From Cupriavidus neocaledonicus (GTDB lineage Bacteria > Pseudomonadota > Gammaproteobacteria > Burkholderiales > Burkholderiaceae), in assembly GCF_000372525.1 (NCBI RefSeq), contig NZ_AQUR01000079.1, positions 1 to 64,000 of the forward strand: DNA of 64,000 bases, in the 5' to 3' direction. The notes beneath the pieces were generated by a model, which was given only the letters and a program-made list of their open reading frames with translations, was not told where the DNA came from and did no database searches. Position numbers and translations under genes: made by a program. This document shows positions 1 to 64,000 of this stretch, piece by piece. Every line of letters begins with the position of its first letter. Position 1 is the first letter of the stretch.

Positions 1-362
1 CCGTCGAGATTTACTGTTACGCCGCCCTCAGGGAATTCATTCGCGTATGAAACCACTGCAAACCACACATTCCGATTGACACGGAAAGTCATATCGGATT
101 GTTCGATGTCTGCCCCCGTCTGCAGGGCTGTGAGAGGCCGTGGCGCGTGTGGGCAGGCGTTGAACAATCCTCGAGGGAGGAAACCGCGGGATGCAGCGAT
201 GGGGCGTGGTGGGCTATGGCTATGCCGCATAGGCAATTCCCATTCGTTGCCTTTGAACGACCGCTTCCTGCTACACATTTGTCATCCGAGGAGCCGGAGT
301 GGAAGCGCGCGACGAAATGAAATTACCTGAAATCGAACTACGAAGACGCTCGCATACGTTTT
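1..362. other. Gene-free left end
   Basis: Short open frames exist on the plus strand (76 to 330, 99 to 320) but they overlap each other, lack a ribosome binding site and resemble no protein I know. A short inverted repeat, TCCGAT at 71 to 76 and ATCGGA at 93 to 98, is the only structure noticed. Base composition is lower in GC than most of the window. Confidence 0.4.
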
Positions 363-956
363 CTATGGCGCTGGTGCCGCCGCCCGCACCTCCAAGCTGA
401 CCAGATTCGAGACAAAGCGCCCCCCTTTGATGTCATTGGGCACAACCAGCCGAGCAAAGCCGTTTGATGTCAAAGGAGCCCCGTCGGCGCGGTATGCAAT
501 CAAGTCGGGCTGGTTGCCGAATTCAGGCGATATCTCGCCGAGTGAGATAACGACCTGATAGCCATCGCTGCCGGTTGCGACCACATATCCGCGCAGGATG
601 TCATTCTTCACAGCGCGATTCACGCTGATATCAGCGGCGTTAATCAGGTTCCACAGGCTAACGCCGGTATAGGTGGTGTTGCCAACAGTCCGAGTAACCG
701 CCGGCATTGCCTGTAACGTAGCAAGATCGAACGAGGCTGGGCGCATGACTGCACCGCTAATCCGAAACTGCTTGCTCACCCCGCCTCCGACGCTCGAGCC
801 TTCGGATCCCGCCCCGTGGAGTGGCGCGGGAGTTGTAGAGTTATGAGCGACACCTAGCGGCTCTTTTAGAGTGCCGCACGCCGCAGCCAAGAATGGCAAG
901 ACCACGAGAAAGGACAATCGCCGCAAGGGACGACATGTGTTGTTATCTAGCGGCAC
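363..956 (-). CDS. Lipoprotein with molybdopterin-oxidoreductase-like fold
   Basis: 197 residues. A basic N-terminus and hydrophobic stretch end in a lipobox (LAAAC near residues 23 to 27), so an exported lipoprotein is likely. Residues from about 65 onward (FRISGAV, a middle GVSLWNLI, then a C-terminal RLVVPNDIKGGRFVSNL) match the short sulfite-oxidase-type molybdopterin-binding fold seen in stand-alone proteobacterial proteins. No cysteine remains in the mature domain, so the classical molybdenum-ligating Cys of sulfite oxidase is missing and cofactor binding is uncertain. It neighbours a ModE-like regulator and a tungstate-binding protein, which supports a molybdenum/tungsten theme, though this is inference. 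Confidence 0.7.
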   Translation of the reverse strand: MPLDNNTCRPLRRLSFLVVLPFLAAACGTLKEPLGVAHNSTTPAPLHGAGSEGSSVGGGVSKQFRISGAVMRPASFDLATLQAMPAVTRTVGNTTYTGVSLWNLINAADISVNRAVKNDILRGYVVATGSDGYQVVISLGEISPEFGNQPDLIAYRADGAPLTSNGFARLVVPNDIKGGRFVSNLVSLEVRAAAPAP

Positions 957-1077
957 TGGGCCTCCTTCATCAAACCGTTCCCTTCAGGCTCGCCGGCAAT
1001 GGTTGCGAGGCGGCGATCAACGAATTCCGCGCTAATTGCCTTGTGTGCGATGACGCCTTCACGTGAATGCCGATCGC

Positions 1078-2175
1078 TCAAGGCCGGTCTTTTCCGTCCG
1101 CCCCATACCAGGGCAATGCTTCCTCCGGCGTCATGATTCCGTCCGGCTTTGCTGGCAGGTAGCCTGCCAGCGCTCGAAGCCTGCGGGCAAAATCCAGAGT
1201 GCCGAGCGTGCTAATCAGAACCTGCATCCATGGGGCACTTTGGTCTCCCTTGCGCAGCGCCAGATAGTAGGCCTCTTGCGTCAACGGCACAAAACTCAAG
1301 CCAAGTGCTTCAGCGCTCACTCGAAGCCCAAAGCCAACCTGCGCTCGGCCGGCATGGACGGCCTCCGCCACCTTTTCGTTGGCGAACTCGGTCTCGTCGT
1401 AACCAACAATCTGATCGGAATAGATGCCGTGCTTGGCCAAGAGCTGATCGAACAACATGCGCGCATTAGAGCTGCGCTGCCGATTGACGAATCGGGCGCC
1501 TGTACGCACCAGATCACGCAATCCGTTGATCTCGCTAGCCATGTGTGGTGCAACGATCAGGCCTTCTTCACGCCATGCGAGGCGCACCAGCCGTACCGTT
1601 GCCGGGCGCAGCCACTTTTTCAAGGTAATGTGTGCAACCGAACCGATCCCCTGAACCGGAGACACATAGAAGCCGGCTAAATCCGCTTGACGCTCGTGCA
1701 GGCAGATCAGGGCTTCGACGCTGCCACAGAAGACCGATTCGAACTGGTAAGAAGGCGCGGTTTCTTGCAGGGCCAAACACAGTTGCTCCACCGCTGGATC
1801 ATGACTGCCGGAAAAGCGCACGGCGGTCCGTGGACGTCCTGCTTCCTCCACGTCGCTCATGAACTGGACCATCGCTGCTTGCACGGCAGGCGTGATGGTC
1901 TCGCGCAGACGCATTTCCGCCCGAAGCAGGCGTTCGCCGAAGCGCGTCAACGATGCTCCCCGGCCGCGTTCCGCCTCAAGAACTTGGTGACCAACCATCT
2001 CCTCCCAAGCTCGCAAAGTCCCCCAAGCGTGTCGGTATGAGACGTCAAGCGTCTGCGCCGCCTGCAGCAGCGAGCCGGTCTCCCGCACTGCCTTGAGCAA
2101 CTGGAACACCTTACCATTGGCACGTGGGTTGTCGTTCGCACCGAGGACCGGAAACAGCTCAAAATGAAGTGACAT
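1078..2175 (-). CDS. ModE/LysR-type HTH regulator with periplasmic-binding-protein-like sensor domain
   Basis: About 365 residues. The N-terminal 110 residues form a winged HTH of the ModE/LysR kind (FQLLKAVRETGSLLQAA then DVSYRHAWGTLRAWE). The remainder resembles the PBP-like domain found in one-component regulators of tungstate or molybdate uptake genes. An ATG at 2173 to 2175 is preferred over the upstream TTG at 2179 to 2181. The gene diverges from the tupA-like gene, with 139 bp between starts, so it probably controls that gene in response to oxyanion. An inverted pair ATATG (2174 to 2178) and CATAT (2189 to 2193) overlaps its own start and is a candidate operator. Confidence 0.75.
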   Translation of the reverse strand: MSLHFELFPVLGANDNPRANGKVFQLLKAVRETGSLLQAAQTLDVSYRHAWGTLRAWEEMVGHQVLEAERGRGASLTRFGERLLRAEMRLRETITPAVQAAMVQFMSDVEEAGRPRTAVRFSGSHDPAVEQLCLALQETAPSYQFESVFCGSVEALICLHERQADLAGFYVSPVQGIGSVAHITLKKWLRPATVRLVRLAWREEGLIVAPHMASEINGLRDLVRTGARFVNRQRSSNARMLFDQLLAKHGIYSDQIVGYDETEFANEKVAEAVHAGRAQVGFGLRVSAEALGLSFVPLTQEAYYLALRKGDQSAPWMQVLISTLGTLDFARRLRALAGYLPAKPDGIMTPEEALPWYGADGKDRP

Positions 2176-2193
2176 ATGCAATCCGGTTCATAT
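2174..2193. promoter_or_regulatory. Candidate operator for the ModE-like regulator
   Basis: ATATG and CATAT arms separated by 10 nt lie at the regulator start in the divergent promoter region. Short arms make chance occurrence possible; autoregulation is inference. Confidence 0.3.
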
Positions 2194-2314
2194 TTACTTT
2201 TGCAAGTGCAGACGGCCACAATGGTTTGCCGTTGTAGCAAACATACTCCCGCATTTTTTCCGATCTGACGACGCGGGGCAATCATGTTCCGCAAAACATA
2301 ACTGGAGGGTCCAC

Positions 2315-3136
2315 ATGGCGTCTTCCTTTCCTCGCCGTATCGCTGCCGGCCTGGCGGCGCTTGGCTTTGCCGCCACCGGCTTTGCTTATGCCGGTGAACT
2401 GAAGCTGGCGACTACCACCAGCACCGAAAACTCTGGTTTGCTCAAGGCCCTGCTGCCCAAATTCGAGCGCCAGAGTGGCGTTAGCGTGAAAGTGATAGCG
2501 GTGGGGTCGGGCAAAGCCATGAAGATGGGTGAGATGGGCGATGTCGACGTGTTGTTGGTACACGCCCGCAAAATGGAGGACGAGTTCGTTGCCGCTGGCT
2601 ACGGCGTCAATCGGCGCGACGTGATGTACAACGACTTCATCGTCGTCGGTCCAGCCAACGACCCCGCAAAAATTAAAGGCGAAAAAGACGTAATCAGTGG
2701 CTTCAGGAAGCTTGCCACCAGCGGGAGCAAATTCGTCTCGCGCGGTGACAACTCCGGCACTGACGTGATGGAGAAGGATTACTGGAAGCAAGCCGGCGTT
2801 GAACCCAAAGGCCAGCCCTGGTATGTCAGCGCTGGACTGGGCATGGGTGAAGTCCTGACCATGGCAGCTCAACTTCCCGGCTACACCTTATCCGACCGGG
2901 CTACCTATGGTGCCTATCGTGCCAAGACGGGCCTGGCGATCGTTCTGCAGGGCGACCCGAAGATGTTCAATCCCTATGGCGTGATCGCTGTTAATCCGGC
3001 CAAGCATCCTGGCACCAACTATGCCGATGCGACGAAATTTATTGAGTGGCTGACCTCCCCGGAGGGACAGCGGGAAATCGCAGCTTACAAGGTTGAAGGG
3101 GAACAGTTGTTCTTTCCCAATTACCGGGGCAAGTGA
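2315..3136 (+). CDS. tupA: TupA-like tungstate ABC transporter substrate-binding protein
   Basis: 273 residues with a Sec signal peptide (about 1 to 27, ending FAYAGE). The mature protein begins LKLATTTSTENSGLL, the TTTS oxyanion-binding signature of TupA, and continues with VGSGKAMKMGEMGDVDVLLVHA and the SRGDNSGTD motif typical of the family. It should bind tungstate in the periplasm and deliver it to TupB/TupC. No permease or ATPase gene follows: downstream is a non-coding stretch and a decayed KfrA remnant, so the transporter is incomplete here. Lower GC and relaxed third-codon positions set it apart from genes beyond 6.5 kb. Start ATG at 2315 is preceded by an ACTGGAGGG ribosome binding site. 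Confidence 0.9.
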   Translation: MASSFPRRIAAGLAALGFAATGFAYAGELKLATTTSTENSGLLKALLPKFERQSGVSVKVIAVGSGKAMKMGEMGDVDVLLVHARKMEDEFVAAGYGVNRRDVMYNDFIVVGPANDPAKIKGEKDVISGFRKLATSGSKFVSRGDNSGTDVMEKDYWKQAGVEPKGQPWYVSAGLGMGEVLTMAAQLPGYTLSDRATYGAYRAKTGLAIVLQGDPKMFNPYGVIAVNPAKHPGTNYADATKFIEWLTSPEGQREIAAYKVEGEQLFFPNYRGK

Positions 3137-3200
3137 TAGGCCGGCAAAGAACTGAGGAGGGAGAGCGGATTCCGAAGGGCACGTCCTTCCTTCATGCCGC

Positions 3201-3233
3201 GGATGTCCGGTGAAAGGCGACGAGCGGACATCC
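3201..3233. repeat. Inverted repeat downstream of tupA
   Basis: GGATGTCCG (3201 to 3209) and CGGACATCC (3225 to 3233) form a perfect 9-bp stem with a 15-nt loop, 65 bp after the tupA stop. There is no T-run, so it is not a classical intrinsic terminator; it may stabilise the mRNA end. Confidence 0.4.
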
Positions 3234-3412
3234 AATCCAATACTGACGACTGTCGCGGCTTCGGTCGGCTGGTCATCGAAAGGCTGTGTTCTAATTGCGT
3301 CGCCTGACCTTATGCTTGTTTCGTAACCACCGGCGCAACCGCGCGTATCGCGCGCTCGACAGCTACACCGCTACGCCCCCACCTCTACGGGTATTTCGGC
3401 TCGTCACCGCGT

Positions 3413-4070
3413 CTACCCGCCTGTCGGCCGCTCGCTGGCCACGAGATAGGTGCGCAACTCAGCCACGATGCCTTGCTGCGCCTCGTATTTGGCCTGTGAC
3501 TGCGCCAGGGCCAGCTCAAGATCGCGCACCTGCGTCGACAGGCCGCCAGCTTGTGCCAACGCCGCCGTCAGTTGCTCCTTTAGCGCCCGGGCGTGGCTAT
3601 CTTTGTCGGCAATCTGCGCCGCCAGCACGCCGTTACGCTGCTCGATCGGCTGCAGCGCTTCGAGCTTTTGCGCTTGGCGCCGACTAAATTCTTGTGCCTC
3701 CTGAAGGGCCTGGCGCGTGGGGGACAGTTCGGCCACCAGGCGCGCGCCCTCCTGGGTCAGATGGGTCACCTCCTCCTGCTTGACGACGATGGTCTGCTGC
3801 GCCTGGCGTAATTCAGCCTGCAGTTGCTGGAGTTGCCGCTTGTGCCGGCGCTGGTCCTGGTCGCGCTGGTCCTTGACTGCCTGGCGGTAGTGATCGAGGG
3901 CTTCGCGCGCGTGCTGGTGTTTTTCCTCGAGTGAGCGCCGGTGGGCTTCGTTCTCGGCCAGGCGCTCCTTGGGGTCGGCGACTTGCTGCTCGGCCGTGTG
4001 GCGCGCGATCGCTTCTTGCTGCAGTGTCTCGCGTGCGCGGCTATGCGCGTCTCGCTCCTGCTGCAGGCAT
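3413..4070 (-). pseudogene. KfrA-family coiled-coil remnant (N-terminus lost)
   Basis: On the minus strand an open frame runs from a stop at about 4069 to 4071 down to TAG at 3413 to 3415. It encodes a continuous Gln/Glu/Arg/Ala-rich coiled coil (for example QRRHKRQLQQLQAELRQAQ and THLTQEGARLVAELSPTRQA). This is the C-terminal rod of KfrA-type proteins, which bind DNA through an N-terminal helical domain. That domain and any start codon are missing, with an in-frame stop upstream. A GTG at 3767 to 3769 could start a 118-residue fragment. It diverges from the recombinase gene at 4752, matching the intact KfrA/recombinase pair at 25480 to 27670. Confidence 0.7.
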
Positions 4071-4420
4071 TACGCCCACAGCGGCCCAGCGCGGATTGGC
4101 CGCTGCGGAGCAGGCCGGGTGAGAGGGGCCATCCCTCCAAACTCACCTACTCCCCAAATGCGCGCATTCTGCTGACAGGGAGCTACCCGTGGTGAAAAAG
4201 CCGGGACAGCCCGCCGCCGTTACTTGGCTGTGAACGTGGAGAGCGCTATCAAGAAGGCGGCGATGCCGCGTAACCCAGTCAGGGTCTCTGATCTCGTTGT
4301 TCACCTGCAATTCCGGGCCCCCGTCGGCGGGCTGTTCGGAAAGGTTACACAATAGACCTCAAGGCTTGGTATGAGCCATATGGTTGATTTGGGGCTGAGC
4401 CTGTCAGGGTTGTTGAATGG

Positions 4421-4453
4421 AAAAGCCCCGCCAGCGGGTGGTGCCGGCGGGGC
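4421..4453 (-). terminator. Terminator-like hairpin (minus strand)
   Basis: GCCCCGCC (4425 to 4432) pairs with GGCGGGGC (4446 to 4453) around a 13-nt loop. On the minus strand it is followed by a run of four T (4424 to 4421). The transcript it would end is unknown. Confidence 0.4.
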
Positions 4454-4694
4454 GCGAAGTGCTCAGCGCTCCCCCAAAAATGGTGATCACTGGGTTGGGT
4501 GCGCCAAATGGCACAAGTAGTCAGATCAGAAGATAGGCATAGCAACGCTGAAATGCTGAAATCCAGCGCACTTTGCTCGTCCTCGAGGCCGTGGATCATC
4601 AGGGGGCATCTTGCGCTATCGTCGAGATCCTTCATGCCATAGTCCGACTCACCGCACGGAGTTCTCATTCTTGAGCGACGCCTTGTTGATATTC

Positions 4695-4724
4695 CTATTA
4701 CGATAACTCTTCTTATCGTAATAG
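4695..4724. promoter_or_regulatory. Palindromic operator upstream of recombinase
   Basis: CTATTACGATAA (4695 to 4706) and TTATCGTAATAG (4713 to 4724) are perfect 12-bp inverted arms with a 6-nt spacer, ending 27 bp before the recombinase ATG. The inner core CGATAA-N6-TTATCG recurs with a 7-nt spacer in front of the second KfrA/recombinase pair (26478 to 26496). Likely a binding site for KfrA or the recombinase. Confidence 0.7.
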
Positions 4725-4751
4725 TATGATGGGTAGACTAAACTGATACCG

Positions 4752-6455
4752 ATGAAAACCCGTCAGACTGCCATCGTCCCGTCCGCCCCTGTCGAGCCGG
4801 CGGATTTCCCGGATACCGCCTCGCTGGCCGCGCTGCGCGCGTGGTACGAAGGGCTATCGGCCCGCGACGCGGTGGTGCGCTACCTGGGCGAGCGCAAGAG
4901 CAGCGGCCAGTCGGCGCGCGGCATCCTCGGTCACATCCGGCGCCAGCTGGCCGAACTCGCGCGGCGCCGGCAACGGCCGGACCTGGCCGCCTGGTTCGAG
5001 CACGGCGCGGCCGAGCGAGTCGGGCGGGCGAAGTCCGTCAGCCAGGCGATCGACACGCTGCGCCGCCTGCCCCCGCCGCCACCGCAAATCGGCGACGATA
5101 TCGGCCTGTGGCTGCCGCCTCGGGCCGTCGCGGCGTTGTGCGCGCACGGCATCCAGACGCTGGCGGATCTGACGGTGCGCATTCCGCGCCGGCGTCGCTG
5201 GTGGGCCGCGGTACCGGGCTTGGGCCCGGCCAGCGCCCGGCGGATCGAGGCCTTTTTTGCCGAGCATCCGCAGCTCACCGAACGCGCTCGCGCGCTGATC
5301 GCCGTGGCGGACGGCGGGGTGATCGTGCCCTGGGAGCACCTGCGCCTGCCCCACGAGGTCGATGGCTCCTCGGGCACCTTTCGTGCCCCGCGCCAGACCT
5401 GCACCCTCAATGCGGACAATGACTACACGGCGGTGCAGGCCTGGCTGGCGTTGCACGAGTCACCGGCCACACAGCGGGCCTACCGCAAGGAGGCCGAGCG
5501 CCTGATCCTGTGGGCCATCGTCGAGCGCGAGCGGCCCCTGTCGTCGCTCACGACCGAAGACGCGATTGCGTACCGCAGCTTCCTGCGCCGGCCGACGCCG
5601 CACCGGCGCTGGGTCGGACCGCCTCGGCCGCGTACCTCCGCCGAATGGCGACCGTTCGTGCAAGGCCTGTCGCCACGTTCAACCGCTTATGCCTTGTCGG
5701 TGCTCGGGGCCATGTTCCGCTGGCTGATCCAGCAGCGGTACGTGTTGGCCAACCCCTTTGCGGGCATCAAGGTGCGCGGCAGCGCGCGTGCCGCCGCGTT
5801 GGATACTTCCCATGCCTTTACGGAGGGGGAATGGTTGCTGGTGCGTACGCTCGCCAACGGACTCGAGTGGTCCTACGGGTGGGAGGCGCCGGCGGCCCAG
5901 CGCCTGCGGTTCGTACTCGATTTCGCGTATGCCACCGGCCTGCGCGCCAGCGAACTCGTCAGCGCGACCCTTGGCGGCATTGAAATCGATGGGCATGGCG
6001 ACCACTGGCTCAGCCTGGTCGGCAAAGGGGCCAAGGCGGGCAAGGTGGCGCTGCCGCCGCTAGCGCGCACGGCGCTCGATCGGTATCTGGTGGAGCGCGG
6101 CCTGCCGGTTACGCCGTCACGCTGGGACCCGAATACCCCCTTGATCGGTGGCCTTGGCCAGGATCCGGCCAGCGGCATCACCGGCACGCGACTGTGGGGC
6201 ATATTGCGGCGGTTCTTCGTGCAAGCGGTGGACTTGATCCAGGCCGACAGCCCGGTTGTCGCCGAGAAGCTGCGGCAGGCCAGTCCGCACTGGATGCGAC
6301 ACACGCATGCGACCCATGCGCTGGCGCGCGGCGCGGAATTGACGACGGTTCGGGACAACCTACGGCATGCGTCGATCTCGACCACCTCGATCTACCTGCA
6401 CGGCGACGAGGTGAAACGCGCGCGGCAAATCGGGGCGGCGTTCTCCGCTCCGTAG
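4752..6455 (+). CDS. Tyrosine recombinase (phage integrase family) with DUF3701-type N-terminal domain
   Basis: 567 residues. The first 170 or so resemble the DUF3701 region found in large phage-type integrases (LRAWYEGLSARDAVVRYLG, then a helix-hairpin-helix-like VPGLGPASARRIEAFF). A SAM-like core-binding domain follows (about 220 to 340), then the catalytic domain. Catalytic residues visible: R398 (GLRASEL), H513 and R516 (HWMRHTH), H539 (LRHAS) and the nucleophile Y548 (SIYLH), so the enzyme looks intact. It diverges from a KfrA remnant and sits beside a truncated esterase, consistent with an element edge. A 12-bp palindrome lies just upstream. It may act in site-specific integration or replicon resolution; substrate site unknown. 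Confidence 0.9.
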   Translation: MKTRQTAIVPSAPVEPADFPDTASLAALRAWYEGLSARDAVVRYLGERKSSGQSARGILGHIRRQLAELARRRQRPDLAAWFEHGAAERVGRAKSVSQAIDTLRRLPPPPPQIGDDIGLWLPPRAVAALCAHGIQTLADLTVRIPRRRRWWAAVPGLGPASARRIEAFFAEHPQLTERARALIAVADGGVIVPWEHLRLPHEVDGSSGTFRAPRQTCTLNADNDYTAVQAWLALHESPATQRAYRKEAERLILWAIVERERPLSSLTTEDAIAYRSFLRRPTPHRRWVGPPRPRTSAEWRPFVQGLSPRSTAYALSVLGAMFRWLIQQRYVLANPFAGIKVRGSARAAALDTSHAFTEGEWLLVRTLANGLEWSYGWEAPAAQRLRFVLDFAYATGLRASELVSATLGGIEIDGHGDHWLSLVGKGAKAGKVALPPLARTALDRYLVERGLPVTPSRWDPNTPLIGGLGQDPASGITGTRLWGILRRFFVQAVDLIQADSPVVAEKLRQASPHWMRHTHATHALARGAELTTVRDNLRHASISTTSIYLHGDEVKRARQIGAAFSAP

Positions 6456-6490
6456 CGAGTCGGTTGATGCGCCGGCCAGCGATTCCGCCT

Positions 6491-6528
6491 TTATATCGAA
6501 TTTAGCTGGATTCTTGGTTTCGATATAA
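6491..6528. repeat. 10-bp inverted repeat at island/esterase junction
   Basis: TTATATCGAA (6491 to 6500) and TTCGATATAA (6519 to 6528) are perfect inverted arms with an 18-nt spacer, directly between the recombinase stop and the 5'-truncated esterase. Tyrosine recombinase sites have inverted arms, although the spacer here is longer than the usual 6 to 8 bp. Candidate attachment or recombination site; alternatively an operator. Confidence 0.4.
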
Positions 6529-6550
6529 CTGCGAGGCTTATGATAGCGCT

Positions 6551-7516
6551 TTGGCCGTATGTTGGCATGACCCCATCCTGGCCACGGTGCAGCGCGATCC
6601 GCTCAACCCCCGCACCTTCCCGGACCATGACGTGGATCCGTTCCAGCTCAAGTCCGTGCTGGAACTGCCGGCCGCGCCGCCACAGCCATGGCTGGCGCCG
6701 CGCGCGGGGGTGCCAGCCGGCACGGTCACGCCCTACCGCCTCGACAGCCGCATCCTGGGCGAGGCGCGCGACATCTACGTCTACCGCCCGGCCCGCGCCC
6801 GGCCCACGGCCACGCTGGTGCTGTTCGACGCCCACGCCTACCTGTCGCTGGTGCCCACGCCGACCCTGCTCGACAACCTGATCGACGCCGGCCTGCTGCC
6901 GCCCGTCGCCGCGCTGATCGTGGCCAATCCGAGCGCCGCGGCGCGGGCCGCGCAGCTGCCGCCAAACCCGGCCTTCGCCGACTTCCTCGCCAACGAACTG
7001 ATGCCCTGGGCTGCCACGCTCGGACTGGACGCGCCGGCCGACCGCACCGTGGTCGCCGGCTCCAGCTACGGCGGGCTGGCGGCGGCGTATGCGGGGCTGC
7101 GGCATCCGGAGCGTTTCGGGCTGGTGCTGAGCCAGTCGGGCTCGTTCTGGTGGGGACCCGGCGGCGCGCCCGACCAGCCGCCACGGCAGCCCCAATGGCT
7201 GATCCGGGAATACGCCGCCAGCCCGCGGCTGCCGCTGCGCTTCTACCTGGAAGCCGGGCGTTTCGAGGACGGTCGCGGTGCCGTCAACATCCTGACCACC
7301 ACGCGGCACATGCGCGACGTGCTGGTCGCCAGGGGCTATCCGGTGGTGCATGCCGAGCATGCCAGCGGGCACGACTACCTGCAGTGGCGCGGCACGCTGG
7401 CGTGCGGCCTGATCGCGCTGCTGGGCCGGCCGGAACGCGTCGATGCGGAGGTCGCCAACGCCTGCCCGGCGCTGCGCCCGGATGCGTCGGCCCCCGCCCT
7501 CACGCCGCGGGGTTGA
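6551..7516 (+). CDS. Enterochelin-esterase-like alpha/beta hydrolase, probably 5'-truncated
   Basis: About 321 residues from a TTG at 6551 without a clear ribosome binding site; no ATG precedes it before the in-frame stop at 6503. The part after residue 60 is a good esterase D / Fes C-terminal domain: DIYVYRP strand, nucleophile motif GSSYGG, and a late HASGHDYLQWR containing the catalytic His. DPLNPRTF is the usual linker motif at the end of the Fes N-terminal domain, most of which is missing. Family members are commonly 370 to 420 residues. Truncation coincides with the junction next to the recombinase, so the gene was probably cut by insertion and may be inactive. Overlaps the convergent iclR-type gene by 17 bp. 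Confidence 0.7.
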   Translation: MAVCWHDPILATVQRDPLNPRTFPDHDVDPFQLKSVLELPAAPPQPWLAPRAGVPAGTVTPYRLDSRILGEARDIYVYRPARARPTATLVLFDAHAYLSLVPTPTLLDNLIDAGLLPPVAALIVANPSAAARAAQLPPNPAFADFLANELMPWAATLGLDAPADRTVVAGSSYGGLAAAYAGLRHPERFGLVLSQSGSFWWGPGGAPDQPPRQPQWLIREYAASPRLPLRFYLEAGRFEDGRGAVNILTTTRHMRDVLVARGYPVVHAEHASGHDYLQWRGTLACGLIALLGRPERVDAEVANACPALRPDASAPALTPRG

Positions 7517-8333
7517 ACCCCAGCGCCGCGCTGACCGCGCGCGCCTCGCGCCGCACGGCGCTGCCGATGGGCCCGTCGATGGCGGGGTCGAAGCCGCCGG
7601 TGGCACCGAGCGCGGTCAGCACCGCGCACACACGCCCGGTGTAGTCGCGCACCGGCGCCGCCACCGCGCTGATGCCGGTCAGGTTGGTGTCGCGCACCCA
7701 GGCGCAGTCATCGGCCTGCACCGCGCGGCGCAACGCGCCGATGGGGTCGCCGGCATCGAGCTGCGCCAGCCGCGCCGGGCTGGCGGCCGCCAGTTCTTCC
7801 CTGGCTTGCGCCTGAACGCCCTTTTCATCGAGCAGGCCCAGGAACACGCGCCCGGTGGCGGACCACAGCAGCGGCATCACCGAGCCCGCGCGCACGTTTA
7901 CCGTCACCGGCAGGCCCGGTTCCTCGAAGCGCATGATGGTCGGGCCCTTGTTGCCCATCACCGCGACGAAGCAGGTCACCTCCAGGGTCTCGCGCAGGCG
8001 CACCAGCGACGCCTCGGCCAGCCGGATCGGGTCGGCCTGGCGCATCGCCGCCATGCCGATCTGCAGCGCTTCGAAGCCGAGGTGGTATTGCTGCGTGCCG
8101 GGTTCCTGCGCCACCAGGCCTTCTTCCAGCAGGCTGACCAGATAGCGGTGCACCTTGGCCGGGCTTTCGTCGATATGCGCGGCCAGCGCGGTCAGGCTGG
8201 CACGCCCGCCCAGGCGCGCCAGGCCCTTCAATACGGCCATCCCGGTGACGGCCGACTGCACGCGCTGGCGCCGCTCGCGCGGGCGGATGGTGGCGGTCTC
8301 GATGGCGGGTGCGGGGGGTTTCGATCGGGGCAT
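7500..8333 (-). CDS. IclR-family transcriptional regulator
   Basis: 277 residues. N-terminal winged HTH (VLKGLARLGGRASLTALAAHIDESPAKVHRYLVSLLEEGLV, about 29 to 72) and the IclR effector domain (LGFEALQIGM through AVLTALGATGGF). It diverges from the Bug receptor gene with about 180 bp between starts, and a TACGCA palindrome lies in the gap, so it likely controls the receptor and perhaps the downstream P450. IclR regulators paired with Bug receptors and catabolic oxygenases are common in Cupriavidus-like genomes. Confidence 0.9.
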   Translation of the reverse strand: MPRSKPPAPAIETATIRPRERRQRVQSAVTGMAVLKGLARLGGRASLTALAAHIDESPAKVHRYLVSLLEEGLVAQEPGTQQYHLGFEALQIGMAAMRQADPIRLAEASLVRLRETLEVTCFVAVMGNKGPTIMRFEEPGLPVTVNVRAGSVMPLLWSATGRVFLGLLDEKGVQAQAREELAAASPARLAQLDAGDPIGALRRAVQADDCAWVRDTNLTGISAVAAPVRDYTGRVCAVLTALGATGGFDPAIDGPIGSAVRREARAVSAALGFNPAA

Positions 8334-8435
8334 GGCGGGACGGAGCTACGCGAAAAATGCGGGTGTTCACGGCGACAGCGGACGATGCCACACCGTGACG
8401 GGGTGCCGGTTCAAGGTTAACCCGCATTCAATCGT

Positions 8436-8461
8436 TACGCAATGCGTATATGATTTACGCA
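8436..8461. promoter_or_regulatory. Candidate IclR operator
   Basis: TACGCA-A-TGCGTA is a perfect palindrome at 8436 to 8448, and a third half-site TACGCA follows at 8456 to 8461. The cluster lies between the divergent iclR-type and Bug receptor starts (8333 and 8514). Confidence 0.5.
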
Positions 8462-8513
8462 AAGCAGAACACCGGGCCAGGACCCGGTCCATCCCTCAGG
8501 AGACAAGCAAACC

Positions 8514-9509
8514 ATGCCCCGCCCCCGCTTTGCCCATGCCGTGCGCCTGGCCATCGGCGCACTCGCCTTGCCGATGCTTGCCGCGAGCGCCGCACACGCC
8601 GCCGATCCCTATCCCGCCAAGCCGATCCGCTGGATCGTCCCTTACGCCGCCGGCGGCGGCTCCGATTTCCTGGCCCGCACCATCGGCCAGGGGCTGTCGG
8701 CCAAGGTCGGGCAACCGGTGGTGGTGGACAACAAGCCCGGCGGCAACACCGCCATCGGCGCGGCCGAGACCGCGCGCGCCGCTGCCGACGGCTATACCGT
8801 GCTGTCGGCCGACAACGGCACGCTGGTGTTCAATCCCGTGCTGTACAAGTCGCTGTCCTACCATCCCGGCAAGGACCTGGCCCCGGTGACGCTGCTGGGC
8901 CGTTTCCCGATGATCCTGGTGGTGGGCGCGGCCAGCCCCGCCAAGACGGCCAAGGATTTCATCGCACAGGCCAGGTCCACGCAGGGCGGCATCAACTACG
9001 GCTCGGCCGGCGCGGGCAGCCCGCACCACCTGGCGATGGAGCTGCTGAAGGTGGAAGCCGGCCTGCCGATGACGCATGCACCCTACCGCGGCGCCGCGCC
9101 GGCGCTGTCGGACGTGGCCGCCGGCCAGGTCGCCGCGATGATGGTCGACTACGCCGCCGGCGCCGGCTTCATCAAGGGCGGCAAGGTGCGCCCGCTGGCC
9201 GTGGCCAATGCCACCCGCCTGCCGCAGCTGCCCGACGTGCCGACCTTCGCCGAGCTGGGCTATGCGCGCGTCGAAGCCGCCGCGCTGGTGGGCATGGTGG
9301 TGCCGGCCGGCACCCCGCCGGAGGTGATCAACACGCTGAACAAGGACGTGGTCGCGGCGATCCGCGAGCCTGCGGTCAACAAGCGGCTGGTCGACTTTGG
9401 CGTCGAGCCGGTGGGCAACACGCCGGCGCAGTTCAGCGAACTGCTGCGCAGCGAGTCCGCGCGCTGGACCAGGCTGATCCGCGACCTGAAGATCACGCTG
9501 GATAACTGA
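8514..9509 (+). CDS. Bug-family tripartite tricarboxylate transporter substrate-binding protein
   Basis: 331 residues with signal peptide (cleavage after ASAAHA). Mature N-terminus DPYPAKPIRWIVPYAAGGGSDFLAR is the standard Bug receptor start, followed by VVVDNKPGGNTAIGA and the PYRGAAPALSDVAAGQV motif. These periplasmic proteins bind carboxylated or small aromatic ligands; no TctA/TctB membrane genes are present nearby, as is usual for the many orphan Bug genes of Burkholderiales. It is preceded by CAGGAGAC and followed after 87 bp by the P450 gene, suggesting a shared transcript controlled by the divergent IclR protein. Confidence 0.93.
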   Translation: MPRPRFAHAVRLAIGALALPMLAASAAHAADPYPAKPIRWIVPYAAGGGSDFLARTIGQGLSAKVGQPVVVDNKPGGNTAIGAAETARAAADGYTVLSADNGTLVFNPVLYKSLSYHPGKDLAPVTLLGRFPMILVVGAASPAKTAKDFIAQARSTQGGINYGSAGAGSPHHLAMELLKVEAGLPMTHAPYRGAAPALSDVAAGQVAAMMVDYAAGAGFIKGGKVRPLAVANATRLPQLPDVPTFAELGYARVEAAALVGMVVPAGTPPEVINTLNKDVVAAIREPAVNKRLVDFGVEPVGNTPAQFSELLRSESARWTRLIRDLKITLDN

Positions 9510-9596
9510 GTCCGGCCGCAACACCGGCTGGCCGTCCGGCGCGCCCGGACGGCAGCGCTTTTCGCCAGGCATCGATGCCTGCCAGGAGTTCGTAGC

Positions 9597-11936
9597 ATGA
9601 CCCTCCCCTCCGCCGGCGCCGCGCGCGGCTGCCCGATCGACCACAACACCCTCACCGCGCCCAACGGCTGCCCGGTCAGCCACAACGCGGCGCAGTTCGA
9701 CCCCTTCGGCGACGGCTACCAGCAGGACCCGCCCGAATACGTGCGCTGGTCGCGCGAGCAGGAGCCGGTGTTCTACAGCCCGAAGCTCGGCTACTGGGTG
9801 GTCACGCGCTACGACGACATCAAGGCGATCTTCCGCGACAACCTGACCTTCAGCCCGTCGATCGCGCTGGAAAAGATCACCCCCACCGGCGACGAGGCCA
9901 ACGCCGTGCTGGCCAGCTACGGCTATGCCATGAACCGCACCCTGGTCAACGAGGACGAGCCTGCCCACATGCCGCGCCGGCGCGCGCTGATGGCCCCGTT
10001 CACGCCCGCCGAACTGGCCCACCACGAGCCGCTGGTGCGGCGCCTGACGCGCGAGTATGTCGACCGCTTTATCGACGATGGCCGCGCCGACCTGGTCGAC
10101 CAGATGCTGTGGGAGGTGCCGCTGACGGTGGCGCTGCATTTCCTGGGCGTGCCCGAAGAAGACATGGACCTGCTGCGCCAGTACTCCATTGCCCATACCG
10201 TCAACACCTGGGGCCGGCCGAAGCCGGAGGAACAGGTCGCGGTGGCGCACGCCGTCGGCAACTTCTGGCAGCTGGCCGGCCGCATCCTCGACAAGATGCG
10301 CGAGGACCCGTCCGGCCCCGGCTGGATGCAGTACGGGCTGCGCAAGCAGAAGGAGCTGCCCGAGGTGGTGACCGATTCCTACCTGCATTCGATGATGATG
10401 GCCGGCATCGTCGCCGCGCACGAGACCACCGCCAACGCGTCGGCCAACGCCATCAAATTGTTGCTGCAGCATCCCGACGCGTGGCGCGAGCTCTGCGAAG
10501 ACCCCGCGCTGATCCCCAATGCGGTCGAGGAATGCCTGCGCCATAACGGCTCGGTGGCGGCGTGGCGCCGGCTGGTCACGCGCGACACCGAGGTGGGCGG
10601 CATCCGCCTGCCGGCCGGCAGCAAGCTGCTGATCGTGACCTCGTCGGCCAACCATGACGAGCGCCATTTCGCCGATGCCGACCTGTTCGACATCCGCCGT
10701 GACAACGCCAGCGAGCAGCTGACCTTCGGTTACGGCTCGCACCAGTGCATGGGCAAGAACCTGGCGCGCATGGAGATGCAGGTGTTCCTGGAAGAGCTGA
10801 CGCGCCGGCTGCCGCATATGCGGCTGGCCGAGCAGACCTTCACCTATGTGCCCAACACCTCGTTCCGCGGACCCGAACACCTGCTGGTGGAATGGGACCC
10901 GGCACAGAACCCCGAGCGCCGCGACCCGGCCCTGCTGGCGGTGCGCCAGCCGGTGCGCATCGGCGAGCCGTCGGCGCACACCATCGCCCGCACGGTGCTG
11001 GTCGAGCGCGCCACGCCGGCCGCCGACGGCGTGCTGCGGCTGCGGCTGGTGGCGCCCGACGGCAAGCCGCTGCCGCGCTGGGCGCCCGGCTCGCATATCG
11101 ACGTGGAATGCGGCGACACCGGGCTGTCGCGCCAGTATTCGCTGTGCGGCGATCCGGACGATGCGGCGGCGCTCGAGATCGCGGTGCTGCGCGATCCTGA
11201 CAGCCGCGGCGGCTCCGCGTGGGTCCACGGCAGCGTCAGGGCCGGCGACCGCCTGCGCATCCGCGGCCCGCGCAACCATTTCCGCTTCGATGAGCAGTGC
11301 GGGCGGGCCATCTTCATCGCCGGCGGCATCGGCGTGACGCCGGTGAGTGCGATGGCGCGGCGCGCCCGCGCGCTCGGCATCGACTACACCTTCCATTACT
11401 GCGGACGCTCGCGCCAGGCCATGGCCATGCTCGACGAACTGCAGGCGCTGCATGGCGCGAGGCTGCATGTCCACGCCAGCGACGAAGGCCGGCGCGCTGA
11501 CTTCGGCAAGCTGCTGGCACAGCCCGACCCGCGCACCCAGATCTATGCCTGCGGGCCGCAGCGCCTGCTGGATGCGCTGGCCGAATGCTGCGCGGCATGG
11601 CCGGCCGACGCGCTGCGCGTGGAGCATTTCGTCTCGCGGCTGGGCACCCTGGATGCATCGAAAGAGCAGCCCTTTTCCGTTGAGTTGAAGGACTCCGGCC
11701 TGGTGCTGGAAGTGCCTGCGGGGCAGACCCTGCTGGGCGCGCTGCGCGGCGCCAATATCGACGTGCAGAGCGACTGCGAGGAAGGCCTGTGCGGCTCGTG
11801 CGAAGTGCGCGTGCTGGCCGGCCAGGTCGACCACCGTGACGTGGTGCTGACGCGCGCCGAGCGCGACGCCAACCACCGCATGATGGCGTGTTGCTCGCGC
11901 GCCTGCGGCGGCGGCCGGCTGGTGCTGGAACTGTGA
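9597..11936 (+). CDS. Self-sufficient cytochrome P450 (CYP116B type) fused to FMN/2Fe-2S reductase
   Basis: 779 residues in class VII order. The P450 domain (about 1 to 440) has the I-helix AGIVAAHETTANA and the heme-ligand loop FGYGSHQCMG, with Cys384 as the thiolate ligand. A phthalate-dioxygenase-reductase-like part follows: FMN-binding region with RQYSLCGDP (about 450 to 550), NADH-binding region with AGGIGVTPV, and a C-terminal plant-type ferredoxin with Cys727, Cys732, Cys735 and Cys765. The enzyme carries electrons from NAD(P)H to heme in one chain and hydroxylates small hydrophobic substrates; CYP116B1 of C. metallidurans is a known relative acting on thiocarbamates. The physiological substrate here is unknown. 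Good GCCAGGAG site before ATG. Confidence 0.95.
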   Translation: MTLPSAGAARGCPIDHNTLTAPNGCPVSHNAAQFDPFGDGYQQDPPEYVRWSREQEPVFYSPKLGYWVVTRYDDIKAIFRDNLTFSPSIALEKITPTGDEANAVLASYGYAMNRTLVNEDEPAHMPRRRALMAPFTPAELAHHEPLVRRLTREYVDRFIDDGRADLVDQMLWEVPLTVALHFLGVPEEDMDLLRQYSIAHTVNTWGRPKPEEQVAVAHAVGNFWQLAGRILDKMREDPSGPGWMQYGLRKQKELPEVVTDSYLHSMMMAGIVAAHETTANASANAIKLLLQHPDAWRELCEDPALIPNAVEECLRHNGSVAAWRRLVTRDTEVGGIRLPAGSKLLIVTSSANHDERHFADADLFDIRRDNASEQLTFGYGSHQCMGKNLARMEMQVFLEELTRRLPHMRLAEQTFTYVPNTSFRGPEHLLVEWDPAQNPERRDPALLAVRQPVRIGEPSAHTIARTVLVERATPAADGVLRLRLVAPDGKPLPRWAPGSHIDVECGDTGLSRQYSLCGDPDDAAALEIAVLRDPDSRGGSAWVHGSVRAGDRLRIRGPRNHFRFDEQCGRAIFIAGGIGVTPVSAMARRARALGIDYTFHYCGRSRQAMAMLDELQALHGARLHVHASDEGRRADFGKLLAQPDPRTQIYACGPQRLLDALAECCAAWPADALRVEHFVSRLGTLDASKEQPFSVELKDSGLVLEVPAGQTLLGALRGANIDVQSDCEEGLCGSCEVRVLAGQVDHRDVVLTRAERDANHRMMACCSRACGGGRLVLEL

Positions 11937-12029
11937 GCGCACGTTGCAACGTAGGACAAAGCCTGACAACGGCCGCAAGGACACAGGGCTAAAGTAGCAG
12001 CGCACCCGCCGCCCCCGTCCTTCTGCGTC

Positions 12030-12593
12030 ATGCCCCCTGCCCCCGCCGCCGTCCACGCCTCTCCCACCCCTGCCCGCTGCCGCTGGCGCGGCGCCGCCGT
12101 CCGCCTGGGCGTGTCGTGGCTGGCCATGGCACTTGCCGTTCCCGCCACGCAAGCCGCCACCGCAGCCATGCCGCCGCCGCTGTCGGAGCTGGCCACGTTG
12201 CTGCTGGGCACGGTGCGCGGCAAGCCCACCGGCATGCGCGGGGTCACGCGCCTGACCACCGGCGACGCCGACCGGCAACTGCGCCTGGCCTGCCAGGAGC
12301 TGATGCGCGCGGGCCCGGTCGATCTCGACGACACCACGCGCTTCGACGGCTGCGTGGCACGGCCCGGCAAGATCGTCGACTTCCACCTGAAAGTCTCCGG
12401 CATCGATGCCAGCCGTGACGACACCCGTGATTTCATGGCCACGGCCAAGCCGATCCTGGAGCGGGGCATCTGCCGCAACCCGGATGTGCCGGTGCTGGGC
12501 AAGCTGGGGATCCGGCTGCGCTATCACTACGCGGCCGGACCGAAGCCGCTGGTGCTGCTCGACATCCCGCCCGACCAGTGCCGCGGCAAGTGA
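12030..12593 (+). CDS. Secreted four-cysteine protein of unknown function, paralogue of 50771-51358
   Basis: 187 residues. Signal segment near 28 to 46 (LGVSWLAMALAVPATQAATA). Four cysteines in the mature part (LACQELM, FDGCVARPGK, RGICRNPDV, PDQCRGK) match in order and context those of the protein at 50771, so two disulfides are plausible. Shared pattern: AC-x2-L, C-x4-GK-x4-F-x-L, a central Asp, IC-x-N-x-DV-x-IL-x-KLG, RY. I recognise no named domain. It ends 10 bp before the convergent LysR gene. The long N-terminus suggests the start may lie further downstream. Confidence 0.7.
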   Translation: MPPAPAAVHASPTPARCRWRGAAVRLGVSWLAMALAVPATQAATAAMPPPLSELATLLLGTVRGKPTGMRGVTRLTTGDADRQLRLACQELMRAGPVDLDDTTRFDGCVARPGKIVDFHLKVSGIDASRDDTRDFMATAKPILERGICRNPDVPVLGKLGIRLRYHYAAGPKPLVLLDIPPDQCRGK

Positions 12594-12603
12594 GCCGACG
12601 GGC

Positions 12604-13509
12604 TCAGCCCGCCCGTCCGTTCTCCAGCACCTCTTCGCACACCGCCAGCCACGCCCGCGCCGCGTGCGACAGGTAGCGCCCCGGCGACCAGATATGGGCC
12701 ATGGTCCAGTCCACCGCGGGTTCGGTCAGGCGCGCCATGGCCAGCGTGTCCTGCGCCTGCAGGCGCTCGGCCAGCGGCTGGGGCAGGAAGGTGGTGCCCA
12801 GCCCCGCCGCCGCCATCGACGCCAGGAAGTCCCAGTGGCCGCTGCGTGCCACCACGCGCGGCTCGATGCGGGCTTCGGCAAAGGCCTGGCGCAGCTTGCG
12901 CGTCAGCGAGAAATCCTCGGTCAGCATCACCAGCGGCTCGTCGCGCAGCGACGCCAGCGACACGGTGCGCCCGCGCGCCCAGGACGCCTTGCGCGGCCCC
13001 ACCGCCCAGATCGGATAGCGGCCGAACTGGCGCGTTTCCAGCGCCAGGCCGCTGTCTCCGGGCAGCACGGTGGCTCCCACCTCCAGCTCGCCGCTGGCCA
13101 CCAGTTGCTCGACCACCTGCCCGCCGTGCTCGTCCAGCGTCAGTGACAGGTTGGGATAGCGCTGCCGGAACGCGCTGACCGCCGGCGAGAAGAACAGGTT
13201 GACCATCGGCGGGATGCCGACCGTCAACTGCCCCCGCCCCAGCGACGACAGGTCGGCGACCTCCAGCGTCAGCCGGTGCACCACGCCCAGCGCCTCCTGG
13301 CCGCGCTCGTAGACCACGCGGCCGACGTCGGTCAGGCGCACGCTCTTGCCTTCGCGGATCAGCAGCGGCTGTCCGACCTCATCCTCGAGCTGGCGGACCA
13401 TCTTGCTGATGGTCGACTGGGTCACGAACAGCGAGGAGGCGGCCTGGGTGAAGCTGCGCAGCCGCGCAGTCTCGACGAAATAGCGCAGCGCGCGGATATC
13501 GATGGGCAT
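12604..13509 (-). CDS. LysR-family regulator, probably of the divergent aromatic-acid exporter
   Basis: 301 residues: HTH at 3 to 62 (IRALRYFVETARLRSFTQAASSLFVTQSTISKMVRQLEDEVG) and a LysR substrate domain with VGIPPMVNLFFSPAVSAF. Divergent, with 196 bp between starts, from an operon of FUSC, DUF1656, HlyD and NodT proteins; the aae exporter of enterobacteria has the same arrangement with LysR protein AaeR. The intergenic region has an AT-rich core near 13560 to 13590 suitable for LysR binding. Effector unknown; aromatic carboxylate is the obvious guess. Confidence 0.85.
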   Translation of the reverse strand: MPIDIRALRYFVETARLRSFTQAASSLFVTQSTISKMVRQLEDEVGQPLLIREGKSVRLTDVGRVVYERGQEALGVVHRLTLEVADLSSLGRGQLTVGIPPMVNLFFSPAVSAFRQRYPNLSLTLDEHGGQVVEQLVASGELEVGATVLPGDSGLALETRQFGRYPIWAVGPRKASWARGRTVSLASLRDEPLVMLTEDFSLTRKLRQAFAEARIEPRVVARSGHWDFLASMAAAGLGTTFLPQPLAERLQAQDTLAMARLTEPAVDWTMAHIWSPGRYLSHAARAWLAVCEEVLENGRAG

Positions 13510-13705
13510 GTTGGCGTGGAGGGCTTGGACGCCGCTCCATGAATAACGCGAATGGAAAGACCAATATTAAATCATGAATGGAATGTGACAGGTGCGGCTA
13601 CACTTCGCTCCCAACCTGTCGCCCCTGCCCGAACCGCGCCCCCAATGAAGCGCGGAGTGGCAGGCGCTGGCAAGCGCCCCCAACCTTCCTTCAAGACCCC
13701 GCTCC

Positions 13706-15697
13706 ATGGCTAGCTGGCCGAATGCACGACAGTGGCTGTTCTCGCTGAAGGCATTCGCCGCCGCGATGCTCGCGCTCTACATCGCGTTGGCACTGGGGCT
13801 GGCGCGGCCGTACTGGGCCATGGCGACGGTGTATTTCGTCTCGCACCCGCTCACCGGCGCGACCCGCTCCAAGGCGGCGTATCGCGTCGCCGGCACGGTG
13901 CTGGGCGCCACCGCCGCGGTGGCGACGGTGCCGCAACTGGTCAACATGCCGATCGTGCTGATGGGCGCGATCGCGCTGTGGATCAGCGTGCTGGTGTACC
14001 TGTCGCTGCTGCAGCGCACGCCGCGCAGCTATGTCTGCCTGCTGGCGGCCTACACGCTGCCGATCGTGGCCTTGCCGGCGGTCAGCCAGCCCGCGCAGAT
14101 TTTCGACATCGCCGTGGCCCGGATCGAGGAGATCGTGATCGGCATCGTCTGCGCCGGGCTGGTGGGCTCGGTGGTGTTTCCGGCCAAGGTCGCCCCCGCG
14201 CTGCGCGCGCGCGCCGATACGTGGCTGGCCGACGCCGCGGCGTGGGCCTCGGACATCCTCCTGGGCAGCGCGCGCGCCGACCACAGCCGGCACCGGCTGG
14301 CCGCCGACATCCTGCAGCTGGACCAGCTGATCAGCCAGCTCGCCTATGACACCGAAGGCAGCCATACGCTGCGCCAGGCGCGCGGACTGCGCCGGCGCAT
14401 GACCATGCTGATGCCGCTGCTGTCGTCGCTGGACAGCGTGCTGCAGGCGCTGCGCTGCCATGCCGGCGGCGTCCCGCCAGAGCTGCGCCAGGCGCTGGCG
14501 GCGACGGCCGCGTGGCTCGCCGGCGATGCCGCCGGGCCGGCTGCGGCTGCGCCCGAAGGCTTGGGGATCGCGTCCGTACCAGGCACGAGTGGCTGGCATG
14601 ATCACCTTGCCGCCACGGCGGCCGACCAGCTGCAGCGCCTGGGCGATCTGTACGGCGAATGCCGCGCCCTGCAGCAAGGCCTCGGCGATCACCGCGCCGG
14701 CACGCCGTTGCCACGCGGCGAAGCCGGCACGGAAGCTGCCGGCCATCACCATGACCACGGCATGCTGCTGTTCGGGGCGGTGTCCAGCGGGCTGGCGGTG
14801 TTCTGCGCCGGCCTGCTGTGGATCTTCTCGGGCTGGGAGGACGGCGCCGGAGCAGTGGTGGTGGCTTCGATCGCGTGCTGCTTCTTTGCCGCCGTCGACG
14901 AGCCGCGGCGCATGGCAGGCGCCTTCGTGCGCTGGAGCGCGATCTGCCTGCTGATTTCGTGCGGCTACCTGTTCCTGGTGGTGCCGCATGCGCACACCTT
15001 CGAAGCGCTGGCGGCGCTGCTGGCGCTGCCCTATCTCGGCATCGGCCTGCTGATTGCACGCCCGGGGTTCCAGCTGATCGCGATGCTGCTGTCGGTCAAC
15101 ACCGCCGCGTTCGCCAACGTGCAGGCCGTGTTCGACGCGGACTTCCTTGCCCTCTTCAATGCCTGCCTGGCCAGCGCCGCGGCCATGGTGTACGCACCGC
15201 TGTGGTCGGTGGCGGCACGCCCGTTCGGCGCGCGCGCGGCGGCACGGCGGCTGGTGCGCGCCAGTTGGCACGACCTGGCTCGGGCGGCCACGCTGCGCGC
15301 CAGCGATGGCGATGCGCGACTGGGCGCCCGCATGCTCGACCGGCTCGGCCAACTGGTGCCACGGCTGGGCGCGGCCGGCGACCCCTTGTCCGCGGACGGC
15401 TTCCATGCGCTGCAGGTCGGCTATTGCGCGCTGGCGCTGCGCAAGGCGCTGCCGGACCTGCCGCCGCCGGCGCGCAAGCCGGTGCGGCGCGTGCTGGCCG
15501 CGGTGGCGCGGCATTTTCGCGCGCAACTGCGCGCGGGCCAGCGCGTGGCGGTAGCGGCGGACCTGGCCAGCGCCGTGGGCGAGGCCATGGCCGCGGTGGC
15601 GGCCAGCGGCCGCGCCGGCCAGCGCGGCACGCTGGGCGCGCTGGTGGTGCTGCAGGTCACGCTGCTGCCGCTTCCGGCCATGATCTCGCCCCGCTGA
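13706..15697 (+). CDS. FUSC-family inner-membrane efflux protein (AaeB-like)
   Basis: 663 residues. Two blocks of membrane helices, about 10 to 160 (AAMLALYIALALGLARPYWAMATVYFV) and 350 to 500 (LLFGAVSSGLAVFCAGLLWIFSG), each followed by a long soluble part. This doubled layout defines the FUSC/AaeB family, which exports aromatic carboxylic acids and related compounds. First gene of a tightly packed operon with DUF1656, membrane-fusion and outer-membrane genes. Confidence 0.88.
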   Translation: MASWPNARQWLFSLKAFAAAMLALYIALALGLARPYWAMATVYFVSHPLTGATRSKAAYRVAGTVLGATAAVATVPQLVNMPIVLMGAIALWISVLVYLSLLQRTPRSYVCLLAAYTLPIVALPAVSQPAQIFDIAVARIEEIVIGIVCAGLVGSVVFPAKVAPALRARADTWLADAAAWASDILLGSARADHSRHRLAADILQLDQLISQLAYDTEGSHTLRQARGLRRRMTMLMPLLSSLDSVLQALRCHAGGVPPELRQALAATAAWLAGDAAGPAAAAPEGLGIASVPGTSGWHDHLAATAADQLQRLGDLYGECRALQQGLGDHRAGTPLPRGEAGTEAAGHHHDHGMLLFGAVSSGLAVFCAGLLWIFSGWEDGAGAVVVASIACCFFAAVDEPRRMAGAFVRWSAICLLISCGYLFLVVPHAHTFEALAALLALPYLGIGLLIARPGFQLIAMLLSVNTAAFANVQAVFDADFLALFNACLASAAAMVYAPLWSVAARPFGARAAARRLVRASWHDLARAATLRASDGDARLGARMLDRLGQLVPRLGAAGDPLSADGFHALQVGYCALALRKALPDLPPPARKPVRRVLAAVARHFRAQLRAGQRVAVAADLASAVGEAMAAVAASGRAGQRGTLGALVVLQVTLLPLPAMISPR

Positions 15698-15720
15698 TCC
15701 CACCCTCATCGCTGCGCCCC

Positions 15721-15939
15721 ATGCTTAGTGAAATCGACCTCTACGGCGTGTTCGTGCCCGGCGTGCTGGTGCTGGCCGTGCTGGCCTTTGCCGCGGCCAC
15801 GGCAATCCGCATGGTGCTGTCCGCCCTGGGTTGCTACCGCCATATCTGGCACCGCTCGCTGTTCAACCTTTCCCTCTACGTGATCGTCCTGGGCGCCGTG
15901 GCGGCCGTTTTTGCCGCGGTGCCCGGACTGCCCTCATGA
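15721..15939 (+). CDS. DUF1656 small membrane protein (AaeX-like)
   Basis: 72 residues, MLSEIDLYGVFVPGVLVLAVL onward, with two transmembrane helices. DUF1656 proteins accompany FUSC/HlyD exporters (aaeX in E. coli); the role is unknown. It begins 24 bp after the FUSC stop, and its TGA overlaps the ATG of the next gene in an ATGA arrangement, indicating translational coupling. Confidence 0.88.
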   Translation: MLSEIDLYGVFVPGVLVLAVLAFAAATAIRMVLSALGCYRHIWHRSLFNLSLYVIVLGAVAAVFAAVPGLPS

Positions 15940-16844
15940 CCTTCCGACTCCGCTCCCTGCTTCCCGTGCTGCCGACGCTGCTGGCCGCCATTGCCGCGCT
16001 GCTGGTGCTGCGCCACCTGTGGGACTACTACACCGCCGCGCCCTGGACCCGCGACGGCCATGTGCGTGCCGACATCGTCCAGGTCGCGCCCGACGTATCG
16101 GGGCTGGTCACGCGCGTGCTGGCGCGCGACAACCAGTATGTCCGGGCCGGCGAAGTCCTGTTCGAGATCGATCGCGACCGCTACGCGCTCGCCCTGGAAC
16201 AGGCGCTGGCGACGCTTGCAACCCAGCGTGCCGCGCTGGCGCAGGCGCGGCGCGAGGCCGTGCGCAACCGCGACCTGGACGGCGTGGTCTCCGCCGAAGT
16301 CGCCGAGCAAGGGCGTGCGCGCGTGGAGCAAGGCCAGGCCGCGCTGGCGCAGGCGGAAGCCGCGGTGCGGCTGGCCCGGCTGAACCTGCAACGCACCAGC
16401 GTGCGCAGTCCGGTGGCGGGCTACCTCAACGACCGCCTGCCGCGGCTGGGCGACTACGTGTCGACCGGGCGACCGGTGCTATCGATGGTCGATGCCGGCT
16501 CTTTCCACGTGGAAGGCTATTTCGAGGAAACCAAGCTGCACCGCATCCACATCGGCAGTCCGGTCGACGTGCATATCATGGGCGAGCCCCGCCACCTGCG
16601 CGGCCACGTGCACAGCATCGCCGCCGGCATCGAGGACCGCGACCGCAGCGCGGGTTCCAACCTGCTGCCCAACGTCAACCCGACCTTCAACTGGGTGCGG
16701 CTGGCGCAGCGCGTGCCGGTGCGCATCGTGCTGGAAGACGTGCCGGCCGACGTGCGCCTGGTGTCGGGGCGAACCGCCACGGTGGCGGTGCGCGAAGCGG
16801 CGGCAGACCAGGACGCCGAGCGCCGCCTGGGGCCGCGATCGTGA
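15936..16844 (+). CDS. HlyD-family periplasmic adaptor subunit (AaeA-like)
   Basis: 302 residues from the ATG at 15936. One N-terminal membrane anchor (LLAAIAALLVLRHLWDYY), then the biotinyl-lipoyl half motif (RADIVQVAPDVSGLVTRVLARDNQYVRAGEVLFEID), a helical hairpin (80 to 150) and the second half (RTSVRSPVAGYLNDRLPRLGDYV). It links the FUSC pump to the outer-membrane channel encoded next. Overlaps both neighbours by 4 bp (ATGA and GTGA), supporting one operon. Confidence 0.92.
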   Translation: MTFRLRSLLPVLPTLLAAIAALLVLRHLWDYYTAAPWTRDGHVRADIVQVAPDVSGLVTRVLARDNQYVRAGEVLFEIDRDRYALALEQALATLATQRAALAQARREAVRNRDLDGVVSAEVAEQGRARVEQGQAALAQAEAAVRLARLNLQRTSVRSPVAGYLNDRLPRLGDYVSTGRPVLSMVDAGSFHVEGYFEETKLHRIHIGSPVDVHIMGEPRHLRGHVHSIAAGIEDRDRSAGSNLLPNVNPTFNWVRLAQRVPVRIVLEDVPADVRLVSGRTATVAVREAAADQDAERRLGPRS

Positions 16845-18304
16845 GGCCGCGTCGCGCCTGGGTGGCATGCCTGTGCGCATGCCTGAGTGCGTGCACGACG
16901 GTGGGACCGGACTATCGCGTGCCCGATCACGCGGCGGTGCGCGGGGCCGCTGCCAATGGGCCGTTGCAAGAAGGGCAGGCACCGGCCGTGGCGATCGCAG
17001 CCGTGCCCGACGACTGGTGGCGCCTCTATGACGACGAACGGCTCGACCGGCTCGTGACCAAGGCCCTGGCGGCCAATACCGACCTCCGCGCCGCCAGCGC
17101 CAACCTGCGTCGCGCGCTGGCGCTGCTGCACGAAGTGGAAGCCGAAAACCTGCCGCAGGGCAGCGCCGGCGCCGGCGTGTCGCGCGCGCAGCTGTCGGGT
17201 GAAAGCTATTTGCAGCAGGCCCAGCCGCCGGTGTTCAACCTGGGCGACCTGGGCCTGGGCGCGTCCTACCTGGTCGATGTCTTCGGCAAGCTGGCGCGCG
17301 CCGACGAGGCCGCGCTTGCCGGTGCCCAGGCCAGCGAGGCGACGCTGGACATGGTGCGCGTCACCGTCGCCGCACAGACCGTGCGCGCCTACGTGCAAGG
17401 TTGCGCCGCCACGCATGACCTGCACGCCGCCTCGCAGCAGCTGGCGGTGCAGCAGCGCACGCTGGATGCCATCCGCCGCCTGCTCGCCGCGGGCCGCGTC
17501 GGGCCCGCCGAGTTGGCGCGCGAAGATGCCCGCAGCGAAGCGCTGCGCGCGGCGCTGCCGCCGCTGCAAGCCGCACGCAGCGCCGCGCGCTATCGGCTGG
17601 CGCTGTTGCTGGGCCTGGCGCCGGCGGCGCTGGCGGAGGCCGAGGTGGCTTGCGATGCCGAGCCCGTGCTGCGCGCGCCGTTGCCGGTCGGCGATGGCGC
17701 CGCGCTGCTGCGCCGGCGCCCCGATGTCCGCCAGGCCGAACGCGAGCTCGCCGCCGCCACCGCGCGCATCGGCGTGGCCACGGCCGACCTGTATCCGTCG
17801 ATCCGCATCGGCGCCAGCGCCGGACTGACCGGCGTGCTGAGCCACCTTGGCAGCGGACCCACGGCGCGCTGGAGCGTGGGGCCGCTGCTGAGCTGGACCT
17901 GGCCGACCAATGGCGTGCGGCACCGCATACATGGACTGGAAGCCGCCGCGGATGCCGCGCTGGCGCGCTTCGACGGCGTGGTGCTGCGCGCGCTGCAGGA
18001 GACCGAGACCGCGCTGTCGGCCTACACGCATGAGCTGGAACGCCACGCGGCCCTGCATGCCGCCAGCGAGCACGCCGCGCTAGCTGCGCGGCAGCAGCGC
18101 CGGCTCTGGGAGGCGGGGCGCCTGCCTTATCTCGCGCAGCTCGATGCCGAGCGCGACCTCGCCGCCGCGCAGGCCGCGCTGGCGGCCTCCGCGGGCCGGG
18201 TTGCCGCGCGCCAGGTCGACCTGTTCCTGGCCCTCGGCGGCGGATGGCAGAGCGCGCGCAGGCAGGCCGCGGTCCCGCGCAAGGGCGATGAAAAAAACGA
18301 CTGA
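16841..18304 (+). CDS. NodT/OprM-family outer-membrane efflux lipoprotein
   Basis: 487 residues from the GTG at 16841, which overlaps the TGA of the adaptor gene. Lipobox in ACLSACTTVGPDYRVP. Two outer-membrane-efflux repeats: first with WWRLYDDERLDRLVTKALAANTDL, second with LLRRRPDVRQAERELAAATARIGVATADLYPSI. It provides the TolC-like exit duct for the exporter. Its last residues are Lys/Asp rich and follow the usual domain end. Confidence 0.92.
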   Translation: MRPRRAWVACLCACLSACTTVGPDYRVPDHAAVRGAAANGPLQEGQAPAVAIAAVPDDWWRLYDDERLDRLVTKALAANTDLRAASANLRRALALLHEVEAENLPQGSAGAGVSRAQLSGESYLQQAQPPVFNLGDLGLGASYLVDVFGKLARADEAALAGAQASEATLDMVRVTVAAQTVRAYVQGCAATHDLHAASQQLAVQQRTLDAIRRLLAAGRVGPAELAREDARSEALRAALPPLQAARSAARYRLALLLGLAPAALAEAEVACDAEPVLRAPLPVGDGAALLRRRPDVRQAERELAAATARIGVATADLYPSIRIGASAGLTGVLSHLGSGPTARWSVGPLLSWTWPTNGVRHRIHGLEAAADAALARFDGVVLRALQETETALSAYTHELERHAALHAASEHAALAARQQRRLWEAGRLPYLAQLDAERDLAAAQAALAASAGRVAARQVDLFLALGGGWQSARRQAAVPRKGDEKND

Positions 18305-18486
18305 ATCCTGGACAGTTAAATCATCACAGGAATAGGCCAGGGTGACTACACTTCGTCCCGTGCCGCGCCAGACACCCGGGCGCGGCACCGCCCAAAAGGC
18401 GAATCCGGACGGCGCAGGCGGCAAACCCGCCAGGCTTGCGCGGCCCATTGCGGGCCAATCGTTCCCCACCCCAAAAAACAGCACAC

Positions 18487-18828
18487 ATGCATAAAAACGC
18501 TCTCAAAGCCCTTCTTGCCACGTCCCTCTCGCTCGCAGCAATCAGCGCCGCCACTGCCGTCATGGCACAAGGCCTGAACGATCGCGGCGTTGCCGCTGAC
18601 CGCTACGGCTACGCCCTGCACAATGGCAAGCGCGATCCGTTCACCGACGGCGCGCGTGTCAACGACCAGCGCGACCCCTTCACCGATGGCGCGCGCGTCA
18701 ATGACAAGCGTGATCCGTTCACCGACGGTGCCAACCGCGCCGCCGGCCTGGAAGTTGCGGGCATGGACCGCAGCGGTGTCTCCGCGGCGCCGGCCCATCG
18801 CGGCACGCGCGCTGCCGCCGCGGCCTGA
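18487..18828 (+). CDS. Small secreted protein with tandem DPFTDGA repeats
   Basis: 113 residues. Signal peptide (about 1 to 28, ending AVMAQ). Three tandem 13-residue units centred on RDPFTDGAR lie at roughly 47 to 85, with DNA sequences that differ at synonymous positions, implying selection on the protein. An Ala-rich tail follows. The minus-strand gene at 56000 to 56371 encodes another secreted protein built on the related unit PYTDGAK or PYSEGAK. Function unknown. Confidence 0.75.
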   Translation: MHKNALKALLATSLSLAAISAATAVMAQGLNDRGVAADRYGYALHNGKRDPFTDGARVNDQRDPFTDGARVNDKRDPFTDGANRAAGLEVAGMDRSGVSAAPAHRGTRAAAAA

Positions 18829-18952
18829 TCTGGCGGCGACACCACGCTGCGTGCTAGGGATGCGCGCGCTCCGGTGCTAGATTGAGAAGGCGTGCCGCCG
18901 CCCGGCGTCGGCGCGCCTGACAAGCCACCCCACCAGACGCGAGGAGCCGCGC

Positions 18953-19288
18953 ATGTCCCTTCCCCATCTTGCTTCCGGACAGATCGCCAGCGTGCTGCCC
19001 CTGGGCGTGCGGCTGGACCAGACCGCCACCCAGGCCCTGTTCAAGGAAGGTCCCCTCGAAGTCATGCGGCTGGTGCTGAAGGCCGGCAAGCATGTGCCCC
19101 CGCATGCGGTGGACGGGCCCATGACCGTGCAATGCCTGGAGGGTGAGGTGCGCGTACGCGTGGACGGCTCCGAACGCCAGCTGCGCCAGGGCGACCTGCT
19201 GTACCTTGGGCCCTGCGTGCGCTATGACGTGACGGCGGTGTCGGATGCCTCGGTGCTGGTGACGATGGTGTTGCCGGGCAGCCTGTGA
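18953..19288 (+). CDS. Cupin-domain protein
   Basis: 111 residues forming one small beta-barrel cupin: GPLEVMRLVLKAGKHVPPHAVDGPMTVQCLEGEVRVRVDGSERQL region with a metal-binding His pair replaced in part (HVPPHAVDGPMT). A GAGGAGCC site precedes the ATG. Stand-alone cupins of this size often bind a metal or act in stress or sugar metabolism; no specific role is apparent. Convergent with the LysR gene, ending 8 bp before it. Confidence 0.8.
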   Translation: MSLPHLASGQIASVLPLGVRLDQTATQALFKEGPLEVMRLVLKAGKHVPPHAVDGPMTVQCLEGEVRVRVDGSERQLRQGDLLYLGPCVRYDVTAVSDASVLVTMVLPGSL

Positions 19289-19295
19289 TCCTTCC

Positions 19296-20180
19296 CTAAG
19301 CCCCGCGCGGCTGCCAGCGCGCGCTTGCCGCGACGAAGGCGTCGATCAGCGCCGCGACCGGCGCGCGGCGCAGCGCCGCTTCACGCACCAGCACGCCCAC
19401 CTCGCGATAGAGCGGCCCGCCCGGCAGCGGCACCTGCACCACGCCGGCCGCCTCGCGCAGCGGCACCAGTTCGGCCGGAATGATGGCGCAGCCCAGGCCC
19501 GCCGCCACCATCTGCAGGATCACCGCCGGCTCGTCCAGTTCCATCCCTTCCCTGACCCAGAGCCGCTGCCGCTTCAGGTAGCGGTCCACCAGCTGGCCGC
19601 CGGTGCTGTGGCGGTTGTAGCGGATAAACGGCAACGCCTCCAGCAGCGCGCGCAGTTCCTGCGGCGAGCCCGCCGGCCCGATGCCGACGAAGCGCTCGCG
19701 CACCAGCGGCACCCACTTCAGGTCCGGCGGCAAACCCAGGCGCGGCCGGATCAGCACGGCCACGTCGAGCTCGCGCGCATCGACCTGCGTCAGCAGCTGG
19801 GTCGACATGCCGGGCACCACGTTGACATGCGAGTCGGGGAAGCGCTGGCGGAAGTGCCGCATCGCCTCGGCCAGCAAGGTGGCCTGCACCGTCGACACCG
19901 CGCCCAGCTCGACTGGCGCCGCCTCGGCATGCGGGCCGGCGCGGTCCTTCATCGCGGCATAGAGCTCGACAAAGCGCCGCGCCTCGGGCAGCAAGCGGTG
20001 TCCGGCTTCGCTGAGCGCGACCGACTTGCCGGTGCGCTCGAACAGGCGGCAGTCCAGGTCTTCCTCGAGGCGCCGGATCTGCGTGCTGACGGCCGACTGG
20101 GTCAGCGCCAGGCGCGCCGCCGCGGCGGAAAACGATCCGGTTTCGGCAGCCGTCAGGAAGGTCTGGAAATAGCGGATCAT
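19296..20180 (-). CDS. LysR-family transcriptional regulator
   Basis: 294 residues. HTH at 1 to 60 (YFQTFLTAAETGSFSAAAARLALTQSAVSTQIRRLEEDL) and a standard co-inducer domain (GAVSTVQATLLAEAMRHFRQRFPDSHVNVVPG). Divergent from the VOC-protein gene at 20305, which it probably regulates along with itself. Confidence 0.9.
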   Translation of the reverse strand: MIRYFQTFLTAAETGSFSAAAARLALTQSAVSTQIRRLEEDLDCRLFERTGKSVALSEAGHRLLPEARRFVELYAAMKDRAGPHAEAAPVELGAVSTVQATLLAEAMRHFRQRFPDSHVNVVPGMSTQLLTQVDARELDVAVLIRPRLGLPPDLKWVPLVRERFVGIGPAGSPQELRALLEALPFIRYNRHSTGGQLVDRYLKRQRLWVREGMELDEPAVILQMVAAGLGCAIIPAELVPLREAAGVVQVPLPGGPLYREVGVLVREAALRRAPVAALIDAFVAASARWQPRGA

Positions 20181-20219
20181 CTATCGAAATCTTTGATGCT
20201 CAGGCCAAAAATGATTCGC

Positions 20220-20248
20220 TTCATATTACGGGTTGCGCTGACTACAAT
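20220..20248 (+). promoter_or_regulatory. Candidate sigma-70 promoter for the VOC gene
   Basis: TTCATA (20220 to 20225), a 17-bp spacer and TACAAT (20243 to 20248) give a plausible promoter about 57 bp before the ATG at 20305, in the divergent LysR/VOC region. Confidence 0.4.
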
Positions 20249-20304
20249 CAACCGGCAGGCCGATCCCCGGCCGGTCAGAACCTTTCCCTCCCAAAGCAAG
20301 CCCC

Positions 20305-20736
20305 ATGAGCACGACTTCGACGATCCCCTTGTTCCATCTGGCGTTTCCCGTGCGCGACCTGGCCGAGGCGCGCAGTTTTTATGGCGAACTGCTGGGCTGC
20401 CCGGAAGGCCGCAGTTCCGAAGCGTGGGTGGACTTCAATTTCTATGGCCACCAGGTGGTGGCGCACCTGTCGCCCGAGGAATGCGGCCATCGTGCCACCA
20501 GCGCCGTCGATGGCGACGACGTGCCGGTGCGCCATTTCGGCGCGATCCTGCCGATGGACCAGTGGGAGGCGCTGGCCGAACGCCTGCGCGCGGCCGGCAC
20601 CCGGTTCGTGATCGAGCCGCACGTGCGCTTCAAGGGCCAGGTCGGCGAGCAGGCCACCATGTTCTTCCTCGACCCGTCGGGCAACGCGCTCGAGTTCAAG
20701 GCCTTTGCCGACCTGAGCCAGGTGTTTGCCAGGTAG
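20305..20736 (+). CDS. VOC-family (glyoxalase-like) protein
   Basis: 143 residues: [22 protein letters not shown] is the first beta-alpha-beta module, and [15 protein letters not shown] is the second, with the metal-ligand Glu in LEFKAF. Vicinal-oxygen-chelate enzymes include glyoxalases, dioxygenases and resistance proteins; length and motifs do not resolve which. Divergent from a LysR gene. Confidence 0.88.
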
Positions 20737-20754
20737 GCCGCCAGCGCGCGGGGT

Positions 20755-21078
20755 TCAGGCAATGCGGCGCATTGCCTCGCGGATCGGCTCGGCCTCGGTC
20801 GGGCGCACCAGCCTGGCCACTTCCTGGCCGTCGCGCAGGAATACCAGCGTCGGCCACAGCTTGATGCGGAACGACCGGCCCAGCGGGCGTCCGCTGCCGT
20901 CTTCGATCTTCAGGTGGCGCAGGTCCGGATGCACGGCAAAGGCCTCGGCCAGCGCCGGCTGGGCGCGCTGGCAGTAGCCGCACCACGGCGCGCCGAACTC
21001 CAGCACGGTGGCGCCGGACAGCGTGTCCACCTCGGTGCGGGTCGGCTCGGTGGCGGCATAGTATTGGGTCATCGGCAT
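20755..21078 (-). CDS. Thioredoxin-fold protein with CGYC active site
   Basis: 107 residues. FGAPWCGYCQRAQPALAEAF gives a CxxC active site (Cys33 and Cys36), and the cis-Pro region is LWPTLVFLRDG. No signal peptide, so cytoplasmic thiol-disulfide exchange is likely. GGAAAC lies before the ATG. Slightly shorter than classic thioredoxin with a divergent CGYC in place of CGPC. Confidence 0.88.
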   Translation of the reverse strand: MPMTQYYAATEPTRTEVDTLSGATVLEFGAPWCGYCQRAQPALAEAFAVHPDLRHLKIEDGSGRPLGRSFRIKLWPTLVFLRDGQEVARLVRPTEAEPIREAMRRIA

Positions 21079-21201
21079 GGTGTTTCCTTTCGGTTGGCGC
21101 GTGATGGTGTGCCTGCCAGATTCGTTCCAGGCCGGCGCGAGGCCGACCTGAGGCGGGCAACGGCAGCAGCATGCCGCATCCGCGGCGCCACCGTGTAATT
21201 T

Positions 21202-23526
21202 CTACGCCGCCGGCGCGATTTCCCACCACGATGGCAGCAGCGCTCGCACCTCGGCCGCCGCAAAGCGGTCATCGATCAGATACAGCACGCCCTGGTCCTG
21301 CTGCGTGCGAATCACCCGGCCTGCCGCCTGCACCACCTTGCGCAGCCCGGGATACAGGTAGGCATAGGCATAGCCCTGGCCGAACGCCTGCTCCATGCGC
21401 GCGCGAAACTGCTCGTTGACGGGGTTGAACTGGGGCAGCCCCAGCGTGGCGACGAAGGCGCCGATCAGGCGCTCGCCCGGCAGGTCGACGCCCTCGGCAA
21501 AGGCGCCGCCGAGCACCGCGAAGCCGATGCCCTCGCCTCCTGCCGCAAAGGCCTCCAGGAACGCCGCCTGCGCGGCTTCGTCCATGCCCCGCGCCTGGAC
21601 CCAATGCGGGATGTCCGGGTGCGATCCGGCGAAGCGGGCGACGGCCTGCTGCAGGTATTCGTGGCTGCTGAAGAAGGCCAGGTAGTTGCCCCGGCGCGCA
21701 CGGAACTGCTCCGCCATCAGCGCCACGATGGCCGGCAGCGACTGCTCGCGCCGTGCATAGCGGGTGGAGATGCGCGCGGCAATCCGCACCGAGAGCTGGT
21801 CAGCGCGGAACGGCGATGGCACTTGCACGCGCGCGCAATCCGCCGGCAGGCCCAGCGTGTCCAGGTAAAAGCCCGCGGGATCGAGGGTCGCGGAAAACAG
21901 CGTGACCGAATGCGCGGCTGCAAGCCGCGGGCGCAGGAACGGCGCCGGGATGACATTGCGCAGGCAAAGCCGGGCATGGTGGCCGCGGCGGCGCGGCGTG
22001 CGCTGGATGTCAAACAGCGAATGGACATCGAGCTGTTCGGCCAGGCGGGCGAAATGCAGCGCGTCGAAATAGAAGCGCTGCAGCGCCGGATCGTGCGCGC
22101 CAGGATGCTCGGTCATGTAGGCCAGCGCCGCCGCACAGCATTCGTCCAGCGCGCGGCGAAAGGTCGCGGGCACTTCCGGCAGGACCTCGTAGACATCGTC
22201 GCCCTGGCGCGCGAGCGCGCTCCACTGGCGCGCCAGCCGGGCCAGCGGCCGGGATAGCAGCGCCGGCGCGCCGCGGCGCAGCTCGCGCAGCGCTTGTGGA
22301 TCGAGCTCCGCCGTGTACATCGCGCGGCCGCGCTCGACCAGGTTGTGGGCCTCGTCCACCAGCACGCTGGCGCGCCAGCCATTGGCCACGGTCAGCGCAT
22401 ACAGCATCGCGCTGCGGTCGAAATAGTAGTTGTAGTCGGCCACCACCACGTCGCTCCAGCGCACCAGTTCCTGTGCCAGGTAGTAAGGGCAGATCGCATG
22501 TTCGCGTGCGAGGTCGCGCACCGCGGCGCGGTCGCGCACCGGCATGGCGCGCGCCGCTTCGCGCGCGGCCGGCAGGCGGTCATAGAAGCCGCGCGCCAGC
22601 GGACATGATTCGCCATGGCAGGCCAGGTCCGGATGCTCGCAAGCCTTGTCGCGCGCAGTCAGCTCGAGCACGCGCAGCGGCTGCGCGCCGTGGCCGCGCA
22701 AGGCTGCGGCGGCGTGCAGCGCCACCGCGCGCCCGGTCGAACGCGCCGACAGGAAGAACACCTTGTCGAGCCGCTGGCCCGGCATGGCCTTGAGCACCGG
22801 GAACAGCGTCCCGACCGACTTGCCGATGCCGGTGGGCGCCTGCGCCAGCAGGGGGCGGCCGGCGCGGTTGGCGTTGTAGACCGCCTGCGCCAGTTCGCGC
22901 TGGCCCGGGCGGAAGCCCTGGTGCGGAAACGTCAGCTGCGCCAGCGCGGCATCGCGCGCCTGCCGGTGCGCCAGTTCGGCCCGGGCCCAGTGCAGGAAGC
23001 GCTCGCAGGACTCGACAAAGAACGCCTCGAGCGCCGACGCGTCGAAATGCGCCACCACCGGGTGCTCGCGCTGACTGAGGATGTCGAAATAGACCACCGC
23101 GATCTCCAGCCCCGACAGCCCCAGCTTGCGGCACAACAGGCAGCCATAGATCCTGGCCTGCGCCCAGTGCAGGTGGCGGTGGTTGTCCGGCACGGCGGCG
23201 TCGCTGCGGACCGTCTTGATTTCCTCCAGCCGGTTGGCAGCGGGATCGTAACCATCGGCACGGCCGCGGACATGAAGCGGACCGAAATCCGCGGACAGCG
23301 CCACCTCCGCCTGATAGCCCGCGCCGCGTCGGCCGGTCACCACCCCATGGCCGGCCACCCCCTCCTGCGCCGACGGCGTCGGCACGAAACGCAGGTCGAG
23401 GTCGCCCGCCTTGGCGGTGAACTCGCACAGCGCTCGGACGGCGACGACGTACGCGGGCTGCGCGGGCGCGCTAGGCGATGCGGGCGTGGCAGGCGTGGCG
23501 GGAGGGGGCGCGATGACGGCGGACAC
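21202..23526 (-). CDS. PD-(D/E)XK nuclease fused to XPD/DinG-type Fe-S helicase
   Basis: About 774 residues from a GTG at 23526; longer starts exist but would place the SOS box inside the gene. Residues 60 to 160 look like a RecB/Cas4-type PD-(D/E)XK nuclease: Asp91 (GRADGYD), Glu102-x-Lys104 (EEIKT) and Gln123/Tyr127 (WAQARIY). The rest is a superfamily 2 XPD/DinG helicase: Walker A APTGIGKS (230 to 237), four Fe-S-cluster cysteines (296, 303, 308, 346), DEAH at 391 to 394, and helicase C-terminal motifs including AAGRVIRTQQDQG. Probably a DNA-repair nuclease-helicase. A CTGT-N8-ACAG box lies 22 bp upstream, implying LexA control. Confidence 0.85.
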   Translation of the reverse strand: MSAVIAPPPATPATPASPSAPAQPAYVVAVRALCEFTAKAGDLDLRFVPTPSAQEGVAGHGVVTGRRGAGYQAEVALSADFGPLHVRGRADGYDPAANRLEEIKTVRSDAAVPDNHRHLHWAQARIYGCLLCRKLGLSGLEIAVVYFDILSQREHPVVAHFDASALEAFFVESCERFLHWARAELAHRQARDAALAQLTFPHQGFRPGQRELAQAVYNANRAGRPLLAQAPTGIGKSVGTLFPVLKAMPGQRLDKVFFLSARSTGRAVALHAAAALRGHGAQPLRVLELTARDKACEHPDLACHGESCPLARGFYDRLPAAREAARAMPVRDRAAVRDLAREHAICPYYLAQELVRWSDVVVADYNYYFDRSAMLYALTVANGWRASVLVDEAHNLVERGRAMYTAELDPQALRELRRGAPALLSRPLARLARQWSALARQGDDVYEVLPEVPATFRRALDECCAAALAYMTEHPGAHDPALQRFYFDALHFARLAEQLDVHSLFDIQRTPRRRGHHARLCLRNVIPAPFLRPRLAAAHSVTLFSATLDPAGFYLDTLGLPADCARVQVPSPFRADQLSVRIAARISTRYARREQSLPAIVALMAEQFRARRGNYLAFFSSHEYLQQAVARFAGSHPDIPHWVQARGMDEAAQAAFLEAFAAGGEGIGFAVLGGAFAEGVDLPGERLIGAFVATLGLPQFNPVNEQFRARMEQAFGQGYAYAYLYPGLRKVVQAAGRVIRTQQDQGVLYLIDDRFAAAEVRALLPSWWEIAPAA

Positions 23527-23547
23527 AGGCAATGGGCACAGCGAAAA

Positions 23548-23563
23548 CTGTACAAATATACAG
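23548..23563. promoter_or_regulatory. LexA-type SOS box
   Basis: CTGTACAAATATACAG fits CTGT-N8-ACAG with an AT-rich centre, the canonical LexA site of gamma- and beta-proteobacteria. It lies just upstream of the nuclease-helicase gene on the minus strand, at promoter distance; E. coli dinG, a relative, is also LexA regulated. Confidence 0.75.
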
Positions 23564-23722
23564 TAGCCACCCGGCCGAAGAACGCCCTTGACGCGGAACG
23601 GCATAAAGAAAGAGCAAATCGTTATTTCCATGTGCCCCACGCGCCGCTCTATATTGTCCGGCTCGCAAGACAACGACAAGCCGGCTTCCTGCCCGGCAGC
23701 AAAAAATGACCGGAGCCCGACC

Positions 23723-25300
23723 TTGACCTGCGGCATCACCCTCGGCGACACCCTTACCTGGCCCGCGCGCAACCTGCCGCACAAGACCGCGCTGGTCAGC
23801 GGCATCGGCGCCGGGCGGCGCACGTGGAGCTATGCCCAGCTCCACGCCGAGGTCAACCGCCACGCGCATGCCTTGCAGTCGATCGGCATCGGCAAGGGCG
23901 ACGTGGTGGCGGCCTTCCTCTACAACACGCCGGCCTTCGTCTTTGCGCTGCTGGCCACGGCCCGCCTCGGCGCGGTATTCAACCCGGTCAACTACCGCCT
24001 GGCCGCGCAGGAGCTGGCCTATATCCTCAACGACGGCGGCGCCGCGGCGGTGCTGTTCGAACGGGAAGGCGCGGCCGTCGTCGAAAAGGCCGCCGGACTG
24101 GCGCCCGGCACCACGTTGCGCGTCTATGCCGACGCCGACCCGGCGCCGGCCTTCGCCACGCACCGCCTCGACACGCTGGCGGCGCACCAGCCTGACACGC
24201 CGCCGGCGGTGAGCCTCGACGAGAACGACCCCTGCATCCTGATGTACACCAGCGGCACCACCGGCCGGCCCAAGGGCGTCATGCACAGCCATCGCAGCAA
24301 ACTGCAGCACAACGCGATGATGCACCAGGCCATGATGCTGTCGCGCGAGGACGTGGGCCTGTCGATCGCGCCGCTGAACCACACCGCCGAGCTGCACACC
24401 AGTTTCCTGCCGCGGCTGCAGGTCGGCGCCACCCAGGTGCTGCAGCGACGCTTCGATGCGGGCGAGGCCTGGCAACTGGTCGAGGCCGAGGGCGTGACGC
24501 ATTTCTTCGCCGCGCCGACCATGGTCGGCATGCTGCTCGACCATCCGGACGCCGGCATTCGCGACCTGTCCTCGCTGCGTCTGGTGGAGTACGGCGGCGC
24601 GTCGATGGCGCCGCACCTGATCCGCGAATGGGACCGCAAGGTCGGCGCGGGGCTGGTGCAGGTCTACGGCACCACGGAAATGGGCCCGTGCATGTCGGTG
24701 CTCTACCCGCACGAACAACTGAGCCGCGCCGGCTCGGCCGGCCTGCCGGCGCTTGGCCACGAACTGGTGGTGGCGAGGCTGCGCGAGGACGGCGCCCCGA
24801 CCGACCCGGCGCAGCCTTGCGCACCGGGCGAAGTCGGCGAAGTGCTGGTGCGCGGCCCGTGCATGATGCAGGGCTACCTGAACCGCCCGGATGCCAACGC
24901 GCGCGCGCTGGCGCACGGCTGGTACCACACCGGCGACCTCGGCAGCGTGGATGCCGACGGCTACCTGTGGATCCGCGACCGGATCGACTACATGATCAAT
25001 TCCGGCGCCGAGAACGTCTATCCGCGCGAGGTCGAAGACGCCCTGATCGAACATCCCGGCGTGCTCGAAGTCGCGGTGCTGGGCGAGCCCGATCCCACCT
25101 GGGGCCAGGTGGTCGGCGCCTACGTGGTGTCGCGCGGCGAGGCGGCGCCGAGCGCGCAACAGCTCGATGCCTTCCTGCTGCAAGGCGACCGGCTCGCTGC
25201 CTACAAGCGCCCGCGCCGCTACCATTTCGTGGAAGCGCTGCCCAAGACCACCAGCGGCAAGATCCAGAAACACCTGCTGCGCGCGGGCGGCACCGCCTGA
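23723..25300 (+). CDS. Acyl-CoA synthetase (AMP-forming ligase)
   Basis: 525 residues if translation starts at the TTG at 23723, which has GGAG 7 nt upstream; the frame is open further upstream without homology. ANL-superfamily motifs: A3 YTSGTTGRPKGVMHSH, A5 VYGTTEMGP, A7 HTGDLGSVDADGYLWIRDR, A8 region with NVYPREVED and the catalytic Lys in TTSGKIQKH. It activates a carboxylate (fatty or aromatic acid) to its CoA thioester. Single gene, divergent from the SOS-controlled helicase. Confidence 0.9.
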   Translation: MTCGITLGDTLTWPARNLPHKTALVSGIGAGRRTWSYAQLHAEVNRHAHALQSIGIGKGDVVAAFLYNTPAFVFALLATARLGAVFNPVNYRLAAQELAYILNDGGAAAVLFEREGAAVVEKAAGLAPGTTLRVYADADPAPAFATHRLDTLAAHQPDTPPAVSLDENDPCILMYTSGTTGRPKGVMHSHRSKLQHNAMMHQAMMLSREDVGLSIAPLNHTAELHTSFLPRLQVGATQVLQRRFDAGEAWQLVEAEGVTHFFAAPTMVGMLLDHPDAGIRDLSSLRLVEYGGASMAPHLIREWDRKVGAGLVQVYGTTEMGPCMSVLYPHEQLSRAGSAGLPALGHELVVARLREDGAPTDPAQPCAPGEVGEVLVRGPCMMQGYLNRPDANARALAHGWYHTGDLGSVDADGYLWIRDRIDYMINSGAENVYPREVEDALIEHPGVLEVAVLGEPDPTWGQVVGAYVVSRGEAAPSAQQLDAFLLQGDRLAAYKRPRRYHFVEALPKTTSGKIQKHLLRAGGTA

Positions 25301-25479
25301 CCCCGCTTCAGGCCAGGCGCGCGTCGCCGCGGCCCACTGGGCATCGGGGGTTCGATGCGGACCAGGTAGCGCTTCAGCGGCAGGCCGGCCGTGCCCCGGG
25401 TGGACCAGCGTTTTCAGGCATGCCAGCCTGATTCCAATAGGGCTCGTGCCGCGCCCTGGCCTGGCAAGCGCCGGCTTGC

Positions 25480-26436
25480 CTACAGTCCACGGCCGCGCCG
25501 GCGCGCCTTGCCGACGGACAGCGCCATGCGGGCCGGCCGGCTCCGCCGTGGCGGCGTCGCGGCGGCGGCTTCGGCAGGCGCCGCGCCGGCCTGCTCCCGG
25601 TACTCCGCCAGCAGGCTTTCCCGCTGGCGCACCCGTTCTTCCAGTACCGCGATTGCCTGGGCGAGCCGGGTCATCTCGCTGCCCTGGCGCGATGCCGCCT
25701 CCGCGGCCCGGCTCAGTCGCTCGACCGCCGCCTTGCGTTCGGCCTCGATCAGCTTTTGCGCTTCCCTGGATGCCACGCGCGCGGCATCCAGTTCCAGCGC
25801 CATGCGGCGTTCATTGGCAGCGGTGCGCTGCATCAGCGTTTCGCGCTCCTGGTCCCATGCTGCTCGCCGGGCCTCGAAATCGTTCTGCATCGCCTCGCGC
25901 GCGGCCAGCGCCGAGGCGTGCTCGGCGCGCAGCGCCTCAGCCTGCTGCTGCCATGCGGTCGCAGCGGTTTCGGCGCGAGCGGCACGCTCCGCCGCCTCGT
26001 CGCGCGCCCGCGTCAGTTCGGCCATGGCAGCCTCCGCGCCTTCGAGCCGCGCCTGCATGACCTGGCGTTCCTGTGCCAGCGCTTCGCGCTCCTGCTGCAG
26101 CGCCGTGCCGGCCTCCGCCAGCGCGGCTTCCCGCTGCGCCAAGGCGGCTTCGGCCGAAGTCCTGGCGCTTTGCAGCGCCGCCTCCCACAAGTAGCGCGCG
26201 GCTTCGGTGACCGGCTCCGGGCAGCCTGGCGCCGGCGCCAAACCCTGCGGATCCTGGATGCGCCCGCCCAGCGCGGCAAACCAGCCATCCAGGTGCGGGC
26301 TGACCGTGTTCGGCGAGCCTCGCCCGAGATGCAGGCGGATGCGTTCGATGGTGGGCCGCTGGCCGGCCTTGAGCAGGCTGTCGGCGGCCTGCCAGACGTC
26401 ATCGCGGGTAATGCCTCGGCTGCGGAGCGTTTCCAT
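25480..26436 (-). CDS. KfrA-family DNA-binding coiled-coil protein
   Basis: 318 residues. The N-terminal domain (about 1 to 115) is the KfrA_N type: TRDDVWQAADSLLKAGQRPTIERIRLHLGRGSPNTVSPHLDGWFAALG. Residues 120 to 290 are a heptad-rich Ala/Glu/Arg/Gln coiled coil, followed by a basic tail. KfrA proteins are plasmid-encoded nucleoid-like repressors that bind their own promoters. Here the gene is in a chromosome-like context and diverges from a tyrosine recombinase gene 113 bp away, with palindromes between. A remnant of the same pairing occurs at 3413 to 6455. Confidence 0.88.
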   Translation of the reverse strand: METLRSRGITRDDVWQAADSLLKAGQRPTIERIRLHLGRGSPNTVSPHLDGWFAALGGRIQDPQGLAPAPGCPEPVTEAARYLWEAALQSARTSAEAALAQREAALAEAGTALQQEREALAQERQVMQARLEGAEAAMAELTRARDEAAERAARAETAATAWQQQAEALRAEHASALAAREAMQNDFEARRAAWDQERETLMQRTAANERRMALELDAARVASREAQKLIEAERKAAVERLSRAAEAASRQGSEMTRLAQAIAVLEERVRQRESLLAEYREQAGAAPAEAAAATPPRRSRPARMALSVGKARRRGRGL

Positions 26437-26466
26437 GGGTTGGGATCCGGCGTTTTTTAAAAGTCA

Positions 26467-26514
26467 CAAATAAGGTTCGATAATGAAGACTTATCGACTG
26501 TTATTTCTTATTTG
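26467..26514. promoter_or_regulatory. Nested palindromes in the KfrA/recombinase divergent promoter
   Basis: Outer arms CAAATAAG (26467 to 26474) and CTTATTTG (26507 to 26514) enclose inner arms TCGATAA (26477 to 26483) and TTATCGA (26491 to 26497) with a 7-nt spacer. The CGATAA/TTATCG core is the same as in the operator at 4695 to 4724. A further pair, TATGAT (26517 to 26522) and ATCATA (26537 to 26542), follows. Likely KfrA-binding and promoter sites. Confidence 0.65.
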
Positions 26515-26548
26515 CGTATGATATATTACAGCATACATCATATTTAAT

Positions 26549-27670
26549 ATGATCAAGATTCGAGACGCCCACGAGGCATACTTTCCACCGATTCCCTCCG
26601 ATGTCGACTTACCGGCCCCGCTCCGCACGTCCCAACTGGATCCTCTCGCCGAGCAGGCGGCCAACGCGTTGCGCCAGGAAGGCGAATCCCGAAACACGGT
26701 GGCAAGCTACCGGTCCGCATTGCGCTACTGGTCTGCCTGGTATGCCCTGCGCTACCGGCAGCCGGTGCGGCTTCCGCTTGCGCCCGCCGTCGTTATCCAG
26801 TTCATCGTCGACCACGCCACGCGCCAGACGCCGCAGGGCCCGGTTTGCGAGCTGCCCGCGGCGATCGACCAGGCGCTGATCGCTGACGGATGCAAGGGCC
26901 GACCCGGCCCGCCCGCGCTGTCCACGCTGACCCACCGGCTCGCGGTCATCGCCAAGGCCCACCAGCTGCAAGGCCTGCCCAACCCGTGCGCCGATGCCAG
27001 CGTGCGCGAACTGATGGCCAGCACCCGGCGTGCCTATGCGCGCCGCGGCCACCGCCAGGCACGCAAGGCCGCCCTGACGCGCGCGCCGCTGCTGCGCCTG
27101 CTCGATACCTGCGATGGCTCGCTCGCCGGGCTGCGCGACCGCGCGCTGCTGTTTTTCGCGTGGGCCAGCGGCGGGAGGCGGCGCTCGGAAGTCGCGCGCG
27201 CCACCATGGACCAGCTCACGCGGGTGGGGCCTGGAGACTTTGTCTATGTGCTGGGCTGGTCGAAGACCAACCAGTCAGGCCGCGAGCACGCCGATGCCGC
27301 CAAGCCCGTCACCGGCGCCGCCGGGCAGGCGCTGGAGGCATGGCTGGCCGCGGCGGGGATCGAACACGGCCCGCTGTTTCGCCGTATCCGGCGCGGTGGA
27401 CATGTGGGAGAAGGCTTGTCGGATGCGGCGGTCAGCCGCATCGTCAAGGCGCGTTGCGCGCTGGCGGGGCTGGATGGCGACTATTCCGCGCATTCGCTGC
27501 GCTCGGGCTTTGTCACGGAAGCGGCGGCGCAGCAAGTACCGCTGGCTGAAACCATGGCCATGACGGGCCATGCCAGCGTATCGACAGTGGTCCGTTATTT
27601 CCGCGCGGCGGATGCCCGGCGCTCGCGCGCGGCTGACCTGCTGGCGCCGAATGCCACCGACAGCCCCTGA
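26549..27670 (+). CDS. Tyrosine recombinase / site-specific integrase
   Basis: 373 residues. SAM-like core-binding domain (about 30 to 160, with QEGESRNTVASYRSALRYWSAWY) and a catalytic domain with Arg211 (GRRRSEV), His315/Arg318 (HSLRSGF), His341 (MTGHASV) and Tyr350 (VVRYFR), so all key residues are present. It has no DUF3701 extension and is thus not a simple copy of the enzyme at 4752, but it has the same divergent KfrA partner and operator core. Substrate site unknown. The AT-rich leader before the ATG lacks a strong ribosome binding site. Confidence 0.9.
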   Translation: MIKIRDAHEAYFPPIPSDVDLPAPLRTSQLDPLAEQAANALRQEGESRNTVASYRSALRYWSAWYALRYRQPVRLPLAPAVVIQFIVDHATRQTPQGPVCELPAAIDQALIADGCKGRPGPPALSTLTHRLAVIAKAHQLQGLPNPCADASVRELMASTRRAYARRGHRQARKAALTRAPLLRLLDTCDGSLAGLRDRALLFFAWASGGRRRSEVARATMDQLTRVGPGDFVYVLGWSKTNQSGREHADAAKPVTGAAGQALEAWLAAAGIEHGPLFRRIRRGGHVGEGLSDAAVSRIVKARCALAGLDGDYSAHSLRSGFVTEAAAQQVPLAETMAMTGHASVSTVVRYFRAADARRSRAADLLAPNATDSP

Positions 27671-27711
27671 GCGACTTGCCATGTCCGCCAACCATGCGCC
27701 GCGGCCGGCGC

Positions 27712-27725
27712 AAATACGGGTATTT
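27712..27725. repeat. Short palindrome after the second recombinase
   Basis: AAATAC-GG-GTATTT lies 42 bp after the recombinase stop. Its right part, ACGGGTATTTCG (27716 to 27727), recurs exactly at 3387 to 3398, just beyond the KfrA remnant of the other module. Possible shared recombination or binding site. Confidence 0.35.
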
Positions 27726-27918
27726 CGCTAGCCGGCGCCTCTGGCTCGCCCTGCGGGGCCTGCCTATACTGGCAGGCGCGCGGGACAGTGCCGGCACAGG
27801 CCGGACGCCGCGCGCGGAACATCCGGCAGACAGTCACCGCCGCCCAAGCGCTGGCGGTACAGGCGCGCGACCACGCACCGCTGCCCGGACCCGATCAAGT
27901 GGAAACGCGGAGATGGGC

Positions 27919-28338
27919 ATGCCCAACGAACAATTCCTCGCCACGCAGGAAACGCGCCGCTCAGGCCTGAAGGCCCTGCGCGCCGCCCTGCTGCAGGTTC
28001 ACAAGGAAGTCATCGGCCATGACCGGGCACAGTATGAACGGCTGAACGGTCCGATTCCGGCCGGCCTGTTTGTCCAGCTGGTGACTGAAGACAACTACTT
28101 CCGCTGGCTCGACCCGCTGTCGCGCCTGATCATCGAGATCGACGAAGAGCTCGAGGCCAAGGAGCACCACGACGACACCTGCCGTGCCGTCGGACGCGCC
28201 GCCGAAAAACTCTTCAGCGACGGGGCCGATCCCGGGTTCCGCAAGCGCTACCAGGAAGCGCTGCAGGACGAATCGGGCGTCATCGTCGCGCACGGGCGGC
28301 TGATGTCCGTCATCGGGCAGCTGCGCCAGCTGCCGTAG
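27919..28338 (+). CDS. Conserved-looking protein of unknown function
   Basis: 139 residues from the ATG at 27919 (GGAG ends 6 nt upstream); ATG 27913 is an alternative. Almost entirely helical and acidic, with SGLKALRAALLQVHKEVIGHDRAQYERLNG and IIEIDEELEAKEHHDDT; no signal peptide or membrane segment. I do not recognise the family. A GCCTGCC/GGCAGGC inverted repeat (27758 to 27764 and 27771 to 27777) surrounds a TATACT, a possible promoter with operator. Confidence 0.65.
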   Translation: MPNEQFLATQETRRSGLKALRAALLQVHKEVIGHDRAQYERLNGPIPAGLFVQLVTEDNYFRWLDPLSRLIIEIDEELEAKEHHDDTCRAVGRAAEKLFSDGADPGFRKRYQEALQDESGVIVAHGRLMSVIGQLRQLP

Positions 28339-28376
28339 CGCGCCCGCGCTTCCCGGACGCTTTACAGCACCGCGCT

Positions 28377-29015
<639 letters not shown>

Positions 29016-29169
29016 TTAGACCGCGCTGCCGTCGCTGCATTCCGGTGAGTCGCCCCGGCCCGCTGCGCCGGGCCAGGCCATGGTCGTGCGGGTGCCTATA
29101 TCGGGACAAAACAAGGACATATTTAAGAAGTGTCCGATATTCAGATGAGAAACAACGGAATACATTGTT

Positions 29170-29265
29170 CTTGCACCCGACCCTGGGTGCCCGATAGAGC
29201 CAGGTTGCCCCCCTTCCTGGCTCCTTACGTTGCCACGATGGTCCCCGCCATCGTGGCATTTTTTT
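29170..29265 (+). ncRNA. Candidate small RNA with three stem-loops and intrinsic terminator
   Basis: Hairpin 1: GCACCC (29173 to 29178) with GGGTGC (29185 to 29190). Hairpin 2: GAGCCAGG (29197 to 29204) with CCTGGCTC (29216 to 29223). Hairpin 3: GCCACGATGG (29232 to 29241) with CCATCGTGGC (29248 to 29257), followed by seven T (29259 to 29265), a strong intrinsic terminator for the plus strand. No plus-strand protein gene lies upstream that could use it. A TACATT at 29161 could be a -10 box, giving an RNA of about 95 nt. Confidence 0.55.
29232..29265 (+). terminator. Strong intrinsic terminator
   Basis: 10-bp perfect stem, 6-nt loop, then A and seven T. Ends the candidate sRNA and lies 22 bp before the convergent tetR-type stop. 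Confidence 0.8.
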
Positions 29266-29287
29266 ATGCGGTGGCTGCAGACCCCGG

Positions 29288-29932
29288 CTACAGGCCCTTC
29301 TCGACCATATCGAGCACGCGCTGGCCGAGGATCTCCGCCTGCTCGCTGGCCCGGCCGCGCAGCGGGCCGTCGATCAGCAGGATCGCCAGGCCGTGCACGG
29401 CCGACCACGCCAGGTATTCGGCGCCGGGCCGGCGCTCGGCCGGCAGCACTCCCGCTTCCACCAGCTGGTCCAGCGCCGCGCCCAGCAACTGGAACGGGTT
29501 CAGGCCGCTGTTGCCCGCCTTGGCCGGGTCGGCGTCGTCCTCGACTTCGTCCGGCACCGAGAATGCCGTGCGGAACAGGCCGGTTTCCGTCAGCGCAAAG
29601 CGGAGGTAGCCGGTGCCGACCGCACGCAGGCAGGCGCGCGCATGCGCGGCGGCGCCGCGGCCCGGGCGCAGCCCGCCGATTTCGGTTTCCATGGCGATCG
29701 CCAGCGCAGACAGGGCCGAGGCGCGCACCGCCTGCAGCAGGTCTTGCCGGCTGGCGAAATGGCGGTAGGCGGCATTGGGCACCACGCCGGCGCGCCGCGT
29801 CGCCTCGCGCAGCACGATGGCGTCGGGGCCACCCTCGCGCGCCAGGTCGATGCCGGCTTCCAGCAGCGCGCGGCGCAGGTCGCCATGGCGGTAGGTCGCC
29901 CGTGCGGGCGGTGCGGAGGCTGCCCGGTTCAT
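29288..29932 (-). CDS. TetR-family transcriptional regulator
   Basis: 214 residues. HTH at about 13 to 60 (YRHGDLRRALLEAGIDLAREGGPDAIVLREATRRAGVVPNAAYRHFASRQDLL region) and a TetR C-terminal helical ligand domain. It probably represses itself; a near-palindrome GTG-x-ACA-x-TGT-x-CAC occurs 51 to 65 bp upstream. Target beyond itself unclear, as the next gene upstream (cardiolipin synthase) is on the same strand. Confidence 0.9.
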   Translation of the reverse strand: MNRAASAPPARATYRHGDLRRALLEAGIDLAREGGPDAIVLREATRRAGVVPNAAYRHFASRQDLLQAVRASALSALAIAMETEIGGLRPGRGAAAHARACLRAVGTGYLRFALTETGLFRTAFSVPDEVEDDADPAKAGNSGLNPFQLLGAALDQLVEAGVLPAERRPGAEYLAWSAVHGLAILLIDGPLRGRASEQAEILGQRVLDMVEKGL

Positions 29933-29953
29933 GCGGGCCTCCCGGAAAACGAA

Positions 29954-30010
29954 TGACAGTTCATGATGTGCGGAGTCTTATAGTGAACAGTGTACACAAT
30001 CAAACTGTCA
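29954..30010. promoter_or_regulatory. TetR-type operator region
   Basis: GTGAACAGTGTACAC at 29983 to 29997 is a near-perfect 15-bp palindrome, and wider arms TGACAGTT (29954 to 29961) and AACTGTCA (30003 to 30010) flank it. Both lie directly upstream of the tetR-type start. Confidence 0.55.
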
Positions 30011-30055
30011 CAAGCTTGTTGCATCGAAGATGGCCGGGTTGCAGCGGGCCGCGGC

Positions 30056-31492
30056 TCAGAGGATAGGCGCGAACAGCGTGGCGACGTGCATCGCCACGCG
30101 CAGCGGTGCCGGCGCGTCAAGGAACTCGTCGAGCCCGATCCGACGGGCTTGCGCGAAATCGGCCTCGAGCATCGCCGCCACCTGCGCCGCAAAGCCTGCA
30201 TCGGCAGTCATCACCATCAGCTCGAAATTGAGCCGGAAGGAGCGGTTGTCGAGGTTCGCGGTGCCGATGGCGGCGGCCTCGTCGTCGATCAGGATCACCT
30301 TCTGGTGCAGGAAGCCGGGCTGGTAGCGGTAGATCTTGATACCCGCGGCAATGGCCTTGTGGGCGTACAGCGTCGAGGCGGCAAAGACGACCAGATGGTC
30401 TGGCCGCGCCGGGATCAGGATGCGCACATCCACGCCACGCAGCACCGCCAGCCGCAGCACCGCGAACACGGCCTCGTCCGGGACGAAATACGGCGACGTG
30501 ATCCACAGCCGGTGGCGCGCCGACTGGATCGCCTCGACAAAAAACAGCGAGCAGGTTTCCTGCGCGTCGGCCGGCCCCGACGGCACCACCTGGCAGGTCA
30601 TGCGCCCGCCCGCTTCCGGCGGCGGCATCAGCAGATGCGGCACCTCGCGCGCGGCCCAGTACCAGTCTTCGGCAAAGGCCATCTGCAAGTCCAGCACGGC
30701 GCTGCCGCGCAGCGCGATATGGGTGTCGCGCCAGGGCGCCAGCGGCGGACGCTGGCCCAGGTATTCGACACCGACATTGTGGCCGCCGATAAACGCTTCG
30801 CAGCCGTCGACGACCACCAGCTTGCGGTGGTTGCGGAAATTGAGCTGGAACCGGTTGACGAAACCGCGATGCGTGGAGAACGCCCTCGCCTCGACGCCGG
30901 CATCGAGCAGCGTGCGCACGTAGCGGCGCGACATGGCGTGGCAGCCGATGCGGTCGAACAGGAAGTAGACCTTGACGCCGGCCTGCGCGCGCTCGCACAT
31001 GAGCGCCTGCAGGCGCTGGCCCAGCGCATCGTCGTGGACGATGAAGAACTGCACGATCAGCACCTGCCTGGCGCGCGCCATCGCCGCGAAGATCGCCTCG
31101 AAGGTCTGCTCGCCATCGATGAGCAGGCGCACATCGTTGTTGGCCAGGCAGGGCATGCCGGTCAGGCGCGGCAGCGCGCGCATGCACGCCTGCACCGGCG
31201 CGTGGACCACGCAGGCGCTGCGGGCCTCGCGCTCGCGCGGGGTCATGCCGTGACGGATTTCGCGCAGGCGGTCGTCGTTGAAGCGGCGCGCGTCGACATA
31301 GCCGGCGAAGGTGCTGCGCCCGAAGATCAGGTAAGGCACCAGCGTGAAGTACGGCATCATCAGCAGCGAGCCGGCCCAGGCAATCGCCCCCGGCGCGGTG
31401 CGCACCGTCATGACGGCATGCAGCGCGGCCACCACGCCTACGACGTGAAAGGCCAGCACGATGATGGCGATGACACTCGGGCTCTGCAGCAT
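30056..31492 (-). CDS. cls: Cardiolipin synthase (phospholipase D family)
   Basis: About 478 residues from the ATG at 31492. Two N-terminal membrane helices (SVIAIIVLAFHVVGVVAALHA and AWAGSLLMMPYFTLVPYLIFG) and two PLD HKD motifs: HRKLVVVDG around residue 220 and HQKVILIDDEAAAIGTANLDNRS near the C-terminus. It joins two phosphatidylglycerols to cardiolipin at the inner membrane. A longer start (31678) is possible but adds a non-conserved segment. Confidence 0.9.
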   Translation of the reverse strand: MLQSPSVIAIIVLAFHVVGVVAALHAVMTVRTAPGAIAWAGSLLMMPYFTLVPYLIFGRSTFAGYVDARRFNDDRLREIRHGMTPREREARSACVVHAPVQACMRALPRLTGMPCLANNDVRLLIDGEQTFEAIFAAMARARQVLIVQFFIVHDDALGQRLQALMCERAQAGVKVYFLFDRIGCHAMSRRYVRTLLDAGVEARAFSTHRGFVNRFQLNFRNHRKLVVVDGCEAFIGGHNVGVEYLGQRPPLAPWRDTHIALRGSAVLDLQMAFAEDWYWAAREVPHLLMPPPEAGGRMTCQVVPSGPADAQETCSLFFVEAIQSARHRLWITSPYFVPDEAVFAVLRLAVLRGVDVRILIPARPDHLVVFAASTLYAHKAIAAGIKIYRYQPGFLHQKVILIDDEAAAIGTANLDNRSFRLNFELMVMTADAGFAAQVAAMLEADFAQARRIGLDEFLDAPAPLRVAMHVATLFAPIL

Positions 31493-31925
31493 CGGTGGGC
31501 TTGTGTCCGCTGACCGGGTCGCGATGCGCGCTATTTTGGCACAGCATGGTGCGGATGTAGGCACCGGCTGCGCGGCGCCTGGCGGCGTTGCCTCCTTTTT
31601 TGGCAGGCCGATGGCATGACGGTGCCAGGCCGCTGTCAGGGCAGCGTCGCCCTGCTTGTCCACAGGAACTGTGGACAACTTTCCGTAGCGCCCGGCCGCT
31701 GCCTCGGGCTTCGAGATCCACCCGCTTCAAGCGCGGCGAACCGCGAAAATCAGCAGATATTTCAGCAATGTCTGATTGTTTTTCAGACCGCACTTTTAAT
31801 ACGCTTTCTGGCTAGGCAAGGCGGTGCTATCGAGGTGCCGTGGCCAGGGCTGTCCGACCGCGGCCCGGGCATTCATTGCCGGCTCTCGCCTTACGGTTCG
31901 TATCCTGCCCTGTGGTCCGCCTTCG
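31493..31925. other. Divergent regulatory region with paired DnaA-like boxes
   Basis: No gene. Contains the inverted TTGTCCACA pair and an AT-rich stretch (about 31740 to 31805) that includes GTCTGA (31770 to 31775) and TCAGAC (31783 to 31788). Confidence 0.5.
31656..31678. promoter_or_regulatory. Inverted pair of DnaA-box-like sequences
   Basis: TTGTCCACA (31656 to 31664) and TGTGGACAA (31670 to 31678) are perfect inverted 9-mers with a 5-nt spacer. TTGTCCACA differs by one base from the E. coli DnaA box and equals the form used in some high-GC bacteria. Next to an AT-rich segment; possible DnaA-binding locus away from oriC. Confidence 0.45.
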
Positions 31926-32681
31926 ATGAATATTGCGCTGCTCATGGGCTTTTCGCCCCAACTCCGTACCGTGGCCGAACTGCTGGAGGGCGCCGGCTTC
32001 CGATGCCGCGTGTTCCAGACCGGCCGCGAGCTGATCCACCGCATCAGCCAGGAGCTGTACGACATGCTGCTGATCGACGATGCCCTGCCCGACCTGCCTG
32101 CGCTGGAAGTGGTGCGCGCGGTGCGCAGCGCGCGCTCGCGCGATGTGCCGATCATCCTGCTGGCCACCGACAACAGCGAAGACAAGCTGGTCGATGCGCT
32201 CGACGCGGGCGCCGACGACTACGTTTGCCGCCCGCTCAATGCGCGCGTGCTGATGGCGCGCATCACGGCATTGCGCCGGCGCGTGACCGGCGAACGCGTG
32301 CGCCAGGGCCTGGTGGTGCAGGCCGGCCCCTACCAGCTCAACAGCATGGGCCGCTTCGCCACGCTGCACGGCGAGCGCATCGCCATGACGCCGAAGGAAT
32401 TCGACCTGGCCATGATGCTGTTCTCGAATGTCGGCCGAGTGCTGGCCGCCGAGCGCATCCAGCAGGCGATCTGGCGGCATGAACTGCCACCGCTGTCGCG
32501 GGCGCTGGCGGGCCTGATCTCGCGGCTGCGCAAGACCCTGCGCATCGGCGTGGCCAACGGCATCGTCATCACGGTGGTCTACGCGCACGGCTACCGGCTT
32601 GACGTGCTGGAAGAGAGCATCGCGCCCAGGCTGCCAAAGCCGCCGACGCGGACCTCCATGCCCGGCCCCGCGAACAACTGA
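31926..32681 (+). CDS. OmpR-type response regulator without a nearby sensor kinase
   Basis: 251 residues from the ATG at 31926. Receiver domain (1 to 118) with phospho-acceptor region LLIDDALPDLP (Asp51) and the KPLN-like RPLNARVL; winged-helix output domain (130 to 235) with MTPKEFDLAMMLFSNVGRVL and YAHGYRLD. The usual receiver Lys is replaced by Arg (CRPLNA), so phosphorylation may be altered. No histidine kinase is adjacent. Confidence 0.85.
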   Translation: MNIALLMGFSPQLRTVAELLEGAGFRCRVFQTGRELIHRISQELYDMLLIDDALPDLPALEVVRAVRSARSRDVPIILLATDNSEDKLVDALDAGADDYVCRPLNARVLMARITALRRRVTGERVRQGLVVQAGPYQLNSMGRFATLHGERIAMTPKEFDLAMMLFSNVGRVLAAERIQQAIWRHELPPLSRALAGLISRLRKTLRIGVANGIVITVVYAHGYRLDVLEESIAPRLPKPPTRTSMPGPANN

Positions 32682-32687
32682 GCCGCG

Positions 32688-34538
32688 CTACGCCGGCAGC
32701 GTCTGCGACAAGGCCAGGAAGTCGAGCACGGCCATGCCGTCGGCGCAGCGCTTGGCCTCGCGCTTGGCCGCGGCCGCCGCGGCGCCGATCTGCTGGCTGC
32801 CCAGGCGCTGCAGGCCGGCCACGCCCTCGCCGCAGACGCACACCACGCCCACCGCCATCGATACCGGCGGAAAGAACACCGGCCGCCCGTGCCGGTCTTC
32901 GCCGTGCATGCCGCCGGCGGCGCGATCGGCTGGCGCATACATGGCGCGCGCGGCATCGTTGAAGCGCCGGATCGCGGCCCGCATGCGCGTGGCCCAGTCG
33001 GCGCTCTGATACAGCACCAGGAAATCGTCGCCGCCCACGTGGCCGAGAAAATCCCGGGCGGGGTCGCACGCCTCGGCCAGGATCGCTGCCGCGCCCTTGA
33101 GCATTTCGTCGCCTTTCCAGTAGCCGTACTTGTCGTTGAACGGCTTGAAGTGGTTCAGGTCGACGTAGCAGGCATGGAACTCGCTGGCGGCCTCGATCAG
33201 GCGCTCGATATGCTGGTTCAGCGGGATATTGCCCGGCAGGAAGGTCAGCGGATTGGCGTAGCGCGCCGCTTCCATGCGCACCTCGGTGATCGCCCGGATC
33301 AGGTCGGCGCCGGTGCCCAGCCCGATATAGCGGCCCTGGTCGGTGATCACGAAACCGTCGGCGAGCGAGCGCGTGTTCTCGCCCGACAGGATCTGCGCCA
33401 TGTCCTCCAGGCTGGCACGCTGGTCGAAGCAGGCCGGATCGCGGTTGGCCATGGCGATGCAGGCCTTCTTGCCATAGAGCTCGCGATGGAACGGCGCCGC
33501 GTAGCGGTCGATAAAGGCCTGGCGGCCGATGATGGCCAGCGGCCGCCCTTCGTCATTGACCACCGCCACCGCCTGCAGCTCGGGCTGGTCCTGGAAGGTA
33601 CGCAGCACCGCATCGTTGCTGGCCGCGGGCGAGACCGTCGGCGCCGGCCGCAGCAGCCGTCCCGCGGTGATGCCGGACCAGCCCGAGCGCACCATCTGCG
33701 GAAACACGGCAATGCGGCGCGACGCCAGCGCCTGCCGTACATGCTGCGCGGCCTGCGCCGCCGGTTGCGTCGCCGGCCGTCCCACGTAATAGCCCTGGGC
33801 GCCGGTCACGCCCAGGTCGCGCACCACGGCCAGTTCATCTTCGTCTTCAATCCCTTCGGCGATCACGCGCCCGCCAAAGGCACTCATCATGCGCAGCAGC
33901 GCACGCAGGATCTCCAGCCGGCGCGAGCACGACGCGATGCCGCGCACCAGCGACTTGTCGATCTTGACGAAGTGCGGCGACAGGTGGGCAAGCAAGTCCA
34001 GGTTGGCGTGCCCGGTGCCGAAATCGTCCAGCGCGTACTGCATGCCAAGCTCGCGCAACACCGCCATGGCCACGCCAAAGCTGGCGGCGTCGCCGATCGG
34101 GGTCTGTTCGGTGACCTCGATCACCAGCCGCGACGGTGCAATGCCGGCTTCCAGCAAGGCCGCCATCAGGCGGCCCCGGTCCGCCAGCAGGTGGCGCAAG
34201 GTCTGCGGGCTGAAATTGAGGAAGAGCTTGCCGGGCAGCTCCAGGCCACGCCAGGCGACCTGCGCGGTGCGCGCCGCCTCCACCTCCAGCGCGATGGTGG
34301 CGGGAACGCCTTGCGCCAGCCGGAACAGTGCGTCCGGTGCTGCCCACGGCGAGCCCACGGGCCCGCGGATCAGCGCTTCGTAGCCAAGGATGGCGCCGCT
34401 GTCCGCCTGCACGATCGGCTGGAACACGGCGTGCAGCGGCGGCAGGCGCGCCGGCGCAAGCGCGGTCCCGCCCGGGGCAACGCTGGCAGCGTGGGGCGCA
34501 TGGTCGTGCTGGGGCGTGGCGACGGTCAGGCCATTCAT
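32688..34538 (-). CDS. EAL-CBS-GGDEF cyclic-di-GMP signalling protein
   Basis: 616 residues from the ATG at 34538. The EAL domain (about 35 to 270) keeps the catalytic set: YEALIRG, NFSPQ, EVTEQ, DDFGTG, KIDKSLV, AEGIED, GAQGYY; phosphodiesterase activity is likely. A CBS-pair-like region (310 to 430, with NDEGRPLAIIGRQAF and DQGRYIGLGTG) follows. The C-terminal GGDEF domain has DLNHFKPFND but a GGDDF signature loop, so cyclase activity may be reduced. No membrane segment, hence cytosolic. Convergent with the response regulator gene, 6 bp apart. Confidence 0.9.
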   Translation of the reverse strand: MNGLTVATPQHDHAPHAASVAPGGTALAPARLPPLHAVFQPIVQADSGAILGYEALIRGPVGSPWAAPDALFRLAQGVPATIALEVEAARTAQVAWRGLELPGKLFLNFSPQTLRHLLADRGRLMAALLEAGIAPSRLVIEVTEQTPIGDAASFGVAMAVLRELGMQYALDDFGTGHANLDLLAHLSPHFVKIDKSLVRGIASCSRRLEILRALLRMMSAFGGRVIAEGIEDEDELAVVRDLGVTGAQGYYVGRPATQPAAQAAQHVRQALASRRIAVFPQMVRSGWSGITAGRLLRPAPTVSPAASNDAVLRTFQDQPELQAVAVVNDEGRPLAIIGRQAFIDRYAAPFHRELYGKKACIAMANRDPACFDQRASLEDMAQILSGENTRSLADGFVITDQGRYIGLGTGADLIRAITEVRMEAARYANPLTFLPGNIPLNQHIERLIEAASEFHACYVDLNHFKPFNDKYGYWKGDEMLKGAAAILAEACDPARDFLGHVGGDDFLVLYQSADWATRMRAAIRRFNDAARAMYAPADRAAGGMHGEDRHGRPVFFPPVSMAVGVVCVCGEGVAGLQRLGSQQIGAAAAAAKREAKRCADGMAVLDFLALSQTLPA

Positions 34539-34783
34539 AGGGAGCAAACGGGGGAATGGTGCGCAAGCAATCAGGGCGCAGTGCGGCCCACATTGCATGA
34601 CATCCACATGACGGCACGATGACAGTCCGTGTTGTACGGATGTCACGTTGACGTCACGTTGATCGACGACGATCCCGTGCGCCGCAGCGACCGTCCCGGA
34701 CCGAGGACGGCGCCAGCGGCGAATCGGGTCAAGCCCGGGTTGCGCCGGCTGATAAGGCCGGTGCGCCCGTCTGGAGTATCTCC

Positions 34784-36409
34784 GTGTTGCAAGTCTTCAA
34801 GACATCCCTGCCCGGCCAGCGCCGGGCAGTCGCCCCCGCGCGCTGGCTGGCGCGGCTGGGCCGCCTGCCACTGGTGGCGCGCCTGTGCGCCGCCTTTGCC
34901 CTGGTCTACCTGTTCGGCGCCGCGGTCGGCCTGACCGGCATCGCCAACCTGGTCTCGATCAAGGCGCGCACCGATACCCTGTACCAGCACGACATGCACG
35001 GCGCCATCTCGGCGGAGCGGGCGCAATCAGCGCTGGCCGCGCTCGGGCGCGCCCAGCTGGCGCTGACCATGGCCACCAGCGGCACCGAGCGCGATGGCGC
35101 CGCCGACGAGATCGCGGCGGCGCTGTCGCAACTCGACGCGGCACTGGCCGGGGTGCAGCGGGCCGCGCCGGCCCAGGCGGCGCCACTGCTGCGCGAACGC
35201 CAGCGCGCCAGCGACCTGGCCCAGGCCTACGTGGCGTTGCTGCGCAAGCAGCCGCTGGATCCGCTGCAGTTCGACAGCGCGGTCTCGGTCGACGGCCATT
35301 TCGTCACCGAGCAATTGCAGCGGCTCAGCGGCCAGGTTGAAGCCGTACGCCGCCAGCAGGAGCACCAGGCCGCCGCCACCGTTGCCAGCGTCGCCGCCAG
35401 CCAGTTGCGCGCGCAGGCGTGGATGGCGGCCCTGCTCGGCGCCAGCCTGCTTGCAGCTGCGGCGCTGGCGTGGATTGCGGCGCGCAGCCTGCGCGCAGAA
35501 CTGGGCGGCGAGCCGCGCGATGCCGCCGATATCGCTCGCCGCATTGCCGCTGGCGACCTGACCGCCCCGATCGCGCTGCGCCCCTCGGACCACAGCAGCA
35601 TGCTGCACCATGTGGCCAGCATGCGCGACCAGCTGGCCGGCGTGCTGGGGCGCATCCAGGCCAGCGCCCACGAAATCACCGCGGCCAGCCAGCAGATCGC
35701 GGCGGGCAACCAGGCCCTGTCGTCACGTACCGAGCAGCAGGCCAGCGCACTCGACGCCACCACCGACAGCATGCAGGCGCTGGCGGCGCACGTCGTCGCC
35801 GCACATGCGCAGGCCACCGAAGCGAGCGAGATGGCCAGTGCCGCCCGCGCCGCCACCGAAGACGGCGCCGCCGTGGTGCAGCGCATGCGCGGCGCGATGG
35901 AGGCCCTGCACGGCCATTCACGCCATATCGCCGAGATTGTCGGCGTGATCGAAAGCATTGCCTTCCAGACCAATATCCTGGCCCTGAACGCCGCCGTGGA
36001 AGCCGCCCGTGCGGGCCCGGCGGGCCGCGGCTTTGCCGTGGTGGCGCAGGAAGTGCGCGCGCTGGCACAGCGCAGCGCCGAGGCGGCGCGGGAGATTGGC
36101 GGCATCGTCGGCAATGCCACGCATGAAATCGAGCAAGGGGCCAGCCTGAGCGGCACCGTGGTGACGGCGATGGACCGCATTGCCGCGACGGTGGGCCACA
36201 GCCACGCGCTGGCCGAGGGGCTGCGCACGCTCGCCGACGAGCAGGCCGAGCGCGTGCAGGGAGCCAGGCAGGCGGCCGCGCAACTGCGCCAGACGGCCCG
36301 GCAGAACGCCGCGCTGGTCGACGAACTGGCCGGCCAGGCGGCGCGGCTCGACCAGCAGGCCGCCGCGCTCGCCGGCGACGTTGCACGCTTTCGCTTCCGG
36401 CAGCCGTGA
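34784..36409 (+). CDS. Methyl-accepting chemotaxis protein
   Basis: 541 residues from a GTG with GGAG 9 nt upstream. Two membrane helices (about 35 to 60 and 210 to 232) flank a helical periplasmic four-helix-type sensor of about 150 residues; a short HAMP follows, then the cytoplasmic domain with the hairpin tip [22 protein letters not shown]. Ends without a CheR-tethering pentapeptide. Signal sensed is unknown. Confidence 0.92.
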
Positions 36410-36595
36410 GCGGGGCGTATCGGCAAAGTTGTGTCGGGGCGAAACATTTGTCATGACGACGTAACCGGCATTTACGTCTTCCGCGACGAAGTTACAGATA
36501 TGTTTCAACTGAACCCGCCCTGGTAACGTGACAGCCCGGTTGCGGCGAGTAACCTTGCTTCACACCAACTGAACTGGCACCCCGCACAGGAAACC

Positions 36596-37192
36596 ATGGC
36601 TGAACGACTCATCATGCTGGACGTACCCGGCGTCCTGTACTCCGAGCGCTCCCGCGCCCGCCTCGGCGGCATTCCGGATTCGGGCACGCCGCGCGACGTC
36701 AGGTTCTTCGACCCGGTCGCGCTTGGCTTCGTGCGCAGGCTGTTCGGCGTGGCTGGCGCCCGTGTGGTGGTAGCCGATGCCTGGCGCCGGGGCACGCCGG
36801 CCGCCATCCTGCAACAGCTGGACCTGCAGGTCGAAGCCATGACACCGCCGGTTGCAGGCGGCCACGGCGCCGAGATCGAAGCTTTCTTCGCCCAGGGCGC
36901 GCGCCCGGTCCATTACGTGATCCTGTCCTGTGCCGCGGCCGAGTCGATGCCCGAGGCGCTGCGCGAGCATCTGGTCACGGTCGATCCGGCCATGGGCCTG
37001 ACCCTGGAGAATTTCCAGCGGGCCCTCGATATCCTGGGCGTCGCCTGTCCGTCCACGGTGATGCCGGCGCCGAAGCTGGATGCCGGGCTCAAGGCCAAGC
37101 TGGCGCAATTGCAGCAACTGGCACGGGACAATCCCGCCCGCTTCGGCAGCGCGCTGGCACCGGCACGCGAGGTGACGGCCGTCCACGCCTGA
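36596..37192 (+). CDS. HAD-like protein (HAD_SAK_2 type) with altered active site
   Basis: 198 residues. The start LIMLDVPGVLYSERS and the segment FFDPVALGFVRRLFGVAGARVVVADAWRR resemble the HAD domain seen in Swiss-army-knife RNA-repair proteins (LDIDGVL and SSWR motifs). The first Asp is kept (Asp9), but the general-acid Asp is Pro (D-V-P-G) and SSWR is ADAWR, so catalysis by the usual mechanism is doubtful. No fused ligase or kinase is present. Family assignment is by motif memory and moderate. Confidence 0.55.
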   Translation: MAERLIMLDVPGVLYSERSRARLGGIPDSGTPRDVRFFDPVALGFVRRLFGVAGARVVVADAWRRGTPAAILQQLDLQVEAMTPPVAGGHGAEIEAFFAQGARPVHYVILSCAAAESMPEALREHLVTVDPAMGLTLENFQRALDILGVACPSTVMPAPKLDAGLKAKLAQLQQLARDNPARFGSALAPAREVTAVHA

Positions 37193-37372
37193 GTCGTCGC
37201 CGCCATGCCGTCCCAAACGGGGCGCCCACGGGCGCCCCGTTTTGCGTTGGTCGATCCGGAACGCGCACGACCAGTCGGCCGAGCCGCGCGCATCCGGCGA
37301 ACCCGGTACTGCGATCCCTTATCATGCTCGCTGTCGCCGGCACCGTGCCGGCGTTTTGCGCCAGGACCCGCC

Positions 37373-37741
37373 ATGCCCCACCTCGTCATCGAACTGACTG
37401 AAAACACCCGCCTGAACTGCTCGCAGGAAGAACTGCTGGACGAAGCCAATGCCGCCCTGCTGGCATCGGGCCAGTTCCAGGAGGCGGATATCAAGTCGCG
37501 CTGCATCACGCTGTCGACCTACCGCCAGGGCATCGATGCCGTCGAGCGGGCTTTTGTCCATGCGCGCCTGTCGATCCTGGACGGGCGCGATACCGCCGTG
37601 CGCCAGGCGCTGGCGCAGGCGGTCTGCGATGTGATTGCCGAAGCCGTGCGCTCCGGCGGCGGCACCGGCCAGAATGTGCAGGTGTCAGTGGAAGTCTGCG
37701 AGATGGCGCGCGCCACCTACGCCAAGCAATTGGTGGCCTGA
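37373..37741 (+). CDS. hpaF: 5-carboxymethyl-2-hydroxymuconate delta-isomerase
   Basis: 122 residues: MPHLVIELTENTRLN with the catalytic Pro directly after Met, as in the tautomerase superfamily, and CITLSTYRQG in the middle. The enzyme isomerises an intermediate of homoprotocatechuate (4-hydroxyphenylacetate) breakdown. Other hpa genes are not in the window. Confidence 0.85.
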   Translation: MPHLVIELTENTRLNCSQEELLDEANAALLASGQFQEADIKSRCITLSTYRQGIDAVERAFVHARLSILDGRDTAVRQALAQAVCDVIAEAVRSGGGTGQNVQVSVEVCEMARATYAKQLVA

Positions 37742-37768
37742 TCCGCCGCGCGGCCGGGCGGCCGCCCA

Positions 37769-37859
37769 ATAAAAAACCCGCGGCCGTTGCGGCCGCGGGC
37801 GGAAGCTTCAGGAAGTCTCCGGAAGCTTTGTCATGGGGAGCGCCCCCGCACCCATGACG
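37769..37859 (-). ncRNA. Candidate small RNA with three stem-loops and terminator
   Basis: Minus strand, 5' to 3': hairpin 1 between 37858 to 37851 and 37837 to 37830 (GTCATGGG/CCCATGAC arms), hairpin 2 between 37828 to 37822 and 37809 to 37803 (AAGCTTC/GAAGCTT arms, 12-nt loop), hairpin 3 between 37799 to 37790 and 37786 to 37777 (10-bp GC stem), followed by six T and ATT. A TAGAAT at 37871 to 37866 (minus) could be a -10 box, giving about 90 nt. It is separated from the HU gene by that gene's own terminator. Confidence 0.55.
37777..37799 (-). terminator. Intrinsic terminator (minus strand)
   Basis: CCCGCGGCCG (37777 to 37786) and CGGCCGCGGG (37790 to 37799) with loop TTG; on the minus strand followed by six T (37776 to 37771). 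Ends the candidate sRNA. Confidence 0.75.
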
Positions 37860-37935
37860 TAGTCGATTCTAGGTGGGCGACATCGCCACCGACTTGACCT
37901 GGATTAAACGCTGCCGCATTGATGCCGGCGGCCAT

Positions 37936-37965
37936 AAAAAAAGGAGCCGGCAAGCGGCTCCTTTT
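37936..37965 (-). terminator. Intrinsic terminator of the PAKKA-tailed HU gene
   Basis: AAAAGGAGCCG (37939 to 37949) pairs with CGGCTCCTTTT (37955 to 37965); A- and T-runs on both sides make it potentially bidirectional. Located 23 bp after the HU stop. Confidence 0.85.
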
Positions 37966-37987
37966 CTTTCTGGACAACTGGCGCAGA

Positions 37988-38446
37988 TCAGGCTGCGGCG
38001 TCCTTCAGCTTCTTCAGCGGACGGACCTTGACCTTGACACTGGCCGGCTTGGCCGGGAACCAGCGCTCTTCACCGGTGAACGGGTCCTTGCCGAAGCGCT
38101 TCTTCTTGGCCGGCACTTGCTGCGCCGTGACCTTCAGCAGGCCGGGCAGCGTGAACTCGCCAGCGCCCTTCTTGTTCAGCGCGCCGACGATGGTGTTTTC
38201 CAGGTGGGCCAGCACCGTCTTCACGGTCTTGGCTTCCAGTTCCGTCTGAGCTACCAGGTGAGCGACCAGGCTCGACTTGTTGAAGGTGTCCTTCAGCGGG
38301 CGCGCAACGGGCGCAGCGGCGGGAGCAGCCTTCTTGGCCGGCGTGGCCTTCTTGGCGGCAGCCTTCACGGGTGCCTTGGTTGCCGCAGCCTTCTTGGCGG
38401 CGGGCTTGGTTGCAGTCTTCGCGGTCGGTTTCGCTTTGGTCGCCAT
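37988..38446 (-). CDS. HU-family DNA-binding protein with Lys/Ala/Pro-rich N-terminal tail
   Basis: 152 residues from the ATG at 38446. Residues 1 to about 50 are Lys/Ala/Pro/Thr repeats (KKAAATKAPVKAAAKKATPA) resembling histone H1 tails. Residues 52 to 145 are an HU/IHF fold: NKSSLVAHLVAQTELEAKTVKTVL and FTLPGLLKVTAQQVPAKKKRFGKDPFTGEERWFPAKP. Such tailed HU proteins are typical of Burkholderiales and probably compact the nucleoid. The tail is at the N-terminus. Confidence 0.88.
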   Translation of the reverse strand: MATKAKPTAKTATKPAAKKAAATKAPVKAAAKKATPAKKAAPAAAPVARPLKDTFNKSSLVAHLVAQTELEAKTVKTVLAHLENTIVGALNKKGAGEFTLPGLLKVTAQQVPAKKKRFGKDPFTGEERWFPAKPASVKVKVRPLKKLKDAAA

Positions 38447-38843
38447 ATCGATATTCGTAAGTTGAACAGATGGATGCCGGCAGGTGTTATGCATTGCTAC
38501 TGAGCGTTGCGCAATCGCCTGATCGACGCCCACTGAATCATAGCGGAAAGTGCCCTAAGTCAAGGGGTTTTCGTGCATGCGAAGGGTAAAACCCGGTAAA
38601 AACCCCGGGTTTTGTCGCGGCTTTGCCTCAGTGCAAGCGCGAAAACGGCCTACGTCCCCGCGTTTTGACGTGCGCGGCCTCGGCGCGAAGTCCGGGGCGC
38701 AACGCTGCGCGCGCGTCTGGACGCTACCCTTCGCGCTCTGAGTATCGACAACGCAGGCGGCATGACACGGCTGGTTGGATGGGCATGGCAGCCTTCGTCC
38801 GCGTCGCAGACCACCGAGCGAGCATCCCGCCGGGCAGCCCTGG
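38447..38843. other. Intergenic region with one hairpin
   Basis: No gene supported. AAAACCCGG (38588 to 38596) pairs with CCGGGTTTT (38605 to 38613) around an 8-nt loop with A/T ends on both sides, a weak bidirectional terminator. Confidence 0.45.
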
Positions 38844-39341
38844 TCAGTGCGCGCGGGCGGCCATGGCGTCGCGCGTATCGCGCGCCAGCCCCAGTGCAAA
38901 GGCCGTTTCGGCAACCAGGAACAACGGGCCGATCAGCAGGCCGACGAGGTCATCGACAAAGGCGGGCTTGCGCCCTTCGAAATAGTGGCCGATGAACTGG
39001 ATCACCCATCCCACCACGAACAGGCCGATGCCGAGCGCGAGCCACCAGCTTGTCGGCATCGCCGCGATATGCGCGCCAGCATAGAGGAACACCGCGAGGA
39101 TCAGCGCCATCGCCACGCCGAAGCCCAGCGACAGGCGCAGGTAGAACAGGCACGACAGGATATACAGCAGCATGGCCGGCGTCAGCACGGCGCTGCCGTC
39201 GCCCAGTGCCAGCGCCGGCCGCGCCAGCAGCGTGGTCACGGCCAGCACGATCATCGGGACGCCGAGAAAATGCGTGAAGACGTTGCGCGGATCGCGATGG
39301 TAGGCGGCGTAGTTGGCGAGGTGTTCGATCAGGGTTTTCAC
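38844..39341 (-). CDS. Mpo1-like (DUF962) membrane protein
   Basis: 165 residues, four to five membrane helices. LANYAAYHRDPRNVFTHFLGVPM at the start and WVIQFIGHYFEGRKPAFVDDLVGLL near the end are the DUF962 signatures, whose His residues bind iron in yeast Mpo1, a dioxygenase of 2-hydroxy fatty acid alpha-oxidation. Bacterial role not established. Confidence 0.85.
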   Translation of the reverse strand: MKTLIEHLANYAAYHRDPRNVFTHFLGVPMIVLAVTTLLARPALALGDGSAVLTPAMLLYILSCLFYLRLSLGFGVAMALILAVFLYAGAHIAAMPTSWWLALGIGLFVVGWVIQFIGHYFEGRKPAFVDDLVGLLIGPLFLVAETAFALGLARDTRDAMAARAH

Positions 39342-39541
39342 GGGGGCGTCTCCTGGACTGCGCTATGGCGCGCGCGGCGGGCGCGAGGTGGATTTATAGT
39401 AATGGGCGCGCACCGGCCGGTCTGTCAGGTTTTTGACATTCCGGCAGGTGCCCGTACCTGGAGACCGGCAAGCCGTTGGCGCGCCCGCCACTCCCGCTCT
39501 CCTCGCCCCACACCACCCCAACGCGCAGCCCTCCCGACACG

Positions 39542-40243
39542 ATGTCCAGCCCGATGTTGCTATGCAGCGACCCACTCGCCCCGGTGCGTGCGGGCGCATG
39601 GTTCAGCCAGTTGCCGCCGGCGCTGCGTCAGGCGCTGCTGGACGACGGCAGCCTGCGCCGGCTGGTCGCCGGCGAGACCCTGTTTGCGCGGGGCGACCGC
39701 TTCGATGGCCTGTATTGTGTCGCCAGCGGCACCATGCAGATCCATGCCAGCGACGCGTCGGGCAAGGCCGCGATGCTGGGCCTGCTCGAGCCCGGCACCT
39801 GGTTCGGCGAAATTTGCCTGTTCGATGGCCTGCCGCGCACCCATGACGCGCGCGCGGTCACCGCCGCCACGCTGTGGCATGTACCGCGCACCGCGCTGGC
39901 GCAGCGCCTGGCGCAGCAGCCGGCATGGTGGCAGGCGTTCGGGCAACTGCTGGCGGCCAAGACCCGCGAGGCCTTCCACTATGTCGAGGAAGCGCAGTTG
40001 CTGCCGCCGCCGGCACGTGTCGCGCGCCGGCTGGCGGCGATCGCGCATGGCTACGGCAACCGGCCGGACGGCAGTGCCACGCGGCGGGTGCGCATTGCGC
40101 AAGAGCAGCTGGCGCAGATGCTGGGCCTGTCGCGCCAGACCGTGAACCACGCGCTGCGCGAGCTGGAGGCGCATGGACTACTGCGTCTTCAATATGGCGG
40201 CATCGAACTGCTCGACCTGCCCGCGCTGGAAGCGCTCAACTGA
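39542..40243 (+). CDS. Crp/Fnr-family transcriptional regulator
   Basis: 233 residues from the ATG at 39542. Cyclic-nucleotide-binding fold (about 15 to 130: LVAGETLFARGDRFDGLYCVASGTMQIHA and LEPGTWFGEICLFDG) and a C-terminal Crp-type HTH (RIAQEQLAQMLGLSRQTVNHALRELEAHGLL). No Fnr-type cysteine cluster. Followed after 26 bp by the arylamine N-acetyltransferase gene, suggesting co-transcription. Confidence 0.9.
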   Translation: MSSPMLLCSDPLAPVRAGAWFSQLPPALRQALLDDGSLRRLVAGETLFARGDRFDGLYCVASGTMQIHASDASGKAAMLGLLEPGTWFGEICLFDGLPRTHDARAVTAATLWHVPRTALAQRLAQQPAWWQAFGQLLAAKTREAFHYVEEAQLLPPPARVARRLAAIAHGYGNRPDGSATRRVRIAQEQLAQMLGLSRQTVNHALRELEAHGLLRLQYGGIELLDLPALEALN

Positions 40244-40269
40244 CCGCACCGTACCGGAGCCCCGATACC

Positions 40270-41136
40270 ATGACCACCCTTGACGCCGCCCAACTGGACG
40301 CCTGGCTGGCGCGCCTCGGCATCGCCGCGCCGCCCTCGCCCACGCTGCCAGCACTGGACGCGGTGCTGGCGGCGCACCTGGCCAGCATCCCATTCGAGAA
40401 CGTCGACCCGCTGCTGCGCCGCCCGGTGCGCATCGACCTCGCTGCCGTGTTCGACAAGCTGGTCACGCGCCGGCGCGGCGGCTACTGCTTTGAACTCAAT
40501 ACGCTGCTCAGCGCCGGGCTGGGTGCGCTGGGCTACGAGGTGACACCGCTGGCCGCGCGCGTGCGCTGGGGCGTGCCGGACCACGTCACGACCATGACCT
40601 CGCACATGCTGCTGCGCGTGGAAGTGGCCCACCGCAGCTATCTGGTCGACGTCGGCTTCGGCGGCCCGACGCCGTTCCGCGCGATGCCGCTGTCCGAGCC
40701 GGCCGACGACGGCTTTCCCTACCGGCTGGTGCCATCGCCGGTGCCAGCCAGCGCCAGTGCGTTCCACAGCTACGACCTGCAGGCGCGCGGCGATGCGGGC
40801 TGGATCCCGGTCTACCGTTTCGACCTGACGCCACAGCCGCCGATCGATTTCGAGGCGCGCAACTGGTATGTCTCGACGCATCCTGACAGTGTCTTCCTGC
40901 AGCGCCTGATGGCCGCGCGCACCGATGACGGCACACGCGTGACGCTGGCCAACGGCGAACTGGCCGAGCGCGCCCCGGACGGCAGCGTGCGCCGCACGCA
41001 CCTGCCGCATGCTGACGCCGTGGTGCAAGCCCTGTCGGAGCGCTTCGGCATCGTGCTGGACGACGCGCTGCGCCAGGGCCTGAGAGCCGCGCTGCCTGAC
41101 TTGCTGGCGCCTGCGACGGCATCCGCCGGCAGCTGA
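40270..41136 (+). CDS. nat: Arylamine N-acetyltransferase
   Basis: 288 residues. Catalytic triad visible: Cys73 (RRGGYCFELN), His112 (TMTSHMLL) and Asp127 (LVDVGFGGP). Transfers acetyl from acetyl-CoA to arylamines and hydrazines in the cytosol. Directly follows the Crp-type regulator. Confidence 0.93.
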   Translation: MTTLDAAQLDAWLARLGIAAPPSPTLPALDAVLAAHLASIPFENVDPLLRRPVRIDLAAVFDKLVTRRRGGYCFELNTLLSAGLGALGYEVTPLAARVRWGVPDHVTTMTSHMLLRVEVAHRSYLVDVGFGGPTPFRAMPLSEPADDGFPYRLVPSPVPASASAFHSYDLQARGDAGWIPVYRFDLTPQPPIDFEARNWYVSTHPDSVFLQRLMAARTDDGTRVTLANGELAERAPDGSVRRTHLPHADAVVQALSERFGIVLDDALRQGLRAALPDLLAPATASAGS

Positions 41137-41373
41137 AGCGCTGCGGCTCCGCACTGCAGCATCGGCTTCATGCACCGCGCGCATTGCCAGCAGAAAGAAT
41201 GCTGATAAGGCCTGCAAGCGCCACCCGGCGCTGTGGACGCGGGCATGGCCGCGCCACATAATGTCCCGGCGATGCCGCCTGCGGGCGCGTCTGCAGCACT
41301 ACAGCGCGGCACCTCGCCGCCAGCACAAGCCGGCCAGCATCGCTGACGCCGGCGCAGCCATACAGGAGACTCC

Positions 41374-42138
41374 ATGTCATTGTTCGATCTGACGGGCAAG
41401 GTTGCCATCGTCACGGGCTCTTCGCGCGGCATCGGCCGCGCCATCGCCGAGCAGATGGCCGTACAGGGCGCCAAGGTCGTGATTTCCTCGCGCAAGGCCG
41501 AGGCCTGCCAGGAAGTGGTGGATGCGATCAACGCCCGCCATGGCGCCGGCACCGCGATTGCGGTCCCGGCCAATATCTCTTCGAAGGACGACCTGCAGCG
41601 CCTGGTCGACGAGACCAACCGCGCCTTCGGCAAGATCGACGTGCTGGTCTGCAATGCCGCGTCCAACCCCTACTACGGGCCGATGAGCGGCGTGTCGGAC
41701 GACCAGTTCCGCAAGGTGCTGGACAACAACGTCATCTCCAACCACTGGCTGATCCAGATGGTGGCGCCCCAGATGATCGACCGCAAGGATGGCTCGATCA
41801 TCATCGTGTCGTCGATCGGCGGCCTGCGCGGCTCGCCCACCATCGGCGTCTACAACATTTCCAAGGCCGCCGACTTCCAGCTGGCGCGCAACCTGGCGGT
41901 GGAATTCGGGCCGCACAATGTGCGCGTGAACTGCATCGCGCCGGGGCTGATCAAGACCGACTTCGCGCGCGCGCTGTGGGAAGACCCGGAACGCTACAAG
42001 CAGTCGACGCAGGGCGCCCCGCTGCGACGCATCGGCGAGCCGATCGAGATCGCCGGCGCGGCCGTGTTCCTGGCCTCCGCGGCCAGCACCTTCATGACCG
42101 GCCAGGCCATGGTGGTGGACGGCGGCGTGACCATCTGA
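41374..42138 (+). CDS. Short-chain dehydrogenase/reductase
   Basis: 254 residues with TGSSRGIG cofactor motif, NAAS, and the Ser-Tyr-Lys active site (IVSSIGG then YNISKAA). Classical SDR, length normal. AGGAGA lies before the ATG. The next gene, 97 bp on, is an acyl-CoA ligase on the same strand, so a fatty-acid or related acyl pathway is plausible. Confidence 0.92.
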   Translation: MSLFDLTGKVAIVTGSSRGIGRAIAEQMAVQGAKVVISSRKAEACQEVVDAINARHGAGTAIAVPANISSKDDLQRLVDETNRAFGKIDVLVCNAASNPYYGPMSGVSDDQFRKVLDNNVISNHWLIQMVAPQMIDRKDGSIIIVSSIGGLRGSPTIGVYNISKAADFQLARNLAVEFGPHNVRVNCIAPGLIKTDFARALWEDPERYKQSTQGAPLRRIGEPIEIAGAAVFLASAASTFMTGQAMVVDGGVTI

Positions 42139-42235
42139 GCCTTAGCCGCAAGCGTTGCCAGGCGGCCGGCGCTGATTGCGCCGGCCGCTTTCCTGCGTTT
42201 CCCTCAACCTGCAGGGCAGTTCCGGGAGGCAGTCC

Positions 42236-43984
42236 ATGTCGAGCAATCCGCAGTCGGCCGGCACCTGGCCGGTCATGTCGCTGGCCGAGGCTCACGCCCG
42301 CCTGACCGCGCCAGGCGCGCCGTTCGAAACCGAGACCCGCGTGATCCGCGGCATCCCCACCACGGTCTGGAAGAACGCGCCGCCCACGCTGCGCGAGCTG
42401 CTGCTGGCCACGCGCGCGTTTGCCGATCGCACCTTCGTGGTGTACGAGGACGAGCGCGTCTCCTACGATGCGTTTGTGCGCGCCGCCATCGCCATGGCCC
42501 ATGCGCTGGTGCGCGACGGCGTGCGCAAGGGCGACCGCGTGGCGCTGGCGATGCGCAACCTGCCCGAATGGCCAGTGGCGTTCTACGGCGCGCTGCTGGC
42601 CGGCGCCATCGTGACCCCGCTCAATGCCTGGTGGACCGGCCAGGAGCTGGAATATGGCCTGGCCGATTCCGGCAGCCGCATCGCCATCGTCGATGCGGAG
42701 CGGCTCGATCGCATCCTCGAACACCTGCCCGGCTGTCCGGCGCTGGAACGCATCTACGTCTCGCGCGCGGGCGCTGTGCCAGCGGACCCGCGCGTGACGG
42801 CGCTGGAAAGCGTGCTCGGCGCTTCGGCAAGCTGGGCGGCGCTGCCGGAACAGGCGCCGCCCGCGGTCGAGATCGCGCCCGACGACGACGCCACCATCTT
42901 CTACACCTCCGGCACTACCGGCAAGCCGAAGGGTGCGCTGGGCACGCACCGCAATTCCACCTCGGTGGCGGTGGCCGGTGGCTTCAGTCCGCTGCGCAAC
43001 CTGCTGCGCCGCGGCGAGCCGATCCCTGCGCCGGACCCGGCCGCGCCGCAAAAGTCGATGCTGCTGGCCGTGCCGTTCTTTCATGTCACCGGCTGCATGG
43101 CGGTGCTCAACGGCGCCATCGCAACCGGCGGCAAGATCGTGCTGCTGCACCGCTGGGACGCGCTGCGCGGCATGGAACTGATCGAACGCGAGCGCTGCAC
43201 CGCGGCCGGCGGCGTGCCGACCATCGCATGGCAGATCCTGGAACATCCCGAGCGCGGCCGCTTCGACCTGTCGTCGCTCGAGAACATCAACTACGGCGGC
43301 GCACCAGCCTCGCCGGAGCTGGTCCGGCGCATCCGCGAAGTATTCCCGCTGGCCGCCCCCGGCATTGGCTGGGGCATGACGGAAACCTCGTCGACCTTCA
43401 CCAGCCACAGCGCCGAAGAATACGTGATGCGCCCCGACAGCAGCGGCCCGGCGCTGCCGATCGGCGAGATGAAGGTGGTCGACGGCCGCGGCCAGGCGCT
43501 GCCGCCCGGTGAAACCGGCGAGCTGATGGCGCGCGGCGCCAATGTCGTGCGCGGCTATTGGAACAAGCCCGAGGCCACTGCCCAGACCTTCGTCGACGGC
43601 TGGCTGCGCACCGGCGACATTGCCCGGCTCGATGACGAGGGCTACGTCTATATCGTCGACCGCATGAAGGACATGCTGATCCGCGGCGGCGAGAACATCT
43701 ACTGCATCGAAGTGGAAAGCGCGCTGTACGAGCACCCCGCGGTCATGGATGCGTCGGTGGTCGGGCTGCCGCACCGGACGCTGGGCGAGGAGCCGGCCGC
43801 CGTGGTCAGCCTGAAGCCGGGCATGCAGGCGAGCGAAGCCGAGTTGCAGGATTTCGTGCGCGCGCGGCTGGCGGCGTTCAAGGTGCCGGTGCGTATCCTG
43901 ATTTACCACGACATGCTGCCGCGCAATGCCAATGGCAAGATCATGAAATCGAACCTGCGCAAGCTGTTCGACGCCGCCGCGTAA
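42236..43984 (+). CDS. Acyl-CoA synthetase (AMP-forming ligase)
   Basis: 582 residues from the ATG at 42236 (GGGAGG upstream). ANL motifs: FYTSGTTGKPKGALGTH, GWGMTETSS, RTGDIARLDDEGYVYIVDRMKDM, ENIYCIEVE, and the C-terminal Lys in NANGKIMKS. Longer than the enzyme at 23723 and only distantly related. Probably works with the SDR just upstream. Confidence 0.92.
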   Translation: MSSNPQSAGTWPVMSLAEAHARLTAPGAPFETETRVIRGIPTTVWKNAPPTLRELLLATRAFADRTFVVYEDERVSYDAFVRAAIAMAHALVRDGVRKGDRVALAMRNLPEWPVAFYGALLAGAIVTPLNAWWTGQELEYGLADSGSRIAIVDAERLDRILEHLPGCPALERIYVSRAGAVPADPRVTALESVLGASASWAALPEQAPPAVEIAPDDDATIFYTSGTTGKPKGALGTHRNSTSVAVAGGFSPLRNLLRRGEPIPAPDPAAPQKSMLLAVPFFHVTGCMAVLNGAIATGGKIVLLHRWDALRGMELIERERCTAAGGVPTIAWQILEHPERGRFDLSSLENINYGGAPASPELVRRIREVFPLAAPGIGWGMTETSSTFTSHSAEEYVMRPDSSGPALPIGEMKVVDGRGQALPPGETGELMARGANVVRGYWNKPEATAQTFVDGWLRTGDIARLDDEGYVYIVDRMKDMLIRGGENIYCIEVESALYEHPAVMDASVVGLPHRTLGEEPAAVVSLKPGMQASEAELQDFVRARLAAFKVPVRILIYHDMLPRNANGKIMKSNLRKLFDAAA

Positions 43985-44033
43985 GCCGAAGCGGCGCGAC
44001 CGCATCGATCCGATCCTTCACCAGGAAGACAAA

Positions 44034-44876
44034 TTGACGGACCAAGCCAAGCCGGATTCCTCCCTCTCCCAACCCATGCGGGCGCTTGGCGCGGCAGCGC
44101 TCGCCGCGCTGCTGGCCGGCTGCGCCGCCGGCGGCACCAACCTGGCCGCGGTGCCCGAGCTGCGCCCCGGCGTGCCGGCCGGCTACCTCGCCGCCGATGC
44201 GCGCCCCGACAGCCTGAAGCTGCTGTCGGCACCGCCGGCGCAGGGTACGGCAGCGCTGGCGCTCGATGAAGAATCCGCGCGCCAGGCCGGCCCGCTGAGA
44301 GGTTCGCCGCGCTGGCAACTGGCTGCCGACGATGCCGTACTGACCTTCCCGCAGGCGGCCAGCACCTTCTCCTGCGCGCTGGGCGTGCCCGTCAGCGAGA
44401 AGGACACGCCTTACCTCAATATGCTGCTGCGCCGCAGCCTGGTCGATGCCGGCCTGTCCACGTACAAGGCCAAGGAGCATTACCAGCGCACCCGCCCGTT
44501 CGTGGCCACCAGGACCCCGATGTGCACGCAGGCCGAGGCCGCCAAGCTGGAGAAGGATGGCTCCTACCCGTCCGGCCACAGCGCCATCGGCTGGGCCTGG
44601 GCGCTGATCCTGACCGAGATCGAGCCGGCGCGCGCCAATGAGCTGCTGGCGCGCGGCCGCGCCTTCGGGCAAAGCCGCGTGGTCTGCAACGTGCACTGGC
44701 AGAGCGATGTCAACGCCGGCCGCACCATGGCGGCGGCCACGGTGGCGCGGCTGCATGCCGATCCCACCTTCCGCGCCGACCTGGAACGGGCGCGCCGTGA
44801 AGTCGCCGCCGCGCGCGCCGCGGGCGCGCGGCCATCGCGCGATTGCCAGGCCGAAACCGCGGCACTGGCGCCGTGA
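44034..44876 (+). CDS. Class A nonspecific acid phosphatase (PAP2 superfamily) lipoprotein
   Basis: 280 residues starting at a TTG (44034) with AGGAAG upstream. Lipobox LAALLAGCAAGG after a longish cytoplasmic N-terminus. PAP2 signature is complete: KEHYQRTRPF, DGSYPSGHSAIGW, SRVVCNVHWQSDVNAGR. A periplasmic or envelope-anchored phosphomonoesterase. Confidence 0.9.
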   Translation: MTDQAKPDSSLSQPMRALGAAALAALLAGCAAGGTNLAAVPELRPGVPAGYLAADARPDSLKLLSAPPAQGTAALALDEESARQAGPLRGSPRWQLAADDAVLTFPQAASTFSCALGVPVSEKDTPYLNMLLRRSLVDAGLSTYKAKEHYQRTRPFVATRTPMCTQAEAAKLEKDGSYPSGHSAIGWAWALILTEIEPARANELLARGRAFGQSRVVCNVHWQSDVNAGRTMAAATVARLHADPTFRADLERARREVAAARAAGARPSRDCQAETAALAP

Positions 44877-44901
44877 CTCCGCGGCGGATGGCCGGCCCGG
44901 G

Positions 44902-45384
44902 TTACTTCACCGGAATCACCGTGCCGGCCGGCACCGGTACGGCGGTCACGCTGTTCTGCGGGCTGCCGCTGACGATGCGATCCGAATACGTCAGGTAGAC
45001 CAGCGTATTGCGCTTGCGGTCGACCGCGCGCACCACGTGCAGCGCCTTGAACAGGATCGACATGCGCTCGGAAAAGACATTGTCCTGCTGCTTGATCGGC
45101 GCCTTGAAACCGATCGGGCCCACCTGCCGGCAAGCGATCGAGGCCTCCGGCGGGTCTTCCGCCATGCCGAGCTGGCCCTTGATGCCGCCGGTGCGGGCGC
45201 GCGACACGTAGCAGGTAATGCCGTCCACCTGCGGGTCGTCATAGGCTTCGATCACGACCTTGTCGGAACCGGTCATGCGGAAATTGGTGCTGACGCTGCC
45301 GATCTCCTCGGCACTGGCACCCGCGGCGGCGCTGGCGCAGGCGGCGGCAAGCAGGATGCTAACGAGTGGGTGGCGGGACTTCAT
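44902..45384 (-). CDS. creA: CreA-family periplasmic protein
   Basis: 160 residues from the ATG at 45384. Signal peptide (ending GASAEE), then [33 protein letters not shown] and [10 protein letters not shown], diagnostic of CreA. Two cysteines may form a disulfide. Function unknown; the creB/C/D genes are not nearby. Adjacent on the same strand to the thioesterase gene. Confidence 0.88.
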
Positions 45385-45405
45385 GGCGGTATTACGCATC
45401 GGCAA

Positions 45406-45891
45406 TCAGTTCACCGACGACTTGATGTCGCCGTGGCGCTTTTCCATTTCCTGGCGCAGCGCGCGGCGCTGCTGCGCGGCGGCAAAGCGCTGGCGCTCGA
45501 CCTCGTCGCGCGGCTCCAGCGGCGGCACCTCGGCGGGGGTGCCGTTGTCGTCCACCGCCACCATGGTGAAATAGCAGCTGTTGGTATGGCGCACCAGCTT
45601 GCTGCGGATGTTCTCGGTCACCACCTTGATGCCGATCTCCATCGAACTGCGGCCGGTGTAGTTGACCGATGCCAGGAAGGTCACCAGCTCGCCCACGTGG
45701 ATGGGCTGGCGGAACACCACCTGGTCTACCGACAGCGTGACCACATAGCGGCCGGCATAGCGGCTGGCGCAGGCATACGCCACCATGTCCAGGTACTTGA
45801 GGATGGTGCCGCCGTGGACGTTGCCGGAGAAGTTGGCCATGTCCGGCGTCATCAGCACGGTCATGGAAAGCTGGTGGGACAGGTCATTCAT
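45406..45891 (-). CDS. Acyl-CoA thioesterase (YciA-like hot-dog)
   Basis: 161 residues from the ATG at 45891. NFSGNVHGGTILKYLDMVAYACASRYAG carries the hot-dog signature with the catalytic Asp in LKYLD. C-terminal charged tail. Hydrolyses acyl-CoAs in the cytosol; 22 bp upstream of the creA start on the same strand. Confidence 0.9.
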   Translation of the reverse strand: MNDLSHQLSMTVLMTPDMANFSGNVHGGTILKYLDMVAYACASRYAGRYVVTLSVDQVVFRQPIHVGELVTFLASVNYTGRSSMEIGIKVVTENIRSKLVRHTNSCYFTMVAVDDNGTPAEVPPLEPRDEVERQRFAAAQQRRALRQEMEKRHGDIKSSVN

Positions 45892-46024
45892 GATGCGGGA
45901 TACGAAGATCGCGGGGGCGGGATTGCCGGCTGCGGGCGCCGGCAGTTTAACCCGGATCGCCTTGCCGTTGCCCGTGGGCATGGCCCGCGTGGCGGCCGCT
46001 GCCCCGCCCGGCCGGCAATAAAAA

Positions 46025-46045
46025 AAGCGGCCTGCCAGGCCGCTT
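46025..46045 (-). terminator. Intrinsic terminator of the hupB gene
   Basis: AAGCGGCCT (46025 to 46033) and AGGCCGCTT (46037 to 46045) with loop GCC; on the minus strand followed by a T-run. Confidence 0.85.
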
Positions 46046-46068
46046 CTTTCACTATGGACGCAAACTGC

Positions 46069-46350
46069 TTACTTTTTCTTGTTCACGGCGTCCTTGAAAC
46101 CCTGGCCTGCCGAGAACTTGACCGTCTTGGCGGCCGGAATCTTGATGGTTTCGCCGGTGCGCGGATTGCGGCCGGTACGGGCAGCGCGCTTGCCGGCGCT
46201 GAAGCTGCCAAAACCCACCAGCGTTACAGAATCACCCTTTGCCACTGCCTTCTTGATACTGTCCAGCGCTGCGTTGAGCGCACGCTCGGCGGCGGCATTG
46301 CTCAATTCTGCTTCCGCGGCGATGGCCGATACCAGTTCACCTTTATTCAT
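46069..46350 (-). CDS. hupB: HU-family DNA-binding protein
   Basis: 93 residues, [42 protein letters not shown] then [32 protein letters not shown]: a canonical short HU. Homo- or heterodimer that bends DNA. A second, tailed HU is encoded at 37988. Confidence 0.95.
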
Positions 46351-46858
46351 GGCTGATTTCCCTTGTTGGTCGTCGTCACCGATGTGCGTGCCTCGCGGCA
46401 GGCCATCGATCGGCGCAGTCTAATCTGCCCTTTGCGCGTTGAGCAATCCCCAGTGGCACCAATGCGACAAAAAAACCCGCAAATCCTTGCTTGAGGCCGG
46501 TTAGCGGGCAATTTCCACTGCTGTTCGCGCTTGCCAGGCACCGCCTTTTGCCGGGCCGTAGCCATGCCGGGGCCGCACGCCCGAAATCGTGCCCTCAAAA
46601 CTGATCAGCATAGGCCAGATTCCCCGAAATGGGGCGACGCACCACGACGGATCACCAGGCGCACCTTGCCGGCTCCATCCTGGCGCAAAGGCCTCCCGCT
46701 GCCTGTCGCGCCCCGCCAGTACCGGGGCGCCGCGGATCGGCCGGGTGCGGCATGCCGGTGCGGCTTTTTAACCGGCACGGTGCAGGCGGCACCAGGATGC
46801 AGCCGTCCGTGGAACGCTTTTTGCGTACTGGTGCGCCCATTTTGAGCATGAGGTCACT
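46351..46858. other. Intergenic region upstream of amtB
   Basis: No gene recognised. Contains the sigma-54 promoter and GGTGC-N5-GCACC arms near 46778 to 46793, a possible activator site whose orientation is opposite to a standard NtrC box. Confidence 0.4.
46810..46825 (+). promoter_or_regulatory. Sigma-54 promoter of amtB
   Basis: TGGAACGCTTTTTGCG matches TGGCACG-N4-TTGC with one change; GG (46811 to 46812) and GC (46823 to 46824) are exactly 10 nt apart. About 34 bp before the amtB ATG. Sigma-54/NtrC control of ammonium transport is well known. Confidence 0.7.
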
Positions 46859-48061
46859 ATGGACAACTTGAAGACCGGCACCGACGCGCTGTTTATCCTG
46901 CTCGGCGCCATCATGGTGCTGGCCATGCACGCCGGCTTTGCGTTCCTTGAACTTGGCACGGTACGCAAGAAAAACCAGGTCAACGCGCTGGTAAAGATCC
47001 TGGTGGATTTCGCGGTCTCCACCATCGCCTATTTCTTTATCGGCTACACCATTGCCTACGGCGTGCAGTTTTTTTCCGGGGCCGAAACGCTGGCCCAGAA
47101 AAACGGTTATGAACTGGTCAAGTTCTTTTTCCTGGCGACCTTTGCCGCCGCCATTCCCGCGATTATCTCCGGCGGTATTGCCGAACGTTCGCGTTTCAAT
47201 CCGCAACTGATCGCCACCTTCGTACTGGTGGGCTTTGTCTACCCGTTTTTCGAGGGCATGGTGTGGAACCAGCGCTACGGCGTGCAGGACTGGATCGCGC
47301 GCGTGGCCGGCGCGCCCTTCCACGACTTTGCCGGTTCGGTGGTGGTGCATGCGCTGGGCGGGTGGATCGCGCTGCCGGCAGTGCTGCTGCTGGGCGCGCG
47401 CCGCGGCCGCTACCAGAAGGACGGCCGCATCAGCGCGCATCCGCCCTCGAACATCCCGTTCCTGGCGCTGGGCGCCTGGATTCTTGCGGTGGGCTGGTTC
47501 GGCTTCAACGTGATGAGCGCGCAGACCGTCGACAAGATCAGCGGCCTGGTGGCAATCAATTCGCTGATGGCGATGGCCGGCGGCACGCTGGCGGCCTGGC
47601 TGGCCGGGCGCAACGATCCGGGCTTCGCCTACAACGGGCCGCTGGCCGGCCTGGTGGCGGTCTGCGCGGGCTCGGACCTGATGCATCCGCTCGGTGCGCT
47701 GGTCACCGGCGGCGTAGCCGGCGCGCTCTTTGTCTATATGTTCACGCTGGCGCAAAACAAATGGCATATCGATGACGTGCTGGGCGTGTGGCCGCTGCAC
47801 GGGCTGTGCGGCGCCTGGGGCGGCATCGCCGCGGGCATCTTCGGCGCGAAGGCGCTGGGCGGCCTTGGCGGCGTGTCCCTCGGCGCGCAGTTGCTCGGCA
47901 CCTTGCTTGGCATCGTGGTGGCGCTGGCCGGCGGCACGCTGGTCTATGGCACGCTGAAGCGGCTGGTGGGCATTCGCCTCGACGCCGAGGGCGAGTTCAA
48001 CGGCGCCGACCTGACGCTGCACCGGATTTCCGCCACCCCCGAGCGCGAAACCAACTGGTAA
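46859..48061 (+). CDS. amtB: Ammonium transporter
   Basis: 400 residues, eleven expected membrane helices. Signature pieces: GAIMVLAMHAGFAFLELGTVRKKNQVNALVKILVDF, DFAGSVVVHALGGW (pore His) and the second His of the twin pair in WPLHGLCGAWGG. No signal-peptide extension is obvious. The usual glnK partner is not adjacent. A sigma-54 promoter lies upstream, so expression should rise under nitrogen limitation. Confidence 0.94.
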   Translation: MDNLKTGTDALFILLGAIMVLAMHAGFAFLELGTVRKKNQVNALVKILVDFAVSTIAYFFIGYTIAYGVQFFSGAETLAQKNGYELVKFFFLATFAAAIPAIISGGIAERSRFNPQLIATFVLVGFVYPFFEGMVWNQRYGVQDWIARVAGAPFHDFAGSVVVHALGGWIALPAVLLLGARRGRYQKDGRISAHPPSNIPFLALGAWILAVGWFGFNVMSAQTVDKISGLVAINSLMAMAGGTLAAWLAGRNDPGFAYNGPLAGLVAVCAGSDLMHPLGALVTGGVAGALFVYMFTLAQNKWHIDDVLGVWPLHGLCGAWGGIAAGIFGAKALGGLGGVSLGAQLLGTLLGIVVALAGGTLVYGTLKRLVGIRLDAEGEFNGADLTLHRISATPERETNW

Positions 48062-48275
48062 TACCCGGCGGCGCATTTCCGATATAAACAGGCGAGCCGT
48101 GCCACGCGGCTTGTCTTAACAATTATTTGCTTGCACTTCCGCACGCGGCCTCTCAATAATTGCCGTGCCCCGGAATTGCGCGCAACGCGCGGGGGTTCGC
48201 ACGCCGCGGCCGGCTGGTTCGGGGGATGTTGGGTCGGCGGCTGGCCGGTTACACCAACACGAAAGGACTACGCCG

Positions 48276-49145
48276 ATGGACGCCTCTACCTTCGACAATC
48301 TCAAGACCCTGGTGGTCTCCTACGCCACCGAATTCGGCGTGAAGATCCTGGCGGCCCTCGCCTTCTGGGTCATTGGCCGCTGGCTGATCCACTTTGTCGT
48401 GCGCCTGGTGCAGAACGCGCTCGGCAAGCAGAAGGTCGATCCGACGCTGCTGCGCTATGTCGGTTCCATCGTCACCGTGACGCTGAACGTGGTGCTGGTG
48501 ATCGGCATCCTCGGCTACTTCGGCATCCAGACCACCACCTTCGCCGCGCTGATCGCCGCCGCCGGCGTGGCCATCGGCATGGCCTGGTCGGGGCTGATGG
48601 CAAACTTCGCCGCCGGCGCCTTCCTGGTGGTCCTGCGGCCGTTCAAGGTGGGCGACTTCGTCACCATTGGCGGCGTGACCGGAACCGTGCGCGAGATCGG
48701 CCTGTTCGCGACTACGCTGGACACGCCGGACAATGTCCAGACTGTGATCGGCAACAACAAGATCTTCAGCGACACCATCCAGAACTTCACCGCCAATGCG
48801 TTCCGGCGCGTGGAACTGAAAGCGCAGCTGGCCGGCAGCACCGACGTGGCCGACGCGGTCGCGCTGCTGAAGGGCCGCATCGCCGAGATCCCCAACGTCC
48901 TGGCCGAACCGCCGGTCGACGTCGAAATCCTCGAATTCACGCTGGTCGGCCCGGTGCTGGCAGTGCGGCCGTATTGCCATAACGACCATTACTGGCAAGT
49001 CTATTTCGACACCAACCGCGTCATCCGCGAATGCTTCGGCCAGGCCGGCTACGCCGCGCCGATGCCGGCGCACATGGTGGTGGTACAACAGGCCGGGTTG
49101 CCGCACGCCGCCGCGGAGCAGGCCGCGGCTCAGCAGGCCGCCTGA
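48276..49145 (+). CDS. mscS: Small-conductance mechanosensitive channel (MscS)
   Basis: 289 residues from the ATG at 48276. Three membrane helices (up to about residue 115), pore helix AALIAAAGVAIGMAWSGLMANFAAGAFLVVLRPFKVGDFV, then the beta domain with VIGNNKIFSD. The C-terminus has an Ala/Gln tail (QQAGLPHAAAEQAAAQQAA). Releases solutes on hypo-osmotic shock; the opgGH genes a few kb away serve the same stress. Confidence 0.93.
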   Translation: MDASTFDNLKTLVVSYATEFGVKILAALAFWVIGRWLIHFVVRLVQNALGKQKVDPTLLRYVGSIVTVTLNVVLVIGILGYFGIQTTTFAALIAAAGVAIGMAWSGLMANFAAGAFLVVLRPFKVGDFVTIGGVTGTVREIGLFATTLDTPDNVQTVIGNNKIFSDTIQNFTANAFRRVELKAQLAGSTDVADAVALLKGRIAEIPNVLAEPPVDVEILEFTLVGPVLAVRPYCHNDHYWQVYFDTNRVIRECFGQAGYAAPMPAHMVVVQQAGLPHAAAEQAAAQQAA

Positions 49146-49162
49146 ACTGCCGCGGCGCGGTT

Positions 49163-50386
49163 TCAGCGGGTGCCCGCGCGCGCGCGGGCACCCGAGCGCC
49201 CGTAATGGCGCATCAGCACCGCACCCGCGCCGCAGGCCGCCATCACCACGCCCAGCGGCAGCGCGCTGCCGTCGCGCCACACACTGACCGCGGTGCCCCC
49301 GAGCGTGCCGAGCGAAAACTGCAAGGTGCCCATCAGCGCCGAAGCCGTGCCGGCGCGATGACCCTGGTGCGCGAGCGCCAGCGCCGAGGCGTTCGGCGAG
49401 ACGCAGCCCAGCGCACCGATAAACACGAAGAACCCGCCCAGCAGCACCGGCAGCACCGCCAGCCCCGCCAGCGCGGCCAGCGCCAGCACCAGCCCCGCGG
49501 CCAGTGCCGCCAGCAGCGTGGCTCCCAGCACCTGGTCGAGCGAACGCCCGCGCACCAGCCGGGCATTGAGCTGCGACATCGTGATCAGTCCCAGCGCATT
49601 GGCGCCGAACACAAAGCCATAGTGCGACGGCGCGATGCCGTGCAGTTCGATCAGCACGAAGGGCGAGCCCGAGATATACGCAAACATGCCCGCCGAGCCG
49701 AAGCCGGCCGACAGCGAATACCCCAGGAACTCGCGATCGCGCAGCAGTTCGGCGTAGCTGCGGGCCACGGTGCCGAGCCGCAGCGGCGCCGCATGTGTGC
49801 GCTCCAGCGACTCCTCCATGCGCAGGTGGACCAGCAGCAGGATCAGCAGGCCGGCCCCCGCCAGCACCCAGAAGATCGCGCGCCAGCCCGATACGGTCAG
49901 CACCGCGCCGCCGATGATCGGCGCCAGGATCGGCGCCACCCCCATCACCAGCATCAGCGAGGAAAACGCCCGCGCCGATTCATGCGCCTCGAGCCGGTCG
50001 CGGATCACCGCGCGGGCCATCACCATGCCGGCGCAACCTCCCAGCGCCTGCAGCAAGCGCCATAGCATCAGCGCTTCCACGTTGCGCGCCAGCGCACAGC
50101 CCACCGCGGCAACCACGTAGAGGCACAGCCCGACATAGAGCGGCGGCTTGCGCCCGAAGCGGTCGCTGAAGGGACCATAGAAGGCCTGTCCGAGCGCCAG
50201 CCCGACCAGGAAGGTGCCCAGCGTCAGCTGGACCTGGCCGATGTCGACGCCCAGGTCTCCCGCCAGCGTCGGGAAGCTCGGCAGGTACATGTCGATCGAC
50301 AGCGGCGCGATCGCCATCAGCGCACCGCAGATCAGCAGCCAGGCAGGGAAACGCGAGGACGGCGCGGTGCTTGGGGAACGAGGCAT
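49163..50386 (-). CDS. Bcr/CflA-family MFS drug-resistance transporter
   Basis: 407 residues from the ATG at 50386, twelve membrane helices. LSIDMYLPSFPTLAGDLG, FGRKPPLYVGL and ALGGCAGMVMARAVIRDRLE are family hallmarks. Exports small drugs such as bicyclomycin or chloramphenicol in relatives; natural substrate unknown. Confidence 0.92.
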   Translation of the reverse strand: MPRSPSTAPSSRFPAWLLICGALMAIAPLSIDMYLPSFPTLAGDLGVDIGQVQLTLGTFLVGLALGQAFYGPFSDRFGRKPPLYVGLCLYVVAAVGCALARNVEALMLWRLLQALGGCAGMVMARAVIRDRLEAHESARAFSSLMLVMGVAPILAPIIGGAVLTVSGWRAIFWVLAGAGLLILLLVHLRMEESLERTHAAPLRLGTVARSYAELLRDREFLGYSLSAGFGSAGMFAYISGSPFVLIELHGIAPSHYGFVFGANALGLITMSQLNARLVRGRSLDQVLGATLLAALAAGLVLALAALAGLAVLPVLLGGFFVFIGALGCVSPNASALALAHQGHRAGTASALMGTLQFSLGTLGGTAVSVWRDGSALPLGVVMAACGAGAVLMRHYGRSGARARAGTR

Positions 50387-50770
50387 GGAAGTCAGTATCC
50401 GAGGGCGATGGCGCTGCCGTGCGCGGCCGTGCGGCACGGGCGGCAGCCCCGGGCAAAGACGCAATTGTTGCACAACATAACCAATGCAGCCGCGGACACC
50501 GCGGCGTTGGCGTTGCGGCCGTTGGCGCAGAAAAAACCTGCCGACAGATTTCCTCGCCGAAGCCGGATCCGGCAAAGCTCGCAAACCTGGCAGGATTGGT
50601 GAATAGTGGTTGCGCAACGGGACTGGCATGGCGGCAACGCTACGACGCTTGCGGGGCGCGACTTTCATGCGCGCCGGGGTGGAGGGTACAATGCCAGCCT
50701 GTCGGCGTAAGACTCGCCGTCGGCCTCGCAGAGAGGGACGACAGTACAGGTCCCCGCAACATTAGCCTGC
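50387..50770. other. Intergenic region between MFS and secreted protein genes
   Basis: Divergent promoter region. A TACAAT near 50687 could be a -10 box for the plus-strand gene at 50771. Nothing else recognised. Confidence 0.35.
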
Positions 50771-51358
50771 ATGAGAATACGACAAACGCCGCTTTCCGCT
50801 TCACCAGGCACCGCCGCTCTCGCGGCCGTGCTGCTGCTGTCGCTGCCCCTGACGGCCAAGGCGGCGCCGGCGCAGTTGCGCAATGCCAGCGTCCCGTTGC
50901 TGGTTCCCGTGGCCGATGAAGCCGACCCGGTGGCGCGCATGCTCAAGGGCGCGGCCACCGGCCAGAACACCGGCGCCGCCGGCGTGCCCGAACTGCTGCG
51001 CAACGCCACCCGCCCTGACAACGTGCTGGCGCGCGCCTGCCGCCAGCTCAACGATGCCCTGCCGATCGAGATCGACGGCGAAACCCGACTGCGCCGCTGC
51101 CAGTCGGTGCCAGGCAAACATGTCTTGTTCCAGCTGGAACTGACCAACTATCGCGGGCCGATGCTGGACCTGGCCAGCTTCGAGGTCAACTACGCCGCGC
51201 CGCTGCAGCGCAATATCTGCGCGAACCGCGATGTCGAGATCCTGACCAAGCTGGGCGTCAGCATGTTGTTCCGCTACATGACCCGCAAGGACCGCGGCGA
51301 GCGCCGCATCGGCGACGTCTATATCAACGGCCCGATCTGCAGCGCTGCGTTGCGCTGA
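50771..51358 (+). CDS. Secreted four-cysteine protein of unknown function, paralogue of 12030-12593
   Basis: 195 residues. Signal peptide with cleavage near LTAKAAP. Four cysteines (ARACRQLN, LRRCQSVPGK, RNICANRDV, GPICSAA) align with those at 12030, as does IC-x-N-x-DV-x-IL-x-KLG-x3-LFRY. Probably periplasmic, two disulfides. Ends before a strong terminator, so it is a single gene. Function unknown. Confidence 0.75.
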   Translation: MRIRQTPLSASPGTAALAAVLLLSLPLTAKAAPAQLRNASVPLLVPVADEADPVARMLKGAATGQNTGAAGVPELLRNATRPDNVLARACRQLNDALPIEIDGETRLRRCQSVPGKHVLFQLELTNYRGPMLDLASFEVNYAAPLQRNICANRDVEILTKLGVSMLFRYMTRKDRGERRIGDVYINGPICSAALR

Positions 51359-51383
51359 ACCCGCGCGCCACTACCAGTAAAAA

Positions 51384-51411
51384 CGGCCCGCTGTCGCGGG
51401 CCGATTTTTTT
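51384..51411 (+). terminator. Intrinsic terminator
   Basis: CGGCCCGC (51384 to 51391), loop TGTC, GCGGGCCG (51396 to 51403), then A and seven T. Ends the secreted-protein transcript. Confidence 0.85.
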
Positions 51412-51428
51412 GTTTCTGGCAGCACGCC

Positions 51429-54053
51429 TCATGCGGCGCGCGGGCGCAGCGGCACCACGTTGGCGGCGCGCCGTACCAGCATGCGCGTATCCTTCCAGCC
51501 GGCGTCGGCCAGCGGCGAGCCCCACACCAGTTCATGCAGGCGCGCCAGCGCGAACGGATTGCCCAGCAACACATGCTTCTGCGCCGGCGTGAGCGCGCGC
51601 GGCCCGTGCGTCAGGGCATGCTCGACCAGGCTCTCGTGGCGCTGGCGCGCCGATTCCGGCTGCACCACGCGCGGTGTCGCGGTGGCGCACATCAGCGCGT
51701 TGGTGACCGGGTCTACCACCGCGTCGACGAAGTTCGGCGTTTCGGCGGCGTTTTCGACATGCTGCTGCGTTTCGACGATCTCGCGCGGCACCAGCGTTTC
51801 TTCCGGGATCATGAACAGCCCCGCGTTGCGCGAAGCGCGGCCCAGCGACACCCGCGACAGCATCACTGACAGCGGGACCGACAGCGCCAGCGAGCCGACG
51901 ATCGGCAGCAGCCACAGCACGTAGGACGGGTTCAGCCAGTACACCAGGCCGCCCCACGCCAGCCCCAGCGCGGTATGCCAGCCGTGGCGGCGGAAGGCTT
52001 CGCCCCAGGTGGTCTCGGCGTCTTCACGCGGCGGCGATTTCCACGAGATGCCCCAGCCGCTGTACGCCGCGAGCACGAACTTGGTATGGAACAGCATGCG
52101 CGTGGGCGCCAGCAGCGCCGACAGCAGCACCTCGATCAGCATGCTGGCAAAGAGCTGCACCGCGCCGCCGTAGCGGCGCGCCTGCTTCATCAGCAGCGCC
52201 ACGCTGGCGAGCTTGGGCAGGAACAGCAGCGTGGCCGTGGCGGAGAACAGCGCCAGCGCCTTTTCCGGATGCCATTCGGGCCAGGTCGGGAACAGCTGGT
52301 ATTGCTGCGTGAAGTACTCCGGCGGCACCAGCGCGTGCTTGGCCAGCATCGCCGTCGACAGTAACAGGAACAGCAGCCACAGCGGCGCCGACAGGTACGC
52401 CATGATCCCGGTCAGGAACACCGCGCGGTGCACCACGTGGAAGCCCTGCTTGAGCCACAGCCGGAAGTTCATCAGGTTGCCCTGGCACCAGCGGCGGTCG
52501 CGCTTGACCTCGTCCAGCAGGTTGGGCGGCAGTTCTTCGTACGAGCCTTCGAGGTCGTAGGCGATCCACACGCCCCAGCCGGCACGGCGCATCAGCGCGG
52601 CCTCGACAAAGTCGTGCGACAGGATCTCGCCCGACAGCGGGCCGCGGCCCGGCAGCGGCGCCAGCGCGCAGTGTTCGATGAACGGCTTGACGCGGATGAT
52701 GGCGTTGTGGCCCCAGTAGTGCGATTCGCCCAGCTGCCAGTAGTGCAGCCCGGCGGTGAACAGCGGCCCGTACACGCGCGTGGCGAACTGCTGCACGCGC
52801 GCATACAGCGTTTCGCGGCCCACCGCCAGCGGCGCGGTCTGGATGATGCCGGCACCCGGGTTGGCTTCCATCAGCCGCACCAGCGTGGCCAGGCAATCGC
52901 CGCTCATCACGCTGTCGGCGTCGAGCACCACCATGTAGCGGTACTTGCTGCCCCAGCGGCGGCAGAAATCGGCCACGTTGCCGGTCTTGCGCTTCACGCG
53001 ATGGCGGCGCCAGCGATAGAAGATGCGGCCGAAGCCGCCGACGGCGCGGCACAGTTCCATCCACGCGTCATGCTCGGCCGTGCGCAGGTCCGGATTGCCG
53101 CTGTCCGACAGCACGATGAAATCGAAGTTGGACAGGTGGGGCGTGCGCGACAGCGATTCATAGATGGCGCGCAAGCCCGCGAACACGCGCGTCACGTCTT
53201 CATTGCAGATCGGCATGATGATCGCGGTGCGGGCCTCGGCCGCGATCGGCGCGTCGGGCCGGTCCGGCACCGCCGAGCGCGAGATCAGATGCTTGTCGCC
53301 GCCCTTGGCCAGCACCAGGAAGCCCATCATCGCGGTCCAGAAGCCGGCCGACACCCACGAGAACAGGATGGCGAACAGCACCAGGATGGCAATCTCGAGC
53401 GGATCGGTGCCGTGGTACGGCAACACGTTGGTCATGAAGTACGTGGCCAGCACGGTCTGCATGGCAACCAGGCCCAGCAGCACCCAGCGCCGGTGCGAGC
53501 CGGCGGGATGCCATTTGCCTTCGGCGTCGGGGCCATCGTGCAGGGTGTCCCAGGTCTCGGGCACCGGCGGGCGCCCGAGCATGCGGCGCCACGTGTTGCG
53601 CAGCCAGCCGGTCACGATATGCGGGGGCCACTGGCGCGGCACCATCGAGCTGCGCTCGGGCGCGGGGCCGGTGTCCACCTTCACGGTGCCGTCTTCGCGC
53701 CGCCGCAGCAGCGGCGCGCCCCCGACCTGCGGATTGCCGTAGGCCATGGCAAAACGCCGCTGCACCGAGGCGTAGGCGCTGCTGCCGTGCGCCGGCGGTG
53801 CTTCCTTGCCGGCCAGGCGCGATTGCAGGCGCGTGATCGCCTCCTGCGCATCGCGGCCATCGGGCGTGACCGGGATCACGGGCGCCACCGAAGCCAGCGG
53901 CGTGGCGGGCGCCGCCGCGGCGGCCATGCCGGCGCTGTCGGCCAGCAGTTCGCTGCGCACTTCAGGCGATACGGGCAGGCGATCGAGATAGCGCTCGCAT
54001 GCCGCCGCCTGCGCCGGTCGCTGTTTTAGGCGGGGGGTAAGATGTAGCTCCAC
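51429..54053 (-). CDS. opgH: Glucans biosynthesis glucosyltransferase H
   Basis: 874 residues. Central GT2 glycosyltransferase (ICNEDVTRVFAGLRAIYESL, then VVLDADSVMSGD and the RRWCQGNLMNFRLW motif) between membrane helices (about 170 to 230 and 530 to 720). Polymerises the glucose backbone of osmoregulated periplasmic glucans from UDP-glucose across the inner membrane. Its first 28 bp overlap the end of opgG, showing coupled expression. Confidence 0.95.
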   Translation of the reverse strand: MELHLTPRLKQRPAQAAACERYLDRLPVSPEVRSELLADSAGMAAAAAPATPLASVAPVIPVTPDGRDAQEAITRLQSRLAGKEAPPAHGSSAYASVQRRFAMAYGNPQVGGAPLLRRREDGTVKVDTGPAPERSSMVPRQWPPHIVTGWLRNTWRRMLGRPPVPETWDTLHDGPDAEGKWHPAGSHRRWVLLGLVAMQTVLATYFMTNVLPYHGTDPLEIAILVLFAILFSWVSAGFWTAMMGFLVLAKGGDKHLISRSAVPDRPDAPIAAEARTAIIMPICNEDVTRVFAGLRAIYESLSRTPHLSNFDFIVLSDSGNPDLRTAEHDAWMELCRAVGGFGRIFYRWRRHRVKRKTGNVADFCRRWGSKYRYMVVLDADSVMSGDCLATLVRLMEANPGAGIIQTAPLAVGRETLYARVQQFATRVYGPLFTAGLHYWQLGESHYWGHNAIIRVKPFIEHCALAPLPGRGPLSGEILSHDFVEAALMRRAGWGVWIAYDLEGSYEELPPNLLDEVKRDRRWCQGNLMNFRLWLKQGFHVVHRAVFLTGIMAYLSAPLWLLFLLLSTAMLAKHALVPPEYFTQQYQLFPTWPEWHPEKALALFSATATLLFLPKLASVALLMKQARRYGGAVQLFASMLIEVLLSALLAPTRMLFHTKFVLAAYSGWGISWKSPPREDAETTWGEAFRRHGWHTALGLAWGGLVYWLNPSYVLWLLPIVGSLALSVPLSVMLSRVSLGRASRNAGLFMIPEETLVPREIVETQQHVENAAETPNFVDAVVDPVTNALMCATATPRVVQPESARQRHESLVEHALTHGPRALTPAQKHVLLGNPFALARLHELVWGSPLADAGWKDTRMLVRRAANVVPLRPRAA

Positions 54054-55633
54054 GTCTCGGACAGGGTTGTATTGCCGTTGCGAAGATAGCCGCGCAACTC
54101 TACCGGCTTGGTTTCGTCCTTGCGGCGCATCAACATGGTCATGCGCCAGCCGCCGGTCGCGTCATTGCGCTGCACCGACGTCTTCAACAGCTCGCCGTTG
54201 GCATCGGCCGAAACCACCGGGTCGATGCGCACGTCCGCCGGCAGCCTGCGGAAGGCCGGGCCTTCGAAGTCCACCACCAGCGAAAAGCTCGTGTCCTCCT
54301 TGCTGCGGGTCTGGCCCTGGCCCAGGCGGGTCTGGGTCACCCATGACAGCGGCGGCTCTTGTTCGCCGTCCTTCTGCCACAGCAGGCGGTATTCGTAGTC
54401 GAAGGCCTGCTTCGGCCTGGGCGGGTTGTCGGGCACCCAGTACGCGACGATGTTGTCATTGGTCTCGTCCGGCGTCGGGATCTGCACCAGTTCGACGCGG
54501 CCCGAGCCCCAGTTGCCGCGCGGCTGCACCCAGCCGCTGGGCCGGCGCTCATACCAAGCGCCGATCTCCTGGTAGCTGTTGAAGCTGCGGTCGCGCTGCA
54601 TCAGCCCGAAGCCCTGCGGATTGGTCGCGGCAAACGACGTCACCAGCAGCCGCCTGGGATTGACCAGCGGACGCCAGACCCACTCGCCGGTGCCGAGGTG
54701 GATCGACAGGCCGTCCGAGTCATGCACCTCGGGCCGGAAATCCGGCGCCGGCGCCGGCTGGTTCTCGCCGAACAAATACATGCTGGTCAGCGGCGCCAGG
54801 CCAAGCTTGGTCACGTTCTCGCGCAGGTAGAGGCGCGACTTGACCTCCATCGCGGTCTCCGCGCCGGGCTTGATGGTGAAGCGGTACGCTCCGCTCATGC
54901 GGCGCGAATCCATCAGCGCATAGATGGTGATTTCCTTGGCATTGACGCCGGGGCGTTCGATCCAGTATTCGACGAAACGCGGGAATTCCTCGCCCGAGTT
55001 GAGCGCGGTATCCACCGCCAGGCCGCGCGCCGAGAGCCCGTACCACTGGTCCTTGCCGAGCGCGCGGAAGTAGCTGGCGCCGAGGAACGACGCCAGTTCG
55101 TCCTTGCGCTTGCCCTGGTTCAGCGGATACAGGATGCGGAAGCCGGCGTAGCCCAGCCCTTTCAGCTTGGCGGCATCGACCTTGTGCGGGCCGTAGTTGA
55201 ACGCCGAGGGGTCGAAGCGGAATTCCCGCACGCTGTTGCCCACCACTTCATGGATGCGCACGGGCTGGTCGAACACCATGCCCTCATGGAAGAACGAGAG
55301 CTCGAACGGCGAACGCGTGCCACGCCAGGCGAAGCGCTCGGGCTTGTACTCGATCTCGCGGTAGCGCTCGTAGGTCAGCTCGCGCAATTCGCGCGGCAGG
55401 TTCTGTGGCGGCGCCTTGTAAGGCGACGCCGCCAGCTGACGCGCGCGCGACGCGACGGTCTCGAAGTCGAACGCATGGGCCGCCATCGCACACAGCGCCA
55501 GCGCGCCGCCGCCGAGCCAGGCCGCGATCCGTGCCCCGGCACGCGCCGCGCGCACGGCACGGCGGCGGGCCCCAGGCCCGGCAGCGGGCAAGGAAAACGG
55601 TACGGCTATTCGTGGCGTGGCGATCTGTGACAT
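54026..55633 (-). CDS. opgG: Glucans biosynthesis protein G
   Basis: About 535 residues from the ATG at 55633 (55669 also possible). Long basic N-terminus, then a membrane/signal segment (AAWLGGGALALCAMAAHAFDFE). The body FETVASRARQLAASPYKAPPQNLPRELRELTYERYREIEYKPERFAWRG is typical of MdoG, the periplasmic branching-related protein. Upstream of opgH on the same strand with overlap. Confidence 0.93.
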   Translation of the reverse strand: MSQIATPRIAVPFSLPAAGPGARRRAVRAARAGARIAAWLGGGALALCAMAAHAFDFETVASRARQLAASPYKAPPQNLPRELRELTYERYREIEYKPERFAWRGTRSPFELSFFHEGMVFDQPVRIHEVVGNSVREFRFDPSAFNYGPHKVDAAKLKGLGYAGFRILYPLNQGKRKDELASFLGASYFRALGKDQWYGLSARGLAVDTALNSGEEFPRFVEYWIERPGVNAKEITIYALMDSRRMSGAYRFTIKPGAETAMEVKSRLYLRENVTKLGLAPLTSMYLFGENQPAPAPDFRPEVHDSDGLSIHLGTGEWVWRPLVNPRRLLVTSFAATNPQGFGLMQRDRSFNSYQEIGAWYERRPSGWVQPRGNWGSGRVELVQIPTPDETNDNIVAYWVPDNPPRPKQAFDYEYRLLWQKDGEQEPPLSWVTQTRLGQGQTRSKEDTSFSLVVDFEGPAFRRLPADVRIDPVVSADANGELLKTSVQRNDATGGWRMTMLMRRKDETKPVELRGYLRNGNTTLSETWSYILPPA

Positions 55634-55999
55634 GTATGCCAGGGTGAACGGTTGAATCGGAGCGGCCGGCATCGGCGGCCTGAACGATGAAGGACACGGC
55701 AAGAGATGAGCCCGGCGCCGAGTGGCGCGGCCCTGACGCGGGGCAGATTGCCCGCGGGGCACCGTGTCCGGGTTGTTGCGATGCGCAATAAACCATAGCA
55801 ACTCGAGACGCAAAAGTCACGTTTCGATCACGCAAGGTTTGCAACAAAATGTTGGCCAGGTAGCCCGAAAGCCGCTCCACGCGTGGCTTTGCGGGCGATG
55901 AGGTCACATCGCCGCGAGCCTCGGCGCGGTCAGTTCGATCGGCAGCCCCGGTCGCGCACCGAAAACGGGCCGGAAGCGCCCGGCCCGTTTAATACGCTG
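55634..55999. other. Leader of opgG and terminator of the repeat protein
   Basis: No gene. AAACGGGCCG (55963 to 55972) and CGGCCCGTTT (55981 to 55990) form a hairpin with T-rich ends on the minus strand, terminating the gene at 56000 to 56371. Confidence 0.6.
55963..55990 (-). terminator. Intrinsic terminator of the YTDGAK repeat gene
   Basis: 10-bp perfect stem with 8-nt loop, followed by TTTT on the minus strand; 10 bp after the stop at 56000. Confidence 0.75.
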
Positions 56000-56371
56000 T
56001 TACTGTTTGGCGCCTTCGCTGTATGGATCGAACTTGCCGCTCTTTGCGCCTTCGGAATAGGGATCGAACTTGCCAGTGTTCATCCCCCCCTGGCTGAACG
56101 AGTCGAACGACTTCTGCGCGCCGCCCTGGATCGGCTCCATCTGGTCGGGCCTGGCGCCCGGGTTCAGCGCGGTCACGTTGTCGCTTTTTGCGCCGTCGGT
56201 GTACGGGCTGAACTTGTCCTGCTTCGCCCCGTCGGTGTAGGTACTGAACTTGTCCTGCTTGGCACCGTCGGTGTACGGACTGAACTGGTCGGCCTTGCCC
56301 GCGGTCTGGGCGTGCACCGTGCCGAAGGCGCAGGCGACGGCCAGGCCGATTGTGAGATAGCGCAGCGTCAT
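56000..56371 (-). CDS. Small secreted protein with PYTDGAK/PYSEGAK repeats
   Basis: 123 residues. Signal peptide ending VHAQ. Mature part is tandem 10- to 11-residue units: FSPYTDGAKQDK, FSTYTDGAKQDK, FSPYTDGAKSDN, then degenerate LNPGARPDQ and MEPIQGGAQ, and FDPYSEGAKSGK, FDPYSEGAKQ at the end. The unit F-x-P-[YF]-[TS]-[DE]-G-A-[KR] is shared with the protein at 18487. Function unknown. Confidence 0.8.
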   Translation of the reverse strand: MTLRYLTIGLAVACAFGTVHAQTAGKADQFSPYTDGAKQDKFSTYTDGAKQDKFSPYTDGAKSDNVTALNPGARPDQMEPIQGGAQKSFDSFSQGGMNTGKFDPYSEGAKSGKFDPYSEGAKQ

Positions 56372-56570
56372 GGGATCTCCTCTCGCAGGAATGGGCGCCC
56401 ACCACGCAGCGGCACGATGGGACAGAAATCAACGCTAGGTCAGAGGCAGGCAGGTGTCAACCGCAGCCCAGTGGCCGCGATTGGCAAGGCGCTTCGGCAA
56501 TCGCGGCCACCGCCGCGCATTGCGCTTACAATGCCACTCGAACGCCACCATGTAGCTACAAGGAACCGTC

Positions 56571-56993
56571 ATGCTGACTCGGCAACCCTCTACCTCCAGC
56601 CTCGCCCGCCCCGCACTGCGCGCCGCGCTCGCAGGCGCGCTGGGCGCCGTGCTGCTTTGCGCCGCGCCGGCGCATGCGTACTTCGACAACTACCTGAGCG
56701 GCACCATCATCGGCACGCTCAACGACAAGGAAGGCGCGTCGCTCGCCAAGTCGGTGCGTACCGCGCTGAACGATACGGCCGATGGCCAGTCGGTGGCATG
56801 GACCTATCCGGCCGCGGGACGGCGCCAGCAGATCGAAGGCAGCATCACCCCGGTCGAGAGCAAGACCGACAAGGGCCAGCCGTGCCGGCGCCTGAAGTCA
56901 GACCTCAAGCGCGGCAGTGCCGAAGAGCACTGGAGCGGCTGGTTCTGCAAGCAGTCCAACGGTCAATGGAAGTCGCGCCACGTGGGCGAATAA
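56571..56993 (+). CDS. Secreted 17-kDa-antigen-like protein
   Basis: 140 residues with signal peptide ending APAHAY and an AAGGAA site. LNDTADGQSVAWTYPAAGRRQQIEGSITPVES, GQPCRRLKSDL and SGWFCKQSNGQWK fit the RT0821/17kDa_Anti_2 surface-antigen fold, usually outer-membrane associated. Two cysteines may pair. No lipobox is seen. Confidence 0.65.
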   Translation: MLTRQPSTSSLARPALRAALAGALGAVLLCAAPAHAYFDNYLSGTIIGTLNDKEGASLAKSVRTALNDTADGQSVAWTYPAAGRRQQIEGSITPVESKTDKGQPCRRLKSDLKRGSAEEHWSGWFCKQSNGQWKSRHVGE

Positions 56994-57025
56994 GCCGGCA
57001 GCAGGCTGTGCCGCGCGGCCCCGGC

Positions 57026-57631
57026 TTAGCGGCATAGCTTGCGCAGCAGTTCCCCGGCGATGGTGCCGGGGCCGGCCACCTGGAAGGTGCCGGATTGCGG
57101 CGCGCGAATGGTGTAGAGCGATTCGCCGCGCGCAAAGCGCTTGCTGTAGAGCGTCTGCTCGACCACGGCGAACATCGACGTGGCGCAATTCAGCACCATG
57201 CGCTTGAGCGAGGAACGGATCGGTTCGCCGCTGGCGGTGCGGATCACGCCCGACGGCGAGTTGCGCATCACCACCACGCCAACCTGCGTGCCCTGGCGGC
57301 GCACCGCTGACTGATCGAAATACGAGATCACGCCATTGGCGCCCATCAGCGGCAGCCAGCGCTGCGGGTCGGGCGCGCCGGAATCGGGCGCGGCCACCAG
57401 GCGGCAACCTTCCTTGGGCGTTGAGCGGAACACGGTGCCGGAGCCAGGTACCTGGCACTCGTAGAGGCCGGCGGCAGCGGCAGGCCGGGATGCAGAGGCC
57501 GGCGCCACATCGATGGCCGGCGCCACGCCGATGGCCGCCACCGCGCCGTCATCAGCGTGCGCCGGCGGCAGGGCCAGGCCGAACACGCAGCCGGCCAGCG
57601 CGGCTGCGTGTCGAAACGTGCGGAACATCAT
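57026..57631 (-). CDS. Secreted protein with adhesin-E-like domain
   Basis: 201 residues from the ATG at 57631. Signal peptide with ALPPAHA. The C-terminal 110 residues (WLPLMGANGVISYFDQSAVRRQGTQVGVVVM, then VLNCATSMFAVVEQTLYSK and LLRKLC) resemble the surface-adhesin-E/YfeK-type domain with paired cysteines. N-terminal part carries an Ala-rich linker and a CQVPGSGTVF motif. Role unknown. Confidence 0.6.
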   Translation of the reverse strand: MMFRTFRHAAALAGCVFGLALPPAHADDGAVAAIGVAPAIDVAPASASRPAAAAGLYECQVPGSGTVFRSTPKEGCRLVAAPDSGAPDPQRWLPLMGANGVISYFDQSAVRRQGTQVGVVVMRNSPSGVIRTASGEPIRSSLKRMVLNCATSMFAVVEQTLYSKRFARGESLYTIRAPQSGTFQVAGPGTIAGELLRKLCR

Positions 57632-57732
57632 GGAATTACCCTCATGTAGACGGGAAAAAGCGATCCGCATTGTCGCACAGGATGCATGCATTGCGGCGCG
57701 GGCACGCCCCTATCCATGCATCGCGGCGGCCG

Positions 57733-58440
57733 TCAGCCGTGCAGGCGTCGCCAGGCGACCAGGTCCTCGATGGTCAGCACCGGCAGGCGGTACATCCCGG
57801 CAAAGGCCAGCGCTTGCGCGCGCCGCGCCATGGTGCCATCCGGATTCATCAGCTCGCACAGCACCGCGGCCGGCGACAGCCCCGCCATGCGCGCCAGGTC
57901 GACTGAACCTTCGGTATGGCCGCGGCGCTCGAGCACGCCGCCGTCGCGCGCCACCAGCGGGAACACATGGCCGGGGCTGACCACGGCATCGGCGCCGGCG
58001 TCCGCGGCAATCGCCGCGCGGATGGTAGTGATCCGGTCGGCCGCGCTGACCCCCGTGCTGACGCCCTCGCGGGCCTCGATCGACACGGTGAACGCGGTGC
58101 CGTACTGGCTGCGGTTGTGCTCGACCATCGGCCGCAGCCCCAGGCTGCGCACCTTGTCCGCCGGCAGGCACAGGCACACGATGCCGCTGCATTCGCGGAT
58201 CATCATGGCCATGTTGGCCTGGGTCAGGCGCTCGGCGGCAAGGATCAGGTCGGCTTCGTTCTCGCGGTCGTCGTCATCGAGCAGCACTACGGGCCGGCCT
58301 TCGCGCATGGCCTCGAGGGCCTGTTCGATGCGCAACGCCAGCGCACGCGGGTCGGCGCCGGCCATCATATCGACAGCGCCACTGGGGTTGGCATCCGCGG
58401 ACACCGCGGGGGCAATGGCTTCGGTGGAAAAGCTAGACAT
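57733..58440 (-). CDS. ribB: 3,4-dihydroxy-2-butanone 4-phosphate synthase
   Basis: 235 residues from the ATG at 58440 with an AGGAG site. [13 protein letters not shown] (acidic metal site), [23 protein letters not shown] and [11 protein letters not shown] are the RibB signatures. Makes the four-carbon precursor of riboflavin from ribulose 5-phosphate. Stands alone without RibA fusion, behind an FMN riboswitch. Confidence 0.95.
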
Positions 58441-59005
58441 GAAACGCTCCTGGTTCAGCATCGATGGGCGTTCCAGGGGAAGGGTCAACGGAACCGCAAG
58501 GCCCGCACGCCTGCTGAGCGCACGCGCACGAACCGCCGCGCCCTGCGCGCGCAAGGCTCGGCAAACCACGTGGCCAGGCAGGCGCCAGGCCACGCGGGCA
58601 AGCTCCGTCCATCTTCTTTCATCCGGACTATGACCGTCGGCCCTGGCCTCTCACCAGGTCTGCTGACCTCGCACGGGAATGCGAGCGCTCGCGGGCTCGC
58701 CGGACACGCGCTGCGCGTCGCGGCATACCGCCGGTGGGGACTTTCACCCCGCCCTGAAGACGTAACGTAACCGGGCCGGCCAGACGGCCGGCACCGGCCC
58801 GCGCATGTTAGCACGATTGTTCCTTGTCACTGCGCGCCGCGCGCCAAGGCCGCGGCCGCGTCGTGGTGCCAGCCACGTTAGGCCTCGGCAACGTGGCTTC
58901 CCGTGTACTACAAATAGGGTAAGGAGGCAGCGCGTGGGGGCTGCATGCGCCGGTTTTCCCATGGCTTGCCTGACAACAACGCAGCATCTTTTCAGCGTGC
59001 TTCCC
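58441..59005. other. Leader region between ribB and pagL
   Basis: Holds the FMN riboswitch (58613 to 58760, minus strand) and about 245 bp before pagL in which no gene is recognised. Confidence 0.6.
58613..58760 (-). promoter_or_regulatory. FMN riboswitch (RFN element)
   Basis: Minus strand begins with CTTCAGGGCGGGGTGAAAG, then CCCACCGGCGGT, a variable arm, GGTCAGCAGACCTGGTG, GCCAGGGCCGACGGTCATAG and TCCGGATGAAAGAAG. This is a complete RFN element. It controls ribB 173 bp downstream, likely shutting it off when FMN is plentiful. Confidence 0.95.
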
Positions 59006-59635
59006 ATGCGCCGACCCGACCAAGAAGCCAGACAAGACAGCCATGCGAGTTGCATTCCCCTCCTTCCAACCTTCTCCGCGCGGCGGTGGCAACGGCCGCG
59101 CCGCGCCGCCATGGCGGCGCTGCTTGCGCTGGCCGGGTGCCTGAGCACCGCCGCGCGCGCGGCGCCTGCGATCCAGCTGGGCTACGGCTTCGACGACAGC
59201 CATCACGTGCAAAAGGCGGAGATCGCCATGCTGTGGGATTCGGGCCTGGCGTGGGGCAACCCGCAGGGCTGGCAGGTTGACCTGCAATGGGAGGTCAATG
59301 TTGCGCGCTGGTTCAGCGACAGCAACAACAATCCGAACGATCTGTGGGAGTTCGGCGCATCGCCGGTGGTGCGGATCGCCTGGTGGCGCCACACCTGGGT
59401 GCCGTTCCTCGAGCTGTCCGTGGGCGCGCGGGTGCTGAGCGGCACGCGCACCTCCGACGATCATGTCATCTCCAGCGCGTTCCAGTTCTCGGAATACGCC
59501 GGCCTGGGCGTGATGCTGGGCAAGGACCGCAACTTTGCCGCGGGCTACCGCATCCAGCACCTGTCCAATGGCGGCATCAAGGAGCCCAACCCTGGCACCA
59601 CCTTCCACGTCATCTACCTGCGCTACCGCTTCTGA
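59006..59635 (+). CDS. pagL: Lipid A 3-O-deacylase, PagL type
   Basis: 209 residues from the ATG at 59006. Signal segment ending TAARAAP; beta-barrel with alternating hydrophobic strands; catalytic YRIQHLSNGGIKEPNPG has the His-Ser pair; C-terminal aromatic (YRYRF). Removes the 3-O acyl chain of lipid A in the outer membrane. Its 3' end overlaps the XRE gene by 26 bp, convergent. Confidence 0.9.
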   Translation: MRRPDQEARQDSHASCIPLLPTFSARRWQRPRRAAMAALLALAGCLSTAARAAPAIQLGYGFDDSHHVQKAEIAMLWDSGLAWGNPQGWQVDLQWEVNVARWFSDSNNNPNDLWEFGASPVVRIAWWRHTWVPFLELSVGARVLSGTRTSDDHVISSAFQFSEYAGLGVMLGKDRNFAAGYRIQHLSNGGIKEPNPGTTFHVIYLRYRF

Positions 59636-60527
59636 CGGGCCGGTCATGCGCCCCGCCCTGCGTTTCCGCCTGCGTTTCCCCCTGCGTTTCAAACAGGACG
59701 CGCGTGGCGTCGTCGGCCGGGAAGAAGCATTCGATGCGCAGTTCCTGCAGCGTGACGTCCTGCGGGATCCCGAGCGTGGTCAGGGTCGAGAACAACGACG
59801 CGCGGAACGCTCCCGCCTGCAGCACCACCGGCAACAACGGCGGCGGCGGACCGTCGCTGCCGTCGTCCTCGGGCAGCAGCACCCCGCCGGGGCCCACCAT
59901 GTCCGGATGCCAGTCGGCGATGCGCGCGAACAGCGCGCGCGCGGTCTGGTCGTGCGCCTGCACCTGCAGCTCCTGCCAGACGCGCCGCAACAGGTAGCGG
60001 CCGACCTGGCGCGCGTTGCCGATGACCGGCCACAGGCCATCGGGGTCGAACACCGTCAGCATCAGGTTGATCCGGTGCGGATCGTCGGCAAGCGATGCCG
60101 GCGGGCGGCCGCCCAGCAAGGTGTCGAACATGCGGCGGTAGGCGGCATTGGCGTCGACCAGGTTCCAGAAGCGGTCCAGCACCACGGCCGGGTACGGCTC
60201 CTGCTTGGCCAGGATCAGGGCGATCGCCTGCTGCACCATTTGCAACGGCGGCGCGGTCAGCGCGTGTTCGCTGTAGGCCGGGGCGAAACCGCTGGCGAGC
60301 AGCAGCCGGTTGCGCTGGCGCAGCGGCACCCCCAGGCGCTCGGCCAGCGCCAGCACCATCTCGCGGCTGGGGCGCGCACGCCCGGACTCGAGAAAGGAGA
60401 TGTGCCGCTGCGAGACCCCGGCGGCCAGCGACAGCGCCAGCTGGCTGTAGCCGCGCTTGCCGCGCCAGTAGCGCAACAGTCCGGGGAAGTCGAGAGTGGC
60501 ATCCGAGGCAGGGGTCAGCGTTTCCAT
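59610..60527 (-). CDS. XRE-family regulator with MmyB-like ligand-binding domain
   Basis: 305 residues. HTH at about 15 to 70 (LLRYWRGKRGYSQLALSLAAGVSQRHISFLESGRARPS) and a C-terminal MmyB-LBD-like domain (FWNLVDANAAYRRMF through FPADDATRVLF). The last 30 residues are a low-complexity ETQ tail from a 12-bp tandem DNA repeat. Target unknown. Confidence 0.9.
   Translation of the reverse strand: METLTPASDATLDFPGLLRYWRGKRGYSQLALSLAAGVSQRHISFLESGRARPSREMVLALAERLGVPLRQRNRLLLASGFAPAYSEHALTAPPLQMVQQAIALILAKQEPYPAVVLDRFWNLVDANAAYRRMFDTLLGGRPPASLADDPHRINLMLTVFDPDGLWPVIGNARQVGRYLLRRVWQELQVQAHDQTARALFARIADWHPDMVGPGGVLLPEDDGSDGPPPPLLPVVLQAGAFRASLFSTLTTLGIPQDVTLQELRIECFFPADDATRVLFETQGETQAETQGGAHDRPVRSGSAGR
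59657..59692. repeat. Three tandem 12-bp repeats
   Basis: CCTGCGTTTCCG-like units at 59657, 59669 and 59681 inside the 3' end of the XRE regulator gene, giving ETQ-type residues in the minus frame. Likely length-variable between strains. Confidence 0.55.
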
Positions 60528-60719
60528 GCCGGCTATTACAACATGGCGGCGGCCTCGCCGCGAATACCTGGCAGGTAATCGCCGCGATCCAGTGCGTCGC
60601 CGATGGCCGGAAAAGCGCCAGCAATTGCGGCGGGCGCATCACAGTGGCGATGTCGTGTAACAGGCGAATGGTATGCTTGATCTTTTCAGACACCCGGCGC
60701 GCAGAGGGCGCGCACCCTG

Positions 60720-62033
60720 ATGGAAATTGCCATATTACTGGCGCTGATTCTGCTGAACGGCCTGTTTGCGATGTCCGAGATTGCACTCGTTACAGCCCGC
60801 AAGGCACGCCTGCAACGCCAGATCGAGAACGGCGACCGCGGCGCCATTGCCGCGGCCAAGCTGGGCGAGGACCCCACCCGCTTCCTCTCGACCGTGCAGA
60901 TCGGCATCACCTCGATCGGCGTGCTCAACGGCGTGGTCGGCGAATCGACGCTGGCGCAGCCGCTGGGCCTGTGGCTGCAGGGTTTTGGCATCTCGGAAAG
61001 CACCGCTGGCTATGTAGCCACCGCGATCGTGGTGGCCGGCCTGACCTATTTTTCCATCGTGCTGGGCGAACTGGTGCCCAAGCGGCTGGGCCAGATGGCG
61101 CCCGAGGCCATCGCGCGCCTGGTGGCGCGCCCGATCGGCTGGCTGGCGGTGGCCTCGACCCCTTTCGTCAAGCTCCTGTCAAGCTCCACGCGGCTGGTGC
61201 TGCGGCTGCTCGGCACCCAGGTCGACCGCGGCCCCGGCGTGACCGAGGAAGAAATCCATGCCCTGCTGGTGGAAGGCTCCGAAGCCGGCGTGATCGAGCA
61301 GCATGAGCACACCATGGTGCGCAACGTGTTCCGCCTGGATGACCGCCAGCTGGCGTCACTGATGGTGCCGCGCGGCGACGTGGTCTACCTGGATGTGGAA
61401 GCCACGATGGACGAGAACCTGCGCCGCATCGAGGAATCCGACCACTCGCGCTTCCCGGTGGTGCGTGGCGGCATGCACGACATCATCGGCGTGGTCAGCG
61501 CGCGCCAGCTGCTGGCGCGCCGGCTGCGCGGCGAGGAAGCGGACCTGCAGGCGGCGGTGCAGCCCGCGGTATTCGTGCCAGAAAGCGTGACCGGCATGGA
61601 GCTGCTGGAAAACTTCCGTGCCTCGGGCGGCCAGATCGCCTTTGTCATCGACGAATACGGCGAGGTGCTGGGCCTGGTGACGTTGCGGGACCTGATCGAG
61701 GCCATCACCGGCGAATTCAAGGCCGAGGCCGCCGGCGAGCAATGGGCGGTACAGCGCGACGACGGCTCGTGGCTGCTCGATGGCCTGATCCCGATCCCCG
61801 AGCTGAAAGACCGCATCGGCCTGCGCCAGGTGCCCGAGGAAGAAAAGGAGCGCTATCACACGCTGTCCGGCATGCTGCTGTTGCTGCTGGGGCGTCTGCC
61901 CCAGATTGCCGACACGGTGCAATGGGGCGACTGGCGCTTCGAGATCGTCGACATGGACGGCAAGCGCATCGACAAGGTGCTGGCCGAACGCCTGCCGCCC
62001 CAGGACGGGCCCGAGGAAGAAACCACCGGCTGA
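60720..62033 (+). CDS. CNNM/HlyC-CorC family protein
   Basis: 437 residues. N-terminal DUF21 membrane domain (ALILLNGLFAMSEIALVTARKARLQ, three to four helices), a CBS pair (about 200 to 330, with MVPRGDVVYLDVEATMDENL and FVIDEYGEVLGLVTLRDLIEA) and a C-terminal CorC/HlyC domain. Associated with magnesium/cobalt efflux or stress tolerance; hemolysin naming is historical. Confidence 0.9.
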   Translation: MEIAILLALILLNGLFAMSEIALVTARKARLQRQIENGDRGAIAAAKLGEDPTRFLSTVQIGITSIGVLNGVVGESTLAQPLGLWLQGFGISESTAGYVATAIVVAGLTYFSIVLGELVPKRLGQMAPEAIARLVARPIGWLAVASTPFVKLLSSSTRLVLRLLGTQVDRGPGVTEEEIHALLVEGSEAGVIEQHEHTMVRNVFRLDDRQLASLMVPRGDVVYLDVEATMDENLRRIEESDHSRFPVVRGGMHDIIGVVSARQLLARRLRGEEADLQAAVQPAVFVPESVTGMELLENFRASGGQIAFVIDEYGEVLGLVTLRDLIEAITGEFKAEAAGEQWAVQRDDGSWLLDGLIPIPELKDRIGLRQVPEEEKERYHTLSGMLLLLLGRLPQIADTVQWGDWRFEIVDMDGKRIDKVLAERLPPQDGPEEETTG

Positions 62034-62338
62034 GTCGCGCAGACCGGCACCCGGGCCACGTCGCGGCGTCAATCGCATCTTCCCTGGATGGATGGCGCCG
62101 CATTGATCCAAATCAAATGTAGTTGTGTCCGGATCACTTCGGCGCAACCTGCAACGCCCCTCGCCCCTCCCTTCGCTTATGATCGGGCTCCGTGGCCCGC
62201 GGGCGGCCGCGGCACGCATGGCTGCCCAACTGGCGACGACTGCGACCGCGGCGTGCCGGCGGCCTGCCGAAGAACTATTTCAGACACGGGGAGACGCGTG
62301 CGCCGCAAGCCAATGTCCCGCGGCCCGCAAGATCATGC
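62034..62338. other. Intergenic region
   Basis: Nothing recognised beyond the upstream region of the EAL-like gene. Confidence 0.4.
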
Positions 62339-63655
62339 ATGGATCCTGATGCCGACGACCTCGTCCAAAGCGCTGCCAGCGGCGGCAGCGGCGCGATGCA
62401 ACCGTCCGCGCTGGTAGGCGCGCTGAGCGCGCGCCGCGCCCAGGCCGGTGCGCCGGCGGCGATCCTGGCGATCCGCCTGGACCGCTTTGCCAGCGCCGGT
62501 GAAACCCTCGGCACAGACCGCTCCGCCAGGCTGCGCGGCATCGTGCAGGCGCGCATCGCCTGCCTGCTGCCGCCAGGCGCGGACATGCACTGGATTGCCG
62601 CGGCCGACCTGGTGGTCATCACCGCGCTGCCCGCCGGCGTGCCCGATCCGGGCCAGTTAGCCAGCCGCGTGGCCGACGACCTGTCCCGGCCTTTTGCGCT
62701 GGAGGGCTTCGAGTTGCACCTGTCGTGCAGCATTGGCGTGGCCAACGACCATGCCGACATCCCGGCCGAGCGCAGCCTGCAGCAGGCATTCGACGCCATG
62801 CTGCGGGTCAACCGCCAGGGCGGCGCCGGCCTCGCGCGCGCCGACAAGCCGCTGTCCCCGCCCGCGGCCCCGTTGCTGGCGGCGCTGCCCGATGCGCTCG
62901 AGCGCGGCGAGCTGAGCCTGCAGCTGCAGCCGCGCGCCGACCTTGCCGGCGCTGCCGTCAGCGGCTACACGGTGCGGCTGCGCTGGCAGCATCCGGTGCT
63001 CGGCCGCGTGGCGCCGCAGGACTTCCTGCCCGGCGTCGAAGCGCTCGGACTGGTCGGCCGCATCGGCAACTGGCTGCTGGAAAGCGTGCTGCCGCTGGTC
63101 CGTGCCGCCGAGACCATCGCCCCGCTGCAGTTCACCCTGCTGGCCTCGAGCGCGCAGCTGCATCGCCCGCAAATGTTGGAAGCCCTGGCGCAAGCGCTCG
63201 ATGCGCGCGGCATTGCGCCGGAGCACCTGTGCATCGAACTGCCGGCCAGCACGGTGCCGACCGACGCCGAGCTGATCGACCGCTTTGCCGCGCTGCGCCG
63301 GCGCGGCCTGCAGCTGGCGCTGGGCGATTTCGACGACAGCCCGGCCTGCCGCGAGGCGCTGGCGGCGCTGCATCCTGACGCCGTCACGCTGGACGCGCGC
63401 GGCCTCGGCCATGCCCGCGAGGCCCATAGCCGTGCCGACAGCCTGCGCGAAGCCTGCCGCGCGGCGCGGCGCGCCGGCGCGTCGGTCTGCGCCAAGGGCA
63501 TCGAAACGCGCCAGCAGCTTGAGGCGGTGCGTAGCTGGGGTTGCCACAGCGTGCAGGGCTACCTGCTGGCGCAGCCGTTCCCGGCCGTCTGGCTGCTGCA
63601 GACCCATGCGGCAATCCAGCAGCGCGCCCGCGCCTTGCTGGCGCCGCCGGACTGA
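62339..63655 (+). CDS. Degenerate GGDEF-EAL protein
   Basis: 438 residues from the ATG at 62339 (start uncertain; weak ribosome binding site). N-terminal half keeps the GGDEF fold (LSCSIGVANDHADIPAERSLQQAFDAMLR) but has IAAADLVVI instead of GGDEF. The EAL domain retains ELPAS, AKGIET and SVQGYLLAQPFP, yet EAL is replaced (YTVRLRW) and the DDFGTG motif reads GDFDDS. Probably a catalytically dead c-di-GMP receptor or scaffold. Confidence 0.8.
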   Translation: MDPDADDLVQSAASGGSGAMQPSALVGALSARRAQAGAPAAILAIRLDRFASAGETLGTDRSARLRGIVQARIACLLPPGADMHWIAAADLVVITALPAGVPDPGQLASRVADDLSRPFALEGFELHLSCSIGVANDHADIPAERSLQQAFDAMLRVNRQGGAGLARADKPLSPPAAPLLAALPDALERGELSLQLQPRADLAGAAVSGYTVRLRWQHPVLGRVAPQDFLPGVEALGLVGRIGNWLLESVLPLVRAAETIAPLQFTLLASSAQLHRPQMLEALAQALDARGIAPEHLCIELPASTVPTDAELIDRFAALRRRGLQLALGDFDDSPACREALAALHPDAVTLDARGLGHAREAHSRADSLREACRAARRAGASVCAKGIETRQQLEAVRSWGCHSVQGYLLAQPFPAVWLLQTHAAIQQRARALLAPPD

Positions 63656-63799
63656 CCGCCAGGCCTGTGGCAAGCGGCTGCACGATTTACAAATTGCGAC
63701 ATACCAGCTATCAAAGCCGCGCGCAGCAGCGGTAAAATCTGCGTCAATCCCAAACTCGGAGAATCGCTCGATTCTCGACCCTATCGAAAGGAGCCCGGC

Positions 63800-63931
63800 G
63801 TGAAGAAAGGTTGGATCTGGTGCGTTTTGTTTGCCACTCTGTTGGCCGGTTGCAACACGATGGCAGGGCTCGGCCAGGACATTCAGCGCGGCGGCCAGAA
63901 GCTGGAAAGCTCGGCAGAACGCCACAAGTAA
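63800..63931 (+). CDS. Entericidin-like small lipoprotein
   Basis: 43 residues from a GTG with AAAGGAG 6 nt upstream. VKKGWIWCVLFATLLAGCNTMAG gives signal and lipobox; GLGQDIQRGGQKLESSAERHK is the entericidin A/B tail. Envelope lipoprotein, in E. coli a toxin/antidote pair, here single. Followed by a strong terminator. Confidence 0.9.
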   Translation: MKKGWIWCVLFATLLAGCNTMAGLGQDIQRGGQKLESSAERHK

Positions 63932-63953
63932 GCCGGCCAGGGCTGCATCGACA

Positions 63954-63987
63954 GCAAAACGGCACGCCCGCTGGCGTGCCGTTTTGC
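63954..63987. terminator. Bidirectional intrinsic terminator
   Basis: 15-bp perfect stem (63954 to 63968 with 63973 to 63987), loop CGCT, with AAAA/TTTT inside the stem ends. 22 bp after the entericidin stop. Confidence 0.85.
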
Positions 63988-64000
63988 TTGGTCCCGCGCC

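Follow-up and report, generated by a model that had tools for sequence, protein, structure and literature searches.

A predicted EndoDinG-type nuclease-helicase of Cupriavidus behind a candidate LexA box, and the linkage of its relatives to FAN1

The nuclease-helicase gene and its domains

The window, by which we mean the whole stretch of 64,000 nucleotides analysed here, contains a gene whose product is predicted to join a PD-(D/E)XK nuclease domain to an XPD-like Fe-S helicase, and a CTGT-N8-ACAG motif stands before it (Table 1). A fusion of this kind under an SOS box is what the original prediction had proposed: the open reading frame and the box lie at the positions it gave, both domains, the active-site residues and the four cysteines are indeed found in one chain, and its numbering of Asp91, Glu102, Lys104, Gln123 and Tyr127 is exact, with H60 and E74 completing the motif. 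The GTG start appears fairly sound, because its context, [GT]TGTCCG, recurs at 9 of the 12 other Cupriavidus loci compared. The nearest named relatives also belong to Cupriavidus (five loci, 84-95% protein identity). A full-length match (residues 28-768, E 9e-97) is provided by PDB 9KQH, the DinG of Finegoldia magna with ssDNA and ADPNP, which has the same domain order from end to end at about 30% identity; in the open-licence literature we found no publication naming this code, nor, among the papers listed, one that presents the Finegoldia protein.

Table 1. Position of the nuclease-helicase gene, its domains and the candidate box in the window
Feature	Position	Strand	Details	Basis
EndoDinG-type nuclease-helicase gene (predicted)	21202..23526	-	774 aa; GTG start at 23526, stop codon 21202-21204	ORF, orthologue start context, full-length match to PDB 9KQH
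N-terminal PD-(D/E)XK nuclease domain (predicted)	22939..23451	-	residues 26-196; H60, E74, D91, E102, K104, Q123, Y127	invariant residues, modelled fold
XPD-like SF2 helicase (DEAD_2, Helicase_C_2)	21205..22938	-	residues 197-774	domain profiles, structure comparison
Fe-S cluster segment	22489..22641	-	C296 to C346, incl. C303, C308	four Cys identical in 79/79 orthologs
LexA (SOS) box CTGTATATTTGTACAG, candidate	23548..23563	-	contains -10-like TATATT; ends 21 nt before start codon	motif scan, orthologue conservation

Modelled alone (mean pLDDT 91.5), the N-terminal domain adopts the PD-(D/E)XK nuclease fold that had been predicted for it, and this is of the Cas4/MGME1/RecB type. Its best structural match is the N-terminal part of 9KQH (Z 19.5), followed by SSO0001 (4IC1; Z 13.6), which we take to be a Cas4, MGME1 (12.3), Cas4/Cas1/Cas2 (11.8), EXO5 (10.7), LHK-Exo (10.2), AddAB (9.6), RecE (9.5), and lambda exonuclease and RecB (8.9 each); Foldseek agrees with these matches. 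All seven residues of the motif are identical in the 79 readable orthologs (79 of 80 loci; L080 was omitted, its start choice having given a 26-aa fragment). The link to PD-(D/E)XK nucleases by sequence is weak, so that the case is carried by the fold and the residues: with the domain alone, 3 of 40 family members match Pfam PDDEXK_1 (best E 1.8e-4), the window's own domain not being among them, and a profile of the domain finds 4IC1 at E 0.065. Three further cysteines are conserved in this domain (C34 in 75/79, C132 and C174 in 79/79). They are thus invariant or nearly so in the proteobacterial proteins, are lacking in the Finegoldia protein, and may mark an extra metal site (residues 34, 132 and 174, within 22927-23526 on the reverse strand). 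Cas4/Dna2-type nucleases with an Fe-S cluster of their own have four cysteines around the nuclease core (PMC11981726).

The helicase part is complete, with Walker A, DEAH box, Helicase_C_2 and the four Fe-S cysteines. The full-length model (pLDDT 88.7) aligns with 9KQH across 718 residues (Z 34.1) and with XPD structures at Z about 20-29; these motifs together with the XPD-like fold place the protein among the XPD/Rad3 Fe-S helicases. From the fold, the residues and the cysteines, we consider it very probable that both enzyme activities, nuclease and helicase, are present. E. coli DinG and YoaA are likewise Fe-S helicases of the XPD family and, to our knowledge, have no PD-(D/E)XK domain. E. 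coli DinG is controlled by LexA. The protein scores below the cut-offs of the corresponding models: 78 bits against 598 for the DinG equivalog NF008729, 96.5 against 680 for the YoaA equivalog NF053712 and 52 against 547.7 for ExoDinG, TIGR01407. ExoDinG, in which the N-terminal part is a DEDD (DnaQ-type) exonuclease, is ruled out, since the N-terminal fold matches PD-(D/E)XK nucleases. The only other Helicase_C_2 match in the same genome is a YoaA above its cut-off; no LexA-like box within one mismatch occurs in the 4 kb inspected there. EndoDinG is a subgroup of DinG-like proteins defined, in a 2025 review, with the same residue set as found here, and exemplified by the DinG of Bdellovibrio bacteriovorus HD100; its traits include a shortened arch and the loss of strand beta-7 in motor domain 2, and the sole activity reported for the class is that of an endonuclease, from unpublished data on the Bdellovibrio protein (PMC11981726). 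Like that protein, the product of the window's gene has an N-terminal PD-(D/E)XK domain with H, E, D, E and K, four Fe-S cysteines and an XPD-like helicase. By sequence and model it thus fits an EndoDinG, with an N-terminal nuclease of Cas4/MGME1 type on an XPD-family Fe-S helicase working 5'-3', its polarity and substrate being presumed from relatives.

The LexA box and the FAN1 gene upstream

CTGTATATTTGTACAG is the sole perfect CTGT-N8-ACAG match in the window. Such a match alone is weak evidence, because 0.46 are expected by chance per window and 38 of 100 shuffles hold one. In the whole genome (6.77 Mb, 107 contigs) there are 33 perfect sites against 24 for a reversed-pattern control, which means that many of them are due to chance. 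Of the remaining 32, 22 were inspected. AT-rich boxes precede lexA, recA and two imuA genes, all over the model cut-off, and also fragments of uvrA and of a UvrD/PcrA-like helicase, both cut by the stretch read and below the cut-off. The AT-rich core of the window's box resembles those at lexA, recA, the uvrA fragment and the two imuA genes; this likeness to the genome's own SOS boxes, together with conservation before orthologous genes, makes it credible. The box contains a -10-like hexamer, and no full sigma-70 promoter was recognised by a scan. The two imuA genes of this one genome (L002 and L012) each have a perfect box of their own.

The orthologs examined across GTDB were the best 80 of 583 confirmed matches. 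In all 14 Cupriavidus loci among them, and in four further loci (two Caballeronia, one Burkholderia sp. and one Burkholderiaceae), a perfect box lies upstream of the nuclease domain at a distance of at most 400 nt. At 53 of the 80 loci a FAN1 gene lies directly upstream of the helicase; both of the FAN1 neighbours scanned carry FAN1_HTH, FANC_SAP and VRR_NUC, and one matches the crystal structure 4R89 of the Pseudomonas aeruginosa FAN1 at E 1e-199. The box is perfect (8/8) at 19, 7/8 at 26 and missing at 6 of the 51 assessable FAN1-linked loci (L034 and L056, at contig edges, are outside this count), and three of the 19 perfect ones (L073, L082 and L096) are GC-rich and probably due to chance. 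At the 27 loci lacking an adjacent FAN1 the corresponding numbers are 18, 5 and 4. Among the loci of both kinds, boxes of at least 7/8 are missing, for example, in Noviherbaspirillum, Alcanivorax and Nitrosovibrio. In the downstream flanks of the 80 loci, used as a control, 2 perfect sites occur in 221,858 positions, i.e. 0.0035 per 400 nt, and sites of at least 7/8 at 0.057 per 310 nt; among shuffled windows a perfect site is present in 0.04% (helicase) and 0.29% (FAN1), and a 7/8 site in 7.3% of those for FAN1. At such rates the perfect boxes greatly exceed what chance would give, which cannot be said of a single 7/8 box.

The SOS box of the original prediction is thus a perfect match that stays with the gene in orthologs, and LexA control of the gene unit seems to us highly probable. 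From these sequence patterns we also infer binding by LexA, induction by DNA damage and co-transcription with FAN1. At two Caballeronia loci (L039 and L070) the closest start codon in frame falls within the box, and at L088 an ATG follows it by 5 nt; these cases suggest leaderless, operator-overlapping starts.

Prediction of LexA sites for genes of this sort goes back to 2012, when 'Helicase c2' genes of beta-proteobacteria, of species including Ralstonia eutropha and Cupriavidus taiwanensis, were listed (PMC3323433); they probably belong to the same family, for which the main text gives only the name 'Helicase c2', with VRR and 'nuclease domain' absent from it. In the review of EndoDinG (PMC11981726), sections 2, 3.7 and 3.10 mention neither SOS control of the subgroup nor a FAN1 operon. 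A search of the open-licence literature, which is no proof of absence, found among the papers listed no description of LexA control of FAN1 or of a FAN1-helicase operon. Neither half of the original claim is therefore new, since the fusion fits a described class and the LexA sites had been predicted. The connection with FAN1, which it had missed, is the more informative part: the enzyme class is known and its control of a known type, and what is added is the pair with FAN1, repeatedly separated with the box retained.

FAN1 linkage in Burkholderiaceae and Pseudomonadaceae

The EndoDinG gene is present in 74 of 150 sampled Burkholderiaceae genomes, and at 68 of these 74 a perfect box stands at the head of the unit. 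Where FAN1 is adjacent (43 loci), the box precedes FAN1 in 39 and the helicase has none of its own in any; L164 and L177 lack a perfect box before FAN1, and at L162 (contig edge) and L202 (partial FAN1 match), both included in the 43, it could not be assessed. Where FAN1 is not adjacent (31 loci), a perfect box lies upstream of the helicase gene in 29, the exceptions being L161 and L203, and its core contains five or more A/T in 23 cases and four in 6. In five genomes (G556, G467, G548, G506 and G539) the EndoDinG match breaks in two close to residue 280, immediately ahead of the Fe-S segment, while the reading frame stays open; a small insertion may be the cause.

FAN1_HTH was not found in 26 of the 30 other Burkholderiaceae genomes that lack the linkage, including all 13 Cupriavidus tested. 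Profile searches for VRR_NUC gave no match in the window's own genome, unlike that of P. aeruginosa, and none over the cut-off in 36 genomes of the genus, one of which has two sub-threshold matches. The genus of the window thus appears to have lost FAN1 and to carry the box in front of the helicase gene. FAN1 is found elsewhere in the genome in G470, G507 and G496; in the latter two a perfect box stands some 50 nt ahead of its domain, and the helicase of G496 has none. In G512 (L199), counted among the 29 boxed loci lacking an adjacent FAN1, a fragment of FAN1 comprising its first, N-terminal domain remains between the perfect LexA box and the EndoDinG start. This locus is a transitional form of FAN1 loss.

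On a tree of 130 proteins, made by a quick method with SH-aLRT support, the boxed stand-alone state requires three changes, a number that the starred branches make necessary. The rows are 50 of the 74 Burkholderiaceae genes, 79 GTDB loci (L080 omitted) and the window, so that some genes occur twice; in ten rows FAN1 and a perfect box are both lacking. The direction of change is FAN1 loss for G512, because the fragment remains, and we infer the same direction for the two other changes.

Bacterial FAN1 is known from crystal structures and for the unhooking of crosslinks. In many genomes the gene immediately upstream of EndoDinG encodes a relative of the P. aeruginosa enzyme (PA1865, PDB 4R89). 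FAN1 was found in 352 of 398 sampled Pseudomonadaceae genomes, and at the best 30 of these 352 loci, chosen by likeness to the P. aeruginosa protein, a box near the FAN1 start is present throughout, 7/8 in 27 and 8/8 in 3. One of the perfect ones, CTGTATGCATGAACAG, belongs to a FAN1 93% identical to the P. aeruginosa protein (L103). A single 7/8 box does not greatly exceed chance; for Pseudomonas the argument is that the same near-box turns up again and again at one position. At 23 of the 30 loci EndoDinG lies no more than 1.5 kb downstream; at the other seven (L110, L115, L118, L124, L126, L127 and L131) FAN1 has a LexA-like box and no EndoDinG within that distance. In P. aeruginosa, FAN1 cuts 5' flaps (PMC9635880), PA1865 and PA1866, the latter possibly its EndoDinG, are raised by UV-C and are listed outside the LexA, Prt and Alp regulons, and PA1865 goes up with ciprofloxacin and down with hydrogen peroxide (PMC12796719). 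The conserved box offers a possible simple explanation of the induction of both genes by UV-C and of PA1865 by ciprofloxacin.

Possible role and competing explanations

We propose, with a probability of about 0.7, that the gene encodes an SOS-induced nuclease-helicase belonging to a FAN1-linked module for the repair of crosslinks or stalled forks, and also working without FAN1. The nuclease-helicase reading is supported by the nuclease fold with its invariant, intact site, the complete Fe-S helicase, the conserved boxes at the head of the unit and the adjacency of FAN1, whose linkage has changed repeatedly, as far as sequences and models tell. LexA on the box over the promoter would keep the gene low until DNA damage, through RecA-driven cleavage of LexA, released it. 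The helicase would then track along ssDNA at stalled or crosslinked forks, unwinding the duplex, and the nuclease would cut the strand so exposed, which might open blocked or crosslinked ends and trim them ready for recombination or for the filling of gaps. Where FAN1 is the neighbour, as is common among relatives, the gene would share one SOS operon with FAN1, which would unhook interstrand crosslinks; where FAN1 is absent, as in Cupriavidus and part of its relatives, the nuclease-helicase would remain under LexA by itself. For the common arrangement, we put processing of crosslinks or stalled forks with FAN1 as the partner at roughly even odds.

A narrower proposal, to which we give slightly less than an even chance, is that FAN1 and EndoDinG form a bacterial SOS-induced module for interstrand crosslinks, FAN1 unhooking them and EndoDinG unwinding and trimming, in parallel to the FAN1-FANCJ pair of Arabidopsis, where FAN1 and the Fe-S helicase FANCJB share a crosslink pathway (PMC6550410). 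The box before fan1 would then also account for the induction of PA1865/PA1866, and the stand-alone boxed form would have arisen three times with LexA control kept. Against the preferred reading of an SOS-induced, FAN1-linked nuclease-helicase stand the repression of PA1865 by hydrogen peroxide, the chicken DT40 cells, in which FAN1 and FANCJ are synergistic and not epistatic (told in PMC6550410), the loci with missing boxes, the mostly 7/8 boxes of Pseudomonas and the lack of a recognisable sigma-70 promoter.

It is rather unlikely, though of more weight than the other alternatives, that the protein is a general SOS-induced helicase for forks or R-loops in the manner of DinG and YoaA, its nuclease only trimming and its link to FAN1 reflecting shared regulation and no crosslink pathway. 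The helicase core is the same as that of DinG and XPD, and LexA governs DinG in E. coli. The DinG of P. aeruginosa, PA1045, is also LexA-controlled (PMC12796719). Moreover, the gene persists where FAN1 was lost, and in a genome whose only other Helicase_C_2 protein is a YoaA with no box in the 4 kb inspected, it could fill the place of DinG. Set against this are a nuclease active site identical in 79/79 orthologs and the close linkage to FAN1 in both beta- and gammaproteobacteria. The same identity, and a fold matching those of active nucleases, make it very unlikely that the N-terminal part is a relic that binds DNA and is inactive as a nuclease, as could be argued from a PDDEXK_1 profile that so few members, and not the window's own domain, reach, and from the fact that activity of the window's protein is predicted only.

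A role in CRISPR type IV systems or in anti-phage defence was raised by PADLOC, whose model PDLC01439 ('typeIV_DinG') matches residues 194-768 at E 9e-121 (402 bits). We reject it on context, as highly improbable: the NCBIfam Csf4 model gives 12.7 bits against a cut-off of 400, the genome has no Csf2 match and positions 16000-30000 no CRISPR-like array, the Fe-S cysteines are intact and the gene often lies beside the repair gene FAN1. With this model, automated annotation may wrongly assign repair genes of this kind to CRISPR type IV. That the box serves the divergent neighbour, its nearness to the helicase being incidental, is scarcely credible. It does lie between divergent genes, the neighbour being an AMP-ligase in the window and, at four Cupriavidus loci, an exonuclease III-like repair gene; the reading was rejected because the neighbours change and the box stays with the helicase or with the FAN1-helicase unit.

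If the preferred reading of an SOS-induced, FAN1-linked nuclease-helicase holds, bacterial FAN1 and a nuclease-helicase would form an operon probably controlled by LexA, which gives a definite hypothesis for the role of FAN1 in vivo. The box of the FAN1 operon would be a possible explanation of damage-induced P. aeruginosa genes listed outside the known regulons, and genomes with the boxed helicase and no FAN1 would be natural experiments on the helicase acting alone.

Some features of the neighbourhood may be added. The exonuclease III-like gene across the box at L026, L028, L029 and L032 was recognised by eye, with relatives found by tblastn, and one box might there serve two repair genes. 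A thioredoxin-like gene (20755-21078, reverse strand) follows the helicase on the same strand, is found downstream at 8 of 14 Cupriavidus loci and is possibly co-transcribed. A KfrA_N plasmid-type protein gene (25480-26436, reverse strand) adjoins that of a phage-type integrase (26549-27670, forward strand), which may indicate the edge of a mobile element. At 18621-18731 (forward strand), three direct repeats with a spacing of 39 nt lie inside a small protein gene, whose product looks secreted by eye.
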